This document shows positions 1 to 64,000 of a DNA stretch of 64,000 bases, piece by piece. The notes under the pieces were generated by a model. That model did no database searches, was not told where the DNA came from, and saw only the letters and a list, made by a program, of their open reading frames with translations. Source of the stretch: Tildeniella torsiva UHER 1998/13D (GTDB lineage: Bacteria; Cyanobacteriota; Cyanobacteriia; Phormidesmidales; Phormidesmidaceae); assembly GCA_019358835.1 (NCBI GenBank), contig JAHHIH010000002.1:186001-250000 (forward strand), read 5' to 3'. A program made the translations under genes and the position numbers. Numbering within the stretch: the first letter of the stretch is position 1; each line of letters starts with the position of its first letter.

Positions 1-1403
1 TTAGCCCGCGCCGTCTTAGCCTTAGGTAACGTCATCCCTGGATGGTGCAGCGCCAGAGCCTGCTGGAGGCAATCTAGCGTTAGCAGGGGTGGCTCAGTTT
101 GCTGGGTCAGGGCCACGGCAGTTTGAGCTAACGTCGCAATTTCGCCGCCCGTGAGGCTGAGTTTTTGGGCCACGTAGGGCCAGGTCAGCGATCGCTCTTT
201 CTTGACCCCTGGGGGTAGCGCCCGTTTCCACAGCAGCTCGCGGGCCGCTGAGTCGGGAATGGGAAACTCGACGGTGCCCTTCATGGTCTGCCGCCAGGAG
301 GGCTTGATGCTTTGCAGGTAGGGGCTGCTGAGCAGAGTCAGCCCCGGCTGGCGGCGGCGCTGAATCACCCACGACTGCACCAGGGCCGACTCGATGGTGG
401 GGGTGCGGCCAAACCAGTGGGGCGCATTTTTGAGCAGCAGCACGCATGGGGGCAGGTTGACCAAGTCTTCCAGCTCGGGGATATTGCCGTCTTCATCGGG
501 GGCGATCGCCGCCAGGTCAACCATGACCAGCAGCAGCTCTAGGTCGGCGGCCAGCACCTTGGCCGCCAAGGTTTTGCCAGTACCGCTGGGGCCAGTCAGC
601 AGCACCATGGTGCCGTCGGTGGCGCGGGCGGCGGCGGCCACGGTTTTGAGCTGGGCCAGCTGGGGGTCGGGCAGCACCAGACTATTCCAGCTTTCGGCAG
701 GGATCTCAGAGGATTCCCCGGCTTCGGCGGCGGGTGCGATCGCCCAGGCGTCGAGGGTGGCGGGGTCGGGTTCCTCCGAGAGCAGGTAGGTGGTGAGGTC
801 TTCGGTCAGGCGCAGGTGGCGGCTGAGCAGGGTGGTGTCGTCAGCATTCAGCCATTCCACCAGGCCCAGGCTCGACAGGCGGCTGTTGGGGGCAATCAGG
901 GGGCGCGATCGCCGCCACTCCTGGTCGTTTCTGCACAGCAGGCGCAGGCACAGGTCAACCGTGGGTAAATCCCAGTCGGCCTCGTCGTGCTGGTAGTGCA
1001 GGTAGCTGTAGAGCCGCCCAAACCGCTGGTTGACCTCGGGGGCCAGGGCCAGCAGCAGCACATTCTTTTCAAACATCGTCAGCTGGAGGCGATCGCGCAG
1101 CTGAGGCAGGGCCAGCACTACCCCCTGCCGCTGGCTGGCCAAGATGCGGGCCTCAAGCTGCTGGGCATAGCTACCGCTGGGGCGCTGGGTCTTGGGGGGG
1201 CGGGCGTTGTCGTAGTTGGGCTGGCCGCTGAGGCTGATGATGCCCTTCCACCAGTGGCGGGTAACCCGGTCTTCGCCCGAGAGGGCAAAGTCGTCTAGCT
1301 CTTGCAGCTCGCGCTTTTGCCGCGATACGGCCACCATCAGCAGGCGATCAAGCCAGGCCAGCTCGGTTTTTAGATAGGCCCAGTTGTCGGTAAACGGCGT
1401 CAT
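1..1403 (-). CDS. AAA+ ATPase with N-terminal winged-helix region (3' end outside the window)
   Basis: Read by eye from an ATG at 1403 and open to the window edge, so at least 467 residues and C-terminally incomplete. The N-terminal half (about residues 1-190) carries the pattern of leucine-rich helices ('FEKNVLLLALAPEVNQRFG', 'PTVDLCLRLL') known from the winged-helix AAA ATPases of extracellular and thylakoid contractile injection loci. A linker with 'WNSLVLPDPQLAQL' precedes the Walker A GPSGTGKT at residues 271-278. The expected Walker B acidic pair is missing: the strand reads 'CVLLLKNAPHWFG'. The AAA lid helix 'LSLTGGEIATLAQTAV' is present, so only the extreme C-terminus is lost. ATP binding is likely and hydrolysis doubtful. 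The link to an injection system is inference from family resemblance; the leftward neighbours are not visible. Confidence 0.75.
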   Translation of the reverse strand, partial: MTPFTDNWAYLKTELAWLDRLLMVAVSRQKRELQELDDFALSGEDRVTRHWWKGIISLSGQPNYDNARPPKTQRPSGSYAQQLEARILASQRQGVVLALPQLRDRLQLTMFEKNVLLLALAPEVNQRFGRLYSYLHYQHDEADWDLPTVDLCLRLLCRNDQEWRRSRPLIAPNSRLSSLGLVEWLNADDTTLLSRHLRLTEDLTTYLLSEEPDPATLDAWAIAPAAEAGESSEIPAESWNSLVLPDPQLAQLKTVAAAARATDGTMVLLTGPSGTGKTLAAKVLAADLELLLVMVDLAAIAPDEDGNIPELEDLVNLPPCVLLLKNAPHWFGRTPTIESALVQSWVIQRRRQPGLTLLSSPYLQSIKPSWRQTMKGTVEFPIPDSAARELLWKRALPPGVKKERSLTWPYVAQKLSLTGGEIATLAQTAVALTQQTEPPLLTLDCLQQALALHHPGMTLPKAKTARA

Positions 1404-1422
1404 TCTCTCGAAATTAGGCCCC

Positions 1423-1851
1423 TCAGGGTTGGACATAGCCCAGCACTCGAATAAATTCCAAAGGCAGCCCGTCGGCATCGGCGAGAAAGGCGACCTCATA
1501 GACGCGATCGCCAATGATTTGCTGCTGCGGTTCTAGCAGCACCGTCAGCTCTCCCGCCGCCGCCGCAAACCGCTGGCGCACCTCCCCTAGCCAAGCAGGC
1601 AGGCTGGCGGTCGCCTCGGTCAGATCAAAGGATAGATGATAGTAGCCGGTATAGTGCTCATCGCTGAAGGCATCGGCGGCGGGGCGGGGCTCCGGCACCT
1701 GCATCAGCTCAATGCGGCCCCCCAGCCCCTCCATCCAGCAGGCCAGGGTAATGCCAGCAGTAAAGCGTTCGTGGACGGTAAACCCCAGGGCTTCGTAGAA
1801 CGCGATCGCGCGGTGAATATCCTGGGTGCGAATTGATGCGTGGTGGAGCAT
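1423..1851 (-). CDS. VOC (glyoxalase/bleomycin-resistance) family protein
   Basis: A 142-residue single-domain protein of the vicinal oxygen chelate fold. The start 'MLHHASIRTQDIHRAIAFYEALGF' type beta-alpha opening, the central Glu-containing strand 'GRIELMQVPEP', the histidine in 'GYYHLSFDL' and the terminal 'DADGLPLEFIRVLGY' match the lactoylglutathione lyase (GloA-like) pattern, with His near residue 3, Glu in IELM, His in YYHLSF and Glu in LEFI as likely metal ligands. Substrate is not defined; methylglyoxal detoxification is the family default but many cyanobacterial VOC proteins are uncharacterised. It ends 20 bases downstream-side from the AAA gene start and follows the TIGR02652 gene by 8 bases, so the three may be co-transcribed leftwards. 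Confidence 0.8.
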   Translation of the reverse strand: MLHHASIRTQDIHRAIAFYEALGFTVHERFTAGITLACWMEGLGGRIELMQVPEPRPAADAFSDEHYTGYYHLSFDLTEATASLPAWLGEVRQRFAAAAGELTVLLEPQQQIIGDRVYEVAFLADADGLPLEFIRVLGYVQP

Positions 1852-1859
1852 CGGGCGGG

Positions 1860-2372
1860 CTATTCAAATAAACGAAAATAGGGGTAGCGCACCGGCACGC
1901 CGGGCTCTTTCTCCAGGCTAAAGTTGATCACCGCCCAGCGGGGGTCAACCTCGGCAGAGGGGCTAAACTCCACCGGCAGGCCATAGAGCTTAGGCGCTGT
2001 GGAGGTTTCGACCTGGCCGCGCCAGGGATTGTTGCGCTCTAGGTAGGCATTGACTAGCTCTTGGTAGCGCGCGGCGATGATTACCCGCGTGGCCCGGTAG
2101 CCCTGGGTATAGAGGCGATCGAGCGCCTCGTGAATCTCAAAGCGAATGCCGTCGGGGTGGGTGTGCTGGCGATACCATTCGCCTTCCCACTGCCGCCAGT
2201 GGCGGCCCGATTGCAGGTGTACCAATTCCTTTGAGTCGGGGTCGGCCTCAAAGGCACCGTGGCGGGTGCACAGATACGTGTCGGTCAGCGTCAGGGCCGG
2301 AATCGTTTGGCGGCAGTGAGGGCACTGGATTTCTGGGCCATAGATGGGGTACTGCAAGGCGGAGTTGACCAT
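1860..2372 (-). CDS. TIGR02652-type conserved cyanobacterial protein with Cys/His zinc site
   Basis: A 170-residue cytosolic protein. Residues 17-35 hold CPHC followed by C..HG, a treble-clef or zinc-ribbon-like metal site ('IQCPHCRQTI', 'YLCTRHGAFEAD'). The rest is a compact alpha/beta domain containing 'SGRHWRQWEGEWYRQHTHPDG' type aromatic residues and the arginine-rich helix 'GYRATRVIIAARYQELVNAY'. I recognise this as the family annotated TIGR02652 in cyanobacteria; no function is established. It is the first gene of a possible leftward unit with the VOC protein and the AAA ATPase, and is divergent from the carbonic anhydrase-like gene, separated by about 180 bases that should contain both promoters. 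Confidence 0.75.
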   Translation of the reverse strand: MVNSALQYPIYGPEIQCPHCRQTIPALTLTDTYLCTRHGAFEADPDSKELVHLQSGRHWRQWEGEWYRQHTHPDGIRFEIHEALDRLYTQGYRATRVIIAARYQELVNAYLERNNPWRGQVETSTAPKLYGLPVEFSPSAEVDPRWAVINFSLEKEPGVPVRYPYFRLFE

Positions 2373-2549
2373 TGGGCTGAAACCAGACGTGTCCTCTTGA
2401 GGGCGGCAGGCAAAGGGGCAATAAACAGATGGGGTCGGGGGCTATAGCCGTATTATACCTGTGGGAACTCGGCTGTCTCCGTAGCCGGGGTATCCCATTG
2501 TCTGAAACCGCCGACTTTTTTGGGAACTTCCCTGGAGACTCCTCTGGCT

Positions 2550-3077
2550 ATGGCCTTTTCCCCCAGTTCGCTCTGGCCCCGACCCGATCTGTCTCAGGCC
2601 GCCTTTGTGGCCCCCAATGCCACGGTGATGGGGCAAATTACGCTCCACGAAGGCTGCAACATTTGGTACGGTGCCGTGCTGCGCGGCGATGTCGAACGCA
2701 TTGAAGTCGGAGCCTACAGCAATGTGCAAGATGGCGCGATTCTCCACGGCGACCCCGGCCAGCCGACGGTGCTCGAAGACTACGTTACCGTGGGTCATCG
2801 GGCCGTCATCCACAGCGCCCACATCGAGCGGGGCTGCCTGATCGGCATCGGGGCGATCGTGCTGGATGGGGTGCGGGTGGGCACCGGCAGCATTGTCGGG
2901 GCCGGTGCGGTGGTGACGAAGGATGTGCCGATGCGATCGCTCGTCATGGGTGTTCCTGGCAAAGTGGTGCGCCACATCTCCGATCAGCAGGCCCTAGAAC
3001 TGCTAGAGCACGCTCAGAAGTACTACCAACTCGCCCTAGCCCACGCCGGGCAAAGCAACGACCTGGGGTTTATCTAA
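2550..3077 (+). CDS. Gamma-carbonic anhydrase family protein (left-handed beta-helix)
   Basis: A 175-residue protein made of hexapeptide repeats (I/V-G-x-G/N-x-x), which form a trimeric left-handed parallel beta-helix, followed by a C-terminal alpha helix ('ALELLEHAQKYYQLALAHA'). The three histidines that bind zinc in gamma-carbonic anhydrases are in place: His in 'AILHGD', then two in 'VGHRAVIH'. Arg and Asp in 'VLRGD' and the Gln in 'SNVQDG' are also conserved. This is the short CaiE/YrdA-like form without the Rubisco-like repeats of CcmM. ATG 2550 is preferred; an in-frame TTG at 2520 lacks support, and GGAG lies 13 bases upstream of the ATG. Activity as a carbonic anhydrase is not certain for this subgroup. 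Confidence 0.85.
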   Translation: MAFSPSSLWPRPDLSQAAFVAPNATVMGQITLHEGCNIWYGAVLRGDVERIEVGAYSNVQDGAILHGDPGQPTVLEDYVTVGHRAVIHSAHIERGCLIGIGAIVLDGVRVGTGSIVGAGAVVTKDVPMRSLVMGVPGKVVRHISDQQALELLEHAQKYYQLALAHAGQSNDLGFI

Positions 3078-3142
3078 TCTAAAGGATGTCGCTATGGTGT
3101 AGTAAAGGCAGTGATTTCTATCCCCCGACCGTTAGGCTACCT

Positions 3143-4009
3143 ATGATGTTTTGGCCCCACCCAACCCAGAACCTCACTTCACAGACGCGCACGTCTATTC
3201 CATGGATAGGGCGATTGATAGCTGCTACCCTCTGTCTGCTCCTCTGGACGGGCTGGTGCCTTCCCGCCCTGGCCCAATCTACCCCGGCGGATCTTTCCCC
3301 CCAGGTGGTGCAGGAGATTTCTGACCTGCGCCAAAAAGCCTTTACGGCATCTCAAAGGGGTCAGTTTGTTGAGGCCGAAACCTACTGGAGCCAGCTGATC
3401 GACTACCTGCCCAACGAAGCCGCCCTGTGGAGCAACCGGGGCAACGTGCGGGTGAGCCAAAACAAGCTGACTGACGCGCTGGATGACTATAACCAGGCGG
3501 TGGCCCTGGCCCCGGAGCAGCCCGATCCTTACCTGAATCGGGGGGCGGCTCTGGAGGGATTGGGGCGTTGGGAGGATGCGATCGCCGACTACACCACTCT
3601 CCTCACCCTCAACCCCAACGATGCCGCCGCCTACAACAACCGGGGCAACGCCCAGGCCGGCCTCGGCAACTGGGAAACCGCCCTGGCCGACTACCAAAAA
3701 GCCGTCGACCTCGACCCCAAATTTGCCTTTGCCCGCGTCAACGCCGCCCTGGCTGAGTACCAGCTGGGCCACGCTGACGAGGCCATTCGCCAGTTCCGCA
3801 GCCTCACCCGGCGCTACCCCAGCTTTGCCGATGCCCGCGCCGCCCTTACCGCCGCCCTCTGGGGCCAGGGCCAAAGCGGCGAAGCCGAGAGCAACTGGGT
3901 GGCCGTCATGGGCCTCGATCGCCGCTACAAAGACCTCGATTGGGTCACTAGCGTGCGCCGCTGGCCCCCCGCCATGGTCGCCGCCCTAGAGCGGTTCTTG
4001 CACCTATAG
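3143..4009 (+). CDS. Secreted or membrane-anchored tetratricopeptide repeat protein
   Basis: About 288 residues from the ATG at 3143. A hydrophobic segment ('LIAATLCLLLWTGWCLPALAQS') ending in ALA-Q looks like a cleavable signal peptide, so the mature protein should be periplasmic or lumenal. At least four TPR units follow, e.g. 'ALWSNRGNVRVSQNKLTDAL', 'DPYLNRGAALEGLGRWEDAI', 'AAYNNRGNAQAGLGNWETAL', each with the TPR pattern W/Y-x2-G/R-x-A/G. The family type (NRG-containing TPR) is common in cyanobacteria and serves as a protein-docking scaffold; some members are linked to photosystem assembly, but no partner can be named here. An earlier in-frame ATG exists at 3086 but would bury the signal peptide and has no spaced ribosome binding site. 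Confidence 0.75.
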   Translation: MMFWPHPTQNLTSQTRTSIPWIGRLIAATLCLLLWTGWCLPALAQSTPADLSPQVVQEISDLRQKAFTASQRGQFVEAETYWSQLIDYLPNEAALWSNRGNVRVSQNKLTDALDDYNQAVALAPEQPDPYLNRGAALEGLGRWEDAIADYTTLLTLNPNDAAAYNNRGNAQAGLGNWETALADYQKAVDLDPKFAFARVNAALAEYQLGHADEAIRQFRSLTRRYPSFADARAALTAALWGQGQSGEAESNWVAVMGLDRRYKDLDWVTSVRRWPPAMVAALERFLHL

Positions 4010-4016
4010 TGAGGGT

Positions 4017-4685
4017 ATGGCCAAAGTTGTTGCCATTACAGAAGCATTCAAAACCCTGGCAGAAGTAGAAACTCGCCTAGGGCTAAGCCGCAGTGAAGAT
4101 GCGACATTTTTCTCGGAGTGGCGCGCACCGCTACCCAGCCTTAGTGCTGTGGAGAGCGATCGCTTGGAAGTCATGCGGCAGCGGCTGTTGTATCACCGGG
4201 CTGACGGAGATTTGCTAGAAGGCTCCGTCATGCTGCTGGTGGCATCTCCGCTACTAGAGCTAGCGGGCTTCTATGACCCGCCTTTTAAGCTCAAAGCTGA
4301 AGCTGCGGTAGAAATCGTCGTAGACGACGGAGAAGAGGTGCTGCGAGGGCGCATTGACGCGCTGATCTTGCAGCAAAGTGGGCAGCAAACCTTTTGGGTA
4401 CTCGTGCTAGAGGCTAAGAAAACGACCATTTCTACCCGTTCTGCCCTACCCCAGGCCTTAGCCTACATGATGGCCAACACCCAGCCTGGCCTACCGACCT
4501 TTGGCCTGCTCACCAACGGCGACGACGTACTATTTGTGAAGCTAGCCACTCAACCCGTCAATCAATACAGCCTGTCGCGGGTGTTCTCTCTCTACACATT
4601 GCCCGAAGAATCGCAGGTAGCCTTACAGATTCTCAAGCGCATTGGCGGTGCGATTACTGCGTTGGCACCCGACCAAGCAGGCTAG
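4017..4685 (+). CDS. Orphan HsdR N-terminal-like PD-(D/E)XK nuclease-domain protein
   Basis: A 222-residue protein that resembles only the N-terminal nuclease domain of type I restriction subunit R (HsdR_N). The PD-(D/E)XK signature is visible: Asp114 in 'RGRIDALIL', then Glu132-x-Lys134 in 'WVLVLEAKKT', followed by a QxxxY-like helix 'ALPQALAYMMAN'. There is no helicase motor, and no hsdM or hsdS nearby, so it is not part of a working type I system. Such stand-alone proteins are frequent in cyanobacteria and their role is unknown. It begins 8 bases after the TPR gene stop, so both could share a transcript. Confidence 0.7.
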   Translation: MAKVVAITEAFKTLAEVETRLGLSRSEDATFFSEWRAPLPSLSAVESDRLEVMRQRLLYHRADGDLLEGSVMLLVASPLLELAGFYDPPFKLKAEAAVEIVVDDGEEVLRGRIDALILQQSGQQTFWVLVLEAKKTTISTRSALPQALAYMMANTQPGLPTFGLLTNGDDVLFVKLATQPVNQYSLSRVFSLYTLPEESQVALQILKRIGGAITALAPDQAG

Positions 4686-4741
4686 TCAACCCACTCGCCA
4701 GCTCATACAGCGCAGCAGAAATTCCATGCTATTTTTAAGAT

Positions 4742-4756
4742 AACGAGCGCTCAGTT
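4742..4756. promoter_or_regulatory. Palindromic candidate TetR operator
   Basis: AACGAGCGCTCAGTT contains the perfect 8-base palindrome GAGCGCTC at 4745-4752. It lies 8 bases before the ATG of the TetR-family gene and just after a plausible -10 hexamer TAAGAT (4736-4741). TetR regulators usually bind such palindromes over their own promoter, so autoregulation of the three-gene operon is inferred. Confidence 0.45.
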
Positions 4757-4764
4757 AAAAAAGA

Positions 4765-5349
4765 ATGCCCAAGGTTGTCGATCACGACGAATACCGCAAA
4801 GTGCTGCTGGAGCAGTGCTTTGATCTGTTTGCCGACCACGGCTATGCCAGCCTGACCACGCGGCAAATCGCCAAGGCTTTGGGGGTTTCTACTGGCACGC
4901 TGTATTACTACTTCCCCAGCAAAGAAGACCTGTTTATGCAGCTCATCGAAGAGCTGACCACTCAGGATTTACTGCGAGCGACCGCTCAGATTGAGGAGCT
5001 GAGTACTCTAAGGGAGCGCATTTTGGCCCTAGGAGATTTTTTGGCCGCCAACGAAGACTATTTCATCAAGCAGACGTTGCTGATGATGGATTTTTATCAG
5101 CAGGCGGGGGTGGGGCAGTCGCGTGTGAATGAGGCTTTGCAGCGGGTGAGTATGCGATCGCGCGACGAAATCATGACTGCCCTTCAGCTCGACAATCCCC
5201 TGCTTGCCACCCATGTGCTCTGCCTAATCGACGGGCTGATCGCCGAGCGCATGGTGAACCCAGAAATGGTGTCCTACCGCGAGCAGGCCGAGCTTTTGGC
5301 CGACTTGCTCACCGCCTACCTAGAGAACATTTCTGGAGGAAAGCGATGA
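4765..5349 (+). CDS. TetR/AcrR family transcriptional regulator
   Basis: A 194-residue regulator. Residues about 10-60 form the TetR_N helix-turn-helix: 'ADHGYASLTTRQIAKALGVS' then 'GTLYYYFPSKEDLF', the hallmark of this family. The C-terminal all-helical part should bind an unknown ligand and dimerise. It is the first gene of an operon: its TGA overlaps the ATG of the next gene by 4 bases, and that gene overlaps a GNAT acetyltransferase in the same way. The palindrome GAGCGCTC sits directly upstream, so it probably represses itself and the two genes behind it. Ligand and regulon are unknown. Confidence 0.9.
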   Translation: MPKVVDHDEYRKVLLEQCFDLFADHGYASLTTRQIAKALGVSTGTLYYYFPSKEDLFMQLIEELTTQDLLRATAQIEELSTLRERILALGDFLAANEDYFIKQTLLMMDFYQQAGVGQSRVNEALQRVSMRSRDEIMTALQLDNPLLATHVLCLIDGLIAERMVNPEMVSYREQAELLADLLTAYLENISGGKR

Positions 5350-5570
5350 CTCTGCGTTCCCGTAGGGTGGCCGTTCGCCGTTCGCCCTGGGTGTGGCTGC
5401 GCTATGGCCGCCGCCATCTCTATCCCTGGATGGTCTTGCTCAGGGCTGGATGGCAGTGGCTGCTGCTGTGCGGCATCGATCGCGATCGTGCCGCCATTCG
5501 CTGGATGGCCACCCTGGTCAAGATCGATGGCGTTAAGCTGACCGCGTTTCTCAACGACCTGATCTGGTGA
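5346..5570 (+). CDS. Small basic protein, 74 residues, translationally coupled
   Basis: A 74-residue, strongly basic, tryptophan-rich protein with a central hydrophobic stretch ('YPWMVLLRAGWQWLLLCGI') that could lie on or in the membrane. The N-terminus is rich in Arg ('RSRRVAVRRSPWVWLRYGRR'). I do not recognise a family. Evidence that it is real: an ATGA overlap with the TetR gene upstream, a GTGA overlap with the GNAT gene downstream, and GGAGG immediately upstream (5335-5339). The position between a TetR regulator and an acetyltransferase suggests a shared job, which remains unknown. Confidence 0.65.
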   Translation: MTLRSRRVAVRRSPWVWLRYGRRHLYPWMVLLRAGWQWLLLCGIDRDRAAIRWMATLVKIDGVKLTAFLNDLIW

Positions 5571-6202
5571 ACCCTATGGAAACTCTAGCCCTAACCGCCC
5601 TGCAACCGACTCAGTTTGATGCGGCCACTGACCTGCTGTGCGCGGCCTTTGCCGATGACCCGCTGTTTAACTACCTGGTGCCCGCCGATGTGGGCGATCG
5701 CAGCGAGCTGATGACCTATCTGTTTCGCCTGCTGCTGCTCTGCGGGGCCGGGGGTAGCCACAGCTATTGCCTCACCGATGACCGGGCAAACACCCTCAAA
5801 GGCATAGTGATTTGGATGCCGCCTGGGCAATCTGTGGGATTGGTCGATATGCTGCGGGCTGGGCTATATGGGTTGCCCTTTCGTCTACCGCTGCCCTATT
5901 TGCCCCGCTGGCAGGCGGCCCTGGCCCTCGACCACTATCGCCACCAGGCCATGCCCCAGCCCCACTGGTATCTGATGCTGCTGGCCGTTAGCCCCAGCTA
6001 CCAGCGCCAGGGCGTGGGCCACCAGCTCATGCAGCCCGGATTACAGGAAAGTGCACGTACTCAGCACCCCTGCTACGTCGAAACCTCCACCGAGGGGGCA
6101 GTGCGCTTTTACCAACGCCACGGCTTTGAAATTGTCAAAACTGGCCCCTTTGGTGAGCAAGCTCCCCCGTTTTGGACGCTACAGCGACGGGGAGGGGAGT
6201 AG
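5567..6202 (+). CDS. GNAT family N-acetyltransferase
   Basis: A 211-residue protein of the GCN5-related N-acetyltransferase fold. The acetyl-CoA binding motif A is visible as 'LLAVSPSYQRQGVGHQLMQP' (pattern Q/R-x2-G-x-G/A), followed by motif B 'CYVETSTEGAVRFYQRHGFE'. The N-terminal 'FADDPLFNYLVPAD' resembles the subgroup close to puromycin acetyltransferases and fungal GNATs. The acceptor is unknown. GTG 5567 overlaps the preceding stop by 4 bases (GTGA); the ATG at 5576 is an alternative. Last gene of the TetR operon; it is convergent with the DUF937 gene across a heptameric repeat patch. Confidence 0.85.
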   Translation: MNPMETLALTALQPTQFDAATDLLCAAFADDPLFNYLVPADVGDRSELMTYLFRLLLLCGAGGSHSYCLTDDRANTLKGIVIWMPPGQSVGLVDMLRAGLYGLPFRLPLPYLPRWQAALALDHYRHQAMPQPHWYLMLLAVSPSYQRQGVGHQLMQPGLQESARTQHPCYVETSTEGAVRFYQRHGFEIVKTGPFGEQAPPFWTLQRRGGE

Positions 6203-6329
6203 GTGAGTAGATGGGTAGGTGGGTAGGTGAGTAGATGGGTAGGTGGGTGGATGATTGAACGAGTAGAGGGTAGATGGATTTTGTTGCTTACTTCACCCCT
6301 GCCCACCCACACACCCACACACCCTCTAC
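6203..6329. repeat. Heptamer-type short tandem repeats forming a G-rich/C-rich inverted pair
   Basis: The left half is built from variants of GGTAGGTGGGTAGATG and the right half from CACCCACACACCCACAC-like units, so the two halves are roughly complementary. A perfect 9-base pair GTAGAGGGT (6263-6271) / ACCCTCTAC (6321-6329) could close a hairpin. It separates two convergent genes and reaches over the last bases of the DUF937 gene, where it could act as a bidirectional terminator. It resembles cyanobacterial STRR sequences. Confidence 0.7.
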
Positions 6330-6853
6330 TGGGGCGGGTTCAAAAAGCGTCCGGCAAACTTCATTACGGTGCCCAGGTCAGTGGTGTTAGGACTGTTGGA
6401 ATCCAGAAACGCCTTGAGCAGCGGGTTGCCGCTGCTGGCTGCACCGGGCTTAGTGGCCCCCATGCCCAGCAGCCCAATCACGACGGGCAATAGCTTAGGC
6501 AGCAGGGTTTGAATTGTGCCTGCATTGAGGCCGCTTTTTTGGGCGACGGCTTCAATCAGCTGCTGCTGCATTTCGGGCGGAATGGCGGCGGCCAGTGCAG
6601 CGGCACCGCCGTTTCCGGCCAGTTTGCCGAGCATGCCCTCGAGCTGACCGGTGCCTAGGGTGGTGGCCTGCTGCTTGAGGGTGGGCTGTAGCGCACCCCC
6701 TAGGGCGTTGAGAATGCCCCCCAGTTGATCGGTGTTCATGCCCTGGCTACCGGCGAGCTGCTGGACGGAGGCCATGACCGAGCTGAGCTGGTCGATGCTG
6801 CCCTGCTGGTTGGGGTTGTTAATCGAGCTAAGCACATCAAAAAACAGAGACAT
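6326..6853 (-). CDS. DUF937 (YidB-like) domain protein
   Basis: A 175-residue Ala/Gly/Leu/Gln-rich helical protein. The pattern 'MSLFFDVLSSINNP', repeated short amphipathic helices with 'QLGGILNALGGALQPTLKQQ' and the terminal 'GTVMKFAGRFLN' fit the DUF937 family, which is mostly uncharacterised. No signal peptide or membrane segment is seen. It lies 58 bases downstream of the PstS-like/DUF4912 fusion on the same strand and could be co-transcribed with it. ATG at 6853 is preceded on its strand by AAAGGAACC, a good ribosome binding site. Confidence 0.8.
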   Translation of the reverse strand: MSLFFDVLSSINNPNQQGSIDQLSSVMASVQQLAGSQGMNTDQLGGILNALGGALQPTLKQQATTLGTGQLEGMLGKLAGNGGAAALAAAIPPEMQQQLIEAVAQKSGLNAGTIQTLLPKLLPVVIGLLGMGATKPGAASSGNPLLKAFLDSNSPNTTDLGTVMKFAGRFLNPPQ

Positions 6854-6911
6854 GGTGGTTCCTTTCGATTAAATACGGTCATGAAACAGGGGGAAATGCC
6901 AGGCGCAGGGC

Positions 6912-9455
6912 CTAGGCGGCGGGCACTCGCACGTGGAGCGATCGCACCAATTGGAGCCACTGACCATCGTCGGTGAGGTAGCCCAGCTCGGCCACATAGT
7001 CGCGATCGGGCGTCCAGATCGCCACGTGGTGGTCTGGATCGCTTTCCTCCAGAATGTATTCCTGGGTAGCGTGGGGGGGCTGGTAGTCAAGCTCTAAGTT
7101 GGTGGCATCGTGAATTCGCAGGGCCATGACCCGGCCCCCCTCCTGTCGCAGGGCCTCTTTGTGGACTTGGGCGGCTTCCCAGTAGGCGTAGGCGGCATCG
7201 GCCCCGCGAGGCACCAAAATAATCTTGCTCTCTGCCCCCATGTCGGTGCGGCGGCCAATTCCAACGGCGGGTTCCTGCACTGGGTCTGCTGCGGGGGCGG
7301 CGGTGCGGCTCCACAGAGTGGCCCCCAGCCCGGCGGCGGCCACCCCTCCCGCTAGGCCGGTGAGGGAGGTTTCGGCGATTGAGCTGACTTCAGCCGGTTC
7401 AGGTGGTCGGTCACCCACTAGACCTGCGGCCCCGCCCAGGGGCGCACCGAGGATGGTGCCATTGACGGCGGCGGCAGCGGCTCCATTGGTAGGGCAGGCG
7501 GGTACGCGCACCGACTCAGATTTAGCTAGGGCTTGCCACTGGTAGTTGCTATCGACGTAGCCAACCTCCACCAGGTAGTCGCGATCATCGACGGCAATGG
7601 GCAGTTGTAGGTCGCCCTGGGGCAACAGCTCGGCGTTAAACTCTTGCAGACTGTTGAGGCGATTGCCGCTGCCGGGCATTTCGGTGACATCGTACAGTCG
7701 AGCCTTGAGGCTGCGAGAGCCCGCCTTGAGGTCATCTACGGTTGAAGGGGGCAGTTCCCAATAGGCGTAGGCATTTCTACAATCGCGGGGAGTGAGAATG
7801 ACCCGTGCTGGGGCGGCGGTGTCTGCCGGGCGGGCGATCGCCGCCGCGCCAACCCCTAAGGCACCCAAACCGGCAGCGGCGGCGGCAGCGGCCCCAGCCC
7901 CACCGGGAGTAACGCTGCTGGGACAGGCGGGCACGCGCACGTGAGCCGATCGCGCCAGGGCGTGCCAATCATTGTCGGTGCCCACGTAGCCCAGTTCGAC
8001 CAGATAGTCGCGGTCGTCTACCGAGACAGGCAGGTGGCGATCGCCCACGGCCACCGTGTCGCAGTCAAACTGGTAGGTGTGGTGGGGCGCCTGGCGGTCA
8101 ACATCGGCAATGTCGGTGACATCGTGCAGTTTGAGCGCCAGGGAGCAGTTTTGCTGGCGCAGTGCCTCCACCTCGCCTTCGGGCAGTTCCCAATAGGCGT
8201 AGGCGTCGCGGCAGTTGCGCGGCGTGAGGATAATGCGGCGATCGGCGGCTGCCGCCAGGGGAGCGGCAATCGGTGCGCGATCTTTGAGGAGCCACCAAAG
8301 CAGGCCGCCCAAGACGGGCAGTGCTAGCAGCCAGGGCCACCAGGGCAGCCCCCGCGCTGGCCCAGGAGCTGTGGTAACCGGTGCCGTTTCGTCGAGGGTA
8401 GTCTCTGGGCTAGCTTCTGGGGCGGTTTCGGACGTGGCCTCAGTCTCGGCTCCAGGGGTGGCCTCGGCGGCAGGATCGGTTGCCGCTTCGCCGGGGGCAG
8501 TTTCTGTGTCGGTGGCCCCACCGTCTGCGATCGCCGCGTTGCGGGCCGCCTCAATCAGCGCCTCGCTGTTGGGGTTGACGGCAAACCCCAGAAAGGCTAG
8601 CACGGCTGGGCTGGCGGTCTCGGGACTGTAGACGTAGGACAGGGGCTGCGAGAAGGGGTAGCGCTCGTCGTCGGGCAGGGTGTCGTGCATGGGCACAATT
8701 TTCACCGCCGGGTTGTTAAGCGCCTGCTCAGCCACGACATAGCTAATGCTGTTTTCATCGAGGTTCTCGGCGATGGTGGCAACGCTGGCCTCTGACAGCA
8801 CGGTGGCCCCTGGGGCCGACTCAAACACCCCGCTCTCAAACACCGGATAGTTGCGAAAGGCCTGGCGGGTATCGCTGTCGGCGGGCTGGTCAACCAGGGC
8901 GATGGGGGCATCTTGGCCACCGACCTCAGACCAGTTGGTAATTTCGCCGCGAAAGATTTGGGCAAACTGCTCGACGGTGAGGCTGCCTGCAAAGGGGTTG
9001 CTGGGGCTCACCAGAATGGCAATTTTGTTGCGCGACACCGGCACTTCTTGCAGCCCGGCGCTGGCTTCTTCCTCGGTGAGGCTGCGGCCGATAGCGGCCA
9101 GGTCGGCGTCGCCATCGGTGAGCGCCTGCAGGGCATTGTTGGCGCTGTCGTACTCAACGTCTACCTGGGCATCGCCGTACTGGCTAGAAAAGCGCGATCG
9201 CAGCGCCTCGTTCACCAGGCGCATGGCTTCAGAGCTCTCAATGGTCAGCTCGCTGCCGGGTTCGAGGGAAGTGGGAATTTCGACCCCCTCCAGCGGATTA
9301 GGGGTCTGAGCCCAGAGCAGGCGATCGCCCTCTAGCACAGCGGTGGCGGCCAATAGCAGGGGGGCTGCGGTCAGCCAAAGCCGCGATCGCCCTCGAAAGG
9401 TAGTCGTGCTTTGGGGGGTAGCACTGTGGCGTTTAGTACTGTGGCGGTTAAACAT
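6912..9455 (-). CDS. PstS-like periplasmic binding domain fused through a membrane helix to three DUF4912 repeats
   Basis: An 847-residue multidomain protein. Residues about 25-50 form a signal sequence or anchor ending near 'LLWAQT'. Residues about 65-305 match phosphate-type solute-binding domains: 'ESSEAMRLVNEAL', 'DLAAIGRSLTEEE', 'IFRGEITNWSEVGG', 'DSDTRQAFRNY'. A Thr/Glu/Ala/Pro-rich linker leads to a clear membrane helix ('GLPWWPWLLALPVLGGLLWW', about 370-390). Three homologous cytosolic repeats follow, each opening with I-I-L-x-P-R and A-Y-A-Y-W-E and closing with D-R-D-Y-x-x-E-L-G-Y and H-V-R-V-P: the DUF4912 pattern. The layout suggests a receptor that binds an anion outside and signals or anchors inside; this is inference. 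No transport permease is nearby. Confidence 0.8.
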   Translation of the reverse strand: MFNRHSTKRHSATPQSTTTFRGRSRLWLTAAPLLLAATAVLEGDRLLWAQTPNPLEGVEIPTSLEPGSELTIESSEAMRLVNEALRSRFSSQYGDAQVDVEYDSANNALQALTDGDADLAAIGRSLTEEEASAGLQEVPVSRNKIAILVSPSNPFAGSLTVEQFAQIFRGEITNWSEVGGQDAPIALVDQPADSDTRQAFRNYPVFESGVFESAPGATVLSEASVATIAENLDENSISYVVAEQALNNPAVKIVPMHDTLPDDERYPFSQPLSYVYSPETASPAVLAFLGFAVNPNSEALIEAARNAAIADGGATDTETAPGEAATDPAAEATPGAETEATSETAPEASPETTLDETAPVTTAPGPARGLPWWPWLLALPVLGGLLWWLLKDRAPIAAPLAAAADRRIILTPRNCRDAYAYWELPEGEVEALRQQNCSLALKLHDVTDIADVDRQAPHHTYQFDCDTVAVGDRHLPVSVDDRDYLVELGYVGTDNDWHALARSAHVRVPACPSSVTPGGAGAAAAAAAGLGALGVGAAAIARPADTAAPARVILTPRDCRNAYAYWELPPSTVDDLKAGSRSLKARLYDVTEMPGSGNRLNSLQEFNAELLPQGDLQLPIAVDDRDYLVEVGYVDSNYQWQALAKSESVRVPACPTNGAAAAAVNGTILGAPLGGAAGLVGDRPPEPAEVSSIAETSLTGLAGGVAAAGLGATLWSRTAAPAADPVQEPAVGIGRRTDMGAESKIILVPRGADAAYAYWEAAQVHKEALRQEGGRVMALRIHDATNLELDYQPPHATQEYILEESDPDHHVAIWTPDRDYVAELGYLTDDGQWLQLVRSLHVRVPAA

Positions 9456-9902
9456 AAGCAGGCACCAGGATAGTCAGAGCGTAAAGCCAGAGGGTCGCTG
9501 AACCTCTAGAGCAGTAATTTGGGTAGCTAAAGACCCTACAGCAAAGCAGTTTGAGCTGATTTAAACCTGAGTTAGAGTGTTCCAGCTAAATACTTATCCA
9601 GAGTTTTACAGCAACAGGCCCAGCGGGCAGAGTTTGCGACATCAAAGGGGACGGTTATTTAGATGGAATACTCTTAAGCCGCTTTAAAGAGCTTTCAAAA
9701 GCTGGAGTAACTACTCCTTAACGGTACAAAAAACTGGGGCTGGTCTCGATTGTCGATCCGTCAAAACCCAAGAGGTGAATTGACAGATGCCTAACCTAAA
9801 ACAGTCCGCAAATTTGCCCGCCAAACCCAATCCTTTTTGGCATCAGGAGCTTAGATCACAAACATAAGAAATTCATAAAAGCGCCTGGGGTGGGCGATCG
9901 CC
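9456..9902. other. Intergenic region without a recognisable gene
   Basis: About 450 bases between the stop of the metallopeptidase gene and the start of the PstS-like/DUF4912 gene, both leftward. It should hold the promoter of the latter. A short imperfect palindrome AGCTTTCAAAAGCT is present near 9690. No convincing promoter hexamers, tRNA or small gene were seen. Confidence 0.4.
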
Positions 9903-10751
9903 TTACAGCCGGGTCACATCAAAGGTGTTGCACTGGTTAATGTCGCCCGTTTCAATGCCGCGATAAAACCATTCGGCCCGCTGCTGCGACGACCCGTGGG
10001 TAAATGAGTCGGGGGTGACGTAGCCCTGGGCCTCCATCTGTAGGCGATCGTCGCCGATTTGGCTGGCGGCGGTGAGGGCTTCTTCGATGTCGCCTTCCTC
10101 TAAAATTTCGCGCGATCGCTGCGTCCGGTTGGCCCACACCCCAGCAAAACAATCGGCCTGGAGCTCTAGCCGCACCGACAGCTCGTTAGCCTGGGTACTG
10201 TTCAGCCGCTGCTGGGCGCGCTGCACTTGGCTAGATACCCCCAGCAGGTTTTGCACGTGATGTCCCACCTCGTGGGCAATCACATAGGCCTGGGCAAAGT
10301 CGCCCGGCGCTCCCAGGTTCACCTGCAAATCGCGGAAAAAACTGGTGTCGAGATACACCTTTTGGTCAGCCGGGCAGTAAAACGGCCCCATGGCCGCTCG
10401 CCCCGTACCGCAGGCCGACTGGGTGGCCCCAGAGTACAGCACTAGGCTGGGCTCCTGATATTGGGCACCAAACTCAGATTGAAAGATGCTGTTCCAGGTG
10501 TCTTCGGTTTCGCCCAGCACGGCTGCCACAAAATCCGCCGTGCGATCGCTCTCCTCTGAGGAGGCTTGGGGCGCACTTTCGTAGGGGTTACCCTCTCCCC
10601 CACCCTCAAACACCACCGATGGATCGCCGCCCAACAGGGCTACCACCAGTGCCAGAAGGAGTGACCCCAGCCCCCCTATAGCCGCACCGCCGCCGGGCAT
10701 GCCCCGGCGATCGTCAATGTTGATGCTGCGCCGACTCGATTGCCACTTCAT
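9903..10751 (-). CDS. ypfJ: Neutral zinc metallopeptidase, YpfJ/KPN_02809 family
   Basis: A 282-residue membrane-anchored protein. The N-terminus is basic and has the conserved 'INIDDRRG' followed by a hydrophobic helix ('GGLGSLLLALVVALLGGD'). The catalytic zinc motif HExxH is 'AHEVGHHVQNLLG'. Further conserved features are the Cys pair in 'QSACGTGRAAMGPFYCPAD' and the downstream 'ELQADCFAGVWAN', which supplies the third ligand, and 'SFTHGSSQQRAEWFYRG'. Length fits the family. The proteolytic substrate is unknown. It is a single leftward gene with about 400 bases of upstream noncoding DNA. Confidence 0.9.
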   Translation of the reverse strand: MKWQSSRRSINIDDRRGMPGGGAAIGGLGSLLLALVVALLGGDPSVVFEGGGEGNPYESAPQASSEESDRTADFVAAVLGETEDTWNSIFQSEFGAQYQEPSLVLYSGATQSACGTGRAAMGPFYCPADQKVYLDTSFFRDLQVNLGAPGDFAQAYVIAHEVGHHVQNLLGVSSQVQRAQQRLNSTQANELSVRLELQADCFAGVWANRTQRSREILEEGDIEEALTAASQIGDDRLQMEAQGYVTPDSFTHGSSQQRAEWFYRGIETGDINQCNTFDVTRL

Positions 10752-11071
10752 CCCGTCACCTCGTTTTGCTAGACCCTGGCGGCTATGCCTAAGCGTACCG
10801 AATTACAGCGCCCTGTGAATGCTGCGGGGGTTAGTCTGCTGTCAACCCTTGAGAGAAACCCCCTGGCCGAGCTTGTATAGCTTTAGCAGTTTGGTTAAGA
10901 CATTTCCCCTCAAAACGTTCAAACGTTTCTAGATGTTCTAATTCAGGTGACTATGGCAATAACGCCAGGTCTGCGAGGTCTATCTTTGGATAGAGGTGCA
11001 GGCGTCTACGCTAAAAATAAAATGGCGTGTCGGCTAGCGACAGTCAAACCCTGAGATGCCTCGCCTCCATA
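10752..11071. other. Intergenic region upstream of the metallopeptidase gene
   Basis: About 320 bases that should contain the leftward promoter of the metallopeptidase gene. An AAACGTTCAAACGTTTCTAG stretch near 10912 holds two overlapping AACGTT palindromes, perhaps a regulator site. No open frame or RNA gene was recognised. Confidence 0.35.
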
Positions 11072-11103
11072 AGCAAACCCCAGCCCTCGAGGGAGAGCTG
11101 GGG
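11072..11103 (-). terminator. Rho-independent terminator candidate downstream of rimM
   Basis: On the minus strand, CCCCAGC (from 11103) pairs with GCTGGGG (to 11078) around a 12-base loop and is followed by TTTGCTT. It lies about 70 bases beyond the rimM stop codon. The T tract is short, so efficiency is uncertain. Confidence 0.5.
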
Positions 11104-11170
11104 CGAATTGGTCGTTCCATTTATGGTCGTTGAATAGACAATAGAATTTAAAGATAAGAAAGTCATAAGA

Positions 11171-11746
11171 TTAAGCCTCTAAAAGCCCCGCTGGGGGGTC
11201 AATTTCGAGGTACTTTTCCGCTAAATTCACCACGGGCACAATGGCGGTAACGAAGGGCACCAGAACCTTGCGAGGCTTAGACGGGGCCGAGTTCTCTCCT
11301 TTAGAAGAATAATAAGTAATTTCTAAGAGGTCGTTGCCAGCGGCAAATATATCGGTCACAGTGCCGATTTCGGCACCCGTAGCCTGCACAATTACCCGCA
11401 GCCCTACCAGGTCGGCCACATAAAACTCGTCGGGGTCAAGCTGGGGGCGATCGCCCGCTGGCACCAGCAGCACCGCATCCCGCAGGGCTTCGGCATCGTC
11501 GCGGTTATTAACGCCCGCAATCTGCACCACATACAGCCCCTTGCCGTCGATGTGCCGCCCCTGCACCAGCTCTACAATCTCCGGCGTGAGGCTGCGGGGG
11601 CGCTTGAGCCAGCGTTCGCCCGGTTCTAAAAATCGCTCAGGAAAGTCGCTGCTGGGGTAAACGCGCACCTCGCCCTTTACGCCCTGGGGGGCGACGATGC
11701 GGCCAATCTCAACCCAGTCTTCAGGAGTCACGGTGGTAGGGGGCAT
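11171..11746 (-). CDS. rimM: 16S rRNA processing protein RimM
   Basis: A 191-residue ribosome maturation factor that binds protein S19 and helps assemble the 30S head. The N-terminal beta-barrel begins 'WVEIGRIVAPQGVKGEVRVYP', the family hallmark, and the C-terminal PRC-barrel holds 'FYVADLVGLRVIVQATGAEI' and 'KVLVPFVTAIVPVVNL'. The ATG at 11746 is chosen because homology begins right there and because it overlaps the stop of avtA (TGATG), indicating translational coupling; an upstream in-frame start would add 40 residues that read through the avtA gene. Confidence 0.95.
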   Translation of the reverse strand: MPPTTVTPEDWVEIGRIVAPQGVKGEVRVYPSSDFPERFLEPGERWLKRPRSLTPEIVELVQGRHIDGKGLYVVQIAGVNNRDDAEALRDAVLLVPAGDRPQLDPDEFYVADLVGLRVIVQATGAEIGTVTDIFAAGNDLLEITYYSSKGENSAPSKPRKVLVPFVTAIVPVVNLAEKYLEIDPPAGLLEA

Positions 11747-13053
11747 CAGACAGATACCGCCATGGGGCTGCGCTGGGTTTGGTAAACCTCGCTGACCAAG
11801 GCACCCAGTCGAGTGGCGGCTTCCACTAAATCTTCGCGGCTGGCGGTCAGGCTCAGGCGTAGGCACTGGCGAGTGTGGAGCCAGGGTTCACCCTGCTCCA
11901 GGCGCAGCCCAGGGAAGAAGGGATTGCCCGGCACCACAATCACCCCAACTTGCTTGAGTTGTTCGTACAGCTCCTGGTCGGTGATGGGCAGCTGATCAAA
12001 CCACAGCCAGGCAAAAATCGCCCCCTCGCCGTTGTGCAGATACCAGGGCAGGTCGTTGGGCATGGCCTGATCCAAGGCGGCTTCGAGTACGGCAAACTTG
12101 TCTTGGTAGTAGGGCCGAATCACCTGTTCCGCCAGGCGGGCCAGTTCGCCGGAGGCAATGGCTCGGGCCGCGATCGCCTGCCCATACCGCGACGAGTGAA
12201 TGCAAAAATTCGTCTGAAAACATTCCAGCACATTGATCAGAGCCGGGTCGCCGATCGCCACCCCCAGCCGCTCGCCGGGCAGCCCCGCTTTAGACAGGCT
12301 CATGCAGTGGAGAATGTTCTCCCCAAACACCGGCTCCATATCAGTAAAGTTGAGCGCCGGGTAGGGCGGTGCGTAGGCCGAATCAACCAGTACCGGAACA
12401 TTGTGAACGGCAGCCAGGCTGGCGATCTGCTGCACATCCTCGCTGCTCAGCACGTTGCCCGTGGGGTTGCAGGGGCGCGAAAACAGCACAAACCCCGTGT
12501 CGGCGGTAATGCTGAGCTGGCTAAAGTCGGGCCGATAGCGAAACCGATGGGCCGCCTCATCCACATCAATCGTAGGCCGGTAGGCCCGCACCGCCTCAGG
12601 CACCAGGGAAATGCCGCCGTAGCCGGTGTAGTCGGGGCTGAGGGGCAGCACAATATCTCTTATACGCCCGTTGGCCTGGTAGCCGCCCAGGGCGTTGGCC
12701 GCTAAGAAATAGAGCGCCTGGCTGCCGGGGGTGATGAGAATGTGGCGATCGCTCAACTCCAGCCCGTAGCGCTGGTTGAAGTCGTCTTTAATCGCCTCAA
12801 TCAGCGGCTCGTAGCCCTGACTGGTGCCGTAGCGGCAGACCACATTGCCGTACTCGGGGCTGGCCAACAGCTCCTCGGTGCAGTCGCGCCAGAGCTGCTC
12901 AATTTCAGGCAAAATCACCGGGTTACCGGCGCTGAGGTTGATGAAATGCTGCCCCTGACCCGCGTGCAGCGTCTCAATGATGTCCTTCATGATGGCGCGC
13001 ACGCCAGTGAGGTGAGACATTTCCTCGCCAAAGCGGGTGAGTTCAGGGGTCAT
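11746..13053 (-). CDS. avtA: Valine--pyruvate transaminase (AvtA-type aminotransferase)
   Basis: A 435-residue fold-type I PLP enzyme. It exchanges the amino group between alanine/pyruvate and 2-oxoisovalerate, feeding valine and related amino acid metabolism in the cytosol. Family features: 'HFINLSAGNPVILPEIEQLW', 'YGTSQGYEPLIEAI', 'PCNPTGNVLSSED', the Asp/Tyr of 'LVDSAYAPPYP', the PLP lysine in 'SLSKAGLPGERLG', and the C-terminal 'QCLRLSLTAS' arginine. Length is normal for AvtA. It is translationally coupled to rimM downstream, an unusual but stable pairing for unrelated functions. Its start faces the repeat-filled gap shared with the ZIP gene. Confidence 0.9.
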   Translation of the reverse strand: MTPELTRFGEEMSHLTGVRAIMKDIIETLHAGQGQHFINLSAGNPVILPEIEQLWRDCTEELLASPEYGNVVCRYGTSQGYEPLIEAIKDDFNQRYGLELSDRHILITPGSQALYFLAANALGGYQANGRIRDIVLPLSPDYTGYGGISLVPEAVRAYRPTIDVDEAAHRFRYRPDFSQLSITADTGFVLFSRPCNPTGNVLSSEDVQQIASLAAVHNVPVLVDSAYAPPYPALNFTDMEPVFGENILHCMSLSKAGLPGERLGVAIGDPALINVLECFQTNFCIHSSRYGQAIAARAIASGELARLAEQVIRPYYQDKFAVLEAALDQAMPNDLPWYLHNGEGAIFAWLWFDQLPITDQELYEQLKQVGVIVVPGNPFFPGLRLEQGEPWLHTRQCLRLSLTASREDLVEAATRLGALVSEVYQTQRSPMAVSV

Positions 13054-13277
13054 AGGGAGTGAGGGGTGAGGGGTGGATGGGTGAGGGGTGGATGGGTGCC
13101 CTAGGCGTAGTTCACTCTACTGCTCTACTAAAGATAGTGAGACTAGTATAGTAACCTCGCTGGGTCAGCCAACCTCAAATCTGTTACCCCCCCCACTCCC
13201 CACTCCCTACCCCCCACTCCCCACTCCCTACCCCCCACTCCCCACTCCCCACTCCCTACTCCCCACTCCTCTACCCC
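13054..13277. repeat. STRR heptameric repeats filling a divergent promoter region
   Basis: The left part (about 13058-13100) repeats GAGGGGTG and GGATGGGTG. The right part (about 13186-13275) is a run of CCCCACTCC and CCCTACC units. The two parts are mutually complementary and could form a long imperfect hairpin. The core between them (13101-13185) is ordinary sequence and must hold the promoters of avtA (left) and the ZIP gene (right). The repeat runs to within four bases of the ZIP start codon and leaves no Shine-Dalgarno sequence. Confidence 0.85.
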
Positions 13278-14048
13278 ATGAATCCCCTAGCCTCTGGATT
13301 TCTCGCGAGTCTCTTAGCCGGCATGAGTACCAGTATTGGCGCCCTGCCGGTGCTGCTGCCCTTTGACCCGTCGGAGCGCACCCAGGGCATTTTGCTGGGC
13401 ATCGGCGGCGGCATGATGCTGGCGGCCACGTCCTTTTCGCTGATTTTGCCCGGCACCGACGCGGCGATCGCCCTGGGCTACCCCGGCCCGATCGCCGCGC
13501 TGGTGATGGTGACCGGGGTGCTGCTCGGCGGCGCGTTTCTGTGGGCCGCCCACAATGTTTTTCCCCACGAGCATTTTTTTAAGGGGCCAGAGGGGCCAGA
13601 GGCTCAAAACATCAAGCGCATCTGGCTGTTTGTGATCGCGATCGCCCTGCACAACTTCCCCGAGGGTCTGGCGGTGGGCGTGGGCTTTGGCGGCGGTGAG
13701 CAGGCCGGGGCGATCGCGCTAGCCCTGGGCATTGCGCTCCAGAATATTCCAGAGGGGCTGGTGGTGGCGATCGCCCTGCGCGATATCGGCTATGCCCCCC
13801 GCCAGGCCTTTGCCGTTTCGTCGCTGACGGGTTTAATTGAGCCGGTTGGCGGTCTGTTCGGGGCGGCGGTCGTCACCTTTGCCCAGGCCGCTCTACCCTG
13901 GGCCATGGGCTTTGCCGCCGGGGCCATGCTGTTTGTGATTGTCGATGAAATTATCCCCGACATCGATCAAAAGGCCTTTGGCCAGCGGGGCACCCTCGGC
14001 CTCATGGGTGGCTTTGTAATCATGATGTTTTTGGATATTGCCCTGTGA
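13278..14048 (+). CDS. ZIP family divalent metal transporter
   Basis: A 256-residue inner-membrane protein with about eight membrane helices. Helices IV and V carry the metal-site motifs: 'ALHNFPEGLAVGVGFGGG' and 'ALQNIPEGLVVAIALRD', both with the HN(F/I)PEG-type pattern of ZupT-like ZIP transporters (the second has QN instead of HN). It should import zinc, iron or manganese. The N-terminal 'MNPLASGFLASLLAGMSTSIGALPVLL' forms helix I, so the start at 13278 is right although it has no ribosome binding site: the bases before it are C-rich repeats. Confidence 0.9.
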   Translation: MNPLASGFLASLLAGMSTSIGALPVLLPFDPSERTQGILLGIGGGMMLAATSFSLILPGTDAAIALGYPGPIAALVMVTGVLLGGAFLWAAHNVFPHEHFFKGPEGPEAQNIKRIWLFVIAIALHNFPEGLAVGVGFGGGEQAGAIALALGIALQNIPEGLVVAIALRDIGYAPRQAFAVSSLTGLIEPVGGLFGAAVVTFAQAALPWAMGFAAGAMLFVIVDEIIPDIDQKAFGQRGTLGLMGGFVIMMFLDIAL

Positions 14049-14084
14049 TCGGCGGTTTGGGCTGGCTGTGGTAATCACCCGATC

Positions 14085-14116
14085 AAAAAAAGCCCCCCGA
14101 CAGTTGCGGAGGGCTT
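14085..14116 (-). terminator. Rho-independent terminator of cpcL
   Basis: On the minus strand, AAGCCCTCCG (from 14116) pairs with CGGGGGGCTT (to 14090) around a seven-base loop and runs into a tract of seven T. It lies about 50 bases beyond the cpcL stop. The opposite strand has no T tract, so it serves the leftward transcript. Confidence 0.85.
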
Positions 14117-14163
14117 CAGTTACAGGCGCGGACAAACTTATTAGCCCATTAGAGCAGGCGGAT

Positions 14164-14922
14164 TTAGAGAGAAATCCAGCCAAACCACGACAGGATGGTT
14201 GCGATCGCCACCAGACTGAAGAAAATAGCCAGTCCAGCGGTAACCGCCCCAGCCGCCTTGCGAACGCCATCGGGAGTCTCGATCCAGTCTCTCTGGCTAA
14301 GGCGGCGATCGGCTGAGAAGTCGTAGCCCAACGACTCCAGTTCAGTCAGGTGGTCATGGGTGTAGCGGGGCACCCGCTCAAAGGGCAGGTCGCCCTGGGC
14401 GTGCTGGGGCAAGACCCGTCGCCGCTGGTAGGGCACCGTAGCATCACCAAAACTTGTCATGTACTCTTCGCTGCCCATCAGGGCATCCACTAGCCCCTCA
14501 ACGCCCTGGGTGGCCAGCACAATTGACCAGGCCAGCGTTTCTTTGTCGTCATAGACATTGCGACCCAGCAACCGCTGCACACACAATTCTACAAAGCGGT
14601 AGTTGTTGTTGACCTCGTAGTTCCAGGTGCGAAATGCGTCGGATGTTGCCAAGCCCCGCACAAAATCTTTGACTGAAATCAAACCGCCGCGCAGCTGTGA
14701 TTCCAGCAGGGTTTGGCGATTGCTTTTCAGCATTTGTTGCTCATGGAAAATCTGTCGATAGGCCGCCGAAATCAGGGCATCCATATCTAGGGCATCCCCA
14801 TCGACAGTAGAGAAGGCTTTATCTAGGGTAAAAATCCCAGACTGCTCGTCTCCCGGCACCTCATAGCCCTCTACACGCTGGTTTTGGCTGCGGGGGACAT
14901 AGGCTAATAGCGGCAAAGTCAC
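14164..14922 (-). CDS. cpcL: Membrane-tethered phycobilisome rod-core linker, CpcL (CpcG2) type
   Basis: About 252 residues from GTG 14922. Residues about 15-150 are a PBS linker domain ('LISAAYRQIFHEQQML', 'LISVKDFVRGLATSDAF', 'FVELCVQRLLGRNVY'). The last 30 residues are a hydrophobic helix ('VTAGLAIFFSLVAIATILSW'), the mark of CpcL, which holds phycocyanin rods directly on the thylakoid membrane near photosystem I instead of on an allophycocyanin core. The GTG is chosen because GGAGG lies 9 bases upstream and the protein then starts 'TLPLLAYVPRSQNQRV', as in CpcG proteins; a longer frame reaches 15090. It has its own terminator and about 400 bases of upstream DNA. Confidence 0.9.
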   Translation of the reverse strand: MTLPLLAYVPRSQNQRVEGYEVPGDEQSGIFTLDKAFSTVDGDALDMDALISAAYRQIFHEQQMLKSNRQTLLESQLRGGLISVKDFVRGLATSDAFRTWNYEVNNNYRFVELCVQRLLGRNVYDDKETLAWSIVLATQGVEGLVDALMGSEEYMTSFGDATVPYQRRRVLPQHAQGDLPFERVPRYTHDHLTELESLGYDFSADRRLSQRDWIETPDGVRKAAGAVTAGLAIFFSLVAIATILSWFGWISL

Positions 14923-15329
14923 GACTATATTTCCTCCACTTACGAAATAAGAATCTACCTGTTTCTCAAGTCTCAGGCCCAAGTCGAAACAAAGACCTCG
15001 CCATTGTTTTTGCTGCTTAGAAAAGCTCTCAGTTGTAGCTGAATGTTTGCCACCAATGGCTAAAGCTAGCCTAAAAGATGCTGGGATCAAGCATTCTTAT
15101 TTCGACAGGGAGAGTAACAAACGGTTACGTTTCTTCAAATAGACAGGAACTCAAATATTTTCTTTTCAAAAAAGAATTGAATGCAATGCCGGGGGGCGGT
15201 GGGATGAACGTCTGATTGAATTCCTAGGCTGAATTCACCGGAGCGGGGTCAGCTTTTTGATGCAGGGTAAGAGCTGGCCAAGATTGGGATTAGAAGGTTT
15301 GGCTCCTCCTCAACGCAAGTGCCCACACA
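14923..15329. promoter_or_regulatory. cpcL upstream region with GTAAC/GTTAC inverted repeat
   Basis: About 400 noncoding bases between cpcS and cpcL. They contain GTAAC(5)GTTAC at 15114-15128; the right arm extends to GTTACGTT (15124-15131), an octamer also found upstream of cpcB at 16270-16277. It may be a regulator site for leftward cpcL transcription. A longer open frame from 15090 crosses the region but lacks a ribosome binding site. Confidence 0.4.
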
Positions 15330-15361
15330 AAACCCCTCTTCTAGAGACTGAAGAGGGGTTT
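15330..15361 (-). terminator. Strong hairpin terminator downstream of cpcS
   Basis: A perfect 12-base stem AAACCCCTCTTC / GAAGAGGGGTTT with an eight-base loop. On the minus strand the stem ends in TTTTG, about 50 bases beyond the cpcS stop. It separates cpcS from cpcL, which therefore needs its own promoter. Confidence 0.85.
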
Positions 15362-15408
15362 GCCCTTCGAGCTATGACGCTGTCTAGATGGGGAACGCAC
15401 TCAGCCCC

Positions 15409-15996
15409 TTACCAGCCAAAGGCTGAGACAGGCGCTAGCGATTGCTCTGTTTTGTTCTCGGCCTCGGCAGCTGGTGCGGCCAGCCGCGATTCGGCGCAGA
15501 ACGAGGCGGTGCTAAAGCCGCCAAACCGCTTCACCACGCTGGTGCGCAGGCGCAGGTTGGGGTTGGCAAACCAAAAGCGCTCCACTGAACTCATGGTTTC
15601 GTACTCAGTAATCAGCAGCAACCCTTCGTCACCGTCGATTTCGTAGCGGCCAATTACGGGCACAATTTCGGCGTAGCCCCGCTCGCGCAGGAGCTGGCCG
15701 CGGCTGGGGTCGTCAGCATCGGGTACCAGGGCAAACACGGTGCTGCCTTCGTGGTTCTCATCCTCTTTGTCCCAGGCCATGGCCCCTTGCCAGGTGACAA
15801 GCGCGCCACCGACGGCCAGGGCGGGATCAACCTCATGCAGGTTACAAATTTCCACCACACTGGGGTGAGCGGCATCCAATGCTTCTACCGCAATGGTCGA
15901 ACCCCCCAGCTCAGCCCGGCGAAAGGGCAGATGGTGGGTGGTTCGCTGGGAGTTCCACTGGCCCGCACTCATGCGGAAAAAGTCCATTACGTCCAT
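15409..15996 (-). CDS. cpcS: Phycobiliprotein lyase, CpcS/CpeS family
   Basis: A 195-residue lipocalin-like lyase that attaches phycocyanobilin to the Cys82/84-type cysteines of phycobiliprotein beta subunits and allophycocyanin. Family features: 'MDVMDFFRMSAGQWNSQRTT' opening, 'HHLPFRRAELGGS', the central 'WDKEDENHEGSTVFALVPD', 'PVIGRYEIDGDEGLLLITEY' and 'ERFWFANPNLRLRTSVVKR'. This is the CpcS-I type. It points away from the cpc operon and shares the 725-base regulatory gap. The last 25 or so residues are a poorly conserved Ala-rich tail. The lyase for CpcB Cys153 (CpcT) is not in this window. Confidence 0.92.
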   Translation of the reverse strand: MDVMDFFRMSAGQWNSQRTTHHLPFRRAELGGSTIAVEALDAAHPSVVEICNLHEVDPALAVGGALVTWQGAMAWDKEDENHEGSTVFALVPDADDPSRGQLLRERGYAEIVPVIGRYEIDGDEGLLLITEYETMSSVERFWFANPNLRLRTSVVKRFGGFSTASFCAESRLAAPAAEAENKTEQSLAPVSAFGW

Positions 15997-16721
15997 GGGG
16001 CAGCTCTCTAATGTCTTAACGGTTGCTTAGGGGCGTTTTCAGCATTACAAATTGAATGCAGCCGACACCAGTACAGTCGATACCGGGTCGCCATAGCTGG
16101 ATCTTACCGCTGTCTGCGGGCCATTGCAGGGGCCAGATCAGCGGCGACTACTGCAATGGCCGGGGGCTACTGAGCTCCAAATCTAGGTTAGAGAATGGCG
16201 ATCGCGCTCCTGAGGAACGTCTCTAGCCCTTGCGATCGGGGCATATTCCTGGCCCCAATGTTGCGAAATGTTACGTTACCTGAGAAGGCCTGAACCCAAT
16301 TCAAAGTCCCTAGAGTGCCCGAAATAGCAGAATTCTTTCGCTTTGCCCCCACTGTGAAGGTCACTTTTCCTTAATAACTTGTAAAAGACAAAGACACACC
16401 AGCGGTGTATAAACATCTTTGGAGGGTTAATTGAATTAGCGAAAGCCAATTCAGGCAACGGTTTCGAGGAATGTTGCGGATCCCTTACAGAGACGCCTCT
16501 CCTCCATCTCATCTGCCTTCCCTTTAAGACTGTTGAGCTGACTGTGTAGAAGCTTGAACAACCTTGAAGAAATGTAAACTAGATGAGAAAACTGAACCCG
16601 CTGATCTTTAAGATCCTTCCTATAGATTGGTTAGACAGCTCCGGCTGAACTAATGATTAACTTGGTCATTTGTGACCACTTTCAAGCAAACTCAGCGACA
16701 AAAATTAGGAGATTTGAGTCG
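15997..16721. promoter_or_regulatory. Divergent cpcS / cpcB regulatory region with long leader
   Basis: 725 bases without a credible gene between the two divergently transcribed phycobilisome genes. A weak promoter-like pair, TTGAAC (16554-16559) and TAAACT (16575-16580), has a short 15-base spacer and would give a leader of about 135 bases for cpcB. A directly repeated GTTRCG-type motif lies at 16260-16277. A minus-strand open frame (16276-16512) has no family resemblance. cpcB itself has TTAGGAGA as ribosome binding site. Confidence 0.6.
16260..16277 (+). promoter_or_regulatory. HLR1-like direct repeat upstream of cpcB
   Basis: GTTGCGAA-AT-GTTACGTT: two 8-base half-sites separated by two bases, in the layout of the HLR1 element bound by the response regulator RpaB (TTACA-type half-sites). 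Three positions differ from the consensus by A to G. It lies about 440 bases upstream of the cpcB start. Assignment is by eye and tentative. Confidence 0.3.
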
Positions 16722-17240
16722 ATGTTTGACGCATACACTAAGGTTGTTTCTCAGGCCGATGCACGTGGAGATTTCCTGTCTGGCGATCAGCTAGACGCTC
16801 TGTCTCGTGTTACCGGCGACGGTCTCAAGCGGATCGATGCTGTTAACCGCATGACCGGTAGCGCTTCCAAGATCGTGTCTGATGCCGCTCGCGCCCTGTT
16901 CGCTGAACAGCCTCAGCTCATCGCTCCCGGCGGCAACGCTTACACCAACCGTCGTATGGCTGCCTGCCTGCGCGACATGGAAATCATCCTGCGCTACGTG
17001 ACCTACGCTACCTTCACTGGCGATGCTAGCGTCCTCAACGATCGCTGCCTGAACGGCCTGCGCGAGACCTACGTTGCCCTGGGTACCCCCGGTGCTTCCG
17101 TAGCCGCTGGTGTTGAGAAAATGAAGGCTGCTGCTATTGGTATCGTTTCTGACACCAACGGCATCACCCAAGGCGATTGCAGCTCCCTGTACTCCGAAAT
17201 CGGTAGCTACTTCGACCTGGCTGCTGCAGCTGTTGCCTAG
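16722..17240 (+). CDS. cpcB: C-phycocyanin beta subunit
   Basis: 172 residues, the exact family length. With CpcA it forms the (alpha-beta) hexamers of the phycobilisome rods that absorb orange-red light. Chromophore sites are in place: Cys82 ('[12 protein letters not shown]') and Cys153 ('[11 protein letters not shown]'). Asn72 in 'PGGNAYTN' is the residue normally methylated by CpcM. The single bilin at Cys82 plus the one at Cys153 identify phycocyanin and not allophycocyanin. ATG 16722 is chosen over an in-frame upstream ATG at 16653 because it gives the canonical 'MFDAYTKVV' start and follows AGGAG. Codon use is biased as in highly expressed genes. Confidence 0.98.
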
Positions 17241-17268
17241 GTTCAGCCTAAATTGAACCTCACTTGAG

Positions 17269-17287
17269 TTGAGCCAGTTTGGCTTAA
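17269..17287 (+). other. Small hairpin in the cpcB-cpcA gap
   Basis: TTGAGCCA pairs with TGGCTTAA around GTT (8 pairs, one G-T). It lies 29 bases after the cpcB stop and well before the AAGGAG of cpcA. It lacks a T tract, so mRNA stability or translational spacing is more likely than termination. Confidence 0.4.
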
Positions 17288-17340
17288 TTCGCATTGCCTG
17301 TTCATTTGCTGTGAAGACAACTTAAGGAGAATCCTAGACT

Positions 17341-17829
17341 ATGAAAACCCCATTAACCGAAGCTGTTGCAGCAGCTGATTCTCAAGGTCGCTTTCTGAGC
17401 GCTTCTGAGCTACAAGTTGCTTTTGGTCGTCTGCGTCAAGCCACCTCTGGTCTAGAAGCTGCCAAAGCTCTGACCAACAAAGCTGATTCTCTAGTCAGCG
17501 GCGCTGCTCAAGCTGTGTACAACAAGTTCCCCTACACCACCCAAATGCAGGGGGCTAACTACGCTTCTGACGAGAAGGGCAAAGGCAAGTGCGCCCGTGA
17601 CATCGGTTACTACCTCCGCATGGTCACCTACTGCTGCGTAGCTGGCGGTACTGGCCCTATGGATGAGTACCTGGTTGCTGGTCTTGACGAAATCAACAGC
17701 ACCTTCGAACTGTCCCCCAGCTGGTACGTGGAAGCTCTGAAGTACATCAAAGGCAACCACGGTCTGTCTGGTGACGCAGCTTCTGAAGCTAACTCCTACA
17801 TCGACTACGCCATCAACGCTCTAAGCTAG
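17341..17829 (+). CDS. cpcA: C-phycocyanin alpha subunit
   Basis: 162 residues, the exact family length. Canonical start '[20 protein letters not shown]' and the phycocyanobilin attachment Cys84 in '[18 protein letters not shown]'. It pairs with CpcB in the rod hexamers; its bilin is added by the CpcE/CpcF heterodimer encoded at the end of the same operon. Spacing from cpcB is 100 bases with a good ribosome binding site AAGGAG. A large hairpin directly follows the stop codon and probably reduces read-through into the linker genes. Confidence 0.98.
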
Positions 17830-17839
17830 GTTGGCCATT

Positions 17840-17898
17840 TGCCCGGAGGGGCAGACAGTTGTTAGCGCATTGTTAGCGATTGTTTGCTGCTCCGGGCA
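17840..17898 (+). terminator. Large attenuator hairpin between cpcA and cpcC
   Basis: TGCCCGGAG (17840-17848) pairs perfectly with CTCCGGGCA (17890-17898); after a 2x2 internal loop, GCAGACAG (17851-17858) pairs with the TTGTTTGC at 17880-17887, including G-T pairs. The loop holds a direct repeat of TTGTTAGCG. It is followed by TTGTTGTAT, not a true T tract, so partial termination and 3'-end protection of cpcBA mRNA are expected. Confidence 0.75.
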
Positions 17899-17931
17899 TT
17901 GTTGTATCTATACACGCCCAAGGAGGCAACC

Positions 17932-18747
17932 ATGGCAGTAACCACTGCGGCGGGACGCCTTGGCGTTTCGCCCTACGATGAGTCGATGCGGGTTGAGCTG
18001 CGGCCTAACTGGCTCGAAGGTGATGTGGAGGCAGTAATTCGTGCTGCTTACCGTCAGGTCTTTGGTAACCAGTACATTATGGCCAGCGAGCGCAATACCA
18101 GCGCCGAGTCTTTGCTTCGGCAGGGAGATATTTCAGTTCGGGATTTTGTGCGGGCTTTGGCCCTGTCTGACCTCTATCGGGATAAGTTTTTCCTGAGCGG
18201 GCCGCAGAATCGCTTTATTGAGCTGAACTACAAGCACCTGCTGGGTCGGGCGCCCTACGGCCAGGACGAAATCGCTTTTCATACCGACCTTTATAACACT
18301 GACGGCTACGCAGCGGAAATCAGCTCCTATATTGATTCCCAAGAGTACCGCGATAACTTTGGGGACAATGTTGTGCCCTACTATCGTGGTCACCTGACCC
18401 AGCGGAGCCAAAAGACGGTCGGGTTTACCCGCTTCTTTCAGCTCTATCGGGGCTACGGCACTAGCGATCGCGCCCAGGGGGGCGTTCGTTCGCAGCTCGT
18501 GTCTGAAATCGCTAGAAACTCTGCATCGCCCGTGGGCAGCGGAGCGACTGGGGCCGCCATTGTCGGTGGTTCTGGGGGCGATCGCGAGAAGCTCTACCGG
18601 GTGCGGGTTACCCAGGCCACTAGGCCCGGCAGCCCCCAGGTGCGTCGTACCTGCACCGAGTTTTTGGTGCCCTACGAGCAGCTGTCTCGCAAACTTCAAC
18701 AAGTTAACCGCTCTGGCGGTCGGGTAACTAAAGTCGACCTGGCCTAG
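17932..18747 (+). CDS. cpcC: Phycocyanin-associated rod linker (first copy)
   Basis: 271 residues. Residues about 15-150 are a PBS linker domain ('[19 protein letters not shown]', '[17 protein letters not shown]', '[15 protein letters not shown]') and the C-terminal 55 residues a CpcD-like domain ('[18 protein letters not shown]', '[15 protein letters not shown]'). It sits inside the rod and joins phycocyanin hexamers while tuning their absorption. ATG 17932 follows AAGGAGGCAACC, so the upstream in-frame start at 17884 is discarded. It is one of two tandem, clearly paralogous linkers, so rods probably contain three hexamers. Confidence 0.93.
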
Positions 18748-18782
18748 GCTGCGGCTTTAATACCTTTCTGGCGGAGTGCTTG

Positions 18783-18800
18783 GCCTTGCTTTGGCAAGGC
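18783..18800 (+). other. Hairpin between the two cpcC copies
   Basis: GCCTTGC (18783-18789) pairs perfectly with GCAAGGC (18794-18800) around a four-base loop, 36 bases after the first cpcC stop, in a 206-base gap. It is followed by TGTGTTGG, so it is not a classic terminator. Confidence 0.5.
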
Positions 18801-18953
18801 TGTGTTGGTCATCTCTCTGGGGTGGGGTTGATTGGGGTTTAGGCCTCAGCTTGCTCGACTCTAGGGAGAACTAACGTAAAGTACTGCGCCATTTTTTTAT
18901 TCTGCTGTGTGGATTGAGCCCGTGCTCACTGTGTTGATAAGGAGGATAATCCT

Positions 18954-19829
18954 GTGCCTATTACAACGGCAGCATCCCGGTTGGGAACCGCTGCGTTCGA
19001 TGAAACCCTGCCCGTAGAGCTACGCGCCAACTGGACCCCCGACGATGCTGAGGTGGTGATCCGGGCCGTGTACCGCCAACTGCTGGGCAACGACTATTTG
19101 ATGAAATCGGAGCGCTTGGTTGGTGCCGAGTCGCTGCTCAAGAATGGCTACATTAGCGTGCGCGACTTTGTGCGGGCGGTGGCCAAGTCTGAGCTGTACA
19201 AAGAGAAGTTTTTCTACGGCAACTTCCAGACCCGCGTGATTGAGCTGCACACCAAGCACCTGCTGGGCCGCGCCGTCTACGTCGAGTCTGAAGTGGTTGA
19301 GCACCTCGATCGCTACGAGACCCAGGGCTACGACGCTGACGTTGACTCGTTCATCGACAGCGAAGAGTACCAGGCCAACTTTGGCGACAATGTCGTGCCC
19401 TACTACCGCAGCTTTGTCTACCAAGCGGGGCAGCGTTCGGTGGGTTTCACCCGCATGTTCCAAATGTATCGGGGCTACGCCACCAGCGATCGCGCCCAGG
19501 CCGGCGGTAAAAAGTCTCGCCTGGCCGGCGAGCTGGGTCGCAACACCTCTTCGTCGATCATTAGCCCCACCAGTGCCGCTGCTGGCTGGTCGGCTCAGGC
19601 CAATAAGCTGACCACCCCCAGCCAGGCCCTCGGTGGCTCTACCCCCTACGGTGCCACTGCTGGCAAGGTTTACCGCATTGAGGTGGTGGGGGCCAACCTA
19701 CCCCGCTATCCCAAGGTGCGGCGGATCAACACCGCCTACCTGGTGCCCTATGAGCAGCTATCGGCCAAGCTTCAGCAGATTCATAAGCAGGGTGGTCGGG
19801 TAACCAGCGTTACCGCTGCCAGCCTCTAG
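18954..19829 (+). CDS. cpcC2: Phycocyanin-associated rod linker (second copy)
   Basis: 291 residues with the same order as the first copy: PBS linker domain ('[19 protein letters not shown]', '[17 protein letters not shown]', '[15 protein letters not shown]') and a C-terminal CpcD-like domain ('[18 protein letters not shown]', '[16 protein letters not shown]'). The spacer between domains is longer and rich in Ser, Thr and Ala. GTG 18954 is the start because it follows AAGGAGGATAATCCT and gives '[14 protein letters not shown]' as in other CpcC proteins. It would occupy a different rod position from the first copy; which is distal cannot be told from sequence alone. Confidence 0.93.
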
Positions 19830-19838
19830 GTTAGTCAT

Positions 19839-19870
19839 ACGCTAGGCAAATCCTTGGATTTGCCTAGCGT
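19839..19870 (+). terminator. Perfect 15-pair hairpin between cpcC2 and cpcD
   Basis: ACGCTAGGCAAATCC (19839-19853) and GGATTTGCCTAGCGT (19856-19870) are exact inverse complements with TT between them. It starts 10 bases after the cpcC2 stop and is followed by GGTTTCT. It probably attenuates transcription before cpcD-cpcE-cpcF, whose products are needed in small amounts. Confidence 0.8.
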
Positions 19871-19919
19871 GGTTTCTATCGCCGTATTCGAGATCTCGCA
19901 ACGACCAGGAGAGTTTCCT

Positions 19920-20150
19920 ATGCTCGCTCAAAACGCCTTTGGTAGCCAATCCGCCGCCGGCAATCGTGTTTTTCTCTACGAAGTTGAGGGGCTGCGTCAA
20001 AACGACGCGACCGACCAAAACAACTATCCCATCCGCCAAAGCGGCAGCACCTTCATCAAGGTGCCCTACAGCCGTATGAACGAAGAAATGCAGCGCATTG
20101 TCCGCATGGGCGGCAAAATCGTCAGCATTCAACCCCTGTCTGCCGACTAA
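19920..20150 (+). CDS. cpcD: Small rod-capping linker CpcD
   Basis: 76 residues, homologous to the C-terminal domain of the two CpcC proteins ('RVFLYEVEGLRQ', 'STFIKVPYSRMNEEMQRI', 'GGKIVSIQPL'). It caps the outer end of the rods and limits their length. ATG 19920 is preceded by AGGAGAG at the right distance; a longer in-frame start at 19854 falls inside the preceding hairpin and is rejected. Confidence 0.95.
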   Translation: MLAQNAFGSQSAAGNRVFLYEVEGLRQNDATDQNNYPIRQSGSTFIKVPYSRMNEEMQRIVRMGGKIVSIQPLSAD

Positions 20151-20191
20151 ACCCCGAGCAGATTTAGCGAACGCTGGAGACAAACTGAGGT

Positions 20192-21025
20192 ATGGCACAG
20201 GATCCGCAACCGCTGGTCAACGCTGAGGGAGAATCCCTAACGATCGATCAGGCCCTTGAGAACCTTCGCCAAACCGCTGATACGGGATTGCGCTACTATG
20301 CCGCCTGGTGGCTAGGGCGCTTTCGCGTGTCTATTCCCGAGGCGATCGCAGGTTTGGTGTCGGCGCTTGAGGATGAGGGCGATCGCGCCCCCGATGGGGG
20401 GTACCCATTACGCCGCAATGCGGCTCGGGCTCTGGGTAAACTGGGCGATCGCACCGTTGTTCCGGCCCTGATTCAGTGTTTAGGTTGTAACGACTACTAC
20501 GTGCGTGAGGCTGCCGCCCAGGCGCTAGAATCGTTAGGCGATCCCCAGGCGATTCCAGCGCTGCGATCGCTGCTGGCGGGCGGGGTTGCCGCTGCGGTTG
20601 CGGTGCCCGACAAGCCCCACCTGGTGCAGCCCTACAACGCGGTGCTAGAGGCCCTGGGCACCCTGGGTGCCACCGATGCGATCGATGAAATCAGCCCATT
20701 TTTAGAGCATGAGGTGGCCCAGGTGCAAAATGCCGCCACCCGCGCCCTCTATCAGTTGACGGGGGAGGCGACCTACTGCGATCGCCTGGTACAGCGTCTG
20801 CAAGAGCCCAACCTGCAACTGCGGCGATCGGCGATGATGGATTTGGGTGCGATCGGCTACCTGCCCGCCGCCCAGCCCATTGCCGCCACCCTGGCCGAAA
20901 ACAGCCTCAAGCTGATCGCCCTCCAGGGCGTTTTAGAATCTCACCTGCGGCAGACCGGGTTTCCCAAATTTGGGCTCACGGATGACGCTCGCCAGGTATT
21001 GGTATTAATGGATGAGCTGCTGTAG
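20192..21025 (+). CDS. cpcE: Phycocyanobilin lyase subunit CpcE
   Basis: 277 residues built from HEAT-like (PBS lyase) repeats: 'GLRYYAAWWLGRFRV', 'PLRRNAARALGKLGDRTVVPAL', 'YYVREAAAQALESLGDPQAIPAL', 'LQLRRSAMMDLGAIG'. With CpcF it forms the heterodimeric lyase that attaches phycocyanobilin to Cys84 of CpcA. It starts 41 bases after cpcD and overlaps or closely abuts cpcF. The 'YYAAWWLG' region is a conserved family signature. Confidence 0.95.
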   Translation: MAQDPQPLVNAEGESLTIDQALENLRQTADTGLRYYAAWWLGRFRVSIPEAIAGLVSALEDEGDRAPDGGYPLRRNAARALGKLGDRTVVPALIQCLGCNDYYVREAAAQALESLGDPQAIPALRSLLAGGVAAAVAVPDKPHLVQPYNAVLEALGTLGATDAIDEISPFLEHEVAQVQNAATRALYQLTGEATYCDRLVQRLQEPNLQLRRSAMMDLGAIGYLPAAQPIAATLAENSLKLIALQGVLESHLRQTGFPKFGLTDDARQVLVLMDELL

Positions 21026-21098
21026 GTTCTGGCGCATTGCAGCTCAAAAGAATCAACTGGGTCAATTGGGTATTAATAGGGCTGGAGAACGGTTAGGC

Positions 21099-21737
21099 GT
21101 GGGTGCGACAGTAGCAGAGCTAATTCGGGCGGTTGAGATTGCTGATTCTAAGGGCGCAATGATTGTTGCGGTCAATCAGCTGGTGGCGGCTCAAGATGTG
21201 GCCGCGATTCCTACCCTAATTACCGTGCTGGGCTATAACAACCCCGGCGCGGCGGTGGCGGCGGTGGATGGGCTGGTGGCGCTGGGCAGTGAGGCTGTGC
21301 CTGCTCTGCTGGAACAAATTGATGGTTATAACTACGGAGCCAGGGCTTGGGCCATTCGTGCCGTGGCCCTGATCGGTGACCCCCGCGCCCTGCCCGTGCT
21401 GCTAGAAACGGCGAAAGGGGATTTTGCCCTGAGCGTGCGCCGCGCCGCCGCCCGAGGGTTAGGCACTATCGATTGGTCTAAGCTGACCTCTGACCAGTCG
21501 GTTTCATCTCAACGGGAGGTGCTTGCCGTACTCATTGGCGCTGCCCAAGATCCAGAATGGGTGGTGCGCTACGCGGCGATCGCCGCCTTAGAGGGTTTAG
21601 CAAAGGCTCTAGTGAAGCCTGAAACTCAAAAACCACCGATTCTTGACTGCCTCGATCAAGTCTTTCACCACGACGAAACGCCTGCTGTGCAGGCTCGGGC
21701 CTGTAGGGCCTTAGAGGTCTTGGGTGAGCCCAGTTAA
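21099..21737 (+). CDS. cpcF: Phycocyanobilin lyase subunit CpcF
   Basis: About 212 residues, the usual CpcF size, made of HEAT-like repeats ('AWAIRAVALIGDPRALPVLL', 'LSVRRAAARGLGTIDW', 'VVRYAAIAALEGLAKAL'). It completes the CpcE/CpcF lyase. GTG 21099 is preferred: CTGGAGAAC lies upstream at normal distance and the protein then begins 'GATVAELIRAVEIADSKG', as family members do. The frame is open further up to an ATG at 21012 that overlaps the end of cpcE, but the extra 29 residues do not resemble CpcF. It is the last gene of the operon; no clear terminator follows. Confidence 0.88.
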   Translation: MGATVAELIRAVEIADSKGAMIVAVNQLVAAQDVAAIPTLITVLGYNNPGAAVAAVDGLVALGSEAVPALLEQIDGYNYGARAWAIRAVALIGDPRALPVLLETAKGDFALSVRRAAARGLGTIDWSKLTSDQSVSSQREVLAVLIGAAQDPEWVVRYAAIAALEGLAKALVKPETQKPPILDCLDQVFHHDETPAVQARACRALEVLGEPS

Positions 21738-21887
21738 AGCCTCTGCCTTGACGTTGAGAAATGCAACACATTGATTCAATTTCGAGGTATGGTCTCTATG
21801 GTTAATGCGCACAGGGGGTAAGCCCGAGTGCTGGAGTCAGCTGCTCAGCGGTTTAGCGCCCACACTTGAGGTTGGGGAGGGTTGTTC

Positions 21888-22628
21888 ATGGTGTTGGTAG
21901 ATCGATCAAATACACCAGAGGTTTTACAGGTGATGGGGCTGCCGGTTCACTGGCGGGCCGACTATGCAGGCTGGCTCGTCGATCAGTATCGCCGGGGGCA
22001 CGGGGCTCATGTGGTCACCCTGAACGCCGAGATGGCCATGCAGGCCGACCAAAACCCCGACCTACGCCAGGTCATTCTCAATGCTGAACTGGTGATCCCC
22101 GACGGGGCTGGGGTGGTGCTCTACTTTCGCACCAAGGGGCAGCGGATTGAGCGAGCCCCAGGGATTGAACTGGCCGCCACGGTGCTTAAGCGCCTGTCGC
22201 CCCAAGAAACCGTCTTTATGTATGGGGGCGTGCCCGGCGTTGCCGATCGCGCCGCGATGTACTGGCAACGCCAGGTAGGCGGGCTCAAGGTGGTGGGCAC
22301 CCAGCACGGCTACCTGGGGCCAACCGATCAGCCCGAGTTTTTGCGCCATCTAGAGCAGCTTCAGCCCAGCGTGATTTTGGTAGGCATGGGTGTACCCCGC
22401 CAAGAACTGTGGATTCGCGACCACCGCTACCTCTGTCCCAACAGCCTGTGGATTGGCGTTGGCGGTAGTTTCGACATCTGGGCCGGGGTCAAGTCTCGCG
22501 CTCCCGAGTGGATGTGCAACAATCACCTGGAATGGCTTTACCGTCTCTACAAAGAGCCCTGGCGCTGGCGACGTATGCTGGCGCTGCCCCATTTCGCATG
22601 GCGATCGCTCACCTATTCCGCTCGTTAA
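21888..22628 (+). CDS. WecG/TagA/CpsF family glycosyltransferase (GT26)
   Basis: About 246 residues. The GT26 family transfers N-acetylmannosamine-type sugars to lipid-linked carriers in teichoic acid, enterobacterial common antigen or exopolysaccharide synthesis. Visible marks: 'VVTLNAEMAMQADQNPDLRQ', 'LVIPDGAGVVLYFR' with the catalytic-type Asp, 'ERAPGIELAATVLKRL', 'VILVGMGVPRQELWI' and 'SLWIGVGGSFDIWAGVKSRAPEWM'. The C-terminal 'NHLEWLYRLYKEPWRWRRML' is the membrane-binding tail. ATG 21888 follows GGGAGG. It is 16 kb from the polysaccharide locus, so a direct link is not shown. Confidence 0.9.
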   Translation: MVLVDRSNTPEVLQVMGLPVHWRADYAGWLVDQYRRGHGAHVVTLNAEMAMQADQNPDLRQVILNAELVIPDGAGVVLYFRTKGQRIERAPGIELAATVLKRLSPQETVFMYGGVPGVADRAAMYWQRQVGGLKVVGTQHGYLGPTDQPEFLRHLEQLQPSVILVGMGVPRQELWIRDHRYLCPNSLWIGVGGSFDIWAGVKSRAPEWMCNNHLEWLYRLYKEPWRWRRMLALPHFAWRSLTYSAR

Positions 22629-22691
22629 AGCTTTAAGGCACTGGGCTAACGGAAAGTCCCTGAACCCGATACCCTCCGTCCTAACCCCTCC

Positions 22692-23423
22692 TCAGTCCAG
22701 CCTCAGGTTCGCCAGCCCCAGATACCGCAGCCCAGCTGGCGTTACCTCGAAACGACAGGGTAGAACCTTGACGCCCTTGGCCATGGCTTCCCTCAGCAGC
22801 AGGCCGTAGGTAGGGTCTGCCTCATCGCCAGGGGAAAAGTCGGTGCAGTCGCCCCGGTTAATGAAGTACAGCATCACGGCCTGGGTCGGGGGAATCAGCG
22901 CCGCCAGTTCCTTTAAATGCTTTTGGCCGCGGGTGGTCACCGTGTCGGGAAACAGCGCCAGGGTGCCCTTGGCCCAGGTCGTGTTTTTGACCTCAACGTA
23001 GGTCATAGGGTCTGCGTCTTCTCCGGAGATGACAAAATCGATGCGGCTCTTGCCGTCGCCGCCGTAGCGCACCTCGGGGCGAATGGTGGTGTAGTCGCCT
23101 AGTTCTGGAATTTGTTTGGCCTCCAGCAGCGATTTCACCACGCGGTTGGGCAGCGCCGTGTTGACTCCGGCCCAGGTAGGTACGGTGTCGCGCACTTCTG
23201 CAAGCTCCCAGGTGTAGGCCAGCTTGCGCTTGGGGTCAGAACTATAGGAGACCAAGGCGCGTCCGCCAATGTGATACACCCCGGTCATAGGCCCGGTGTT
23301 GGGGCAGTGGGCGACGATCACCTCGCCCGTCTCAAGTTCAATATCGACAAAAAATCGCTTGTAGCGCTTGAGCACTGTGCCTTCGATGAGGGGCGGAAAG
23401 GGATAGAACCAGTCGGCGGGCAT
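22692..23423 (-). CDS. sfsA: DNA/RNA nuclease SfsA family protein
   Basis: 243 residues, usual family length. Conserved blocks: 'LIEGTVLKRYKRFFVDIEL', 'VIVAHCPNTGPMTG', 'SRIDFVISG', 'YVEVKNTTWAKG', 'ALFPDTVTTRGQKHLKELAAL' and the C-terminal 'LLLREAMAKGVKVLPCRFEV'. The Asp-x30-Glu-Val-Lys arrangement is a PD-(D/E)XK nuclease core. The name comes from sugar fermentation stimulation in E. coli; the true role is unclear. It lies 29 bases downstream of recJ on the same strand and is likely co-transcribed. Confidence 0.92.
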   Translation of the reverse strand: MPADWFYPFPPLIEGTVLKRYKRFFVDIELETGEVIVAHCPNTGPMTGVYHIGGRALVSYSSDPKRKLAYTWELAEVRDTVPTWAGVNTALPNRVVKSLLEAKQIPELGDYTTIRPEVRYGGDGKSRIDFVISGEDADPMTYVEVKNTTWAKGTLALFPDTVTTRGQKHLKELAALIPPTQAVMLYFINRGDCTDFSPGDEADPTYGLLLREAMAKGVKVLPCRFEVTPAGLRYLGLANLRLD

Positions 23424-23452
23424 GGTGGCGGGGGATGGTGGGCAGTGCCACC

Positions 23453-25786
23453 CTACCAGGAAAGGGCGGTCACCGGCACCTGGGCGAAGTAGCGGCGGCG
23501 AAATTGCTCCTCTTTCAGGGCTTCGAGGAACTGCTGGATTGCTGCCGGGGCAGGCGTCACAGGGTCGGGATCAAATTGGATGGTGATGAGATCTTCATCT
23601 GGATCGGTAACCGCTAAGGGGCGCAAATCTGGCGCGATCGCAAAGCCAGCGGTTTCTAAGGCGGCTAAGCCCAGGGCAAGGCTAGGGGGCGAGAGGCGCA
23701 GGCGATCGCCCAGCTGCGATCGCGTCACCCCGGTTTGGGTGCGGGCCAGATACTTGGCCAGACCCACCAACTCTTGCCACACCTCCCCCGGCGATAGGTC
23801 ATCCATCTCTGAAGAAAAGGCCAGGGCTAAGGGCAGACCAGCCTGAGCGGCCTGCCGCTGCCACGCCTGCCAGTCGCTCCACTGCATCGGTATCTGATTG
23901 ACTACTAGGGCAGACTCCCGATTTACAGGGCTGTGCTGCCGCCAGTCAAGTACTGGGGCAGATTGCCCTGGTACAGGCCCAGGTGCCTCTACGGCGGTCG
24001 GTCGCACGTCCACGAGCTTGACGTGGTAGCCGGTATTGCTGTTGAAGTCGAGTTCGACCACCACATCGCAGCGGCCGGGGGGCAGCTCGTCGCGGTAGTG
24101 GCCCCACCACTCACCGGGGAAGCCTGTCTCAGCCACGTCATCCCACAGCTCAAATTCGGTCTTGATGAAGCTCACGGCCTTATTTTGGCGATCGCGCAGC
24201 TTCTTGTGAAAGACATTCTGAAACCACACATTGCGAAGCAGCAGCTTGGGCACCGGATTCCCCATGCCGCAGGGCTCGAGCCACTTGAGTTCGCGAAACA
24301 GAGGTTGCCCCAGTTCCGCCACCGTCACCGTTAAATCAATTTGGATTGTCGGCTGAGGCGCACCGTCGCCCCCCAACTGATCACGCACCATGCGGTTGAG
24401 CGCTGCCGCCAGCACCTCAATATGTTCCACAGGCAGCGTCAGCCCCGCCGCCAGGGGATGGCCACCAAAGCCACTGAGCAACGCTGACTGGGCTTGAAAC
24501 AGCTGATAGAGATCGAGCCCCGCCACCGAGCGGGCCGATCCCCGCGCCAGCTGAGGGCTACCGTCCTCCGTGGGTGGATCGATGCGCAGCAGAATGGTTG
24601 GGCGACCGAGGGCTTGGGTCACTTGCCCGGCGACTAATCCCAAAATGCCGGTGGGCCAGGTCTCGTCGGCCAGTACCAGGCAGCGGGTGGTGGCTAAATC
24701 GACCTGCGCTATTCGCGCCATCACCTGGCCGTAGAGATCGCGCTGGAGGGCTTTGCGGCGGGTGTTGGCCAGCTCGGCCTCGTAGGCCAGGGTTTTGGTG
24801 CGATCGCGATCGCGACTCGTCAGCAGCTCCACACAAAAGCTGGCGTCACCGTGGATGCGGCTGACGGCATTAATACGCGGCCCCAGCCCAAAGGAAATAT
24901 CGGTGGGGCGATCGCCCGTGCGTTTGCACAACGCCAGCAGCTCGGCCAGCCCCGGTCGCGGGTAGGGCGGATGGGGCTGAGTCTGGGTTTGCAGGCGCGC
25001 CAGCCCAATCTGAGCCAGGTAGCGGCAGTCACCCCGCAGCTCCACCAGGTCGGCAATCAGGCCAATGGCGACCAGATCGAGCACGTGCTCTAGGGGTAGC
25101 GGCGGCGGAGAATCCAGTGCTTCGTACAGCCCCTCCAGCAGCTTGTAGGCCACCGCCACCCCCGACAGCGTGGCCAGGGGGTGCTCCGGGGGCAAACTGC
25201 GGGGGTTGATCAGGGCGATCGCGCCGATATCCCCATCTGGCAGGGTGTGGTGGTCGGTGACAATCACCTCTAGCCCCAGGGTCTTGGCGTAGGCGATTTC
25301 AGCGCCGCTGGTGCTGCCGGTGTCGCAGGTCACCAGCAGGGTTGCGCCCCACTGGGCCAGCTGATCCAGGCCCCGCTGCGATAGCCCGTGGGATTCGCTC
25401 AGGCGGTTGGGGATGAAATAGGTGAGGCGATCGCCCTTCGGGATCAGCTGCCCCAGCCCATCCCACAGCACGGCGGTAGATGTCACCCCGTCGGCGTCAA
25501 AGTCGCCCCAGATCGCCACTTTCTCCTCACTGGCGATCGCCTGCTGAAGGCGGCTGACGGCGATCGCCAAGTCTGAGCCAAAGGTGCTGGCGGGGGTGGG
25601 CTGATATTGGGCCGGGTTTAGCCAGCCGCCCAGGTCGCTGGCAGGGCCTAGCTGCCGCTGCCACAGCACCTGGGCCAGCCAGCGGGGGGATGTTATTCCT
25701 GGAACGGCCTGGGCTACGGTCTCTACCCAGCTGTCGGGAGCAGCATCTGCCCTTGGCATGTCCCAACGCAGCGGGAGTGCATCCAT
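23453..25786 (-). CDS. recJ: Single-stranded-DNA-specific exonuclease RecJ
   Basis: 777 residues. RecJ degrades single-stranded DNA 5' to 3' in recombination and mismatch repair. The DHH phosphoesterase motifs are visible: 'WGDFDADGVTST' (Asp95, Asp97, Asp99), 'VTCDTGS' and 'VTDHHTLPDG' (178-180 DHH). The DHHA1 domain has 'LLSGFGGHPLAAGLTLP'. An OB-fold follows ('IQIDLTVTVAELGQPLFREL', 'MGNPVPKLLLRNVWF'). The last 150 or so residues form an extension with a winged-helix-like region ('GVTRSQLGDRLRLSPPSLALGL'), as in other cyanobacterial RecJ proteins. It is divergent from the next gene across 320 bases. Confidence 0.95.
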   Translation of the reverse strand: MDALPLRWDMPRADAAPDSWVETVAQAVPGITSPRWLAQVLWQRQLGPASDLGGWLNPAQYQPTPASTFGSDLAIAVSRLQQAIASEEKVAIWGDFDADGVTSTAVLWDGLGQLIPKGDRLTYFIPNRLSESHGLSQRGLDQLAQWGATLLVTCDTGSTSGAEIAYAKTLGLEVIVTDHHTLPDGDIGAIALINPRSLPPEHPLATLSGVAVAYKLLEGLYEALDSPPPLPLEHVLDLVAIGLIADLVELRGDCRYLAQIGLARLQTQTQPHPPYPRPGLAELLALCKRTGDRPTDISFGLGPRINAVSRIHGDASFCVELLTSRDRDRTKTLAYEAELANTRRKALQRDLYGQVMARIAQVDLATTRCLVLADETWPTGILGLVAGQVTQALGRPTILLRIDPPTEDGSPQLARGSARSVAGLDLYQLFQAQSALLSGFGGHPLAAGLTLPVEHIEVLAAALNRMVRDQLGGDGAPQPTIQIDLTVTVAELGQPLFRELKWLEPCGMGNPVPKLLLRNVWFQNVFHKKLRDRQNKAVSFIKTEFELWDDVAETGFPGEWWGHYRDELPPGRCDVVVELDFNSNTGYHVKLVDVRPTAVEAPGPVPGQSAPVLDWRQHSPVNRESALVVNQIPMQWSDWQAWQRQAAQAGLPLALAFSSEMDDLSPGEVWQELVGLAKYLARTQTGVTRSQLGDRLRLSPPSLALGLAALETAGFAIAPDLRPLAVTDPDEDLITIQFDPDPVTPAPAAIQQFLEALKEEQFRRRYFAQVPVTALSW

Positions 25787-26109
25787 AGGTTGGTCACGAA
25801 ATAGTGAGGTGGAGATGGTGGGAGGTTAGCGCAGGCGGGCAATTTAAAGAAGCTTCCGTAAACTAAAGAAAGCCTAAAATCATAGTTCAATTTCGTGGGA
25901 TAGCTTGGGCGAGAGCAAAATATTCCTCCATTTGGCTGAATATACCTATATTAAGCCTTCGCTCTCCGACGTTATCCTAGGGCTTTGTCCTCTCCTATTC
26001 TCTGTATATCCCCTTAGGTTTTAATCCTTAACGGAAGCTCCAGACGAGCGCTGCGGTGGCCCCTGGCTCGCAGGCTGGTACTGGAGTTGTTCACTCCTCA
26101 CTAATCCCT
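25787..26109. other. Divergent promoter region between recJ and the triple-repeat membrane protein
   Basis: About 320 noncoding bases with an AT-richer centre (25850-26030). ACTCCTCAC at 26093-26101 resembles the core of the small RNA Yfr1 but has no flanking stem-loops. No promoter hexamers are convincing. Confidence 0.35.
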
Positions 26110-27198
26110 ATGACTAAACGCAGCCACCCTGAACTAGACGGGCAAAATCCCCAGACTCTTTACAGTTTTGAACTCAAGCGACCGGGGCAAACCCTGCGAG
26201 AACGGCTCACTTGGAGCGCCGTCGGCCTGTCGGTGGGCCTTGGGGTTGCCGCTGGTTTTGTGTTCCTCAACCCCCAAGAGCGCACCTGGTCTTGGCCGCC
26301 CGAGCGCGCCACCGTGGCCGCCAGCGACGATCCGTTTCGCCAGGGGTCTGAGCAGGCTATGAAGGCCGCAGAACTCACCCAAAGCGCCGAATTCAGCGAA
26401 GAATGGGCGGAGGTGGTAATCCTTTGGCAGCAGGCGATCGCCCACATGCGATCGGTGCCCAACGCCAGCGCCAACGGGGCTCTGGCCAAGGAAAAGGTGG
26501 TCGAGTACGAGCGCAATTTGCAGTACGCCCAGAGCAATGTGGGCACCCGCACCAGCCGCGCTCCCAACCTCAAAACCTACTGGACCCTGGGCTCCGATCG
26601 CGACCTGGTGATGGCCATTCAGGGCGCGCCCTCCCAAACGATGCAGTACCAGAGCGCCTGCCAGCAAACCCTGCGCTACGGCAACAGCATTGTTGAACTG
26701 CACAACGGCTACGTAAAGCAGTACGACAACCCCGATGGCAACCTCCAGGTGCTGGCCGAAGGGGACGTGGTGGTGGCGGTCAGCGCTCCCCCAGGGCGCT
26801 GGACTCTGGGCTCCACCGAAACCGACGTAGTGCAGCTGCAGGGCACGCCCACGCGGCAAGAACAGTACACCTCAGACCAGTTCACAACTCTGTACTACGG
26901 CAAAAGTTCGGTGCTGTTTGAAAACGGCCAGGTGATTGGCTACCTCAACTCCGACCAAAACCTCAAGGTTTCGACGCAGCCCCCCGCGCTGCCGTCCGGC
27001 CAGACCGCCCCCGACTTTTGGACGATGGGCTCTAGCCGCACTGAAGTGCTGCGGGCCGAGGGGCAGACCCCGGTGGCCATCAGCCGCAACGACAATAGCT
27101 GCGAAGAGGTGTTTCACTTTGACGACGACGAAGTCACCTTTCGCCAGGGGTTGGTGACGGGCTACCGCGATCGCGGCAATACGCTTCACGTCCGTTAG
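26110..27198 (+). CDS. Membrane-anchored protein with three WTLGS-type repeats
   Basis: About 362 residues from ATG 26110. One membrane helix near residues 35-60 ('LTWSAVGLSVGLGVAAGFVFL'), then a helical region with 'QQAIAHMRSVPNASANGALA' that resembles a TPR-like pair, then three copies of a repeat of about 60-70 residues: 'YWTLGSDRDLVMAIQGAPS', 'RWTLGSTETDVVQLQGTPT', 'FWTMGSSRTEVLRAEGQTP', each followed by a Y/F-rich strand and a G-Y/V-x-x-Y turn. The repeat resembles the BamE/SmpA fold (lGxP motif) by eye, which is inference. It should face the periplasm. Function unknown; a conserved cyanobacterial type. The longer frame from 26056 lacks a ribosome binding site. Confidence 0.7.
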   Translation: MTKRSHPELDGQNPQTLYSFELKRPGQTLRERLTWSAVGLSVGLGVAAGFVFLNPQERTWSWPPERATVAASDDPFRQGSEQAMKAAELTQSAEFSEEWAEVVILWQQAIAHMRSVPNASANGALAKEKVVEYERNLQYAQSNVGTRTSRAPNLKTYWTLGSDRDLVMAIQGAPSQTMQYQSACQQTLRYGNSIVELHNGYVKQYDNPDGNLQVLAEGDVVVAVSAPPGRWTLGSTETDVVQLQGTPTRQEQYTSDQFTTLYYGKSSVLFENGQVIGYLNSDQNLKVSTQPPALPSGQTAPDFWTMGSSRTEVLRAEGQTPVAISRNDNSCEEVFHFDDDEVTFRQGLVTGYRDRGNTLHVR

Positions 27199-27215
27199 CA
27201 GGTCATCAACCTGCT
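27197..27215 (+). terminator. Short hairpin at the end of the triple-repeat gene
   Basis: AGCAGGT and ACCTGCT pair exactly around CATCA, overlapping the TAG stop. No T tract follows, so it may act as a weak or Rho-assisted terminator. Confidence 0.35.
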
Positions 27216-27352
27216 CCCCGAGCGCAGTCCCTTAGGCACATTCTCTGGCGTAACGGCGTTACCCTAGAGCTTGAGGGTGTAGATCCGGTGCATCGTTTCG
27301 GCTCAATGCTCGTATGCTTAAACCAATCCCCTAGTCTGCCTGCCCTCGCGCT

Positions 27353-28840
27353 GTGGATGATGCCCCCATCGCCATTGATTTAGTTATCGTCGATGACGAT
27401 GCTGAGACATCGTGCCTGCTGCAGCGGCTTTTGAGCCAGCAGGGGTACAGAATTCAGGTGGCTGACAGCGGCCAGCAGGCGATCGCGCTAATTTTAGAAA
27501 GACGCCCCGGACTGGTGCTGCTCGATATTTTGCTGCCCGACATGGACGGCTACTCCCTCTGTCAGCAGCTCAAGCACAACCCCCTCACCGCCGAGATCCC
27601 GGTGATTGTGCTGAGTTCGCTGGTAGATTCCCTCGACAAGGTCAAGGCGTTTCAGGCCGGAGCCACCGACTACATCACCAAGCCCTTTGCCGTGCAAGAG
27701 GTGCTAGTCAGGGTGCAAAATCAGCTGCGACTGGCCCAGCAGCGCCAGCAGCTCAGCCAGCAGAATGCCCTACTCACCCAGGAGGTGCAGGAGCGCACCC
27801 AAATGGAGCAGGCGCTGGTTGCCGCCGAGATGAACTACCGCAGCATTTTTGAGAATGCGACGGTGGGCATTTTCAAAGCCTCGTCTACGGGGCAGCTGCT
27901 CAGCGTCAACCCCTCCATGGCCCGCCTCTACGGCTACGAGTCGGCAGAGGAAATGGTGGCGACTGTCGAAGACATCAGCCGCCAAATCTATCTTCAGCCC
28001 AAGCGCCGCGACGAACTGGCGGTCTACCTCGATCGCTTCGACAAAATTACCGACGCCGAGTCGGAGGTGTTTCGCAAAGATGGCACCACCTTCTGGGTGA
28101 GTGAAGATCTCTGGAAGGTGTGGGATAAAGCGGGCACCTTTTTGCACTACGAAGGCATCGTCCACGACATCAGCGAACGCCGCCAGATGGAGACTGAGCT
28201 GCGCCAGCAGCGCCAGCAGGCCGATCGTTTGCTGGTGAACATTCTGCCCTACCGCATTGCTCAACGTCTCAAGGGCGGGGCGCGCACCATTGCCGAGAGC
28301 CTTGACCAGGTGAGCGTGCTGTTCGCTGACCTGGTTGACTTTACCGCCGCCTCTAGCGAGATGACGCCGCGCCAGCTGGTCAAGCTGCTCAACGAAGTGT
28401 TTTCTATGTTCGACCAGCTGGCCGAGTTTCATCGACTCGAAAAAATTAAAACCATCGGCGATGCCTACATGGTGGCCGGGGGCTTGCCTTCGGCCAACGA
28501 CGACCACGCGGCGGCGATTGCCCAGTTTGCCCTCGACATCTGCGATGCCATTAAGCAATTTCCTCGCCCCGATGGCAAGACTTTTCAGATTCGGGTGGGC
28601 ATCAACACCGGCCCGGTGGTGGCCGGGGTGATTGGGCGACGCAAATTTGCCTACGACCTCTGGGGCGACACCGTCAACATCGCCAGCCGCATGGAAGCCA
28701 CCGGAGAAGCCCAGCGCATCCAGGTCACCCCCGACCTATACGAACGGCTGAAGGATCAGTTTAAGTTTGAGCAGCGCGGCTACGTGGCGGTTAAGGGACG
28801 TGGCCAAATGCTCACCTACTGGCTGGTAGGCAAGCTCTAG
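27353..28840 (+). CDS. Response regulator - PAS - class III adenylate cyclase
   Basis: 495 residues, cytosolic. Residues about 10-125 are a receiver domain ('LVIVDDDAETSCLLQRLL', phosphoacceptor Asp in 'LVLLDILLPDMDGYS', Lys in 'DYITKPF'). A coiled coil leads to a PAS domain (about 160-285, 'YRSIFENATVGIFKASSTG'). The class III cyclase (about 310-495) has metal Asp326 ('FADLVDF') and Asp370 ('KTIGDAYMV'). The base-selecting pair is Lys366 and Asp435 ('YDLWGDTVN'), which favours ATP, so the product should be cAMP. The Asn/Arg helix 'WGDTVNIASRM' is intact. GTG 27353 is the only start that keeps the whole receiver. The gene ends 12 bases before dusB; the cognate kinase is not nearby. Confidence 0.92.
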   Translation: MDDAPIAIDLVIVDDDAETSCLLQRLLSQQGYRIQVADSGQQAIALILERRPGLVLLDILLPDMDGYSLCQQLKHNPLTAEIPVIVLSSLVDSLDKVKAFQAGATDYITKPFAVQEVLVRVQNQLRLAQQRQQLSQQNALLTQEVQERTQMEQALVAAEMNYRSIFENATVGIFKASSTGQLLSVNPSMARLYGYESAEEMVATVEDISRQIYLQPKRRDELAVYLDRFDKITDAESEVFRKDGTTFWVSEDLWKVWDKAGTFLHYEGIVHDISERRQMETELRQQRQQADRLLVNILPYRIAQRLKGGARTIAESLDQVSVLFADLVDFTAASSEMTPRQLVKLLNEVFSMFDQLAEFHRLEKIKTIGDAYMVAGGLPSANDDHAAAIAQFALDICDAIKQFPRPDGKTFQIRVGINTGPVVAGVIGRRKFAYDLWGDTVNIASRMEATGEAQRIQVTPDLYERLKDQFKFEQRGYVAVKGRGQMLTYWLVGKL

Positions 28841-28852
28841 TCGAGTATTTGT

Positions 28853-29929
28853 ATGGCTATGGTTCCTCTCTCCTCTACACTCTTGCAGCGGCTGCGATCG
28901 CCCCTGGTGATCGGCTCGGTCACTATCCACAGCCGGGTGCTCCAGGCTCCCCTCTCGGGCGTGACCGATCGCGCCTTTCGCCAGCTGGTGCGCCGCTACG
29001 CCCCGAAGTCTATGCTCTACACCGAGATGGTGCAGGCCACTGGGGTGTGCCACGCCCAGCAGCTAGAGAAGATTATGGATATCGGCGATCGCGAGCAGCC
29101 GATCAGCATTCAGCTGTTTGACTGCCGCCCCGACTTTATGGCTGCCGCCGCCCGCAAAGCCGTTGCCGAAGGGGCCAAAACCATCGACATCAACATGGGC
29201 TGCCCGGTGAATAAAATCACCAAAAAAGGCGGTGGCTCGTCGCTGCTGCGCCAGCCCGAGGTTGCTGAGGCGATCGTGCGCACGGTGGCGGCGGCGGTGG
29301 ATATTCCTGTCACCGTCAAAACCCGGATTGGCTGGGATGACGACCACATCAACGCTGTGGAGTTTGCCTGCCGCATGGAGTCCGCCGGGGCGCAGATGCT
29401 CACCCTCCACGGCCGCACCCGTAGCCAGGGCTACCACGGCCCCGCCCGCTGGGAGTGGATTGCCAAGGTCAAGGCCGCCCTCTCGATTCCGGTGATTGCC
29501 AACGGCGACATTGTCTCGGTGGAGTCGGCGGTGCGCTGCCTAGAGAAAACCGGGGCCGACGGGGTGATGTGCTCGCGGGGCACCCTAGGCTACCCGTTTC
29601 TGGTAGGCGAAATTGACCGGTTCCTCAAGACGGGCCTAGTTACCCCAGGCCCCACCCCCGTAGAGCGGCTGCGCTGCGCCCGCGAGCATCTGGGCCTGCT
29701 GTGGCAGTACAAAGGCCAAAAGGGCATTCACCAGGCCCGCAAGCACATGGCCTGGTATGTCAAAGGCTTTGAGGGCGCTGCCCCCCTGCGCCAGCAGCTC
29801 TGCCAGATCGATACGGTGGAGGCTGGTTATGATCTGTTGGATAGGGCGATCGCTCAGCTCGACAGCACAATAGAGCCGCGAGGGGCGATCGCCCTCGTAG
29901 AACCCCAGGCACTGGCTCCTGTAACGTGA
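28853..29929 (+). CDS. dusB: tRNA-dihydrouridine synthase, DusB type
   Basis: 358 residues. An FMN-dependent TIM barrel that reduces uridine to dihydrouridine in the tRNA D-loop. Family blocks: 'LQAPLSGVTDRAFRQLVRR', 'DINMGCPVNKITKKGGGSSL' with the catalytic Cys, 'PVTVKTRIGWDDDHINAVEF', 'LTLHGRTRSQGYHGPARW', 'IPVIANGDIVSVESA' and 'GVMCSRGTLGYPFL'. The C-terminal helical domain ('KGIHQARKHMAWYVKGF') binds tRNA. ATG 28853 is 12 bases after the cyclase stop, suggesting one transcript. DusB versus other Dus branches is judged by motif resemblance. Confidence 0.93.
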   Translation: MAMVPLSSTLLQRLRSPLVIGSVTIHSRVLQAPLSGVTDRAFRQLVRRYAPKSMLYTEMVQATGVCHAQQLEKIMDIGDREQPISIQLFDCRPDFMAAAARKAVAEGAKTIDINMGCPVNKITKKGGGSSLLRQPEVAEAIVRTVAAAVDIPVTVKTRIGWDDDHINAVEFACRMESAGAQMLTLHGRTRSQGYHGPARWEWIAKVKAALSIPVIANGDIVSVESAVRCLEKTGADGVMCSRGTLGYPFLVGEIDRFLKTGLVTPGPTPVERLRCAREHLGLLWQYKGQKGIHQARKHMAWYVKGFEGAAPLRQQLCQIDTVEAGYDLLDRAIAQLDSTIEPRGAIALVEPQALAPVT

Positions 29930-29947
29930 TCTTTTCGTGGAATCGCT

Positions 29948-30565
29948 ATGGTTCAAGCCCCTAACCCCAGCGCCATGAGTTTTGAGGAATTTATCCAGTG
30001 GATTCCTGAAGACGGCGGTCAGTATGAACTCTACAGCGGGTACGTTGTTGAAATACAGCCCACCGGAGCCCACGAACTCATCGGTGCCTTTTTGGCCGAA
30101 GAGCTAACCCTGCACTTTCGGCAGCAAAACTTGCCCTACACCATTCCTAAAAGTGGGCTCATCAAGCCCCAGCAGCCCGACTCAGGCTATCGCCCCGATG
30201 TGATTGTGCTCGATAAACGGGAGCTAATGCACGAACCCCTCTGGGAAAGTGCTTCCACTGTGCAGTTTGGCAAAACGTTACCCCTGCTGATTGAAGTGGT
30301 CAGCACCAACTGGCGCGACGATTACGGCCATAAGCTGGTGGAATACGAAGCCATGGGCGTTCAGGAATATTGGATTGTGGACTATCGGGCGCTGGGGGCC
30401 GTGCGCTACATCGGTCAGCCCAAACAGCCCACCGTCACCCGTTGTCAGCTCGTGGAGGGCGAATACCAAATGCAGCGATTTATCAGCGGTCAAACGCTGG
30501 AATCGAGCACTTTTCCGCGCCTCAATCTATCCGTCGATCAGATTCTGGCATCGGCTAGCTATTAG
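29948..30565 (+). CDS. Uma2 family (DUF820) putative endonuclease
   Basis: 205 residues. A restriction-endonuclease-like fold very abundant in cyanobacteria. Likely active-site residues: Asp84 in 'YRPDVIVLDK', Glu116 in 'PLLIEVVST' and Lys129 in 'DDYGHKLVEYEAMGVQEYWI'. The N-terminal 'SFEEFIQWIPEDGGQYELYSG' is typical. The real role is not known; some members may be mobile or genome-defence related. It starts 18 bases after dusB. Confidence 0.88.
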   Translation: MVQAPNPSAMSFEEFIQWIPEDGGQYELYSGYVVEIQPTGAHELIGAFLAEELTLHFRQQNLPYTIPKSGLIKPQQPDSGYRPDVIVLDKRELMHEPLWESASTVQFGKTLPLLIEVVSTNWRDDYGHKLVEYEAMGVQEYWIVDYRALGAVRYIGQPKQPTVTRCQLVEGEYQMQRFISGQTLESSTFPRLNLSVDQILASASY

Positions 30566-30687
30566 CACCAGCCCACCGCTTCACTTCCCCACCAATCCCG
30601 AAAGCGGATAACCGCCCCTTGACTAAAAAGGTTTAAGGTAGGATCTATGAATAAATTTGATTTGCAGTTTTCACCCCCGTAATCTCC

Positions 30688-31341
30688 ATGACCTCGTACG
30701 CCACCGCCACTGCCCGCGCCGATATGGGTGAGCTTCGCCGTCTGAGAAGCCTGCTGCCCCCAGAACTTCAGAGCTGGGTGACGGTGGAGTCGGCCATCGA
30801 TGTCACCCCACCGCTAGTCACTTGCGAAGAGCTGGGTAAAGACCAGGTCGAAATCCAGATTGACCTGATCAAGTGGGAGCAGCTCGCCCTCGACCAGCGC
30901 AACCTGCTGTTTTGGCACGAGGTCGGCCGCATTCAAAACGACACCATTCCCCGTGACGGTTGGGAAATGGCGGCTCTGGCCATTGGCCTCGGTGGTGCCG
31001 TGGGCGAACTGTGGGTGCAGGACGGTCTGCTGCTCATGCTGGCCCTGGGGCTGTGCGGATTTTCGAGCTGGCGGCTCTACAAGCGCAACAACAACCAAAA
31101 GACGCTGCAAGAAAGCATTAGCGCCGACGAGCGGGCGATCGCCATTGCCACCCGCTTTGGCTACACCCTGCCCAACGCCTACAAGAGCCTGGGCAGCGCC
31201 CTCAAGACCTTAATTGAGCAAACCCCCAAAAAGCGCCAGCGCGATCGCTACATCAAGCGCCTCGAAGCCCTCAAAAAGAGCGCCGCTAAGGCCAAAGAGA
31301 GCGCCCGCGCCGAACGGGGCGATATGCGATCGGCCTATTAA
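30688..31341 (+). CDS. DUF3318 domain membrane protein
   Basis: 217 residues. N-terminal soluble part with 'MGELRRLRSLLPPELQSWV' and 'NLLFWHEVGRIQNDTIPRDGWE' (an HExxR-like helix as in DUF3318), then two membrane segments ('MAALAIGLGGAVGELWV', 'GLLLMLALGLCGFSSWRLY') and a basic helical C-terminus ('KKRQRDRYIKRLEALKKSAA'). A conserved cyanobacterial family without known function. 'HEVGR' lies where a metalloprotease has HExxH, but the second His is missing, so activity is unlikely. Confidence 0.8.
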   Translation: MTSYATATARADMGELRRLRSLLPPELQSWVTVESAIDVTPPLVTCEELGKDQVEIQIDLIKWEQLALDQRNLLFWHEVGRIQNDTIPRDGWEMAALAIGLGGAVGELWVQDGLLLMLALGLCGFSSWRLYKRNNNQKTLQESISADERAIAIATRFGYTLPNAYKSLGSALKTLIEQTPKKRQRDRYIKRLEALKKSAAKAKESARAERGDMRSAY

Positions 31342-31413
31342 GCTCTCTCGGCAGGGGTCGGGTGCCTACAGCATTGGCTCAGATCTTTGCTGGAGCTATG
31401 GGCACCCGACTCC

Positions 31414-32481
31414 TCACCCGAGAATTTCAAAAATTGCCTTGATTGCCGCTGGATTAACCTCCAGCGGCAGTTTTTTGGTAGCCCCAATCACCGCAAACCC
31501 CTGTCCCTGGGGAATCACCCCAGTCAGCCCCGCCTCCGCAAGGGAATTGCTCAAGTCTTCTCTCCCCTGGGGCACTACAACTATTGGCTTTGGCCCTTGG
31601 CGGTAGACCCCGAGACTCTGTACGGTTAGCTCAAAGGAACCGGCATTAAAGGCTGGGTTCAGCTCACCGTCGTACTCAAACTTGCTCAGCATTAGCTGCA
31701 TAGAGTAGAGCCGTGCCGGATTGAGCGAGCTGGCATCGGGCACGGTACGGGCGCGGCGAGTAGCCACCATCTCTAAAAATGGCGTTCTTACCGAGCTTGG
31801 CAGAGCAGCATCAGTATCGAAAGATCGACAATAGGCCAAGCTGTCCCAGCCGGGGTCGTCGCGCAAAATCCACTTATAGCGCTGGCCATCGCCCTGGACT
31901 TGGAGTACGGTGCCCTGCCACTTACCTAGATTCAGCGGTGGCTCAATGTTGCGGGTGCGTATAGAGGCGAAGCCGCCGCTGTTGGCTGTAGAGACCTTTC
32001 CCACAAACCGTAACCCTTCCTGCCACTGCACCTGGCTCGTGCTGACGCCACCCATCACCCCATCGTCTAAACTGCCCCAGAGAGCTGCGATCGCCGGGTC
32101 AGGCTGGCGAAAGTCTATCAAAGTAGCCTGCTGATAGATCGTCCTGTGCTGCAACTGCTCAAGCAGTGGCTCAAGGCCCAACTCATCGCAAACCACCAGG
32201 GGTACATTCACCAGGGCCTGATCGGGCTCTAGGGTCTCGGTAGTAACTCCGTAGCCTAAAGCAGCCAGCCCTTGAATCAGCGCAGGGGATCTCTCTGCGG
32301 CCTCTGCCAAGAGCCATAGCCTCTGCTCTGGGGGTGCTGGCACTAAGCTGCTGGCGTTTAATTCTGTCATTGCGATACCTGAGTCGTTCATGCCGGGCAA
32401 CCAGCGCAATCCTTGACTGAGAGGGCCAGCAACCTCGAAGTGAACTAGGGTTTTTAACAGCCTCAGAGGGTTCCAAACCAT
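31414..32481 (-). CDS. CIA30 (NDUFAF1-like) family protein
   Basis: About 355 residues from ATG 32481 ('MVWNPLRLLKTLVHFEV', the usual start of this family; a GTG at 32496 would add five residues). The central region carries the CIA30 galactose-binding-like fold: 'WGSLDDGVMGGVSTSQVQW', 'SGGFASIRTRNIEPPLNL', 'GDGQRYKWILRDDPGWDSLA', 'YSMQLMLSKFEYDGELNP'. Mitochondrial homologues help assemble complex I; a role with cyanobacterial NDH-1 is plausible but unproven. In this protein the N-terminal part resembles a Rossmann-like remnant ('ALIQGLAALGYGVTTETL'), as in longer cyanobacterial forms fused to an NAD-binding domain. Confidence 0.85.
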   Translation of the reverse strand: MVWNPLRLLKTLVHFEVAGPLSQGLRWLPGMNDSGIAMTELNASSLVPAPPEQRLWLLAEAAERSPALIQGLAALGYGVTTETLEPDQALVNVPLVVCDELGLEPLLEQLQHRTIYQQATLIDFRQPDPAIAALWGSLDDGVMGGVSTSQVQWQEGLRFVGKVSTANSGGFASIRTRNIEPPLNLGKWQGTVLQVQGDGQRYKWILRDDPGWDSLAYCRSFDTDAALPSSVRTPFLEMVATRRARTVPDASSLNPARLYSMQLMLSKFEYDGELNPAFNAGSFELTVQSLGVYRQGPKPIVVVPQGREDLSNSLAEAGLTGVIPQGQGFAVIGATKKLPLEVNPAAIKAIFEILG

Positions 32482-32911
32482 GGTAAAACCTGGCACAATA
32501 GCGTTTTGAGAATTCTAAACGTGACTGGCTCTGTCACATTGATCAGTTATCTTTTCTGTGAATTCACCCATTAAATAGCCGAGGTTCCCTGGGTATGCTG
32601 ACTCTAGCGATAGCTAGGTAGGTATAGCGAGCGATTGCTTGGCGATTGTGGCCCCGTTGACCAATAGGAGGCTAGACTGACAAGCTAAAGCTTCCCCGAG
32701 GTGAAACTACTGGGTGGTGTATCAATAGGCCATGCATCAATTTTGATGAACTCGGCCTCCATGCTTCCGGATACTGATAATCACCTTCAGTTTAGTAGAA
32801 GCAAGCCACCCAGGGTTAGGGCACAAACCGGCCTTGACTCAGCCTTACCCTAGTCATCTTTTGCCCCAACACAACTGTTGTGTACGTGGTTTTCTGGAGC
32901 AGGCGCGGTTC
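32482..32911. promoter_or_regulatory. Divergent region between CIA30 and a WcaI-like glycosyltransferase
   Basis: 430 noncoding bases. An inverted repeat GTGAC(7)GTCAC lies at 32521-32537 close to the CIA30 start; its spacing is wrong for a CRP-type site. A direct TAGCGATAGCTAGGTAGGTATAGCGAG-like stretch near 32610 is partly repetitive. No gene or RNA was recognised. Confidence 0.35.
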
Positions 32912-34195
32912 ATGCGAATTTTAATTTATTCCTATAATTACTACCCTGAGCCAATCGGCATTGCGCCACTGATGACCGAGCTAGCCGAGGGGCTAGTCGC
33001 CAGAGGGCACCAGGTGCGGGTAGTAACCGCCATGCCCAACTACCCAGAGCGCACCATTTATCCTGAGTATCGCGGGCAGCTCTACGCCACCGAGGAGCGC
33101 AATGGCGTTATCATTCAGCGCTGCTTTGTGCTGACCAATGCCGGACGGGGCCTGGCGGGACGGCTGCTGCTGGAGTCGAGCTTTATTACCCTCAGCCTCT
33201 GGCCAGCCCTGCGGGGTTGGCGACCCGATATCATTCTCAACGCCAGCCCCTCTCTGCCCGCTTGCCTGCCGGTGGCCGCCCTCAAGCTGCTGTTTCAGTG
33301 CCCCAGCGTGCTAAACCTGCAAGATATTTTGCCGGAAGCCGCCGTCCAGACTGGGCTGCTGACTAACCCCTGGGCAATTCGCCTGTTTGAGGTGCTAGAA
33401 AAATTTGCCTACCAGAATGCCACTCGCATCACCGTCATTGCCCAGGGCTTTCGCGACAACCTGCTGGCCAAGGGGGTGCCCGACGCCAAAATGGTGCCGG
33501 TTTCCAACTGGGTGGATGTTGATTTTATTGCCCCTCGGCCCCAGAGCAGCAGTGAGTTTCGTCGCCGCCACGGGCTGCAAGACAAGTTCGTGGTGCTCTA
33601 CACGGGCAACATCGCTGAGACCCAGGGAGTCCGCACGGCGATTCGAGCGGCCCGGGCGCTCCGGGCTTACCCCGATATTCAAATGGTGATTGTGGGTGAA
33701 GGTAAGCAGCTAGAGGCGTTAGATCGCTTTCGCCAGCAGCTGGGGCTGACAAATGTGTCGCTGCTGCCCTTTGTGCCCCGCGCTGAGCTGCCCGATATGC
33801 TGGCCGCAGCCGATGTGGGGCTGATTTTGCAGAAGCACGGCGTGGTGGGGTTTAATATGCCCTCTAAAACCCAGGTGCTGCTAGCCAGCGGACGGCCGAT
33901 TCTGGCATCTGTGCCCGCCCACGGCACGGCGGCCCAAGCGGTGCTGGCCAGCGGCGGCGGCCTGGTAGTGGAACCCGAAAACCCCACGGCCCTCGCTAGG
34001 GGGATTCTAGAGCTGTACCATCATCCCGCAACGGCGCAATTGCTGGCTCGTCGCGGGCGACAGTATGCTCTGGAGCACTACTCGGCTAAGCGGGCCATCG
34101 ATCGCTACGAGGCGTTGTTCTATGCCCTAGTGGCACCCCAGCGGTGGCCGTTAGAAGGTGAGGTGGTGCTGGCGCTACAGTCGGTGCAAAAGTAG
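32912..34195 (+). CDS. WcaI-like GT4 glycosyltransferase
   Basis: About 427 residues from ATG 32912, where the GT-B fold begins ('MRILIYSYNYYPEPIGIAPL'), typical of WcaI-type colanic-acid transferases; TGGAG lies 13 bases upstream. A longer frame from 32834 is rejected. Other marks: 'GHQVRVVTAMPNYPER', 'DFIAPRPQSSEFRRRHGL'-like Group 1 start, 'VVLYTGNIAETQG', 'MVIVGEGKQ' and 'FNMPSKTQVLLASGRPILASV', the donor-site region. It should add a sugar to a lipid-linked oligosaccharide at the inner membrane. It lies about 4 kb before the main polysaccharide locus and resembles the transferase at 62029-63348. Confidence 0.9.
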   Translation: MRILIYSYNYYPEPIGIAPLMTELAEGLVARGHQVRVVTAMPNYPERTIYPEYRGQLYATEERNGVIIQRCFVLTNAGRGLAGRLLLESSFITLSLWPALRGWRPDIILNASPSLPACLPVAALKLLFQCPSVLNLQDILPEAAVQTGLLTNPWAIRLFEVLEKFAYQNATRITVIAQGFRDNLLAKGVPDAKMVPVSNWVDVDFIAPRPQSSSEFRRRHGLQDKFVVLYTGNIAETQGVRTAIRAARALRAYPDIQMVIVGEGKQLEALDRFRQQLGLTNVSLLPFVPRAELPDMLAAADVGLILQKHGVVGFNMPSKTQVLLASGRPILASVPAHGTAAQAVLASGGGLVVEPENPTALARGILELYHHPATAQLLARRGRQYALEHYSAKRAIDRYEALFYALVAPQRWPLEGEVVLALQSVQK

Positions 34196-34240
34196 GTGGA
34201 TGGGCTAGCCAGACCTAGCGGTTGTTCTACGCTTTGATGG

Positions 34241-34654
34241 CTACTCTTCGATCGCGAGGGAAACTCGGTTGCCCCCGACGGCGCGCATTTCGCCGAGAAA
34301 CTGCATCACCTGTTCGTAGGGCAGATCTTGACTGGGCAGTAAGAAAACCGTGTTTTCGGGGTTGCGGGCCAGGTAGGCGGTCATCTGCCCCTTGAGGGTT
34401 TCTACATCGGTAGGCTGGCCGTTGAGCTGTACCTGATTTTCGCCTGTGAGTTCCACGATGAAGGGTTCGGCGGGCAGCGTTGCCGGGGCGTTGTCTGGCT
34501 GTTCGGCAGGCAGCTGTACGTCAATGAGCTTTTCGCTGCCCAGGGTCATGGAAATGATGATGAAGAAAGTCAGCACTGTCATCAGCACATCCATCATCGG
34601 AATTAGATTGATCTCTGGCGGTTTGGAATGGTTTTGCCGATTTCTAAAGTGCAT
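34241..34654 (-). CDS. exbD: ExbD/TolR family biopolymer transport protein
   Basis: 137 residues with one N-terminal membrane helix ('LIPMMDVLMTVLTFFIIISM') that carries the essential Asp in 'PMMDVL', and a periplasmic domain. With ExbB it forms a proton channel that drives TonB-dependent transport or related envelope work. Its ATG is 7 bases after the exbB stop. No tonB or TonB-receptor gene is in the window. Confidence 0.92.
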   Translation of the reverse strand: MHFRNRQNHSKPPEINLIPMMDVLMTVLTFFIIISMTLGSEKLIDVQLPAEQPDNAPATLPAEPFIVELTGENQVQLNGQPTDVETLKGQMTAYLARNPENTVFLLPSQDLPYEQVMQFLGEMRAVGGNRVSLAIEE

Positions 34655-34661
34655 AGATCAG

Positions 34662-35363
34662 CTATAACCGCTCAGCGGCGGCTCCACTACTGGTGAATTC
34701 GCCCGAACGAAAGGGATCAGCGGAGACCTGACCGGGTTCGTACCAATATTGGCGATAAATCAGGTCGAGTTCATTCCCCGCGTCGGAAAAGTAGTCGATT
34801 TGTTGGGATTGCAGGGCGACTAGCACCCGAAACACCAGGAGCGCGATGATCGCCACGATCATGCCAGCGGCGGTGGTGATCAGGGCTTCGCCGATACCAG
34901 CCGCTGCCGCACTGGCTTCTTCGGTTCCGCCACCGCCACCAATATTGAGGTTTGAGAAGGTGGCAATCAATCCGGTCACGGTGCCCAACAGGCCCAGCAG
35001 TGGGGCAATGGCGACGATGGTCTCAAGCATCTTGTCGCCCTTGCGCATTCTGACAAATTCGCGATCGCCCGCCGTTTCCATCGCCAGACGAAAGGTGTCG
35101 GGGGAGGGCTGCTTGAGCCGCAGGGGGGCCAGCAAAAACCGGCCGATGGGAAGGTCTTGGGACTGGGCTGCGATCGCGGCCGCCTGACTCAGATCGCGGC
35201 GCGAGGCATCGAGCACCTCAGACACAACTTGATCTTCGCGGCGCAGCAGCTTGGTCCAAAACAGGGTGCGCTCTAGGGCTGTTGCAATGGTGAGCACCGA
35301 GCACCCCATGATGGGCACCATTACCGGGCCACCCTTGACCAAAACGTCGAGAACAGTTGTCAT
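34662..35363 (-). CDS. exbB: MotA/TolQ/ExbB proton channel family protein
   Basis: 233 residues, three membrane helices. N-terminal helix 'GGPVMVPIMGCSVLTIATAL', cytosolic loop, then 'ETIVAIAPLLGLLGTVTGLI', the most conserved ExbB segment, and 'ALITTAAGMIVAIIALLVF' with the Thr residues lining the proton path. Partner of the ExbD-like gene behind it. The insertion 'NIGGGGGTEEASAAAAG' is a longer glycine loop than usual. Confidence 0.93.
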   Translation of the reverse strand: MTTVLDVLVKGGPVMVPIMGCSVLTIATALERTLFWTKLLRREDQVVSEVLDASRRDLSQAAAIAAQSQDLPIGRFLLAPLRLKQPSPDTFRLAMETAGDREFVRMRKGDKMLETIVAIAPLLGLLGTVTGLIATFSNLNIGGGGGTEEASAAAAGIGEALITTAAGMIVAIIALLVFRVLVALQSQQIDYFSDAGNELDLIYRQYWYEPGQVSADPFRSGEFTSSGAAAERL

Positions 35364-35499
35364 AGCCCGGCCCTAACCTCGATTGGGTTTGTTCGTTGGT
35401 GTCTCTTTTACGATAAGCCTACCGAAAGCGGTTGTCCCAGAAATTAAAGAATGGGAATTGCCCACTTAAGGAAAGATTAAGTCGCCTAACCTACTTGAC

Positions 35500-36201
35500 C
35501 TAATCACTGTCGCCAGGAACGTAGGGACGGGTGATGGAGCGTCCTGTAGGCCCGGTCACCGCAGGGGGTGTGGTGGTTGTGGCGGCAGCGGCTGGAGAAT
35601 TGGCCGGGGGTGCTGCGGTACTGGGGGCGGATGAGCGGCCTGGGGATGCGATCGCCTGGAGCGATCCCCCGGCGGTCTTCATCTCCTGCCAGCTGAGATT
35701 GCCGTCGGGGTCGATGCTGACTAAGACCGCGGTGATGGTGCTGGTATCGGTCGTGACGCCCCCGACAACCTGGCACTCAAAGCGATCGCCGGGCTGATTC
35801 ACCCGGTAGGTGGCGCTGCCGCAGTCAAGCTGGGCGCGCTTGCCGTAGGCCTGGGAGAGCCCCTGCTGAATGCTGTCTTCGACCTTGGGCAAATTGAGCA
35901 GCGCTTTAGAATTGGGCACGTCCCAGGTGACATTGCCCTGGGAGTCTTGCTGGGTGACGTTGATCGTGAAGGTACCTTCCGGGTCTACCTCGCCGACGCA
36001 GCGAAAGGAGGCCTCTGCCTGGCGCTTCACATCCCCTGGGCAGAGCACGGCCTTGAGCGAGAGGCGGCGGCCCTGCCGCTCAATATCGGTCTTAATCGCG
36101 CCTTCGACGGCTGTGGTGTCGAGGCGACTGCCGCAGGCTGTCAAACCCAGCGCCAGGGGCCAAATTAAATACGGAGACAATCCCAAAATGCGCCTTTGCA
36201 T
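35500..36201 (-). CDS. DUF4333-type lipoprotein
   Basis: About 233 residues from ATG 36201. Lipobox 'LALGLTAC' puts a lipid-modified Cys near residue 22, so the protein is anchored in a membrane facing the periplasm. Two similar domains follow, each with a Cys pair: 'VEGAIKTDIERQGRRLSLKAVLCPGD' start region with 'EASFRCVGEVD', and 'VEDSIQQGLSQAYGKRAQLDCGS' with 'GDRFECQVVGG'. This is the DUF4333 pattern. The C-terminus is a Pro/Ala/Thr linker of low complexity. Function unknown. A longer frame from 36315 would hide the lipobox. Confidence 0.8.
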   Translation of the reverse strand: MQRRILGLSPYLIWPLALGLTACGSRLDTTAVEGAIKTDIERQGRRLSLKAVLCPGDVKRQAEASFRCVGEVDPEGTFTINVTQQDSQGNVTWDVPNSKALLNLPKVEDSIQQGLSQAYGKRAQLDCGSATYRVNQPGDRFECQVVGGVTTDTSTITAVLVSIDPDGNLSWQEMKTAGGSLQAIASPGRSSAPSTAAPPANSPAAAATTTTPPAVTGPTGRSITRPYVPGDSD

Positions 36202-36415
36202 CGAGCCACAGAATCCTTTGAGCAGTTGCAGTTGCCAGGGGCAATACCCCGATTGTGCCAGGAAGCTGGTGCGATCGCATGCTGTCTCTACTACCTTCTT
36301 CTCGACCCCCTTCACAACCTCAGTGGGCCAAAGAATCGGGCTGGCATCTCCAGACTGGTCCCCCGCTCTACCATAATGAAGGTGGCCTTAACACTCGTTC
36401 ACAAACCCTTTTCCT

Positions 36416-37927
36416 ATGGCAAACGATCTACAGCAGTTTCTCACCCTTTTGGAACAGCGAGGTCAGCTGCGCCGTATTACGGCCCCCGTCAGCCCAGAGC
36501 TAGAAATTGCTGAGATCGCCAACCGTCTGCTGCTAGGGGGCGGCCCCGCCCTGCTGTTTGAGAATGTGCAGGGGGCAACGATGCCCCTGGCCATTAACGT
36601 GCTGGGCACCGTCGAGCGGGTGTGCTGGGCCATGGGTATGGAGCACCCCGTCGAACTCGAAACCCTGGGTGAAAAGCTGGCGCTGCTCTACCAACCCCGC
36701 CCGCCCAAGCAGTTTTCCCAGGCCATCGACTTGGGTAAAGCGCTGTTTGACGTGGTCAAAGCCAAGCCCATGCGCGACCTGCTGCCCCCCTGCCAGCAGG
36801 TGGTGCTTAAGGATGACGCGGTTGATCTCAACCAAATTCCCCTGCTGCGGGTCTATCCCGGCGACGCCGACAAGGTGATTACCCTGGGGCTGATGATCAC
36901 CAAAGACCCGGAGACCAACATTCCCAACGTGGGGGTTTATCGCCTCCAGCTCCAGTCAAAAAATACCGCGACGGTGCAGTGGCTTTCGGTGCGGGGCTGT
37001 AGCCGCCACCTGCGCAAGGCCGCTGAGCTGGGCAAAAATCTGGAGGTGGCGATCGCGATCGGCGTCCACCCCCTAGTCATTCTCGCGGCGGCCACCCCGC
37101 TGCCCATTGACCTCTCGGAGTGGCTGTTTGCCGGGCTCTATGCTGGCAAAGGGCTCAGCCTGGCCAAGTGCAAAACCGTTGATCTAGAAGTCCCCGCCCA
37201 GTCTGAAATTGTGCTGGAGGGGACTATTACCCCCGGTGAAACCGCCGTCGATGGCCCCGCAGGCGACCACATTGGCTACTACGGCGGCGTCAACGAAGCC
37301 GCGCCGCTGCTGCGGTTCCACTGCCTCACCCACCGCAAAAATCCGATCTACATGACCACCTTTAGCGGCCGCCCGCCTAAGGAAGACGCCATGATGGCGA
37401 TCGCCCTCAACCGCATCTACAACCCCATCCTGCGCCAGCAGGTGCCCGAAATTCAGGACTTTTTCTTACCGATGGAAGGGCTGAGCTACAAGGCCGCCGT
37501 GCTCTCCATCGAAAAGTCCTATCCCGGCCAAGCCAAGCGCGCCGCCCTGGCCTTTTGGTCGGCCCTACCCCAGTTCAGCTACACCAAATTTGTGATCGTC
37601 GTCGATAAATCGATCAACATCCGCGATCCGCGTCAGGTGATGTGGGCCGTGACGTCGAAGGTTGACCCCGTGCGCGACGTGTTTATTTTGCCCAACAATC
37701 CCTTTGATAAGCTTGACTTTGCCACCGAAAAGCCTGGCCTTGGCAGCCGCATGGGTATCGACGCTACCACTAAGGTCTACCCCGAAACCGACCGCCCCTG
37801 GAGCGAAGAACTCACCCCCGACCCTGACACCGCTGCACTGGTCGATAACCGCTGGGTGGAGTACGGCTTGAGCGATCTCAATCTGGGCAAGGTAGACCCA
37901 AACTTGTTTGGCTACGACTTGAAGTAA
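36416..37927 (+). CDS. ubiD: UbiD family decarboxylase
   Basis: 503 residues, usual length. UbiD enzymes use prenylated FMN to decarboxylate aromatic acids; in cyanobacteria the homologue is linked to plastoquinone synthesis from 4-hydroxybenzoate. Family blocks: 'MANDLQQFLTLLEQRGQLRR', 'PLLRVYPGDADKVITLGLMI', 'NVGVYRLQLQSKNTATVQW', 'GDHIGYYGGVNEAAPLLRF', 'ILRQQVPEIQDFFLPMEG'. The Glu-x-x-Arg/Glu active-site region is in 'AKRAALAFWSALPQFSYTKF'. The flavin prenyltransferase UbiX is not in the window. Confidence 0.93.
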   Translation: MANDLQQFLTLLEQRGQLRRITAPVSPELEIAEIANRLLLGGGPALLFENVQGATMPLAINVLGTVERVCWAMGMEHPVELETLGEKLALLYQPRPPKQFSQAIDLGKALFDVVKAKPMRDLLPPCQQVVLKDDAVDLNQIPLLRVYPGDADKVITLGLMITKDPETNIPNVGVYRLQLQSKNTATVQWLSVRGCSRHLRKAAELGKNLEVAIAIGVHPLVILAAATPLPIDLSEWLFAGLYAGKGLSLAKCKTVDLEVPAQSEIVLEGTITPGETAVDGPAGDHIGYYGGVNEAAPLLRFHCLTHRKNPIYMTTFSGRPPKEDAMMAIALNRIYNPILRQQVPEIQDFFLPMEGLSYKAAVLSIEKSYPGQAKRAALAFWSALPQFSYTKFVIVVDKSINIRDPRQVMWAVTSKVDPVRDVFILPNNPFDKLDFATEKPGLGSRMGIDATTKVYPETDRPWSEELTPDPDTAALVDNRWVEYGLSDLNLGKVDPNLFGYDLK

Positions 37928-37947
37928 GCAGGCGAGGTAAAAAGATA

Positions 37948-38250
37948 GTGAAGGCGTTTGTTTTTGCGATCGCTGGGCTGGTTTGGGCGGTGAGTTTACT
38001 CAGCTGGGTGGAAGCGGCATCGGCCAGCATTCTCTGCCGAGATGTGGCGGGGCAAGAGATATGCCTTGAAAGTATTAAGCGCAGCGCTAAGTATGCCTGG
38101 GAATATCGGGTAGTGCTTAAGGTGGATGGCCAAACCCGACCTATCAAACGCTACGATTGCCGTCAGCAAACCGAACTCGATCCAGAGTCTGCTAGCCTCA
38201 ATTCTGAAGCTGCTCTACAGCAATTTATTTGCGCCCTGGTTACTCGTTGA
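37948..38250 (+). CDS. Small secreted protein with Cys pair(s), unknown
   Basis: 100 residues from GTG 37948. A signal peptide is clear ('FVFAIAGLVWAVSLLSWVEAASA'). The mature part has four Cys ('ILCRDVAGQEICLESI', 'RYDCRQQTEL', 'FICALVTR'), which suggests disulfide bonds in the periplasm or outside. I do not recognise a family. It starts 20 bases after ubiD and its last 36 bases overlap the end of the convergent glycosyltransferase gene. Confidence 0.65.
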   Translation: MKAFVFAIAGLVWAVSLLSWVEAASASILCRDVAGQEICLESIKRSAKYAWEYRVVLKVDGQTRPIKRYDCRQQTELDPESASLNSEAALQQFICALVTR

Positions 38251-39447
38251 GATGCCTAATTGACTCGAAAAAGACAGTGGCTGACCAGCAAGAATTTCAG
38301 CGTAGGACTGACTGAGCTGTTCAGCAATCTTGGGCCAGCTGTATGTCGTTGTGGCCAGATGTTGGCCATTACGGCCTAGCTGAGTTCTTAACTCAGGCGA
38401 GTCAAGGAGACGAGATAACGCGTTTGTCCACCCACCTAGGTCGTCAACAATGACTAACCCGGCTTGGGCCGCTAAAATATCTGGCGCGATTTGAACCTCA
38501 GGGGTAATGATGACGGGAAGCCCATGGGCTAATGCTTCTGCTACAGCGACGCCAAAATTTTCTGAATAAGATGGCAGAGCAAAGAGATCAGAACCCTGTA
38601 GCAGCAAGTCTTTATCCGAACCAGCAACAAAGCCTGTAAACGTAACGCTGTGGGCAATGCCTAGGGTATTGGTCAATTCTTTGAGGCGATCGCAGTAGCT
38701 GGCATCCCCAGAACCGGCTAACAAGAGGTGATAGCCGTGAGATTTGGGGTCGAGTTGAGCAAAGGCACGGAGTAGAAAATCCGGGCGCTTTTTTTTGTGC
38801 AGGCGCGATAGAAATAAAACGATTTTGCAGTTGGTCGGCAAACTGTAGCGATCGCGCAGATTCGCTGCTGCATTAGCGATCGTAGCCGTTGAGTTAACCC
38901 CCAAAGGTAAAACTAGAGTCGGTGCGCTAATCCCAAACCGTCGGGCATCTTCAGCTTCTGCAGAGGTAGTGCAGTGAATCGCAGCGGCTCGATTGAGTGT
39001 GGAACGCTCTATTAAACGACTGTAAACTTGCTTTTTGAGCCTGCTTTGCTGGAGCGCCCAGGGGGTTAATTGGCCAATCGTACGCGAGATATAGGGAATT
39101 TTGTAATACTGAGCTAACCTAGCCCCAACAGTGGTTGGATAGCAGAATAAGTAATGGTTGTGAACAATGTCGTATTCGCCTAAATGGCTAACCATCCACT
39201 GAGTCAGACCAATAGAGGGAATAAATGCCTTGAGCCGAGCCAGACGCGGAAAAAACCAAACTGGTACGCCTTCGTAGTCAATGCGTTGACCAACTGGCAC
39301 GTCTAATAACTCGGCTTCGTCATCATTAGTGGTCGCTATTTCGGCATCAATGTCTAAATTTCGCAGCCCACGAACAATATTTAGAGCAGCTTGAGTTGGC
39401 CCACCTAGTTTGTAGCTTAAAGACGGTAACACATGAAGAACTTTCAT
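38215..39447 (-). CDS. GT4 glycosyltransferase
   Basis: About 410 residues from ATG 39447 ('MKVLHVLPSLSYKLGGPTQA', a canonical GT4 opening); an in-frame TTG at 39462 lies inside the previous gene. GT-B fold: acceptor domain with 'YDIVHNHYLFCYPTTVGARLA', donor domain with 'FLSRLHKKKRPDFLLRAFA', 'LLAGSGDASYCDRLKEL' and the E-x7-E motif 'YSENFGVAVAEALAHGLPVI'. Last gene of the leftward unit 38215-47679; its start is one base after the stop of the gene before. It ends inside a convergent overlap with the secreted protein. Confidence 0.92.
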   Translation of the reverse strand: MKVLHVLPSLSYKLGGPTQAALNIVRGLRNLDIDAEIATTNDDEAELLDVPVGQRIDYEGVPVWFFPRLARLKAFIPSIGLTQWMVSHLGEYDIVHNHYLFCYPTTVGARLAQYYKIPYISRTIGQLTPWALQQSRLKKQVYSRLIERSTLNRAAAIHCTTSAEAEDARRFGISAPTLVLPLGVNSTATIANAAANLRDRYSLPTNCKIVLFLSRLHKKKRPDFLLRAFAQLDPKSHGYHLLLAGSGDASYCDRLKELTNTLGIAHSVTFTGFVAGSDKDLLLQGSDLFALPSYSENFGVAVAEALAHGLPVIITPEVQIAPDILAAQAGLVIVDDLGGWTNALSRLLDSPELRTQLGRNGQHLATTTYSWPKIAEQLSQSYAEILAGQPLSFSSQLGISTSNQGANKLL

Positions 39448-39448
39448 C

Positions 39449-40627
39449 TCATTGAGCAGCAAAGTGAAACTCTTTGAGTAGATCTAAAAGTTTTTCTTGG
39501 AATCTCTCAAATCCATAGATTTCGTCAACTTTTCTCCGCAAAACTTCGGGCTGATAAATAAGTGGATGCAGCGATTCACCTCGAAGAATTTCTATAAGCC
39601 TAGAAGCAATTTGAGCAACATCGTCAGGATCAACCAAAATACCAAGTTCGCCATTGCATAGGGCATCGATTGCTCCATCTTGATTGCCCCCTACAGTGGG
39701 TTTGCCGCAGGCCAAGGCTTCAAGATAGACAATGCCAAAACCTTCGCTCTTGCTAGGCATAGCAAAGACATCACAGAGATTATAGTGGTCACAAAGCTCA
39801 TCGTCAGCGACAAAACCTGCTAAGGTGACGCAGTCTTGAATATCTAACTTAGCAATCATTCGTTCGATGCGTGGGCGATCGCTCCCTTTCCCCACCAAAA
39901 TATAGTGAATATCAGGAATTTTTTGCCGTATCAGAAGAATAGCCTTGATAACTTGATCGTAACCATTGTACTGTTCATCATCAGCCAAACGAGAAACCGT
40001 CAGGATTATGGGTTGATCGGCCTTGATGTTATATCTGGCAAGCAAATAGTCAGGCTTTGGCTTAATATGAAAACGACTAAAATTAAATGTGACTGGCAAA
40101 AGTGAAATCTTGTCAAGCGATAAGCCCTGTTCTTGTATGAGGCGATCGCGAGTGTACCCGCTAATCGAAATCACTTTCTTGGTCGCACGCAAAGCTTGAC
40201 ACCGGAAGGAATCTTGAATACTCCATGCATCCACACCATATACTAAAATCCAATACGGAATTCCCAGTAGACGGTGCAGCAGGTAGGCAACGGGAGCAAA
40301 ATTGAGGTGTCCGCATACAATCAGACAAGGTCGCTGTTGCCAAGCAGCAACCAAAGTCTTTAGGGTAAAAGCTAGCGTTTGCAATGCCTTGGGCCATTGA
40401 CCAGTAAACTCAAATGAGAAATAGTCCGCACTAAACAGATCCTCTGGTCTTTTAGAGTCGAGCTTATTCAAAATTGTCACATCATCTAGAGTAATATCAT
40501 TGTGCTCATGGAAATATTCCAATGCAGCTAAAATGTCGCACAAATAAACCTGGATTCCACCTTTAAACTCAAAAAGATTAGGCACCCAAACGTGAATTGA
40601 ATTGTTAGAACTTGAGCTTTTAGTCAT
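39449..40627 (-). CDS. GT4 glycosyltransferase
   Basis: 392 residues. 'VWVPNLFEFKGGIQVYLCDIL' is the glycine-rich acceptor loop; 'LIVCGHLNFAPVAYLLHRL', 'ILTVSRLADDEQYNGYDQVI', 'YILVGKGSDRPRIERM' and the E-x7-E segment 'PSKSEGFGIVYLEALACGKP' define a GT4 enzyme. It is probably membrane-associated and extends the repeat unit of the polysaccharide. It begins 20 bases after the upstream transferase gene stop. Confidence 0.92.
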   Translation of the reverse strand: MTKSSSSNNSIHVWVPNLFEFKGGIQVYLCDILAALEYFHEHNDITLDDVTILNKLDSKRPEDLFSADYFSFEFTGQWPKALQTLAFTLKTLVAAWQQRPCLIVCGHLNFAPVAYLLHRLLGIPYWILVYGVDAWSIQDSFRCQALRATKKVISISGYTRDRLIQEQGLSLDKISLLPVTFNFSRFHIKPKPDYLLARYNIKADQPIILTVSRLADDEQYNGYDQVIKAILLIRQKIPDIHYILVGKGSDRPRIERMIAKLDIQDCVTLAGFVADDELCDHYNLCDVFAMPSKSEGFGIVYLEALACGKPTVGGNQDGAIDALCNGELGILVDPDDVAQIASRLIEILRGESLHPLIYQPEVLRRKVDEIYGFERFQEKLLDLLKEFHFAAQ

Positions 40628-40647
40628 ATGCTAGCTGTCTATTTCTG

Positions 40648-41901
40648 CTACCCAAGCAGTAGCTGTTGGATTTTATGGGTCAGTTTTTGACGATAGGCAG
40701 CCCAGCTAAAAGCCTCGGCTTTTAGTCGAGCAGCAAGCCCCATGGTGGCTAGTTCCGTAGGATGCTGATAGCACCACTCCAACTTCTCCTGAATTGCATT
40801 AGAGTCACGAATAGGCACGATGAATCCGTCTACTCCATCGGTGATGAGATCAAGCCCAGCAGCATTAGGGGTAGTTATTACAGGAATTCCACAGGCCATG
40901 GCTTCGAGTTGAACAAGCCCAAAACCCTCCACTAGAGATGGAAATACAAACACATTAGCACTACAGTAATGTTGATTTAGACTAGTGTGGGGAACGCTAG
41001 TTTGGTAGTGAATATAATCTCGGTGAGATTCCAGCCAGCCTAATGGAAATTCATCAACGCCTACCAGTTTTAGTTCGGCATCGTTAAGCCTAAGCTGCTT
41101 CCATGCATCTAGTAAATAGTGAACCCCTTTTCGGGGGCCAACTCGACCCACAAACAGGGCTCGAAATTTTTTGTCGTATTTAGACTGGGGCTTAAAGTAA
41201 TCAATTGGTGCACCGTAGGGAACGACTGAGATACGCTCTGAGGCTATTCCTGCATCTAGCAGTGACTGACGTGATACGGTTGATGCTACAAAAATATGAT
41301 CAGCCAAAGTAACCTCTTGGTCTTTTCGCTCTAGCTTCCACATGGGCTCATGGATAGCCTGTAGAGAAGGTGAAAACTCAGGAAAGCGATCGGCTTCTTC
41401 TTGCTGAATCTGACGGCTAGTTCGGTGAAAAGTGATCGGCAATTCGTAAAAACAATGTATACCTCTTTGCTTGGCTGCTTGAAACGTAGTCGCTGCGCCA
41501 TCTTCGTAGGCGTAGATTCCATCCAGTTGATCGAGATGGTGCTGCGCAACGTGGCGATCGAGGGAAGTGTATACCCAGTCTATGGGACCCTGTTGTCCTA
41601 ATCCTACCCTAGAGCTTAATCCCCCCTTAACTAAGCAGACCCTAAGGGCTTCTCGCCATGGATGAGTTCTTATGACAGCGCTCCTGGGTGGCATCCACGC
41701 CCGCCGTTCTAGCTCTTGACTGAGGGGCAACCCAATGGCACGAGGTAACCGTTGAATAGTTTGAGCTAGACTGCCCTTGGGATTATAGGCAGTAGTTGTA
41801 ATAATTTCATTGAGTAGATTTGCCTCGGCTAGGGCGATCGCCGCATTGCGAGAATTAGGGTTGCTGGTGGGATGCACCAGAGAGATGCGTCGGTTGACCA
41901 T
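40648..41901 (-). CDS. GT4 glycosyltransferase
   Basis: 417 residues. N-terminus 'MVNRRISLVHPTSNPNSRNA' is short of the usual glycine loop but the donor domain is intact: 'FRALFVGRVGPRKGVHYLLDA', 'LKLVGVDEFPLGWLESH' and 'PSLVEGFGLVQLEAMACGIP'. The start overlaps the end of the polymerase-like gene by 47 bases, which is more than the usual coupling overlap in this cluster. Sugar specificity unknown. Confidence 0.9.
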   Translation of the reverse strand: MVNRRISLVHPTSNPNSRNAAIALAEANLLNEIITTTAYNPKGSLAQTIQRLPRAIGLPLSQELERRAWMPPRSAVIRTHPWREALRVCLVKGGLSSRVGLGQQGPIDWVYTSLDRHVAQHHLDQLDGIYAYEDGAATTFQAAKQRGIHCFYELPITFHRTSRQIQQEEADRFPEFSPSLQAIHEPMWKLERKDQEVTLADHIFVASTVSRQSLLDAGIASERISVVPYGAPIDYFKPQSKYDKKFRALFVGRVGPRKGVHYLLDAWKQLRLNDAELKLVGVDEFPLGWLESHRDYIHYQTSVPHTSLNQHYCSANVFVFPSLVEGFGLVQLEAMACGIPVITTPNAAGLDLITDGVDGFIVPIRDSNAIQEKLEWCYQHPTELATMGLAARLKAEAFSWAAYRQKLTHKIQQLLLG

Positions 41902-43273
41902 ATAAAAAATTAGGTGGTTGGGCTCGCTGCCATTGGTCTACCCGATCTAAATAAGGAAGCAAAAATATAAATCCGTAAAAAAACCAGTGGTAGACGTTAG
42001 CAGTGTGGTTATAAACCATTTGAGCAATAAAGGTTACGCCCTGATAGACAAAAGCACTTAGGGCCAGCTGACGTAAAAATGGATGAGTGAGCTGAAGAAA
42101 AACTCTGAATAGAGTAAACAATAACACCAACCGTAAGCCATACCAAAGGAAAAAGCCTATGGGCCCAATCTCTAAGCCAATGCGGCCCATCTCGTTCTCA
42201 AAATAGACTGGAATAATCTCTCCGGGAGACAGCCGAAACACCCGGCGAATAATACCGTTAGCCTGAAACGTAGCTCCCAAACCATAGCCGTCTAAACCCT
42301 TAAGATAAAAATTGTTGAAAGGTTGAGTAAATGGGTTTAAAATTCGATTAGCAAGACTGTCATTGGCATTTTCGACTCGAATCCAAAATGATTCAAAGGC
42401 CAGTCGCCCCCCCTGGTAAACTGCCAAAAAACTGACTATGCCTGGTAAAATCAGCTTACGCGCAATGCTAAAAAAGCTAGAGAAACTGGTTAAAGCGAGC
42501 AACAACCCATAGCCGGACACCAACAGCACAGAACCCAAGACAAGGCCGCGAGAACCAGTCATAAATGAAGTTACGGCAATTAGTCCTCCCTCGGCCAGGG
42601 TTAAGACTTGCCATAGGCGAGGCTGAGGGCGAGAGATTACGGGTAATAGCAGGCATAAGCATGCTAGTAAATAAGTTGCATAACCTGTCAAATAAGAAAA
42701 AGTGCCCGTTACCCTTACCGTATCTAATCCAGAACTCACCACCGCTGGGCCATCCTCGCCCCAAGCGTAAACATTGAGGGGGCTATCGGGGGGGCTAAAG
42801 AATTGAGCAATGGCTAAAATAGCCACCGGGATCAGTAACAGTAGATAGTTTCGAATAAATCTATACAGTTCTTCCTCAGTGTTAAACATCTGAGGTACCA
42901 GCCAAATGAGAGGCACGTAGAGAAAATAGCTCTTGAAGCCAAATAAACCAATTAGTGGTGATCCCAAGCTTGGGTTAAAAGCTTGCACTCCTCCCCAAAC
43001 GGCTATACAACCGATTAGTATCAAAAGAAAAGGTTTCTGGAAAAACAGCCGGGTCTGAACTGGAGACAGCAAGAAATAGCGCAAATAAGCGCCAATCAAA
43101 ACAAAATCCTTTAGGAAATAGATGAACTGGCTCGCTTGGGGAAGTACCCATTTTCGCAATGCTCCTTCTAGCACTACTAAGACCAAAACCGCTTTTACAG
43201 ACCGCTGCCAGTTTTGGGCCGATAGCAGCACTACGAGGCCAGTGGCCAGTAAACCTATAAAAAGATTAGTCAT
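41855..43273 (-). CDS. Multi-spanning O-antigen polymerase-like (Wzy/WaaL type) protein
   Basis: 472 residues with about ten to twelve hydrophobic helices ('MTNLFIGLLATGLVVLLSAQ', 'YLLLLIPVAILAIAQFF', 'LVLGSVLLVSGYGLLLALTS'), and a large loop between late helices with 'LKGLDGYGLGATFQANGIIRR' followed by 'ENEMGRIGLEIGPIGFFLWY', the typical O-antigen ligase/polymerase signature. It would polymerise lipid-linked repeat units on the periplasmic side. That role belongs to Wzx/Wzy pathways, yet the locus also has an ABC exporter and no Wzx flippase. ATGA overlap with the transferase before it. Confidence 0.8.
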   Translation of the reverse strand: MTNLFIGLLATGLVVLLSAQNWQRSVKAVLVLVVLEGALRKWVLPQASQFIYFLKDFVLIGAYLRYFLLSPVQTRLFFQKPFLLILIGCIAVWGGVQAFNPSLGSPLIGLFGFKSYFLYVPLIWLVPQMFNTEEELYRFIRNYLLLLIPVAILAIAQFFSPPDSPLNVYAWGEDGPAVVSSGLDTVRVTGTFSYLTGYATYLLACLCLLLPVISRPQPRLWQVLTLAEGGLIAVTSFMTGSRGLVLGSVLLVSGYGLLLALTSFSSFFSIARKLILPGIVSFLAVYQGGRLAFESFWIRVENANDSLANRILNPFTQPFNNFYLKGLDGYGLGATFQANGIIRRVFRLSPGEIIPVYFENEMGRIGLEIGPIGFFLWYGLRLVLLFTLFRVFLQLTHPFLRQLALSAFVYQGVTFIAQMVYNHTANVYHWFFYGFIFLLPYLDRVDQWQRAQPPNFLYGQPTHLSGASHQQP

Positions 43274-44292
43274 CGGCAGGCAGCCTCTAAAACTTGAAGA
43301 TACGCCTTAGCCACGGTTGTCTGTTGGTGCTTGGCTAAGTGACTAGGCGCATTAGCTCGGTAGCGACTGAGTAACTCCGGCTGAGTAAGTAGGTGGTAAA
43401 GCACCTGCCTCAAAGAGGCCTCATCACCATTGGGAAATGTAGTACCACAATCACCAATGGCATCTTTTAGCCCGCCTCCCGATGACCCAACGATGACGCA
43501 ACCACAGGCAATGCCTTCTAAGGCTACAACCCCAAACGGCTCATGCCAGCGGGAGGGAACAACCATAATTTGGTGTTCGTTGAGCAGGTGAACTAACTCA
43601 TCGCCAACTCTTGCGCCGACAAAATGAACCTGCTTATTGATCTGGAGATACTCAGCTTGCTGACGTAAGGCTGCCTCATCTTCACCCGTGCCAATTACAG
43701 TTAGCTGAGGATATAGGTTGTTGCTCTTAAGGTTTGCTATGGCGCTTAGCAGCAAATCTAAGCCTTTATCAGATACTAAACGTCCTAGAAACACTAATTC
43801 TTTAATACGTAAAATTTCTGGAAGATGACGAAACAAGTCTTCACGATAGGGGTTAGGAATTAGGGTAGATGGATGATTGAGATGAGCAGCAATAGGCTGA
43901 CTGATGGAAATTGAGGTGGCGAGCCTAACCATGCGAAGTTTTAGCCGGGTCAACCAAGTACGCTGTTGGCCAGGATGCTGAATCCAGGTTTGGTGACGAA
44001 TGACCCAGGGGGTGCGGGTGAGCCACAGTGCCCATGCTTGTTTGAGAATAATGCCATTTTGCAGGCACACATCACACCAGTGAATTAGCGCCAAGAATTG
44101 CAGCCCATTAGGTTGTCGGATCACTTCGAAGGGAAATGAGTTGCCGTGGACATCATTTGCAGTGCCGGGAGTTTGGGTAATTATCTTGACTTGATACCCG
44201 AATTGCATAAACTCACGAGCGAGGATTTCGGCATTGGTCTCGCTTCCCCCTAGGCTAGGGTAGAAAAAACGGGAGGCAATCAAAATGTTCAT
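43270..44292 (-). CDS. GT4 glycosyltransferase
   Basis: About 340 residues from ATG 44292, which overlaps the upstream methyltransferase stop (ATGA) and gives 'MNILIASRFFYPSLGGSETN', the standard GT4 start. Donor-site blocks: 'LVFLGRLVSDKGLDLLLSA', 'LTVIGTGEDEAALRQQA' and 'PSRWHEPFGVVALEGIACGC'. A longer frame from 44331 lies inside the methyltransferase gene. Part of the tightly packed leftward unit. Confidence 0.92.
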   Translation of the reverse strand: MNILIASRFFYPSLGGSETNAEILAREFMQFGYQVKIITQTPGTANDVHGNSFPFEVIRQPNGLQFLALIHWCDVCLQNGIILKQAWALWLTRTPWVIRHQTWIQHPGQQRTWLTRLKLRMVRLATSISISQPIAAHLNHPSTLIPNPYREDLFRHLPEILRIKELVFLGRLVSDKGLDLLLSAIANLKSNNLYPQLTVIGTGEDEAALRQQAEYLQINKQVHFVGARVGDELVHLLNEHQIMVVPSRWHEPFGVVALEGIACGCVIVGSSGGGLKDAIGDCGTTFPNGDEASLRQVLYHLLTQPELLSRYRANAPSHLAKHQQTTVAKAYLQVLEAACR

Positions 44293-44963
44293 GATTCGTC
44301 GGACTCTGACTGTCTGCGAATGAGCAGACACAAAATATCTCCGGGCAAATCATCTTTGAGGAAGAGAGATGAGATCACAGACAATAGCTTTAAGGCAGGG
44401 CGGGAGGTAACAGATGTCGTTTCGGGAAAAGTCCAGGTTTCGAAAATTTCTAACCCATGCATGGCAAGTAACCGTTGCAAGGGAGTAAGAAACACGGGAT
44501 AAATGTGGGTAGGTTCTCCTTTGGCATCAAATTGGCGAAGATTACCGGTCAGCAACAGCCGCAAACGACATAACACGGAATGCAGATTGGGTGTTGTAAG
44601 CAGGAAGTAGCCCTCAGGGGCTAATAGTTTTGAGACGTCATAAAAGAGCCTACCAGGATTTTCAAGATGCTCAATCACTTCAATAGAAGTGATAAGGTGG
44701 AAGACTTTGCCATCCAAGATGGAGTCTTCATAATCAAGATTGGCAGTAATAAATTGACCTTTGGTTGCCTGAAAACGATGGGGATCCTTATCGATCGCGT
44801 AAAGGTTCTCAAATCCAGCCATGCCCAGTCTTTCTAACCACGCTCCGGCGCCGGCACCAATATCCAGAATGATGGCGTGCTTATCAAACTGTGAGGATAT
44901 TTTTTCGGCTAAAGACGCATGAAGTCCTTTAACCATCGTATATTCAGTTAGGACAGCAGGCAT
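44289..44963 (-). CDS. Class I SAM-dependent methyltransferase
   Basis: 224 residues. SAM-binding motif I 'AIILDIGAGAGAWLERLGMAG' and motif with acidic ribose ligand 'NLYAIDKDPHRF', then 'VFHLITSIEVIEHLENPGRL' and 'LLAPEGYFLLTTPN', the UbiG-like order. It is followed at once by a glycosyltransferase and preceded by a second methyltransferase of similar design, so both probably methylate sugars of the same polymer. Confidence 0.88.
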   Translation of the reverse strand: MPAVLTEYTMVKGLHASLAEKISSQFDKHAIILDIGAGAGAWLERLGMAGFENLYAIDKDPHRFQATKGQFITANLDYEDSILDGKVFHLITSIEVIEHLENPGRLFYDVSKLLAPEGYFLLTTPNLHSVLCRLRLLLTGNLRQFDAKGEPTHIYPVFLTPLQRLLAMHGLEIFETWTFPETTSVTSRPALKLLSVISSLFLKDDLPGDILCLLIRRQSESDES

Positions 44964-44987
44964 AAAATTATCCGTGTTGCTAAATTA

Positions 44988-45686
44988 TTATGGCTTTTGG
45001 CTAATGGCCAAAATGTTATCGCTAAAGCATAGCCCGCCCAGGGAAACCAACGGCAAGCTCTGCCAGTGATGGCGGGGGAATTTAGGGATTTTTCCGACAC
45101 AAGTGAATACAAACTGGGGTGAGCAGAAACCAGCTTCATTCAATATACGGGAAAGGTCTTTTCGTATCAATGCTGTGATGTGTGCTGGATAGGACAAGTT
45201 ACCAAAGTCAACAAAATGTCCCTGATAGATTAGTGCCAAGACTGCCCGCCAGCTCTCATTGTTAGGTGTACTGAATATCAGGAGACCATCAGGCTTAAGC
45301 AATCGAAACCATTCCCGCACAATAGCTCTGGGGTTTTCGAGATGCTCGATAACTTCTGCTGAAACAATTACATCGAAGGTTTCGGCTTCCAGGTTCAACG
45401 GGTTATTAAGATCAGCTTGAATCCATTGAACGGCAGAATCAATAGATTCAGGGCGAGGCTGTATATCTGTGGCAGTAATGGATTGGAATTGCTTCAAGTT
45501 AAGCAACTGCTGAATTAGTAATCCCTGTCCGGCTCCCCAGTCCAGTACAGTTCCAGTCGCTGAACGGTTCAGTAGTGCTCTTTTAAAGCAGGTATAGATG
45601 GCTTCGCTACTGATACCAGCGCTTGCTTCGGCAGCCTGTTGCCGATGTTGATACAGCGCCGCAGGAATTAAAGCTGGCTCATTCAT
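44988..45686 (-). CDS. Class I SAM-dependent methyltransferase
   Basis: 232 residues. Motif I 'GTVLDWGAGQGLLIQQLL', acidic 'SITATDIQPRPESID', then 'FDVIVSAEVIEHLENPRAIV' and 'LLKPDGLLIFSTPNNESWRA'. The IEHLENP segment is shared with the next gene, so the pair may be an old duplication. ATGA overlap with the gene before. Possible O-methylation of a sugar residue. Confidence 0.88.
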   Translation of the reverse strand: MNEPALIPAALYQHRQQAAEASAGISSEAIYTCFKRALLNRSATGTVLDWGAGQGLLIQQLLNLKQFQSITATDIQPRPESIDSAVQWIQADLNNPLNLEAETFDVIVSAEVIEHLENPRAIVREWFRLLKPDGLLIFSTPNNESWRAVLALIYQGHFVDFGNLSYPAHITALIRKDLSRILNEAGFCSPQFVFTCVGKIPKFPRHHWQSLPLVSLGGLCFSDNILAISQKP

Positions 45687-46795
45687 GGTTGCGCGAGTTC
45701 CAAGTCTGACAAGAGCATATAGTAGGTTTTTGCTTGTGCCGATAAGCTGTGCGTCTGATACCAGTTGTAAGCATTGTCTGCGATCGCCTGCATCAATGCC
45801 ATATCTTTTTTCTCAGTATTATATTGGTCTGGTAAGGCGTAATGCTGGCCAGGTTGCAACCCCTCTTCGGGATCATCGGCCACCATGGCGCTAATGGGAA
45901 CGACTCCATGGGCACAGTACGCTGCGAAAATCGTAGATTTGCCAAGGAATGCAGGATTGTAGCTAAAAAACCCTGCAATCGACTCAGAGAGAATGGCAGA
46001 TATTTCTTCACTAGTAAGGCAACCTGTAGCGGCAATCGGCACTTTAGCTATACTGGTAGGAATCGAGTCGAGGGGTGGGCCAATGTCGAGAATCTGTTGA
46101 ATATCGAGGTATCGACAAATTTGATGCAATTGTTCTGAGAAATTTTTGTAGACCTTAGTACGTTTGCTATGTCCTCCAAAGATGACAAGGCGATGGGCAC
46201 GTTCAGACAAGGTTGAAGGGTTTCGTAGTTCGCCTACTGTTGAGAATACAGGAAGTGTCGGAATAGTCGTAAACCTCTCTGAGGTATAGCTCTGAAGTAG
46301 CTCTGCGTAGGAACGCTTGCTGGTAAGGATGCGATCGCTTGCTCTCACCAAATGTTTTACTAAATCTTTTTGAAGTGCAGATAGCCAAAAAGCGCTCGTC
46401 CAAATTGGGCCAGAAGCAGAAATTTCATGAAATATCGTAACTAAGTTCGCTTTTTGATCTTGATGTTTCCAAGCTCTTAATCCATCGATTAACCATGATG
46501 GACACCCACGCTTAGCATAACCATAACCTACATAGTGTAGAAGGATTGGTTTTACAGAATTTATCTGAGCTAGTTGAAGGCAAACAGATGCCGCCGATCG
46601 ATCGACAATCTTTGTAATCTGAAATCCCTCTAATGCTTCATTACCTACCCAATCTGGGTCTCCAATCAAAAAATGAGTATCAAGTCCATAGTCTAGATGA
46701 AGTTGCCGCGCTAGGTTGAAAGCGTAGTCACCTACTCCATCAACAGTAGGTGGAAGGCGTGGAACTATGGATATTATTGATTGTGAGGTACCCAC
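45683..46795 (-). CDS. Glycosyltransferase-like protein (degenerate GT-B)
   Basis: 370 residues. The opening 'IISIVPRLPPTVDGVGDYAF' and 'LHLDYGLDTHFLIG' match GT4 acceptor domains, and 'KANLVTIFHEI' and 'RLVIFGGHSKRTKVYKN' fit the fold. The donor-site E-x7-E motif is not recognisable: the place reads 'YNPAFLGKSTIFAAYCAHGV'. It may use a different donor, or be inactive. Position inside the unit, with an ATGA overlap downstream, shows it is maintained. Confidence in the fold is good, in activity low. Confidence 0.7.
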   Translation of the reverse strand: MGTSQSIISIVPRLPPTVDGVGDYAFNLARQLHLDYGLDTHFLIGDPDWVGNEALEGFQITKIVDRSAASVCLQLAQINSVKPILLHYVGYGYAKRGCPSWLIDGLRAWKHQDQKANLVTIFHEISASGPIWTSAFWLSALQKDLVKHLVRASDRILTSKRSYAELLQSYTSERFTTIPTLPVFSTVGELRNPSTLSERAHRLVIFGGHSKRTKVYKNFSEQLHQICRYLDIQQILDIGPPLDSIPTSIAKVPIAATGCLTSEEISAILSESIAGFFSYNPAFLGKSTIFAAYCAHGVVPISAMVADDPEEGLQPGQHYALPDQYNTEKKDMALMQAIADNAYNWYQTHSLSAQAKTYYMLLSDLELAQP

Positions 46796-46803
46796 TTTGC
46801 TAT

Positions 46804-47679
46804 TTATTTAACGTAGTTATATAGATGAAGTTCATGATATGCAATTTTTTCTGCCGCTTTAATTTCTTCAGCATCTCGATTCTTATATTTCCCAATGGAC
46901 TTCACTGAAGCCTGCCTAAACCTTTTCTGAAGCCGCTGGTCAAAGTTAGCACCAATATAGCGAACAATTTTTTCTCCGAAAACTATAGGCTCATGCACTA
47001 GGTCTTCGTACTTGATTTTTAGGATTCGTCCACTCAACAGAACGCTATCTTGTGAGAAAAAGCTCTCACAGTGATGCACCATCTCTTTCCACATCCAAAT
47101 GGAGCGAATATAGGGAGAAGCCTCTATAAAATCACTGGCTTTGTTAACTGAAACCCACCAAGGTATCCAGAAGTCTTGATACTGATAGCCTAGTGATGAT
47201 TCTGATGTATAGAGTGTCCTAAGACTTTTATTAGTTAATACGTCATATTTCTTGACTAACGAGTTTGCACAATCACGGCCATCTCGGTATAAATATATAA
47301 TCTTGCAGTTGGGTAATGCTCTATAGAGAAAATCGGGTGCAAAGCTAAAAAATGGCTCTTTATAAATTAATCTTTGTAGCTGTCTTCGCCGTTGAAATAA
47401 TTCTTTGGCCTCCTTAAACCCAATAGAGCCGCTTATCAGATTATGAATTGCCCTAATTCTAGAGTTGGGAATAGAACTAAGATAGACACTCAAAGTAGAC
47501 GCTAATGCATACTCTAAACAGCAGTTTATTTGATCGGGCAACTGCTGGGCCGCAAGATGAGCTATAGGTACAGGAAAAGAGATGCCTGATAAACATTCAG
47601 TATAGGGAAGTGAATTTAAGCAATGCATTAAATAGGTTGTTCCTGATCTTGGACAACCTATCACAAAGAACGTATTCAT
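46804..47679 (-). CDS. PAPS-dependent sulfotransferase
   Basis: About 291 residues from ATG 47679. The 5'-phosphosulfate loop is 'FFVIGCPRSGTTYLMHCLN' and the 3'-phosphate motif 'KIIYLYRDGRDCANSLVKKY'; both are textbook Sulfotransfer motifs. It would put sulfate on a sugar of the polysaccharide in the cytosol. First gene of the leftward unit ending at 38215, and 8 bases from the next gene. Base composition turns AT-rich from here upstream. A longer frame from 47718 is not needed. Confidence 0.9.
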   Translation of the reverse strand: MNTFFVIGCPRSGTTYLMHCLNSLPYTECLSGISFPVPIAHLAAQQLPDQINCCLEYALASTLSVYLSSIPNSRIRAIHNLISGSIGFKEAKELFQRRRQLQRLIYKEPFFSFAPDFLYRALPNCKIIYLYRDGRDCANSLVKKYDVLTNKSLRTLYTSESSLGYQYQDFWIPWWVSVNKASDFIEASPYIRSIWMWKEMVHHCESFFSQDSVLLSGRILKIKYEDLVHEPIVFGEKIVRYIGANFDQRLQKRFRQASVKSIGKYKNRDAEEIKAAEKIAYHELHLYNYVK

Positions 47680-48050
47680 CAAATCATTACTTCTTACTGA
47701 GCTTTTATACACCCTCAAAGGATTTATTGAGGAACATCAGAAACAGAAAAAGCGAACGAGGCACGAGACCACAACACCTGCAACTTTAAGTCGATAAGGT
47801 TTTAAGCCAACAAAAACTTTGGGAGGTTAAAATCCGTTATCAAAAATTGAAAGAAAGGAAAGAAGTTTTATCTGATCAGAATGACCAATTTTCTAGCAAT
47901 CATTTTACTCTATCCTAAGGTGATTCTATGAGAACCAGTGCAAAAACCAAGGCAATTGAGAACTAAGCAATGCTTTTTCTAGGCTACAAACCTAGTACAC
48001 TACTCAAAAGGGTGAAACTTGAACTTACTTAGAGCTTAGCCTAAAATCTT
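47680..48050. other. Intergenic region, likely promoter of the unit 47679-38215
   Basis: 371 AT-rich noncoding bases between two leftward transcription units. GGTTTTAA near 47794 and TTAAAATCC near 47827 form an imperfect stem, and TCTGATCAGA near 47872 is a palindrome, but neither is a clear terminator. No gene was recognised. Confidence 0.4.
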
Positions 48051-49136
48051 CTACAGAAGCTTATTATACATATCTATCCGTTGCTGATAGCATAAAGTAT
48101 AGTCAGTCTTTTTCAGCTTTTCTCTACCTCTTTGGCCATAAATTTTTGCCTCTTGTGGATGCTTTAATACCCAAACTAAAGCATTATAAATCGCTTCGGA
48201 ATTGCAGCAAGGTATTTTTATTCCATCTACATGATGCTCAATGAACTCATCCGCAATTCCAACTGATGTCGTAATAATTGGAATTCCCGATGCCATTGCC
48301 TCTGTCACTACCTTTCCAAATCCTTCATAGCGAGATGGAAAGACAAACACATTATGATCTAGGTAAATTTGAGGAAGATTCTCGTGATCAATGCTAGAAA
48401 TGATTTTGACAAACTTACTTAATGAATCAGAAAAATATTTGCACACGGCTTCTTCCTCAATTCTGATTCCCACGAAGGTTACTGAAAAGCTACAATTGGT
48501 TTCAACTAACTTCTCTAAGGCGTCAATTAAATAATGAATGCCTTTTCTTTCATTCCACACTCCCACATAAAGAATTTTGAGCGTATTTAAGCAAGAAGGT
48601 TTTGGTAAATGGCTAAAATATTGGGGTAATACGTGGTGAAAAATAGAAATTTTACTTTCAGGGAATTTAAACTTATTTCTGATGTATTCTTTTTCTTTAT
48701 TTGTTAGCGCAACTATGTGATCAGCAGTTCTTAGGCTTAGCGCAACTAAACTCAGATTTATATGGCCCCAAACAATACGTGTTTTAAGGGGAATACTATC
48801 TCTGTATCGAAGCCTAGAATCAAATTCCATATGTTCTAGACCAGAACTTCGGATTACAATTTTTAAGTTTTTTCTGTTTCTAAGCAATCCCAATAGCCAG
48901 GTGTCTCCAGTGCAAGCGTCTACTATGTCAAAACTTCTATCTTTGACATATCGGTACAAAAAATAGGGGAATAAAAAATGATATGTGCGTTTGCTGCGAA
49001 ATTTTGGCAGATCGTCATATGTAAAATATTCAACATTTATGCCTCGCTTTTGCAACTCGCTTCCTATCCTTATCATGCTGCCTGATGCACCTGAGCTGGC
49101 ATCCATATTGCCGTGATAAGTCATGAGGATGTTCAT
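48051..49136 (-). CDS. GT4 glycosyltransferase
   Basis: 361 residues. Start 'MNILMTYHGNMDASSGASGS' with the acceptor loop, 'SFDIVDACTGDTWLLGLL', donor blocks 'LKILYVGVWNERKGIHYLIDA' and 'PSRYEGFGKVVTEAMASGIP'. Strongly AT-rich codon use unlike the transferases nearer 40 kb, and Lys/Ile/Phe-rich, which suggests a separate origin. Last gene of the unit 48051-51651. Confidence 0.92.
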   Translation of the reverse strand: MNILMTYHGNMDASSGASGSMIRIGSELQKRGINVEYFTYDDLPKFRSKRTYHFLFPYFLYRYVKDRSFDIVDACTGDTWLLGLLRNRKNLKIVIRSSGLEHMEFDSRLRYRDSIPLKTRIVWGHINLSLVALSLRTADHIVALTNKEKEYIRNKFKFPESKISIFHHVLPQYFSHLPKPSCLNTLKILYVGVWNERKGIHYLIDALEKLVETNCSFSVTFVGIRIEEEAVCKYFSDSLSKFVKIISSIDHENLPQIYLDHNVFVFPSRYEGFGKVVTEAMASGIPIITTSVGIADEFIEHHVDGIKIPCCNSEAIYNALVWVLKHPQEAKIYGQRGREKLKKTDYTLCYQQRIDMYNKLL

Positions 49137-49152
49137 AAAACTTATAATGTAG

Positions 49153-49767
49153 TTATTGAACTTTAGCTATTACAGTAATACTATCCACTGTATCTACTAC
49201 TCTCCATGGAGCGTAAAGACCCGAAAAAATTTCATGGCATAGCCTAACAGGGCCGACTTTGGAATTGAGATCAGGTCGCGCATCGCATATCTGACTATCG
49301 TGGAATGCCATTACCCCGTTATCTGAAAGGAGAGGTGCCCAAGCTTTAAAGTCTTGTAGCACAGAAGTGTAGTCATGTTGTGCATCTATAAAAATCAGAT
49401 CAGCACTGGTATTTAGTGAGCAAGTTTTAGCTGCTTCAATAGAAGTTTTTTTGACGAATTTAGTTTTTCCTTTGTGACAATCTAGATTCTTTCTTGCGAT
49501 ATACTCAGTTGTCGAAAAATTTAGTACTCTCTCTATTTTTAAGGACTTAAAGTATGGATCAACTAAGTATAGAATTCCATGAATATCCATGTTTTCGCAA
49601 ATTATTTTGCTTGCTGCACCTTCAAAAACTCCAACCTCAACAACACATTTTTTCCCCTTTGCTAAAAGACCTAAGAAAGAAAGCTCGTCCTTTGTATCGG
49701 AAGTTTTTGCGCTGCGAAACCCCAAGGTAAAAGACAAGAAATCTAATGTCTTACTGGCCATACTCAT
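49153..49767 (-). CDS. Class I SAM-dependent methyltransferase (Methyltransf_24 type)
   Basis: 204 residues. 'KKCVVEVGVFEGAASKIICEN' is the SAM-binding loop, 'GILYLVDPYFKSLKIER' carries the acidic ligand, and 'SADLIFIDAQHDYTSVLQDFK' with 'LLSDNGVMAFHDSQI' is typical of the catechol-O-methyltransferase-like group found in glycan clusters. Substrate unknown, perhaps a sugar hydroxyl. AT-rich like its neighbours. Confidence 0.85.
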   Translation of the reverse strand: MSMASKTLDFLSFTLGFRSAKTSDTKDELSFLGLLAKGKKCVVEVGVFEGAASKIICENMDIHGILYLVDPYFKSLKIERVLNFSTTEYIARKNLDCHKGKTKFVKKTSIEAAKTCSLNTSADLIFIDAQHDYTSVLQDFKAWAPLLSDNGVMAFHDSQICDARPDLNSKVGPVRLCHEIFSGLYAPWRVVDTVDSITVIAKVQ

Positions 49768-49777
49768 CTTTCCTATT

Positions 49778-50665
49778 TCAATTCAAGAATTTTGATTCTT
49801 TATGAATGGCTAAAATATCAGTCTGATTATAGTTTGTAGAGCTGTTATCAATTTCTACAACTTTGACGTCTTTGGAATTTATTCTCAGGTTTTTTGGAGA
49901 ATTGTGAGAATGAGGAAAATCAGCAGGCTTACAGTAAAAAACCTTTAGATTTAGCGACTTTAGGTATTCGATAAACTGTTGGGCGGATATATTTGACCTG
50001 TTGAGATTTTCAGGAGATATCTCTATGTACAGCGCTTCTATCTTGCCAGTTCTAATGCTCTCTGAAGCGCCTTGAATTGCAAAGGGTTCCCATCCTTCAA
50101 TATCGATTTTCATGAAGTTTACTTTATGTATATTGTGCGATTCGATGTAATCATCAAGGACTAAATTTTCTATCACGTAATCGCCTTTACTATCAATATA
50201 TGACATTCCTAATTGTTGAGTTACGATCTTGATTCTTGAAGTGCCAGCTTCATTGCTCACACAGGAATTGCTTATATAAAATCTTTGCCCTTTGTGTAAC
50301 CCAATGGACTTTAATAGAATTTTGTAAACTTCTGGATTTGCCTCAAACAGATGATAGCCAATATCAAAGTCTTTCAATAAAGCAGCGACTCCAAATGAGC
50401 AAAATCCGAAATTAGCACCTACATCAAAGAATATACCGCCTCGCTCCATAAAAGAGACTGCGAGATCGAAAAAAGATGGTTCAAACTGCCTTTTAATTAA
50501 GCAATTTCTTGGATTCGGATCTAAGATATCAGCCCAGGCCTTGGCTGAACTGTTAAATTCAACGACTTGCAATCTGGAGCTGGGAAAAAACCACAGAAGT
50601 AAAATCACAAGTTTGTGTCTTCGCAAAAAAGGAGGCAGTAAGGTTAGGAGTTTGCTAAGATTCAT
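49778..50665 (-). CDS. FkbM family methyltransferase
   Basis: About 295 residues from ATG 50665. FkbM signature: 'GIFFDVGANFGFCSFGVAAL', 'YHLFEANPEVYKILLKSI', 'LDDYIESHNIHKVNFMKIDI' and 'GWEPFAIQGASESIRTGKIE'. FkbM enzymes O-methylate sugars or macrolides and are frequent in cyanobacterial exopolysaccharide clusters. Its codon use is AT-rich. Confidence 0.92.
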   Translation of the reverse strand: MNLSKLLTLLPPFLRRHKLVILLLWFFPSSRLQVVEFNSSAKAWADILDPNPRNCLIKRQFEPSFFDLAVSFMERGGIFFDVGANFGFCSFGVAALLKDFDIGYHLFEANPEVYKILLKSIGLHKGQRFYISNSCVSNEAGTSRIKIVTQQLGMSYIDSKGDYVIENLVLDDYIESHNIHKVNFMKIDIEGWEPFAIQGASESIRTGKIEALYIEISPENLNRSNISAQQFIEYLKSLNLKVFYCKPADFPHSHNSPKNLRINSKDVKVVEIDNSSTNYNQTDILAIHKESKFLN

Positions 50666-50736
50666 TGATTGCAAAAAAACTTTTTATTCTTAGGCATTAA
50701 AGTGCATGGCTATGGTCATGCTTTTTCGGAAAATTC

Positions 50737-51651
50737 TTAACGATGAAAAAAAACTGAGAACTTGTACGAGACATAGGGAAACCCAAGTGAATACGGATGC
50801 GCAGCTAGTTCTTTTAACACCGTTAATTTTCCTATAGGTTTAAGCCTGATACCATACTCACTTTTGAAGAGATGTTTCCACTCTCTAGAAGCTTCCTCTT
50901 GCTTAATTTCGGGTATGGTTGAGCTTTTATTTAGCTTATGGCAGCGGAAGTAGCCTAGATAATCATCAATTTTCAAAAACTTCCCATATGAATACAAACG
51001 TCCAAAAAATTCTAAATCCATTGCAAATTGGAGTTCTTCTTTTAGAAGCCCAGCCTGCACCATTGCAGATCTTTTCCAAAGAGTAGTTTCTGAGCAAATA
51101 ACGTATTGGGTAACTTCGGGGTCAAAAGGTGGGAGAAGAGAAAATCCAGTGACTTGGCTTCTCTCATTGATCAAAATTCTGTTGCCATGGGCCAACGAGT
51201 ATGCCGAGCTTTTATGGAGTAACCGGGTGACTTTCTTTAGAGTATCTGCTGTATACAAGTCATCGCTGTTGATCCAGCCAAGAATAGATCCGGTGCTTAC
51301 TTTCAAGCCTTTGTTAACTGCGTGGGCCTGCCCTTTATCTAATTCGCTAACCCAGTAAGCAAGGTAAGGCTCATATTGTTTGATTATTTCCACTGAATCG
51401 TCGGTGCTTCCTCCATCAATGATTATGTATTCTAGATTTGGATATCCCTGAAGTAATACTGAGCGAATTGTTTCTTCTAGGAATTGTCCTTGGTTGTAAC
51501 TTGGGGTTATAACACTAACGCGCGGCCACTCTGAACCATCGGACATGTACTTTGAAGACGGTTGACTGGCTTTTGTCCAAGGCCACCCTACTTTACCTGC
51601 TGGAGGTTGAGGTAAATCTGTAAGCATCAGAGGGCCGTATTTTTCTTTCAT
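50737..51651 (-). CDS. GT2 family glycosyltransferase
   Basis: About 304 residues from ATG 51651. GT-A fold: 'RVSVITPSYNQGQFLEETIR', 'NLEYIIIDGGSTDDSVEII' with the nucleotide-binding Asp, 'VSELDKGQAHAVNKGLKVS', and the metal DXD-like 'GWINSDDLYTADTL'. A later ATG (51627) is also possible. First gene of the unit 51651-48051. The N-terminal 'LTDLPQPPAGKVGWPWT' appears before the catalytic domain in several cyanobacterial homologues. Confidence 0.92.
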   Translation of the reverse strand: MKEKYGPLMLTDLPQPPAGKVGWPWTKASQPSSKYMSDGSEWPRVSVITPSYNQGQFLEETIRSVLLQGYPNLEYIIIDGGSTDDSVEIIKQYEPYLAYWVSELDKGQAHAVNKGLKVSTGSILGWINSDDLYTADTLKKVTRLLHKSSAYSLAHGNRILINERSQVTGFSLLPPFDPEVTQYVICSETTLWKRSAMVQAGLLKEELQFAMDLEFFGRLYSYGKFLKIDDYLGYFRCHKLNKSSTIPEIKQEEASREWKHLFKSEYGIRLKPIGKLTVLKELAAHPYSLGFPYVSYKFSVFFHR

Positions 51652-52081
51652 TAACAATGCAGTAGGATGTAGAAAATATAGCGATTAATCTGAATTCTTT
51701 ATGGTTTAACCCTTGCTAAGGAATGTGTAAGCAATCAAAGGAAACGCTTATGAAATATACTAAAAAATTAAAACCTAATTATGATCGGATGAACAATCTA
51801 GAGAAATGTTTATCCAATATTTTGGGAGGCTTAGGATTTACCTATGAATAAATAAGTGGTTGGGAGAAATACTTATGCAATATTCTATAAAAAATAAACT
51901 TTGCTCATTCATGAGCAAGCAATTGGCTAGATCAGTTTGTGTAAAAATATTTGCTAGTCAGCATAAGTAGTAAGGCTCAATCATTTATAAGATGGCTCGG
52001 CTTCTTCACAATCGCTGAAAGCTTTGACTGGCAGGGGTTGCTGACGCTCAACCTGGTTGATATTTAATTCGTCCCACCTAA
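51652..52081. other. AT-rich gap with a terminator and degenerate ~62-base periodicity
   Basis: 430 bases between two leftward units. Three related stretches, each of the type AAAnnCTTATGCAATATTCT, begin at about 51742, 51804 and 51867, i.e. 62-63 bases apart. The region also carries the terminator of the upstream unit and must contain the promoter for the GT2 gene. No coding frame was recognised. Confidence 0.4.
51886..51918 (-). terminator. Rho-independent terminator of the unit ending at 52082
   Basis: On the minus strand TTGCTCAT and ATGAGCAA pair exactly around GA, followed by AGTTTATTTTTTATAG. It lies about 165 bases beyond the last stop codon of the exporter/glycosyltransferase unit. 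Confidence 0.7.
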
Positions 52082-53305
52082 TTATCTTTTATCTAGTACT
52101 TGTTGGTAAAGATATTGGTAGCGCTTAGCTTGCAGGTCAAGGGAGTATTCATCTAAGGCAATGCGGCGACAGTGTTCACCCATAACTTGGCGCTCTACGT
52201 TGTTATGCAGCAGATCTATTGTGCCCTGGCAAAAATCGTCCATGTTGTCAGGCTGAGCCAAATAACCTGTAAGCCCAGGGCGCACTAAGTCTGAGACTCC
52301 ACCAATGTCAAAAGAAACCATAGGAGTACCACATGCCATACTTTCTTGTAGCACTAAGGGTAAGTTATCGGCACGGGTCGGAAAGAGGAAGAGATCTGCC
52401 GCAGAGTAGACTACAGCCTTAAGGCGATCGCTGCTCACATGCCCCAGGTTGATAACAGTCATATCGACCATTGACGTTAGCTGATGAGTTGCATTGCCCA
52501 GGGTTAGCAGTACACAGTCTTGCTTGAGTGTGGTTGGCAACTGATTGAGCGTCTTGACGAGTAAATCTCCCCCTTTGCGAGTGTCTTTGAGATTGATAGC
52601 GCTAAATAGTAAGATCTTTTTGTGTTGGGAAATGCCTAGGGTGTCACGACAGAGCTGGGAGTCGAGGGGTTTGTAGGCATCGGTATCTATGCCATAAGGT
52701 ATGTGATGAACTGAAAATCTTCCTAAGAGGCTTGCTTTGGCTTGCTTTGTCAACCACTGGCTAGGAGTAACTATTGTCAAGTTTGAATGATTGTATACCC
52801 AATCTTTCAGCTTCCACTCCCAACTGGTACTATCGTGGCGAATACAAGGATAACTTTTGGGATAAGGACAGTGACCACAGCCAGTTTGCCATCGTTTGCA
52901 ATCATAGCTGTAAGCACAATGACCAGTAAAACTCCACATATCATGGAGAGTAAATATGGCAGGCTTTTGAGTGGTAAGACGTGGAATAGCAAGATAGTTA
53001 AAATAGCTGTTGTGCAGATTGTGAAAGTTTAGAATGTCTGCCGCTTGAAAAAATGGGTGATTGGGAATATTGAAACTACTAGTATGATTGAGATAATTGA
53101 AACCTGCTCTGTGAGTTAACCGTTGAAGTTGGTTTTCGAGCCATCTATTGCGTTTTACCTGTTCAACCAGCGGATCATCTGTTTGCTTTTGCCCTACCAA
53201 AAGTCTGGAATTTATACCATGCTGTAGCAAACCCTGGTGAAGTCTGTATCCAGCAATGGCCGCGCCACCTTTAATATCTGACTGATTAATATGAAGAACT
53301 TTCAT
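52082..53305 (-). CDS. GT4 glycosyltransferase
   Basis: 407 residues. Start 'MKVLHINQSDIKGGAAIAGY', the pattern of the WcaC/GumH-like GT4 group with 'ADILNFHNLHNSYFNY', 'IFTLHDMWSFTGHCAYSYDC', then the Cys-rich segment 'RWQTGCGHCPYPKSYPC', and the donor-site 'PTRADNLPLVLQESMACGTP'. The two conserved CxxC pairs are usual for this subgroup. ATGA overlap with the preceding methyltransferase. Confidence 0.93.
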   Translation of the reverse strand: MKVLHINQSDIKGGAAIAGYRLHQGLLQHGINSRLLVGQKQTDDPLVEQVKRNRWLENQLQRLTHRAGFNYLNHTSSFNIPNHPFFQAADILNFHNLHNSYFNYLAIPRLTTQKPAIFTLHDMWSFTGHCAYSYDCKRWQTGCGHCPYPKSYPCIRHDSTSWEWKLKDWVYNHSNLTIVTPSQWLTKQAKASLLGRFSVHHIPYGIDTDAYKPLDSQLCRDTLGISQHKKILLFSAINLKDTRKGGDLLVKTLNQLPTTLKQDCVLLTLGNATHQLTSMVDMTVINLGHVSSDRLKAVVYSAADLFLFPTRADNLPLVLQESMACGTPMVSFDIGGVSDLVRPGLTGYLAQPDNMDDFCQGTIDLLHNNVERQVMGEHCRRIALDEYSLDLQAKRYQYLYQQVLDKR

Positions 53306-54171
53306 TGGGCAGGCTTAATAGCCTCAATAAATAGAGAGTCAGGTTTATAAGTACTGCCGTCGAGTTCAGTGTCAAGATTGTAGCTAGGCCAATATGGTAT
53401 GTAGCTTGTTAAAGCCGTACGTTGGACAATGTCAGTAAATCCGCACTTCCTTAATAGCCGTGACACGGAATAGCAGTCATACATCCACTGATGAATCTCC
53501 CCCCCTTGCCGAAAGCGCCCGATTTGGAGGGCTTGATAATCTTTAGATCCTAAAACTAATTGGAGAAATGCATTATGACGATGACTAGAATACCGCAGAA
53601 AACGGTAGATAGGCTTCACAGCGGTTTCTACTATCTCAGATAAGAAAGAAAAGCCGATCTCTAACTCGTTTGTATGGTTTGGTATCTGATCTACAACAGG
53701 CACTAAGTTTTTTGCTTCTGCACCTAATCGCTTAATTACAAAGTCTAAGTTAGACAAGTCTTTTCTACTTAAATATTCTGTCATTCCTCCTCCCGATTTA
53801 TTTCGCACCATTTGATCCAATAATTCTAGTAATATCCAATCATAGTTATCAGCTAAGTCTGAATCTTTAGTGCTGGAATTTTCTAACACGTGTAAATAAT
53901 GTCGAGCGATAGTCTCTAAATCAGGTACAACAACTCGCAAAACACCCTTGGGACGTAAGACTCGAAAACACTCTTGTATAAATGCAGGAGCCTGATCTTT
54001 AGGAAAATGCTCAAGTAGATGGGAGTGATAAACTAGATCGAAAGCATTATCAGCCGCAGGGATACCCGTTGATAAGTCGTAGGCAATGACTTCCTTGCTG
54101 TGGGAGGCAAAATCTATATTAACCCAGTTGGGGTGGTATCTTTGACCACACCCTAAATTGAGAGCTTTCAT
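53302..54171 (-). CDS. Class I SAM-dependent methyltransferase
   Basis: About 289 residues from ATG 54171 ('MKALNLGCGQRYHPNWVNID', the SAM motif at the very N-terminus). 'NAFDLVYHSHLLEHFPKDQA' and 'VLRPKGVLRVVVPDLE' follow the Methyltransf_11 order. The C-terminal half is specific and long, perhaps for substrate recognition. A longer frame from 54201 overlaps the TylF gene and is less likely. Confidence 0.88.
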   Translation of the reverse strand: MKALNLGCGQRYHPNWVNIDFASHSKEVIAYDLSTGIPAADNAFDLVYHSHLLEHFPKDQAPAFIQECFRVLRPKGVLRVVVPDLETIARHYLHVLENSSTKDSDLADNYDWILLELLDQMVRNKSGGGMTEYLSRKDLSNLDFVIKRLGAEAKNLVPVVDQIPNHTNELEIGFSFLSEIVETAVKPIYRFLRYSSHRHNAFLQLVLGSKDYQALQIGRFRQGGEIHQWMYDCYSVSRLLRKCGFTDIVQRTALTSYIPYWPSYNLDTELDGSTYKPDSLFIEAIKPAQ

Positions 54172-54178
54172 CGTTAAG

Positions 54179-54955
54179 TTAAGCTTGCCACTTGATGGCA
54201 ACTCTACCCGTTGAATCGATGCGGTTTAGCAAAATAGGTAGATTGTGATCACGTATGTACTCATCTGTAGCCTCTTTACAGCCTTTCCAATAACCATAAT
54301 CATCAATGATAATGACGCCACCCGGTACTAATCGCGGAAAGAGATGCTCCAATTCATGCTTAGTTGACTCGTACCAATCAGTGTCTAATCGGAGTAAGGC
54401 GATGGTTTGGGGGGCTTGCTCAGGAATCGTATCTTCAACTTTTCCTTTGATAAAATGAATACGTTTTGATGGATAGTCTGTTAAATCTAGGTTTTCTTGC
54501 ACTTCTTGCAGTGAAGAATAGCAGAGATAGGCCTGCTTCTCTGCTGGATTATTACTATTTAGCAAAGAGTAAGCATCTACATTTCGATAAGTCCTATCTT
54601 TTTGGGTTGGAGGTGGCATACCCTCATAGGTGTCAAAAAGATATAGATCGCGATTTATATCTGATAATTCTTTAAGCATATAAGCAACAGCCATCATGCT
54701 GCCACCTTTCCACACGCCACACTCAACAACGGAGCCTTCTATACAGTTGGAAACTAAATATTTTACCGAGTTCATTAAACAATTTAATCTTTCAGGGCTA
54801 GTCATTGTTTTTTCTTGAACTAGCCTAATAATTTCAATATTTCTGGCATCAAAATCATTTGGGAATGCCACTTTTTTATGATTTTTTTGGCTTCTTACGA
54901 TTCGATAGCCAAATTGGTCAGCTATGTTTTGAATTGTAGATTTAATGTACTTCAT
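54179..54955 (-). CDS. TylF/MycF-type O-methyltransferase
   Basis: 258 residues. Features of macrocin O-methyltransferase-like enzymes: 'EGSVVECGVWKGGSMMAVAY' (SAM loop), 'DLYLFDTYEGMPPPTQKDRT', 'ALLRLDTDWYESTKHELEHL' and 'GGVIIIDDYGYWKGCKEATD', which supplies the Mg-binding Asp residues. TylF-type enzymes methylate deoxysugar hydroxyls, so a methylated 6-deoxy-hexose in the polymer is possible. Confidence 0.93.
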   Translation of the reverse strand: MKYIKSTIQNIADQFGYRIVRSQKNHKKVAFPNDFDARNIEIIRLVQEKTMTSPERLNCLMNSVKYLVSNCIEGSVVECGVWKGGSMMAVAYMLKELSDINRDLYLFDTYEGMPPPTQKDRTYRNVDAYSLLNSNNPAEKQAYLCYSSLQEVQENLDLTDYPSKRIHFIKGKVEDTIPEQAPQTIALLRLDTDWYESTKHELEHLFPRLVPGGVIIIDDYGYWKGCKEATDEYIRDHNLPILLNRIDSTGRVAIKWQA

Positions 54956-55011
54956 TGTTTTATGAATTCAAAACACACTTTCAGTAAGGTTTTTTTGCTA
55001 AACCCTAAAAA

Positions 55012-55575
55012 TCAGTCATTGAAAACATTCTTGTGATCTCTTAATTTGATGGTTCGGGCTGGAACTCCGCCAACAATACTGTAAGCTTCTACATTGCTAG
55101 TAACGACTGCACCAGCACCAACGATTCCGCCCTCGTGTATGGTCACACCGTCTAGAATCTTTGCTCCTGTTCCAATCCAAACGTTGTCTTCTATGCTAAT
55201 ACCAAGGCTGGTATTACCCTGAGTTCGAATTGGATGTTGCAAGGAATCAAAATTGTGATTGGAGGGAATGATAACTACATGAGCTGCTATCAGTACGTCA
55301 TTTCCGATATTTACTCCACCATGTCCATAAATAATTGAAAAGGGGTTAATACTACAATTGTTGCCTATTTCTATTGAGCCACCGTACGTCCATAAAATGC
55401 TGTAGTCAAGAATTTCCGTGTTTTCACCAATTTTTATACGCCCACCAAAGCGGCATTCAACTTTTGCATTGCTGCTAATTCGAGCAGTCTGAGAGATTTC
55501 TAAAGAAGATCGAGGATAAAAATACTTTCTTTTAATAAATTGAGTAAGTGAACGTATTGCTTGGATGCTTACCAT
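55012..55575 (-). CDS. Hexapeptide-repeat acetyltransferase (CatB/MaT type)
   Basis: About 187 residues from ATG 55575. Left-handed beta-helix repeats ('RFGGRIKIGENTEILDYS', 'IEIGNNCSINPFSIIYGHGG', 'VNIGNDVLIAAHVVIIPSNH'), the catalytic His in 'IIPSNHNFD' and the C-terminal 'IVGAGAVVTSNVEAYSIVGG' with 'VPARTIKLR'. It would O-acetylate a sugar of the polysaccharide. A TTG at 55584 is a possible alternative start. Confidence 0.92.
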   Translation of the reverse strand: MVSIQAIRSLTQFIKRKYFYPRSSLEISQTARISSNAKVECRFGGRIKIGENTEILDYSILWTYGGSIEIGNNCSINPFSIIYGHGGVNIGNDVLIAAHVVIIPSNHNFDSLQHPIRTQGNTSLGISIEDNVWIGTGAKILDGVTIHEGGIVGAGAVVTSNVEAYSIVGGVPARTIKLRDHKNVFND

Positions 55576-55584
55576 AAAAGGCAA

Positions 55585-56535
55585 TTAGGGTGGTGATTTC
55601 TTGCTTAAAGACACAATCGATAAGTTTTTGAAAAATTTTGCCTTGATTTTGCGTAAAATCAAATATATCTCTATGACAGTTTTTCTTTTAAAAAGCTTTT
55701 CGAAGTCTTGACGGTCTGCCTCCGAATTTTTGATCATTAAGGGAGGATGATTAATGTGCCCAATGTCCTCAATTGAGATATTAGATAGGTGGCTTTTCCC
55801 ACCAGTATTAGTGGAGTTAGGGCCAAAGCCTATATTAGAAACTAAATTGGTTCGGGGTAAGATTGTTAATCCGTTGTAAGCCCAACAGGTAAATAACCAG
55901 ACATAAGCCCAAGTGTCTGGTTTTCCTTCCAAAAAAACGGTATTAAAGATGCTAGTCCAATATTTCTCTTCATGGGTATTAGGGCAAAAGGTTTGAATTA
56001 AGTTCTTGTCACGAAACTCAATCCACTTTTGAGGATTAAACTCCCAGTGTTGCCATGCACGTCGCCATGAAGCCCAGCCCCAGCAAAAACTATATTTAGA
56101 AAAATAGTAACTGTAAAGAGTTCTTCCGCCTTTTTCTTGAAAATTATTTCCGCTAATCACCATTACTTGTTCATCATTTCGGTAATATTCGAGCAGGCTT
56201 TCACAATAACTAAAAAATGAAGGATGAGGAAGGCAATCGTCTTCTAAAATGATAGCTTCTTCAACTTGCCTAAATGCCCAAGTCAGTCCTGATGAAACGC
56301 GATTCCGACAGCCTAAGTTAACGTCGGAGTAATTGCGTAGAACCTCGCAGTTCCAGTCAATGTTTTCTGTAATAGCTCTAGCCTGCTGGCATAGTACAGA
56401 CTCTTCTTCATTTCGAGGGCCATCAGCTACTATTAGCAACTTTGTGGGTTGTGCCTGACGAATGGTCTCAAATACCTGAGCTGTTAAGTCAGGTCGACGA
56501 AAAATCAGAAACACAACTGGGGTAGAGCAAACCAT
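55585..56535 (-). CDS. GT-A fold glycosyltransferase (HlpA-like)
   Basis: 316 residues. 'VVFLIFRRPDLTAQVFETIR', 'KLLIVADGPRNEEES', 'SSGLTWAFRQVEEAIILEDD' with the DD metal site and 'YSFCWGWASWRRAWQHWEFN' are the pattern often annotated as hemolytic protein HlpA-like glycosyltransferase in cyanobacteria. It should transfer a sugar from a nucleotide donor. AT-rich codon use. Confidence 0.82.
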   Translation of the reverse strand: MVCSTPVVFLIFRRPDLTAQVFETIRQAQPTKLLIVADGPRNEEESVLCQQARAITENIDWNCEVLRNYSDVNLGCRNRVSSGLTWAFRQVEEAIILEDDCLPHPSFFSYCESLLEYYRNDEQVMVISGNNFQEKGGRTLYSYYFSKYSFCWGWASWRRAWQHWEFNPQKWIEFRDKNLIQTFCPNTHEEKYWTSIFNTVFLEGKPDTWAYVWLFTCWAYNGLTILPRTNLVSNIGFGPNSTNTGGKSHLSNISIEDIGHINHPPLMIKNSEADRQDFEKLFKRKTVIEIYLILRKIKAKFFKNLSIVSLSKKSPP

Positions 56536-56538
56536 AAA

Positions 56539-57156
56539 TCAAAAAGAGTAGTTAAAGAGAGCTATATCAGGCTCAAAAGCAACTTTGACTATATCTTGCG
56601 TCCTCTCAGTATAGAATTTCTGATATGGAACAGTGTTTGAAACATTTACTTTGGGTAAACGAGCAGGTAAATCTATATACTTGCAAACTGCTTCAAAATC
56701 TTTTTCGAGTGTTTCAAATCTACCCACAAAATCCACCAGTAGTTCCCCATTTTGAGAATATATAAAGTCTTTCTGAAGCCTAATCTCTTGTGTGCATCGC
56801 CAATCTATATAATCTTCAAAACCATCGAATTTTTTAGCGAGTTCATGCTGATGATGACATGGATTTTTCAGCATGTATTGGTAGAGAGATACTTGCCAGT
56901 CCCATGGATTTCTTGCAATGCAAAAGGAGAAGTATGATTTAAATTTTTCTTCTCCAATAGCTGACATTATTTGAGAAGCTGTAGCATGAGTTGAACATGG
57001 CTGATTAAGATAAGAAATGCCAATTCTCTTAAGTTTACGATGTGAAAAGCGCTGAAACTTCGTAGTTATAAGAGGCAATAGAGCAGTCGATATGCTCGTG
57101 CCAGCATTCTTATATATGTGAATAAAGATAAATTTGTGTTTATGTGAGATCAGCAT
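56539..57156 (-). CDS. Sulfotransferase family protein (second)
   Basis: 205 residues. 'HKFIFIHIYKNAGTSISTAL' is the PAPS 5' loop, 'FSFCIARNPWDWQVSLYQYM' the 3' site: the Sulfotransfer_2 (carbohydrate type) pattern. Unrelated in detail to the sulfotransferase at 46804-47679, so two sugars or two positions could be sulfated. It ends three bases before the HlpA-like gene. Confidence 0.88.
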   Translation of the reverse strand: MLISHKHKFIFIHIYKNAGTSISTALLPLITTKFQRFSHRKLKRIGISYLNQPCSTHATASQIMSAIGEEKFKSYFSFCIARNPWDWQVSLYQYMLKNPCHHQHELAKKFDGFEDYIDWRCTQEIRLQKDFIYSQNGELLVDFVGRFETLEKDFEAVCKYIDLPARLPKVNVSNTVPYQKFYTERTQDIVKVAFEPDIALFNYSF

Positions 57157-57189
57157 TAACTTCTACTTTAATCTCTGACTTTGGGGGTT

Positions 57190-57936
57190 TTATTTTTCTA
57201 AAATGTAAAAAACCGTATTCACAGTTTTGGCAAGTAACCTGTAACCTTGACTTCTCAAAAAGATGTAAGATTTGGATGTTTCGATCGGCTTTTCTAAAGA
57301 GAACTCTAGCTCTTCAACTAAAAGAACTTTTGGACAATACTTTTCCCAATCATTTGAAAGTAGAACTTGATAATCTAAGCCTTCTACATCAATTGACATG
57401 AAATCAATTGATGTAGAGCTAGGTAAGTATTTATCCAAAATATTGCTAAGTCTCTGGGTTTTTACAATCTTTTGGTCAATTAGTTTGACCACGCCTCTTG
57501 TCCCATCCCGCTTTCGTGAAAGCTTCTCGGAAAAGCTGTTATAAGCTGGGTTGCTGAACATATAGTATGTCAAACCCTCTTCTTTTTCAGAAATAGCTAG
57601 CTCTAAGTTGATGTCGTTAGGCCTAGTTAAACTAAAGGGTTGCATGCTGCCAGGCATAGCATCAATATTTATGCCTCGCCATCCTCTCAAATAAAAAAGA
57701 TAGGTGTTCGAATATAGTTGAGGATGATGTGCTCCGATATCAATATAAAACCCTTTTTCTTGCTGCTCAAATAGACGACTTAGTATGCGATCTTCGCCTT
57801 CTTGAGAGAAGGATAACTTGTGATGATTGTAAGTGTTTAAGGGATAGACAAAAGTTCTTTGAAACGCTGTATTGGAAACTTTCTTTAGTCTATTAGCGCA
57901 CTTTTTTAGATTGAGTTCAATCATTAATTCTTGCAT
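57190..57936 (-). CDS. FkbM family methyltransferase
   Basis: 248 residues. 'SQEGEDRILSRLFEQQEKGF', 'YIDIGAHHPQLYSNTYLFYL' (SAM loop) and 'GWRGINIDAMPGSMQPF', then 'LSNILDKYLPSSTSIDFMSI' and 'DVEGLDYQVLLSNDWEKYCP' define the FkbM group. It lies close to the Wzt gene, the place where chain-ending methyltransferases are found in ABC-exported O-antigen loci. The start overlaps the next gene by 20 bases. Confidence 0.9.
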   Translation of the reverse strand: MQELMIELNLKKCANRLKKVSNTAFQRTFVYPLNTYNHHKLSFSQEGEDRILSRLFEQQEKGFYIDIGAHHPQLYSNTYLFYLRGWRGINIDAMPGSMQPFSLTRPNDINLELAISEKEEGLTYYMFSNPAYNSFSEKLSRKRDGTRGVVKLIDQKIVKTQRLSNILDKYLPSSTSIDFMSIDVEGLDYQVLLSNDWEKYCPKVLLVEELEFSLEKPIETSKSYIFLRSQGYRLLAKTVNTVFYILEK

Positions 57937-58687
57937 TAGGGAAGTCTAATGATATAGCGGTATCAGGACAGTCATATTTAGATACTTGTTGAATCCCAGC
58001 AGCGGAGATAGTAGGCTGCCTTTCCTCGCGAGGTGAGAAACGAAAATTTCGATGAAAATATAAAGATGTTGTCCAAGAATACGAATTGATCGGGCCAAAG
58101 CCATGCATGTCTACTTCGAGTAGGTCACAGTGATTTCTCAAGAACGCAGAAGAATTAGGATGCCAGTCTGAGTTGTCCAGTATTACCAACCCTCCATCAT
58201 TGAGATACTTAATACATCTATGAACACACTCATACCTTCGCAGAGAATCCACGATGATTAGATCAAATGTTGTGGAGAGTTCGTCTATTACTTCAGCAAA
58301 TGCTGATTCTTCCCGAAAAATAATTTTTTGGTTGGACAGTAATTGGCTGGAACAGTAGTCAAACCATTCTTTATTATTTTCAACACTTGTGATTTGCTTG
58401 CAGCGCTTTGCAAAAAACAGTGATGAGTTGCCTGAGCCCCACTCAAAAATTGATTTATTACTCAAGTCTAACTGTGCTAGATACTCAATTGCAGGATAGG
58501 TAAACCAAGGTAAAGGTTGACGATTAATATCCACTGGCCTTTGACTGGCTTTTGTATGGTGATAGCCGTACTTCTCTTGTAGATTAGCTGCCAGTCCTTC
58601 TAGGCTTTTGTTGCATGGAAAGACATTGAACGCTCTCATAAACCTGCGGGCAGCTCTATTTAAAATAGATCTACTTGGAGTATTCAT
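57917..58687 (-). CDS. SAM-dependent methyltransferase-like protein
   Basis: 256 residues. SAM loop '[19 protein letters not shown]', '[14 protein letters not shown]' with the acidic ligand, '[20 protein letters not shown]' and '[20 protein letters not shown]'. It resembles the FkbM-like or Methyltransf_24-like family. It starts 17 bases inside the Wzt gene end, so it is coupled to the exporter and may cap or modify the nascent polymer. Substrate unknown. Confidence 0.8.
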
Positions 58688-59966
58688 AGCAACTTTTTCT
58701 TACTGAGAAATCGACAAGAATACTTTTGCCTTGGTGACCAGGAGGGCAAGGCTTTCCGGTACCATAAAAGTCTCCACCTTCAACTGAGAATTGGATTCCT
58801 TCCGTTATCCAGTCTTGGATAATGCCATTAGACTCTGCGAAGAGCATTAGCGAATATCCACCTTCAGTGAGAGGTAATTTCTCAATGCAGAAGTCTAAAG
58901 ATTCGCCATCTCTGATATCGACTTCATCTTGGCATATCATCTCGGTTGAGAGCACAATTTTTGCTCCAGATATGCTCGATATAGCAATGCCTATGCGACA
59001 GTTCTTGTAAGTATATTTTTCTGAAAAACTAGAAAAGTATAAACGAAAAGTTAACTTTTCCCCAGATAACGCGGCATTGACTAGTTTCTCTTGATCGTTT
59101 AACAATGCTAGCCTTGAAAACTTCAAAGCTCCTTCTCCTCGACGTTGGGTAATTTTGTGTAAATCACTCCAATCTTCAGAGGTAACACCTTCATCAAGGT
59201 AGAGCTGGATTGTGGAATCTGGGTTGCCTATTGCTTGAACTTGACCACGGTTAAGGAAAATAATTTGATTGCAGAGGCTTTGTATTGTGGCCATATTATG
59301 GCTGACGAATAAAACCGTTCTTCCTTCTTTCTCAGCCACATCTTCAATTTTGCCGAGACATTTTTTTTGGAATGCTGCGTCGCCTACGGCTAGCACTTCA
59401 TCCACCACTAGTATCTCTGGCTCTAGGTGTGCGGCTACTGCAAACGCTAGCCGCACATACATGCCACTGCTGTAGCGTTTGACAGGTGTGTCTAGAAATT
59501 TCTCGACCTCAGCAAAAGCAACTATCTCATCAAACTTATGGCGAATTTCTACTTTGCTCATCCCCAGGATGGCACCGTTCAAATAAATGTTTTCGCGCCC
59601 TGTGAGCTCGGGATGAAACCCAGTGCCGACCTCTAGCAGACTGGCTACGCGACCTTTAATGCTGATTCGTCCTTCTGTAGGTTCGGTGATGCGGCTGAGG
59701 ACTTTGAGTAGGGTAGATTTGCCTGCGCCATTGCGGCCAATGATGCCGATGCGATCGCCCCTTTTAACCTCAAATGAAACATCCTTTAAAGCCCAAAACT
59801 CCTCCGATTTTGGATTTTGGATTTTGGATTTTGGCTTAAAAAGCTGGGTCATCCCCTTGGCTTTGTAAGCCAGTACATCTCGCAGGGCTGTGTAACGCTC
59901 TTGCTGTTGATGCCCAATGATGTATTTTTTGCCCAGGTTTTCAACACGAATTACGGTATCAGACAT
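58671..59966 (-). CDS. wzt: Polysaccharide export ABC transporter ATPase with Wzt C-terminal domain
   Basis: 431 residues. Nucleotide-binding domain: Walker A '[12 protein letters not shown]' (about 76-84), signature '[15 protein letters not shown]', Walker B '[14 protein letters not shown]', His switch '[11 protein letters not shown]'. The C-terminal 150 or so residues form a beta-sandwich like Wzt_C, which binds the modified end of the polymer before export. Residues about 45-55 ('[15 protein letters not shown]') are encoded by a heptameric DNA repeat inserted ahead of Walker A. Partner of the permease encoded 41 bases upstream. Confidence 0.93.
59807..59834. repeat. In-gene heptamer repeat, four copies of ATTTTGG
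   Basis: Four exact head-to-tail copies of the 7-base unit within the wzt gene. On the coding strand they read CCAAAAT, a typical cyanobacterial STRR unit. They add a KSKIQNPKS-like peptide, in frame, upstream of the nucleotide-binding core. Confidence 0.9.
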
Positions 59967-60007
59967 TGTGGCCGTAGGTGAAGATCGTCGTATGGAGCCA
60001 TCAGATG

Positions 60008-60874
60008 CTAAATGACGTCTGCAAAAGTGCGCTCCATTTTTCGGAAGTACCAGATACCAGACACCAGCAATAGCATTACTAAACTTACCGACAGGGAAAA
60101 TCCTGGCCAGTAGATGCTGGCCTCATCCCCTAAAATAGCCCAACGGAAGCCGTCAATCACCCCGACCATAGGGTTTAGTGAGTACAGCAACCGCCACTGG
60201 TCGGGCACAATGTTGCTACTAAACCCTACAGGAGAAATGTAGAGACCAAACTGCACTAAAAACGGCACAATATAGCGAAAATCGCGATACTGCACATTAA
60301 GTGAGGCCATCCACAGCCCTACGCCCATGGAGGCCGCTAGGGCAATCAAGGTAAACAGCGGCAGGGTAACGATTCGCCAACTGGGTACGTAGGCAAACCA
60401 CACCATGAGCGCCACCAAAATGATGCTAGAAATGGCAAAGTCTACAAAGCTAACTACTACAGCGCTAGTGGGTACAACCAAGCGAGGAAAATATACCTTT
60501 GATAGGAGATTGGCGTTAGCGATCAGGCTGTTGCTGCACTCTGACAGGGCAGTGGAAAATAGCTGCCAAGGCAGCATGGCAGAAAACACCAAGATTGGGT
60601 AAGGAACCCCATCCGACGGCAGGTTGGCTAGCCGACCAAACACTACCGTAAACACCACCATGGTCAAAAATGGCCTGATCAATGCCCAGCCCACGCCGAT
60701 GGCGGTTTGCTTATAGCGCACTAAAATGTCGCGCCAGGCCAGAAAATAAAACAGCTCTCGATAGCGCCAAATATCTTGCCAGTAGTTTTTCTCCGTGCGG
60801 CCCGCTTCGATAATTAACTCGGTGTCTCCAGGAGCGCTCGATGCTCTGCGCCGCTTGATTTTGAGCTTGCTCAT
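60008..60874 (-). CDS. wzm: Polysaccharide export ABC transporter permease
   Basis: 288 residues, six membrane helices, ABC2 type. After a basic N-terminus ('[12 protein letters not shown]'), '[20 protein letters not shown]' and '[19 protein letters not shown]' are the canonical TagG/Wzm opening; '[20 protein letters not shown]' and '[17 protein letters not shown]' the conserved periplasmic end. It moves finished polymer across the inner membrane with Wzt. First gene of the leftward exporter unit that ends near 52082. Confidence 0.95.
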
Positions 60875-60914
60875 AGATAGCTGCTGTCAATGCTCATGGT
60901 GGTTTCGACCTCTC

Positions 60915-61355
60915 TTATCTTTGTATCAACTCCATGGCTTGGGTTTGGATGTCCTCTGGGTCAACCATCGCTCTAAGCTCCTGGTCAGAATACTGCCCTT
61001 CAAAAGCCTCCAGCGCCGCCTTGCGAATAGCGATCTCAAACCCATCGGCCAGCAGATCGGCCAACTCAGATTGATTGGCGTAGGTGCCGCCTGCCTTTCG
61101 GCGACGATTTACTCGCTGTATCCCCTCGATCGCGGTGTAAATAGAAAACTCCCAGGAGCGAGTGCTGCGCTTTTCTGCCTGCTGCTTGATCAGATGCACC
61201 AGCAGCACAATCCCATAGCTATAGATCTTGTTGAGCTTATCGTCCTTAGACATTTCTTCTAAGTCGGCAACCAGCTCCAGGGCTTTGTCGTAGTCGTGAG
61301 CTTCAATATACTGGCGTAGTTCGATTAGCTCTTCCATCAGATTGAGGTAGGTCAA
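60915..61355 (-). CDS. DUF29 family protein
   Basis: 146 residues, all helical. 'MEELIELRQYIEAHDYDKAL', 'DLEEMSKDDKLNKIYSYGIV' and 'HLIKQQAEKRSTRSWEFSIY', then 'RRKAGGTYANQSELADLLAD' and 'ALEAFEGQYSDQELRAMVD' fit the cyanobacterial DUF29 family, which has no known function. It sits between the exporter and an unrelated zinc-ribbon-like gene, so it is probably not part of glycan synthesis. Confidence 0.85.
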   Translation of the reverse strand: MTYLNLMEELIELRQYIEAHDYDKALELVADLEEMSKDDKLNKIYSYGIVLLVHLIKQQAEKRSTRSWEFSIYTAIEGIQRVNRRRKAGGTYANQSELADLLADGFEIAIRKAALEAFEGQYSDQELRAMVDPEDIQTQAMELIQR

Positions 61356-61375
61356 TACTAGATATAGTAACCAGC

Positions 61376-61801
61376 CTAGCCAATGCGGCGAAAGTCTTTG
61401 ATGCCCTGGTACTGGGTCTGGCGAGCCTGGCGACGGGTAAACTCGCCAACTGTGGGGTTACCTGTGGTCAAAATCACCCCGCTGGCCTGCATCCACAGGG
61501 TTTCTGGCGCGGCTGCAACGGTGTATTGGTTGGCGACGGTTCTGTGGATATGGTACCAGCGGGTTTCTTGGCAGTGATCGCACCAGAAGGCTTCGAGCCA
61601 CTCGCCGGTTAAGGGAACGGTGCCGTAACCGGCGATGACCGTGAGCGATCGCAGCCGACTGAGCCCCCGCTGCTGGAGATGCTCGGGCTCAGTGGTGTAG
61701 AGGGGATACTTTTGGCTAACGCTGTCGAGGTAGGTGCCGTGGTCGGGGCAGTAAATGGCGCGTCGTTTAGAGCGGTTGCGATTGCGGCGGGGCTGAGTCA
61801 T
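61376..61801 (-). CDS. Conserved cyanobacterial protein with two Cys-x2-Cys/His sites
   Basis: 141 residues, basic N-terminus ('MTQPRRNRNRSKRRAIYC'). Metal-site candidates: 'IYCPDHGTYLDS' and 'WCDHCQETRWYHIHR'. These two knuckles could bind one zinc. I believe it is a conserved cyanobacterial protein but cannot name the family. G+C-rich codon use like the host core. It is 20 bases from the DUF29 gene. Confidence 0.7.
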   Translation of the reverse strand: MTQPRRNRNRSKRRAIYCPDHGTYLDSVSQKYPLYTTEPEHLQQRGLSRLRSLTVIAGYGTVPLTGEWLEAFWCDHCQETRWYHIHRTVANQYTVAAAPETLWMQASGVILTTGNPTVGEFTRRQARQTQYQGIKDFRRIG

Positions 61802-62028
61802 GGTGAGAAATAGCGAAGAGTACAGGGCTAGCTGACGAACAGTAGCGAAAATTGGCTATACCTATCCCAGGCTACGGCCTCGGCTGTGCTACCGAGGTTG
61901 TGGGGGAGAGACTGAGATCATGACGACCGTCAAAGCCCACTCCATGCCAGAAGAGTACAGGATTTATTTAATTAGGCAAGGGTTAGAGCCAGGTTTTTTT
62001 AAGATTGTTTCGTTTATGGCGGTTTGGG

Positions 62029-63348
62029 TTAGAGGCGAGAGGCGGTGGCCTTGGGCACTTCAGCGGGCGGGGGTATGGCTGCTGGAGCCTGAAGGCAGGC
62101 TTTTACAACTTCAAAATAGCGGTGGGTGCCCTGTTCGGGGGTAAATTTTTGCTGCATGTAGCGGCGACCTCGATTGCCCATCTGATGAACGAGGGCTGGG
62201 TCGGCTACCAAGGTGCGAATAAAATTGGCTAACCCCGCGCCGTCGCCGTTGCTAAAGGCGCGGCCAAATCCACCTTCGGCCAGCAGCGATCGCAGGTAGG
62301 AATGGGGCTCGCAGATAGCCGCCACCGGACGGCCCGCCGCTAGGCTACCGTACAGTTTGCTGGGGGCTACCAGCCCCTCCACACCTTCTACCAGGCTCAC
62401 TAAGCTGAGGTCGCAGGCGGTGAGAGAAAAGGGCAGGGTGTCTTTTGGCTGGTAGGGCAAAAATAGGCAGTTAGTGAGCGCTGCGCGGGCGGTGTGGTCG
62501 ATACAAAATTGGCGTTTAGCCCCGGCCCCAATGAACACAAACTGTACGGGCTCGTGGCGCAGCGCTGTGGCTGCCGCCAAAATGGTGTCCATGTCGTGGC
62601 AGCGCCCCATGTTGCCGGAATAGAGCACCGTAAAGACTTGATCGAGGTGATGGTGTAGCGCGAACCAGTTGTCGGTTTTAGGTCGGGGAACAATCAGGCT
62701 TGGGTCGGCCCAGTTGTGGATTACTGATATTTTGTCGGCGGCTTCGGGGCAGTGGTCAACAATGCGCTGCTTCATGGTTTGGCTCAGCACCACAATGGCA
62801 TCGGCCTGGCACCAGGTGCGGCAGTTAAGCCAGCGCCAGAGGCGCACGAGCCAGTGATGCTTTGAGACGACCCCCAGGGCGACGGCCACTTCGGGGTACA
62901 GGTCGTACACCACGCACAGGTAGGACTGGCCAAAGAGACAGTGCATGAGGTAGGCCAGCACCGGCAGGTAGGGAGGCTCGGTGGTGACGAGCAAAAGCTG
63001 GCCGCGACGGGCCGGGTGCAACAGCTTAATGAGCGATCGCAAGCAGTAGAGCAACCCCCCTATCGCTCGACCCCGAATTCTCTGGGGCCACAGGCGCGAG
63101 GTGCGTGTGCGGCGGATTGTGACCCCCCGCACCTTCTCCTGCTTGGCGGCTAGCCTGCGATCGTAGGCGTAGCCGGGCTGCCCCGCAAACACCTGTACAC
63201 CAACTCCCCGCTGACTAAAGCTCTGGGCTAGTTCTTCCACTAGCTGCCCCGTCGCCGCATAGTCAGGGGGAAAAAACTGAGTCAGAATCGAGACCTGCAA
63301 CGGGAGGCTAGGCGGGCCATGGTTTGCTCTCATTAGGGATCTACTCAT
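62029..63348 (-). CDS. WcaI-like GT4 glycosyltransferase
   Basis: About 439 residues from ATG 63348; the fold begins at 'LQVSILTQFFPPDYAATGQL', so the first 15-20 residues are uncertain and ATG 63333 is also possible. 'VGVQVFAGQPGYAYDRRL', 'CVVYDLYPEVAVALGVVS', 'VFTVLYSGNMGRCHDMDTIL', 'VQFVFIGAGAKRQFCIDH' and 'VAPSKLYGSLAAGRPVAAIC' resemble WcaI/WbuB-type transferases. G+C-rich and HIP1-containing, unlike the island at 46.8-58.7 kb. It resembles the transferase at 32912-34195. Confidence 0.9.
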   Translation of the reverse strand: MSRSLMRANHGPPSLPLQVSILTQFFPPDYAATGQLVEELAQSFSQRGVGVQVFAGQPGYAYDRRLAAKQEKVRGVTIRRTRTSRLWPQRIRGRAIGGLLYCLRSLIKLLHPARRGQLLLVTTEPPYLPVLAYLMHCLFGQSYLCVVYDLYPEVAVALGVVSKHHWLVRLWRWLNCRTWCQADAIVVLSQTMKQRIVDHCPEAADKISVIHNWADPSLIVPRPKTDNWFALHHHLDQVFTVLYSGNMGRCHDMDTILAAATALRHEPVQFVFIGAGAKRQFCIDHTARAALTNCLFLPYQPKDTLPFSLTACDLSLVSLVEGVEGLVAPSKLYGSLAAGRPVAAICEPHSYLRSLLAEGGFGRAFSNGDGAGLANFIRTLVADPALVHQMGNRGRRYMQQKFTPEQGTHRYFEVVKACLQAPAAIPPPAEVPKATASRL

Positions 63349-64000
63349 GGGGAGATGCAGCACGGATAACAGCTCAATACTCAAATTCTGAGCCTCAGGA
63401 GCTTTGGGGATTAGGCGATGCAGAGTCTATAGGTTGAAAAACTCTATCGATTAGACGTGATATTGCCCCTAACTAGAGATTTAAGTATGTATTGAGAGCA
63501 ACATTTTTTAGCTGTTGCTAAAGTTAAAAATCTATTCTTTGCGTTCAGAGTATTCCCTAGATTTTAATAGGAGGGGCTGCAAAGATATTATTTTTTAACA
63601 GTTTATTCTATAGCTGCGCGTTTGGACTTTCTAGCTGCAAAATTGGCTTTGCACCTTTAGGGAAAATCTAGGGCAAATCAGCACTGTGTTTGTGGGCTCA
63701 GCCCCCAGCCCTATTGCACCAAGTCGCTATAGAAACCGTTTCTTAAGATGGTGCAAATACGGTTGAAGTGTTGCCAAGGGAAAGGCGTGAACCTTTTCGG
63801 AAACTATGTAAGCTGGAATCAAAGCTTCCTGAATCTATCTCAGGGATGATTTTCTTAATACCTTTTGAGATATGTCGCCCCCCTGGATTGATCGACTCAC
63901 TTGCAGGATGCTACATGTTGTTAGGCAGATTGCTGATACTCAGGTCTTCAAGATATCGGCAGACTTTGAACACAGGCTGCTGCCAATAGCTGCCAATAAA
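63349..64000. other. Noncoding right end of the window with a short inverted repeat
   Basis: About 650 bases without a recognisable gene. TTGCACCA (63714-63721) and TGGTGCAA (63749-63756) form an exact 8-base inverted repeat around a 27-base core, which could be a small hairpin or a remnant element. A tandem CTGCCAATAG/CTGCCAATAA pair ends the window. A 73-codon frame at 63768-63989 resembles nothing I know. Confidence 0.4.

Follow-up and report, generated by a model that had tools for sequence, protein, structure and literature searches.

A PstS-like domain joined to three DUF4912 repeats belongs to a cyanobacterial protein family with exchangeable inner parts

Analysis of a 64,000-nucleotide stretch of cyanobacterial DNA (hereafter the window; C28:186001-250000) confirmed that one of its genes encodes a PstS-like binding domain and three DUF4912 repeats in a single chain, in the order signal peptide, PstS-like domain, disordered linker, single membrane helix and repeats (Table 1). 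The original prediction had described this combination of binding domain, membrane helix and three DUF4912 copies, and both Pfam and AlphaFold2 bore it out. While that first reading saw one protein, the larger finding is a family of cyanobacterial fusion proteins, defined here as PBP-helix-X, in which the inner parts are exchangeable.

We give a probability of about 0.48 to the reading that the window protein is a single-pass receptor or anchor with a PstS-derived outer domain of altered pocket, whose cytosolic DUF4912 repeats act in docking and steer enzymes of carbon storage and fermentation. The signal peptide would send the PstS-derived Venus-flytrap domain into the periplasm, the disordered linker and the one helix that follow would make the product a single-pass inner-membrane protein, and the three fibronectin-III-like DUF4912 repeats would serve as docking sites in the cytosol. 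The ectodomain of the family would have come from a soluble Sll0540-like protein, as supported by a quick tree. The inner part, which varies among the collected proteins between DUF4912 arrays, phosphorylase-like domains, acetyl-CoA synthetase, TPR and coiled coil, would most likely bring enzymes of carbon storage and fermentation to the membrane or direct them there, as the fusions and neighbouring genes suggest. In the window's genus the outer pocket appears to have lost most phosphate contacts, and the window member probably has another ligand or acts as an anchor. A wider and more tentative proposal is that of a receptor superfamily, originating from a soluble phosphate binder, which would pass an outside signal straight to carbon storage. 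Its members would carry inside a pseudo-phosphorylase (likely a glycogen/phosphorylase sensor), an acetyl-CoA synthetase or docking arrays, and would share a small partner domain; the window protein would be one of those with docking arrays, its outer pocket re-tuned or silenced. If true, a membrane family would couple a substance outside the cell to glycogen use and to fermentation with neither a kinase nor a transcription factor involved, and DUF4912, found in 78/78 cyanobacterial genomes, would gain a first functional handle.

Table 1. Features of the window gene and its downstream neighbour (positions within the window)
Feature	Coordinates	Strand	Evidence or remark
Open reading frame (847 aa)	6912..9455	-	ATG start
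N-terminus with signal peptide or signal anchor (aa 1-50)	9306..9455	-	modelled helix 24-43; hydrophobic stretch 23-41
Outer PstS-like domain, PBP_like_2 (aa 66-304)	8544..9260	-	Pfam 1.2e-30; match to Sll0540 structure; pocket comparison
Pocket positions of outer domain			A77, A105, G123, R124, Q190, S194, D195, T196, R197
Disordered outer linker rich in Ala/Thr/Glu/Pro (aa 313-371)	8343..8519	-	pLDDT < 50
Single membrane helix WWPWLLALPVLGGLLWWLL (within aa 372-391)	8283..8342	-	modelled helix 373-391; hydrophobic, charge-free segment
DUF4912 repeat 1, predicted fibronectin-III-like (aa 405-512; 401-511 by own profile)	7920..8243	-	Pfam; own profile; model; FN3 matches
Ala/Gly-rich linker between repeats 1 and 2 (aa 515-544)	7824..7913	-	hydrophobicity score; no helix, pLDDT < 50
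DUF4912 repeat 2 (aa 545-654)	7494..7823	-	genome search; own profile; model
DUF4912 repeat 3 (aa 738-847)	6915..7244	-	genome search; own profile; model
DUF937-like gene, 58 bases downstream	6326..6853	-	same strand; recurrent receptor neighbour

The window protein and its relatives

The open reading frame is one real gene. Near full-length matches to its product (59-84% identity) were present in 13 of the 25 other genomes of the same genus (G001-G025), indicating a conserved gene far beyond chance, while some of the remaining genomes held pieces of it only, several at contig ends. An ortholog from Nodosilinea sp. FACHB-131 (L053) was 88% identical across the ectodomain, which suggests a cyanobacterium close to Nodosilinea. 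Pfam placed PBP_like_2 at residues 69-294 (107.7 bits against a cut-off of 27) and DUF4912 (PF16258) in three stretches with a score of 239.6 bits (cut-off 29.4; E 7.2e-72), and in the genome search each repeat exceeded the cut-off singly. AlphaFold2, run with a 21-row alignment, modelled the PBP domain with block means of 81-96 and the three beta domains mostly at about 90 with short dips. The whole-chain model reached a pLDDT of 74 and a pTM of 0.40, so that its parts can be trusted but not their mutual arrangement.

Four paralogues with this ectodomain in long frames are encoded in the same genome: the window protein itself, C38 (699 aa, one DUF4912), C19 (897 aa, one DUF4912) and C48 (1237 aa; PBP, WD40, helix, TPR and DUF4912). 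Across the class, at least 69 of 195 genomes had, among the matches listed, an ectodomain in an open frame of 500 aa or more. We collected 143 distinct proteins, 100 of which carry one to eight DUF4912 repeats. Another 13 carry a glycogen phosphorylase (two of them cut or frame-broken), two an acetyl-CoA synthetase and three only a 131-aa domain. The remaining 25 have none of these; some are cut short, two are soluble, and some bear WD40, TPR, coiled-coil or Ala-rich tails. In the sister proteins the phosphorylase or acetyl-CoA synthetase, both named by Pfam or NCBIfam, is placed after the helix. A quick tree of 168 rows, identical rows included and the midpoint root merely drawn, united the fused receptors (144 rows, SH-aLRT 98), with two short rows labelled soluble (L074, L095) inside the group. 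The fused group adjoined the soluble Sll0540-like proteins and stood apart from PstS of Bacillota and of the genome itself (100). The phosphorylase fusions came together in a single supported group (20 rows, 100). The window protein has its ectodomain within the fused group, carries G123, D195 and R197, and possesses one helix and an inner part; together with L053 it sits on a long branch (0.81), a placement compatible with a new ligand and equally with a loss of function.

In Venus-flytrap sensors such as the BvgS-type kinases, a solute-binding domain is located ahead of the membrane helix. The window protein has the outer binding-protein fold, the one helix and an inner output part in common with them but lacks their kinase, cyclase or methyl-accepting part: Pfam, searched at E up to 10, returned no kinase, GGDEF, cyclase or MCP output domain in this protein. 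No description of the fused receptor family was found in the open-access literature searched. One report lists a single cyanobacterial metacaspase with PBP_like_2 (PMC4933709), which is perhaps another relative.

The outer domain and its pocket

The outer domain has a periplasmic binding-protein fold of the PBP_like_2 type. Its nearest solved structure is Synechocystis Sll0540 (9l8j; Z 30.2, rmsd 1.8 over 238 residues, 35% identity); in the tree its soluble relatives came out as sister to the fused receptors. Phosphate-bound 4gd5 matched with Z 26.0. In fold and overall sequence the domain is thus similar to PstS (TIGR02136, 4gd5, E. coli PstS). Unlike PstS, however, the window protein lacks three contact residues, has no PF00528 permease nearby and is placed separately in the tree. 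The phosphate contacts of E. coli PstS are T10, F11, S38, D56, R135, S139, G140 and T141 (PMC10846223). We compared the pockets by sequence alignment and scored six of these positions (T10, S38, R135, S139, G140 and T141), for which the window protein would have A77, A105, Q190, S194, D195 and T196, respectively, two of the six being kept. The original prediction had named an absence of anion-binding residues as evidence against itself. By alignment this holds in part: the equivalents of T10, S38 and R135 are lost, while S194 and T196 are kept.

Comparison with further rows placed these changes in context. R190, S194, G195 and S123 were present in all 12 Bacillota PstS and all eight soluble cyanobacterial rows; the latter, encoded in open frames of 295-329 aa, keep S123, R190 and G195 (8/8), whereas the window protein keeps none of these three. 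Among the 144 receptor rows, including the window protein and two soluble ones, G123 occurred in 123, Asp or Glu at 195 in 132 and R190 in 130. Position 190 was Gln or His in the close group of 15 rows around the window protein, and Arg in the same-genus loci L021, L023 and L026. The two distant PstS rows of the genome itself showed S123, S194 and G195 but Pro at 190, where the alignment may be shifted; column 190 alone is thus no sure mark of phosphate binding, and the case illustrates the limit of an alignment-based pocket comparison. Judged in this way, most of the fused family differs from the soluble proteins in the pocket, and the window branch appears to have changed further. The loss of three contact side chains, together with two pocket positions changed in most of the family, renders phosphate binding by the outer domain of the window protein doubtful and leaves the earlier expectation that it binds this anion unsupported. 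The carboxylate beside two or three arginines may suggest a zwitterion or a hydroxylated ligand. We also considered regulation of the receptors by phosphate, using what we take to be the Pho-box consensus. Upstream of 142 receptors, among which is the window gene, tandem Pho-box-like repeats were no commoner than in first-order Markov shuffles (score >=12 in 6/142 versus 19/426), and this candidate was rejected.

These data bear on three other explanations of the outer domain. A true phosphate sensor, binding orthophosphate outside and signalling phosphate status via the repeats, would be in line with the PstS fold (Z 30.2 to 9l8j and 26.0 to 4gd5), with S194, T196 and R124 of the window protein and with the retention of Arg190 in 130 of 144 receptor rows. 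Given that the window protein has replaced Arg190 by Gln and the Thr10 and Ser38 equivalents by Ala, that the family shows S123G (123/144) and G195D/E (132/144) at positions which all soluble (8/8) and Bacillota (12/12) rows maintain, and that no excess of Pho boxes was seen upstream, we consider such a sensor quite improbable. The lost contacts and the long branch could also point to a pure anchor, whose outer domain has ceased to bind a ligand and serves just to tether the inner scaffold on the periplasmic side. This explanation appears unlikely in view of the retention of S194, D195, T196 and R197 in 145, 133, 141 and 150 of 153 family rows, respectively, and of the same four residues in all 15 rows of the close Gln/His group (two being copies of the window gene). 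Finally, the PstS fold, along with the listing of Sll0540 as a PstS homologue in two reports (PMC11221513, PMC3564720), might indicate an extra solute-binding subunit feeding a Pst transporter. PF00528 permeases (PstA/PstC type) gave 43 matches in the genome, all of them outside the window, and no PstB-like gene was seen by eye among the open reading frames at 1-22 kb of the window, in agreement with the original statement that PstA, PstC and PstB are not nearby. The permeases adjoining a PstS-like gene were found elsewhere, with the stand-alone gene C35:4940 next to C35:6261 and C35:7208. Since the window protein moreover has a membrane tether and a large inner part, a changed pocket and a position outside the PstS rows of the tree, a transporter subunit is hardly credible; against the NCBIfam PstS model TIGR02136 it scored 98 (cut-off 206.6). 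The assignment as a sensor or anchor and not a transporter component was supported.

DUF4912 repeats and membrane topology

Repeat 1 was modelled with a pLDDT of 92.8 and aligned with fibronectin-III domains at Z up to 9.8 (rmsd 4.0 over 92), and Foldseek matched it to the Lar FN5 domain at 2.2e-04. These matches suggest that DUF4912 adopts a fibronectin-III-like sandwich fold, as far as the predicted model of this one repeat represents the domain. DUF4912 has an added helix, and a shared fold shows no function. Pfam recorded no FN3 family match in the window protein. Sequence relatives of DUF4912 in the PDB were likewise sought and discarded, the search yielding one chance-like row at E 2. 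In the 78 genomes noted above, DUF4912 genes are mostly frames of about 430 aa. In the one such protein read, L041 from the genome itself, DUF4912 stands alone with Rho_N and no signal peptide was apparent by eye, whereas the window protein repeats the domain behind a membrane helix. From the fibronectin-III-like fold, we read the predicted role of DUF4912 as docking rather than anion sensing. The anion-sensing role proposed originally found no support; sensing, if any, would be a matter for the outer domain. A carbohydrate-binding role, raised by the glycogen context, was considered as well; the fold search points to FN3, which speaks neither for nor against the binding of sugars.

The DUF4912 repeats are probably located on the inner (cytosolic) side of the membrane, because enzymes occupy the same place in sister proteins and because the family shows a positive-inside bias. 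A clear segment was recognised in 138 of the 144 receptors. In 113 of these the 15 residues following the helix contained more Lys and Arg than those preceding it; 15 showed no difference and 10 the reverse. The reversed ten include both acetyl-CoA synthetase fusions and, of the phosphorylase fusions, L134 and L133, which weakens the argument for an inside location where it is needed most, and the window protein itself displays a weak bias (2 after versus 1 before). Repeat 1 directly follows the helix; that repeats 2 and 3 are inside as well is what we infer. The main doubt regarding the topology is the hydrophobic Ala/Gly-rich linker 515-544. Its Ala-rich segment 522-540 is at least as hydrophobic as the helix (2.16 versus 2.84, lower values being more hydrophobic, on a scale whose values we presume), and AlphaFold2 gave the linker no helix.

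Fibronectin-III-like repeats are common outside cells, and a surface protein exposing some or all repeats as adhesive or wall-binding fibronectin-like modules was therefore weighed. Segment 522-540 could provide a further membrane pass, and the reversed bias in 10 of 138 relatives would be compatible with such an orientation. However, Ala-rich segments also precede acetyl-CoA synthetase in sister proteins, the segment is modelled as disordered in the window protein, enzyme domains are found at the very place of the repeats, and the positive-inside bias prevails in 113 of 138. DUF4912 moreover occurs in L041, by eye a protein without signal peptide. We thus regard an outside location as very unlikely, and the enzyme positions, the bias and L041 all favour the internal repeats assumed in the original prediction.

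Fused enzymes and gene neighbourhood

At the position of the cofactor lysine, which we take to be Lys680 in rabbit numbering, all 12 phosphorylase stretches that cover the site (11 fused rows, and the downstream piece of a gene with a broken frame) have Ile, Met or Ala, whereas Lys stands there in both soluble phosphorylases that reach it; another two fused rows stop short of the site. The basic residues of the phosphate site, presumably Lys568, Arg569 and Lys574, were lost in 12/12, 10/12 and 2/12 of these stretches, respectively. The fused domains, probable pseudoenzymes in view of the missing lysine, have otherwise remained 45-59% identical to the soluble phosphorylase L092_7 and may thus be kept for something other than catalysis. 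The loss of the lysine from every tethered phosphorylase covering the site would offer a clear and testable case of a pseudoenzyme as sensor or scaffold.

A link to carbon metabolism is suggested by the phosphorylase-like and acetyl-CoA synthetase fusions, by carbon genes in a few loci and by glgC, seen by eye beside the C38 paralogue. Phosphoketolase, D-lactate dehydrogenase, polyphosphate kinase, glgC and ClpC are presumed identities here, named from sequence rather than by family search; glucose-6-phosphate isomerase was named by Pfam or NCBIfam. The locus L092 of Leptolyngbya FACHB-8 contains, in a row, phosphoketolase, D-lactate dehydrogenase, a PBP-phosphorylase, a 104-aa copy of the small protein described below, another PBP protein, glucose-6-phosphate isomerase, a 96-codon frame and a soluble phosphorylase. 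L198 (genome G186) shows phosphoketolase, D-lactate dehydrogenase, PBP-phosphorylase and the small protein; G186 shares its genus with G161, in which locus L135 is a repeat of L092. In L183 (G171, from another family), a phosphorylase, D-lactate dehydrogenase, two PBP proteins, phosphoketolase and polyphosphate kinase are found. The set of phosphoketolase and D-lactate dehydrogenase was thus detected in three genomes, which represent two families and account for few of the loci. Raw counts over 133 loci, obtained with single query sequences so that absences are soft, were 11 for GlgP (soluble or ectodomain-less in 5), 4 each for XFP and D-LDH, and 2 for GlgC. The five loci with an ectodomain-less phosphorylase frame include L135, a repeat of L092, a contig-end fragment (L187) and a piece of a broken fusion (L196). 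Carbon enzymes therefore lie near a minority of the receptors and none beside the window gene, which argues against the link.

The neighbours of the window gene are a zinc peptidase upstream and the DUF937-like gene downstream (Pfam DUF937 18.3 bits, below the cut-off of 25.4), with no carbon-storage gene. Neighbour frequencies derive from a biased sample, as some of the 133 loci were fetched for length or for a phosphorylase fusion and some genomes are represented twice (e.g., L089/L140, L092/L135). With this proviso, a 131-aa protein was a neighbour in 30 of 133 receptor loci; it had no match in Pfam, NCBIfam or the PDB, and a lectin-like fold was considered for it. The same domain forms the C-terminus of 24 receptors (21 of the 100 DUF4912 members and three without DUF4912), which, along with the predicted fibronectin-III-like fold, is the reason for assuming a docking role. 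In L042, L133, L134, L089, L193 and L196, genes for PBP-phosphorylase and PBP-DUF4912 proteins adjoin one another around the 131-aa gene. A DUF937-like gene, as beside the window gene, was present within five genes of the receptor in 14 of the 133 loci, at +1 and on the same strand in 12 of 14 placements.

Enzyme-like domains behind the ectodomain

At eleven loci (L042, L133, L134, L089, L090, L092, L141, L193, L194, L195 and L198), the PstS-like ectodomain was followed by a membrane-tethered glycogen phosphorylase domain. The cofactor lysine (Lys680 in rabbit numbering) was absent from all of the tethered domains spanning the site (11/11), and the domain thus probably represents a conserved pseudo-phosphorylase, as judged from sequence. 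In three further receptors an acetyl-CoA synthetase follows the ectodomain and helix (see table); inspection by eye recognised the usual motifs of this enzyme in the L048 fusion only. A ClpC-like gene, named from its sequence, lies upstream of the fusion in L048 and L088.

Positions of receptor variants and neighbouring genes
Feature	Location
Acetyl-CoA synthetase fusion	L048:9299-13090
Acetyl-CoA synthetase fusion	L205:377-4567
Acetyl-CoA synthetase fusion, broken frames	L088:10070-13870
WD40 paralogue	L040:7347-11060
Coiled-coil receptor, 1693 aa	L043:6731-11812
131-aa protein	L134:8156-8551
C38 paralogue	L038:5788-7887
ParM/actin-like gene	L038:8543-9921
ParM/actin-like gene	L049:8270-9636
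ParM/actin-like gene	L167
Metabolic gene neighbourhood	L183:1-12001
Phycobilisome-like and HEAT-repeat lyase-like genes	window 14164-21737

Other receptor architectures

A paralogue from the window genome (L040) comprises ectodomain, WD40 repeats, helix, then TPR and DUF4912; since the repeats sit between ectodomain and helix, they probably form a periplasmic propeller. The L043 protein joins a PBP-helix portion to a coiled coil of great length, and its C-terminus bears three helix-hairpin-helix stretches. Table 1 of PMC4933709 holds a single entry of a cyanobacterial metacaspase joined to PBP_like_2, possibly another fusion kind of the same ectodomain.

Genes near the receptors

A 131-aa protein of no known family (VTDLKVHSK..., ending in DTYLEDNxGELTLSV), with relatives, neighboured receptors in 30 of the 133 receptor loci, and also occurs as a receptor domain, e.g., C-terminally in C38, a paralogue of the window gene. 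A ParM/actin-like gene and a small conserved gene adjoin receptors at three loci; a Pfam ALP_N match backs the name for the L038 copy only, and the recurrence across loci comes from neighbour clusters. By eye, L183 carries glycogen phosphorylase, D-lactate dehydrogenase, two PBP receptors, an EF-hand-like protein, phosphoketolase and polyphosphate kinase. Approximately 5-12 kb from the window gene, translations read by eye resembled phycobilisome linkers/subunits and HEAT-repeat lyases.
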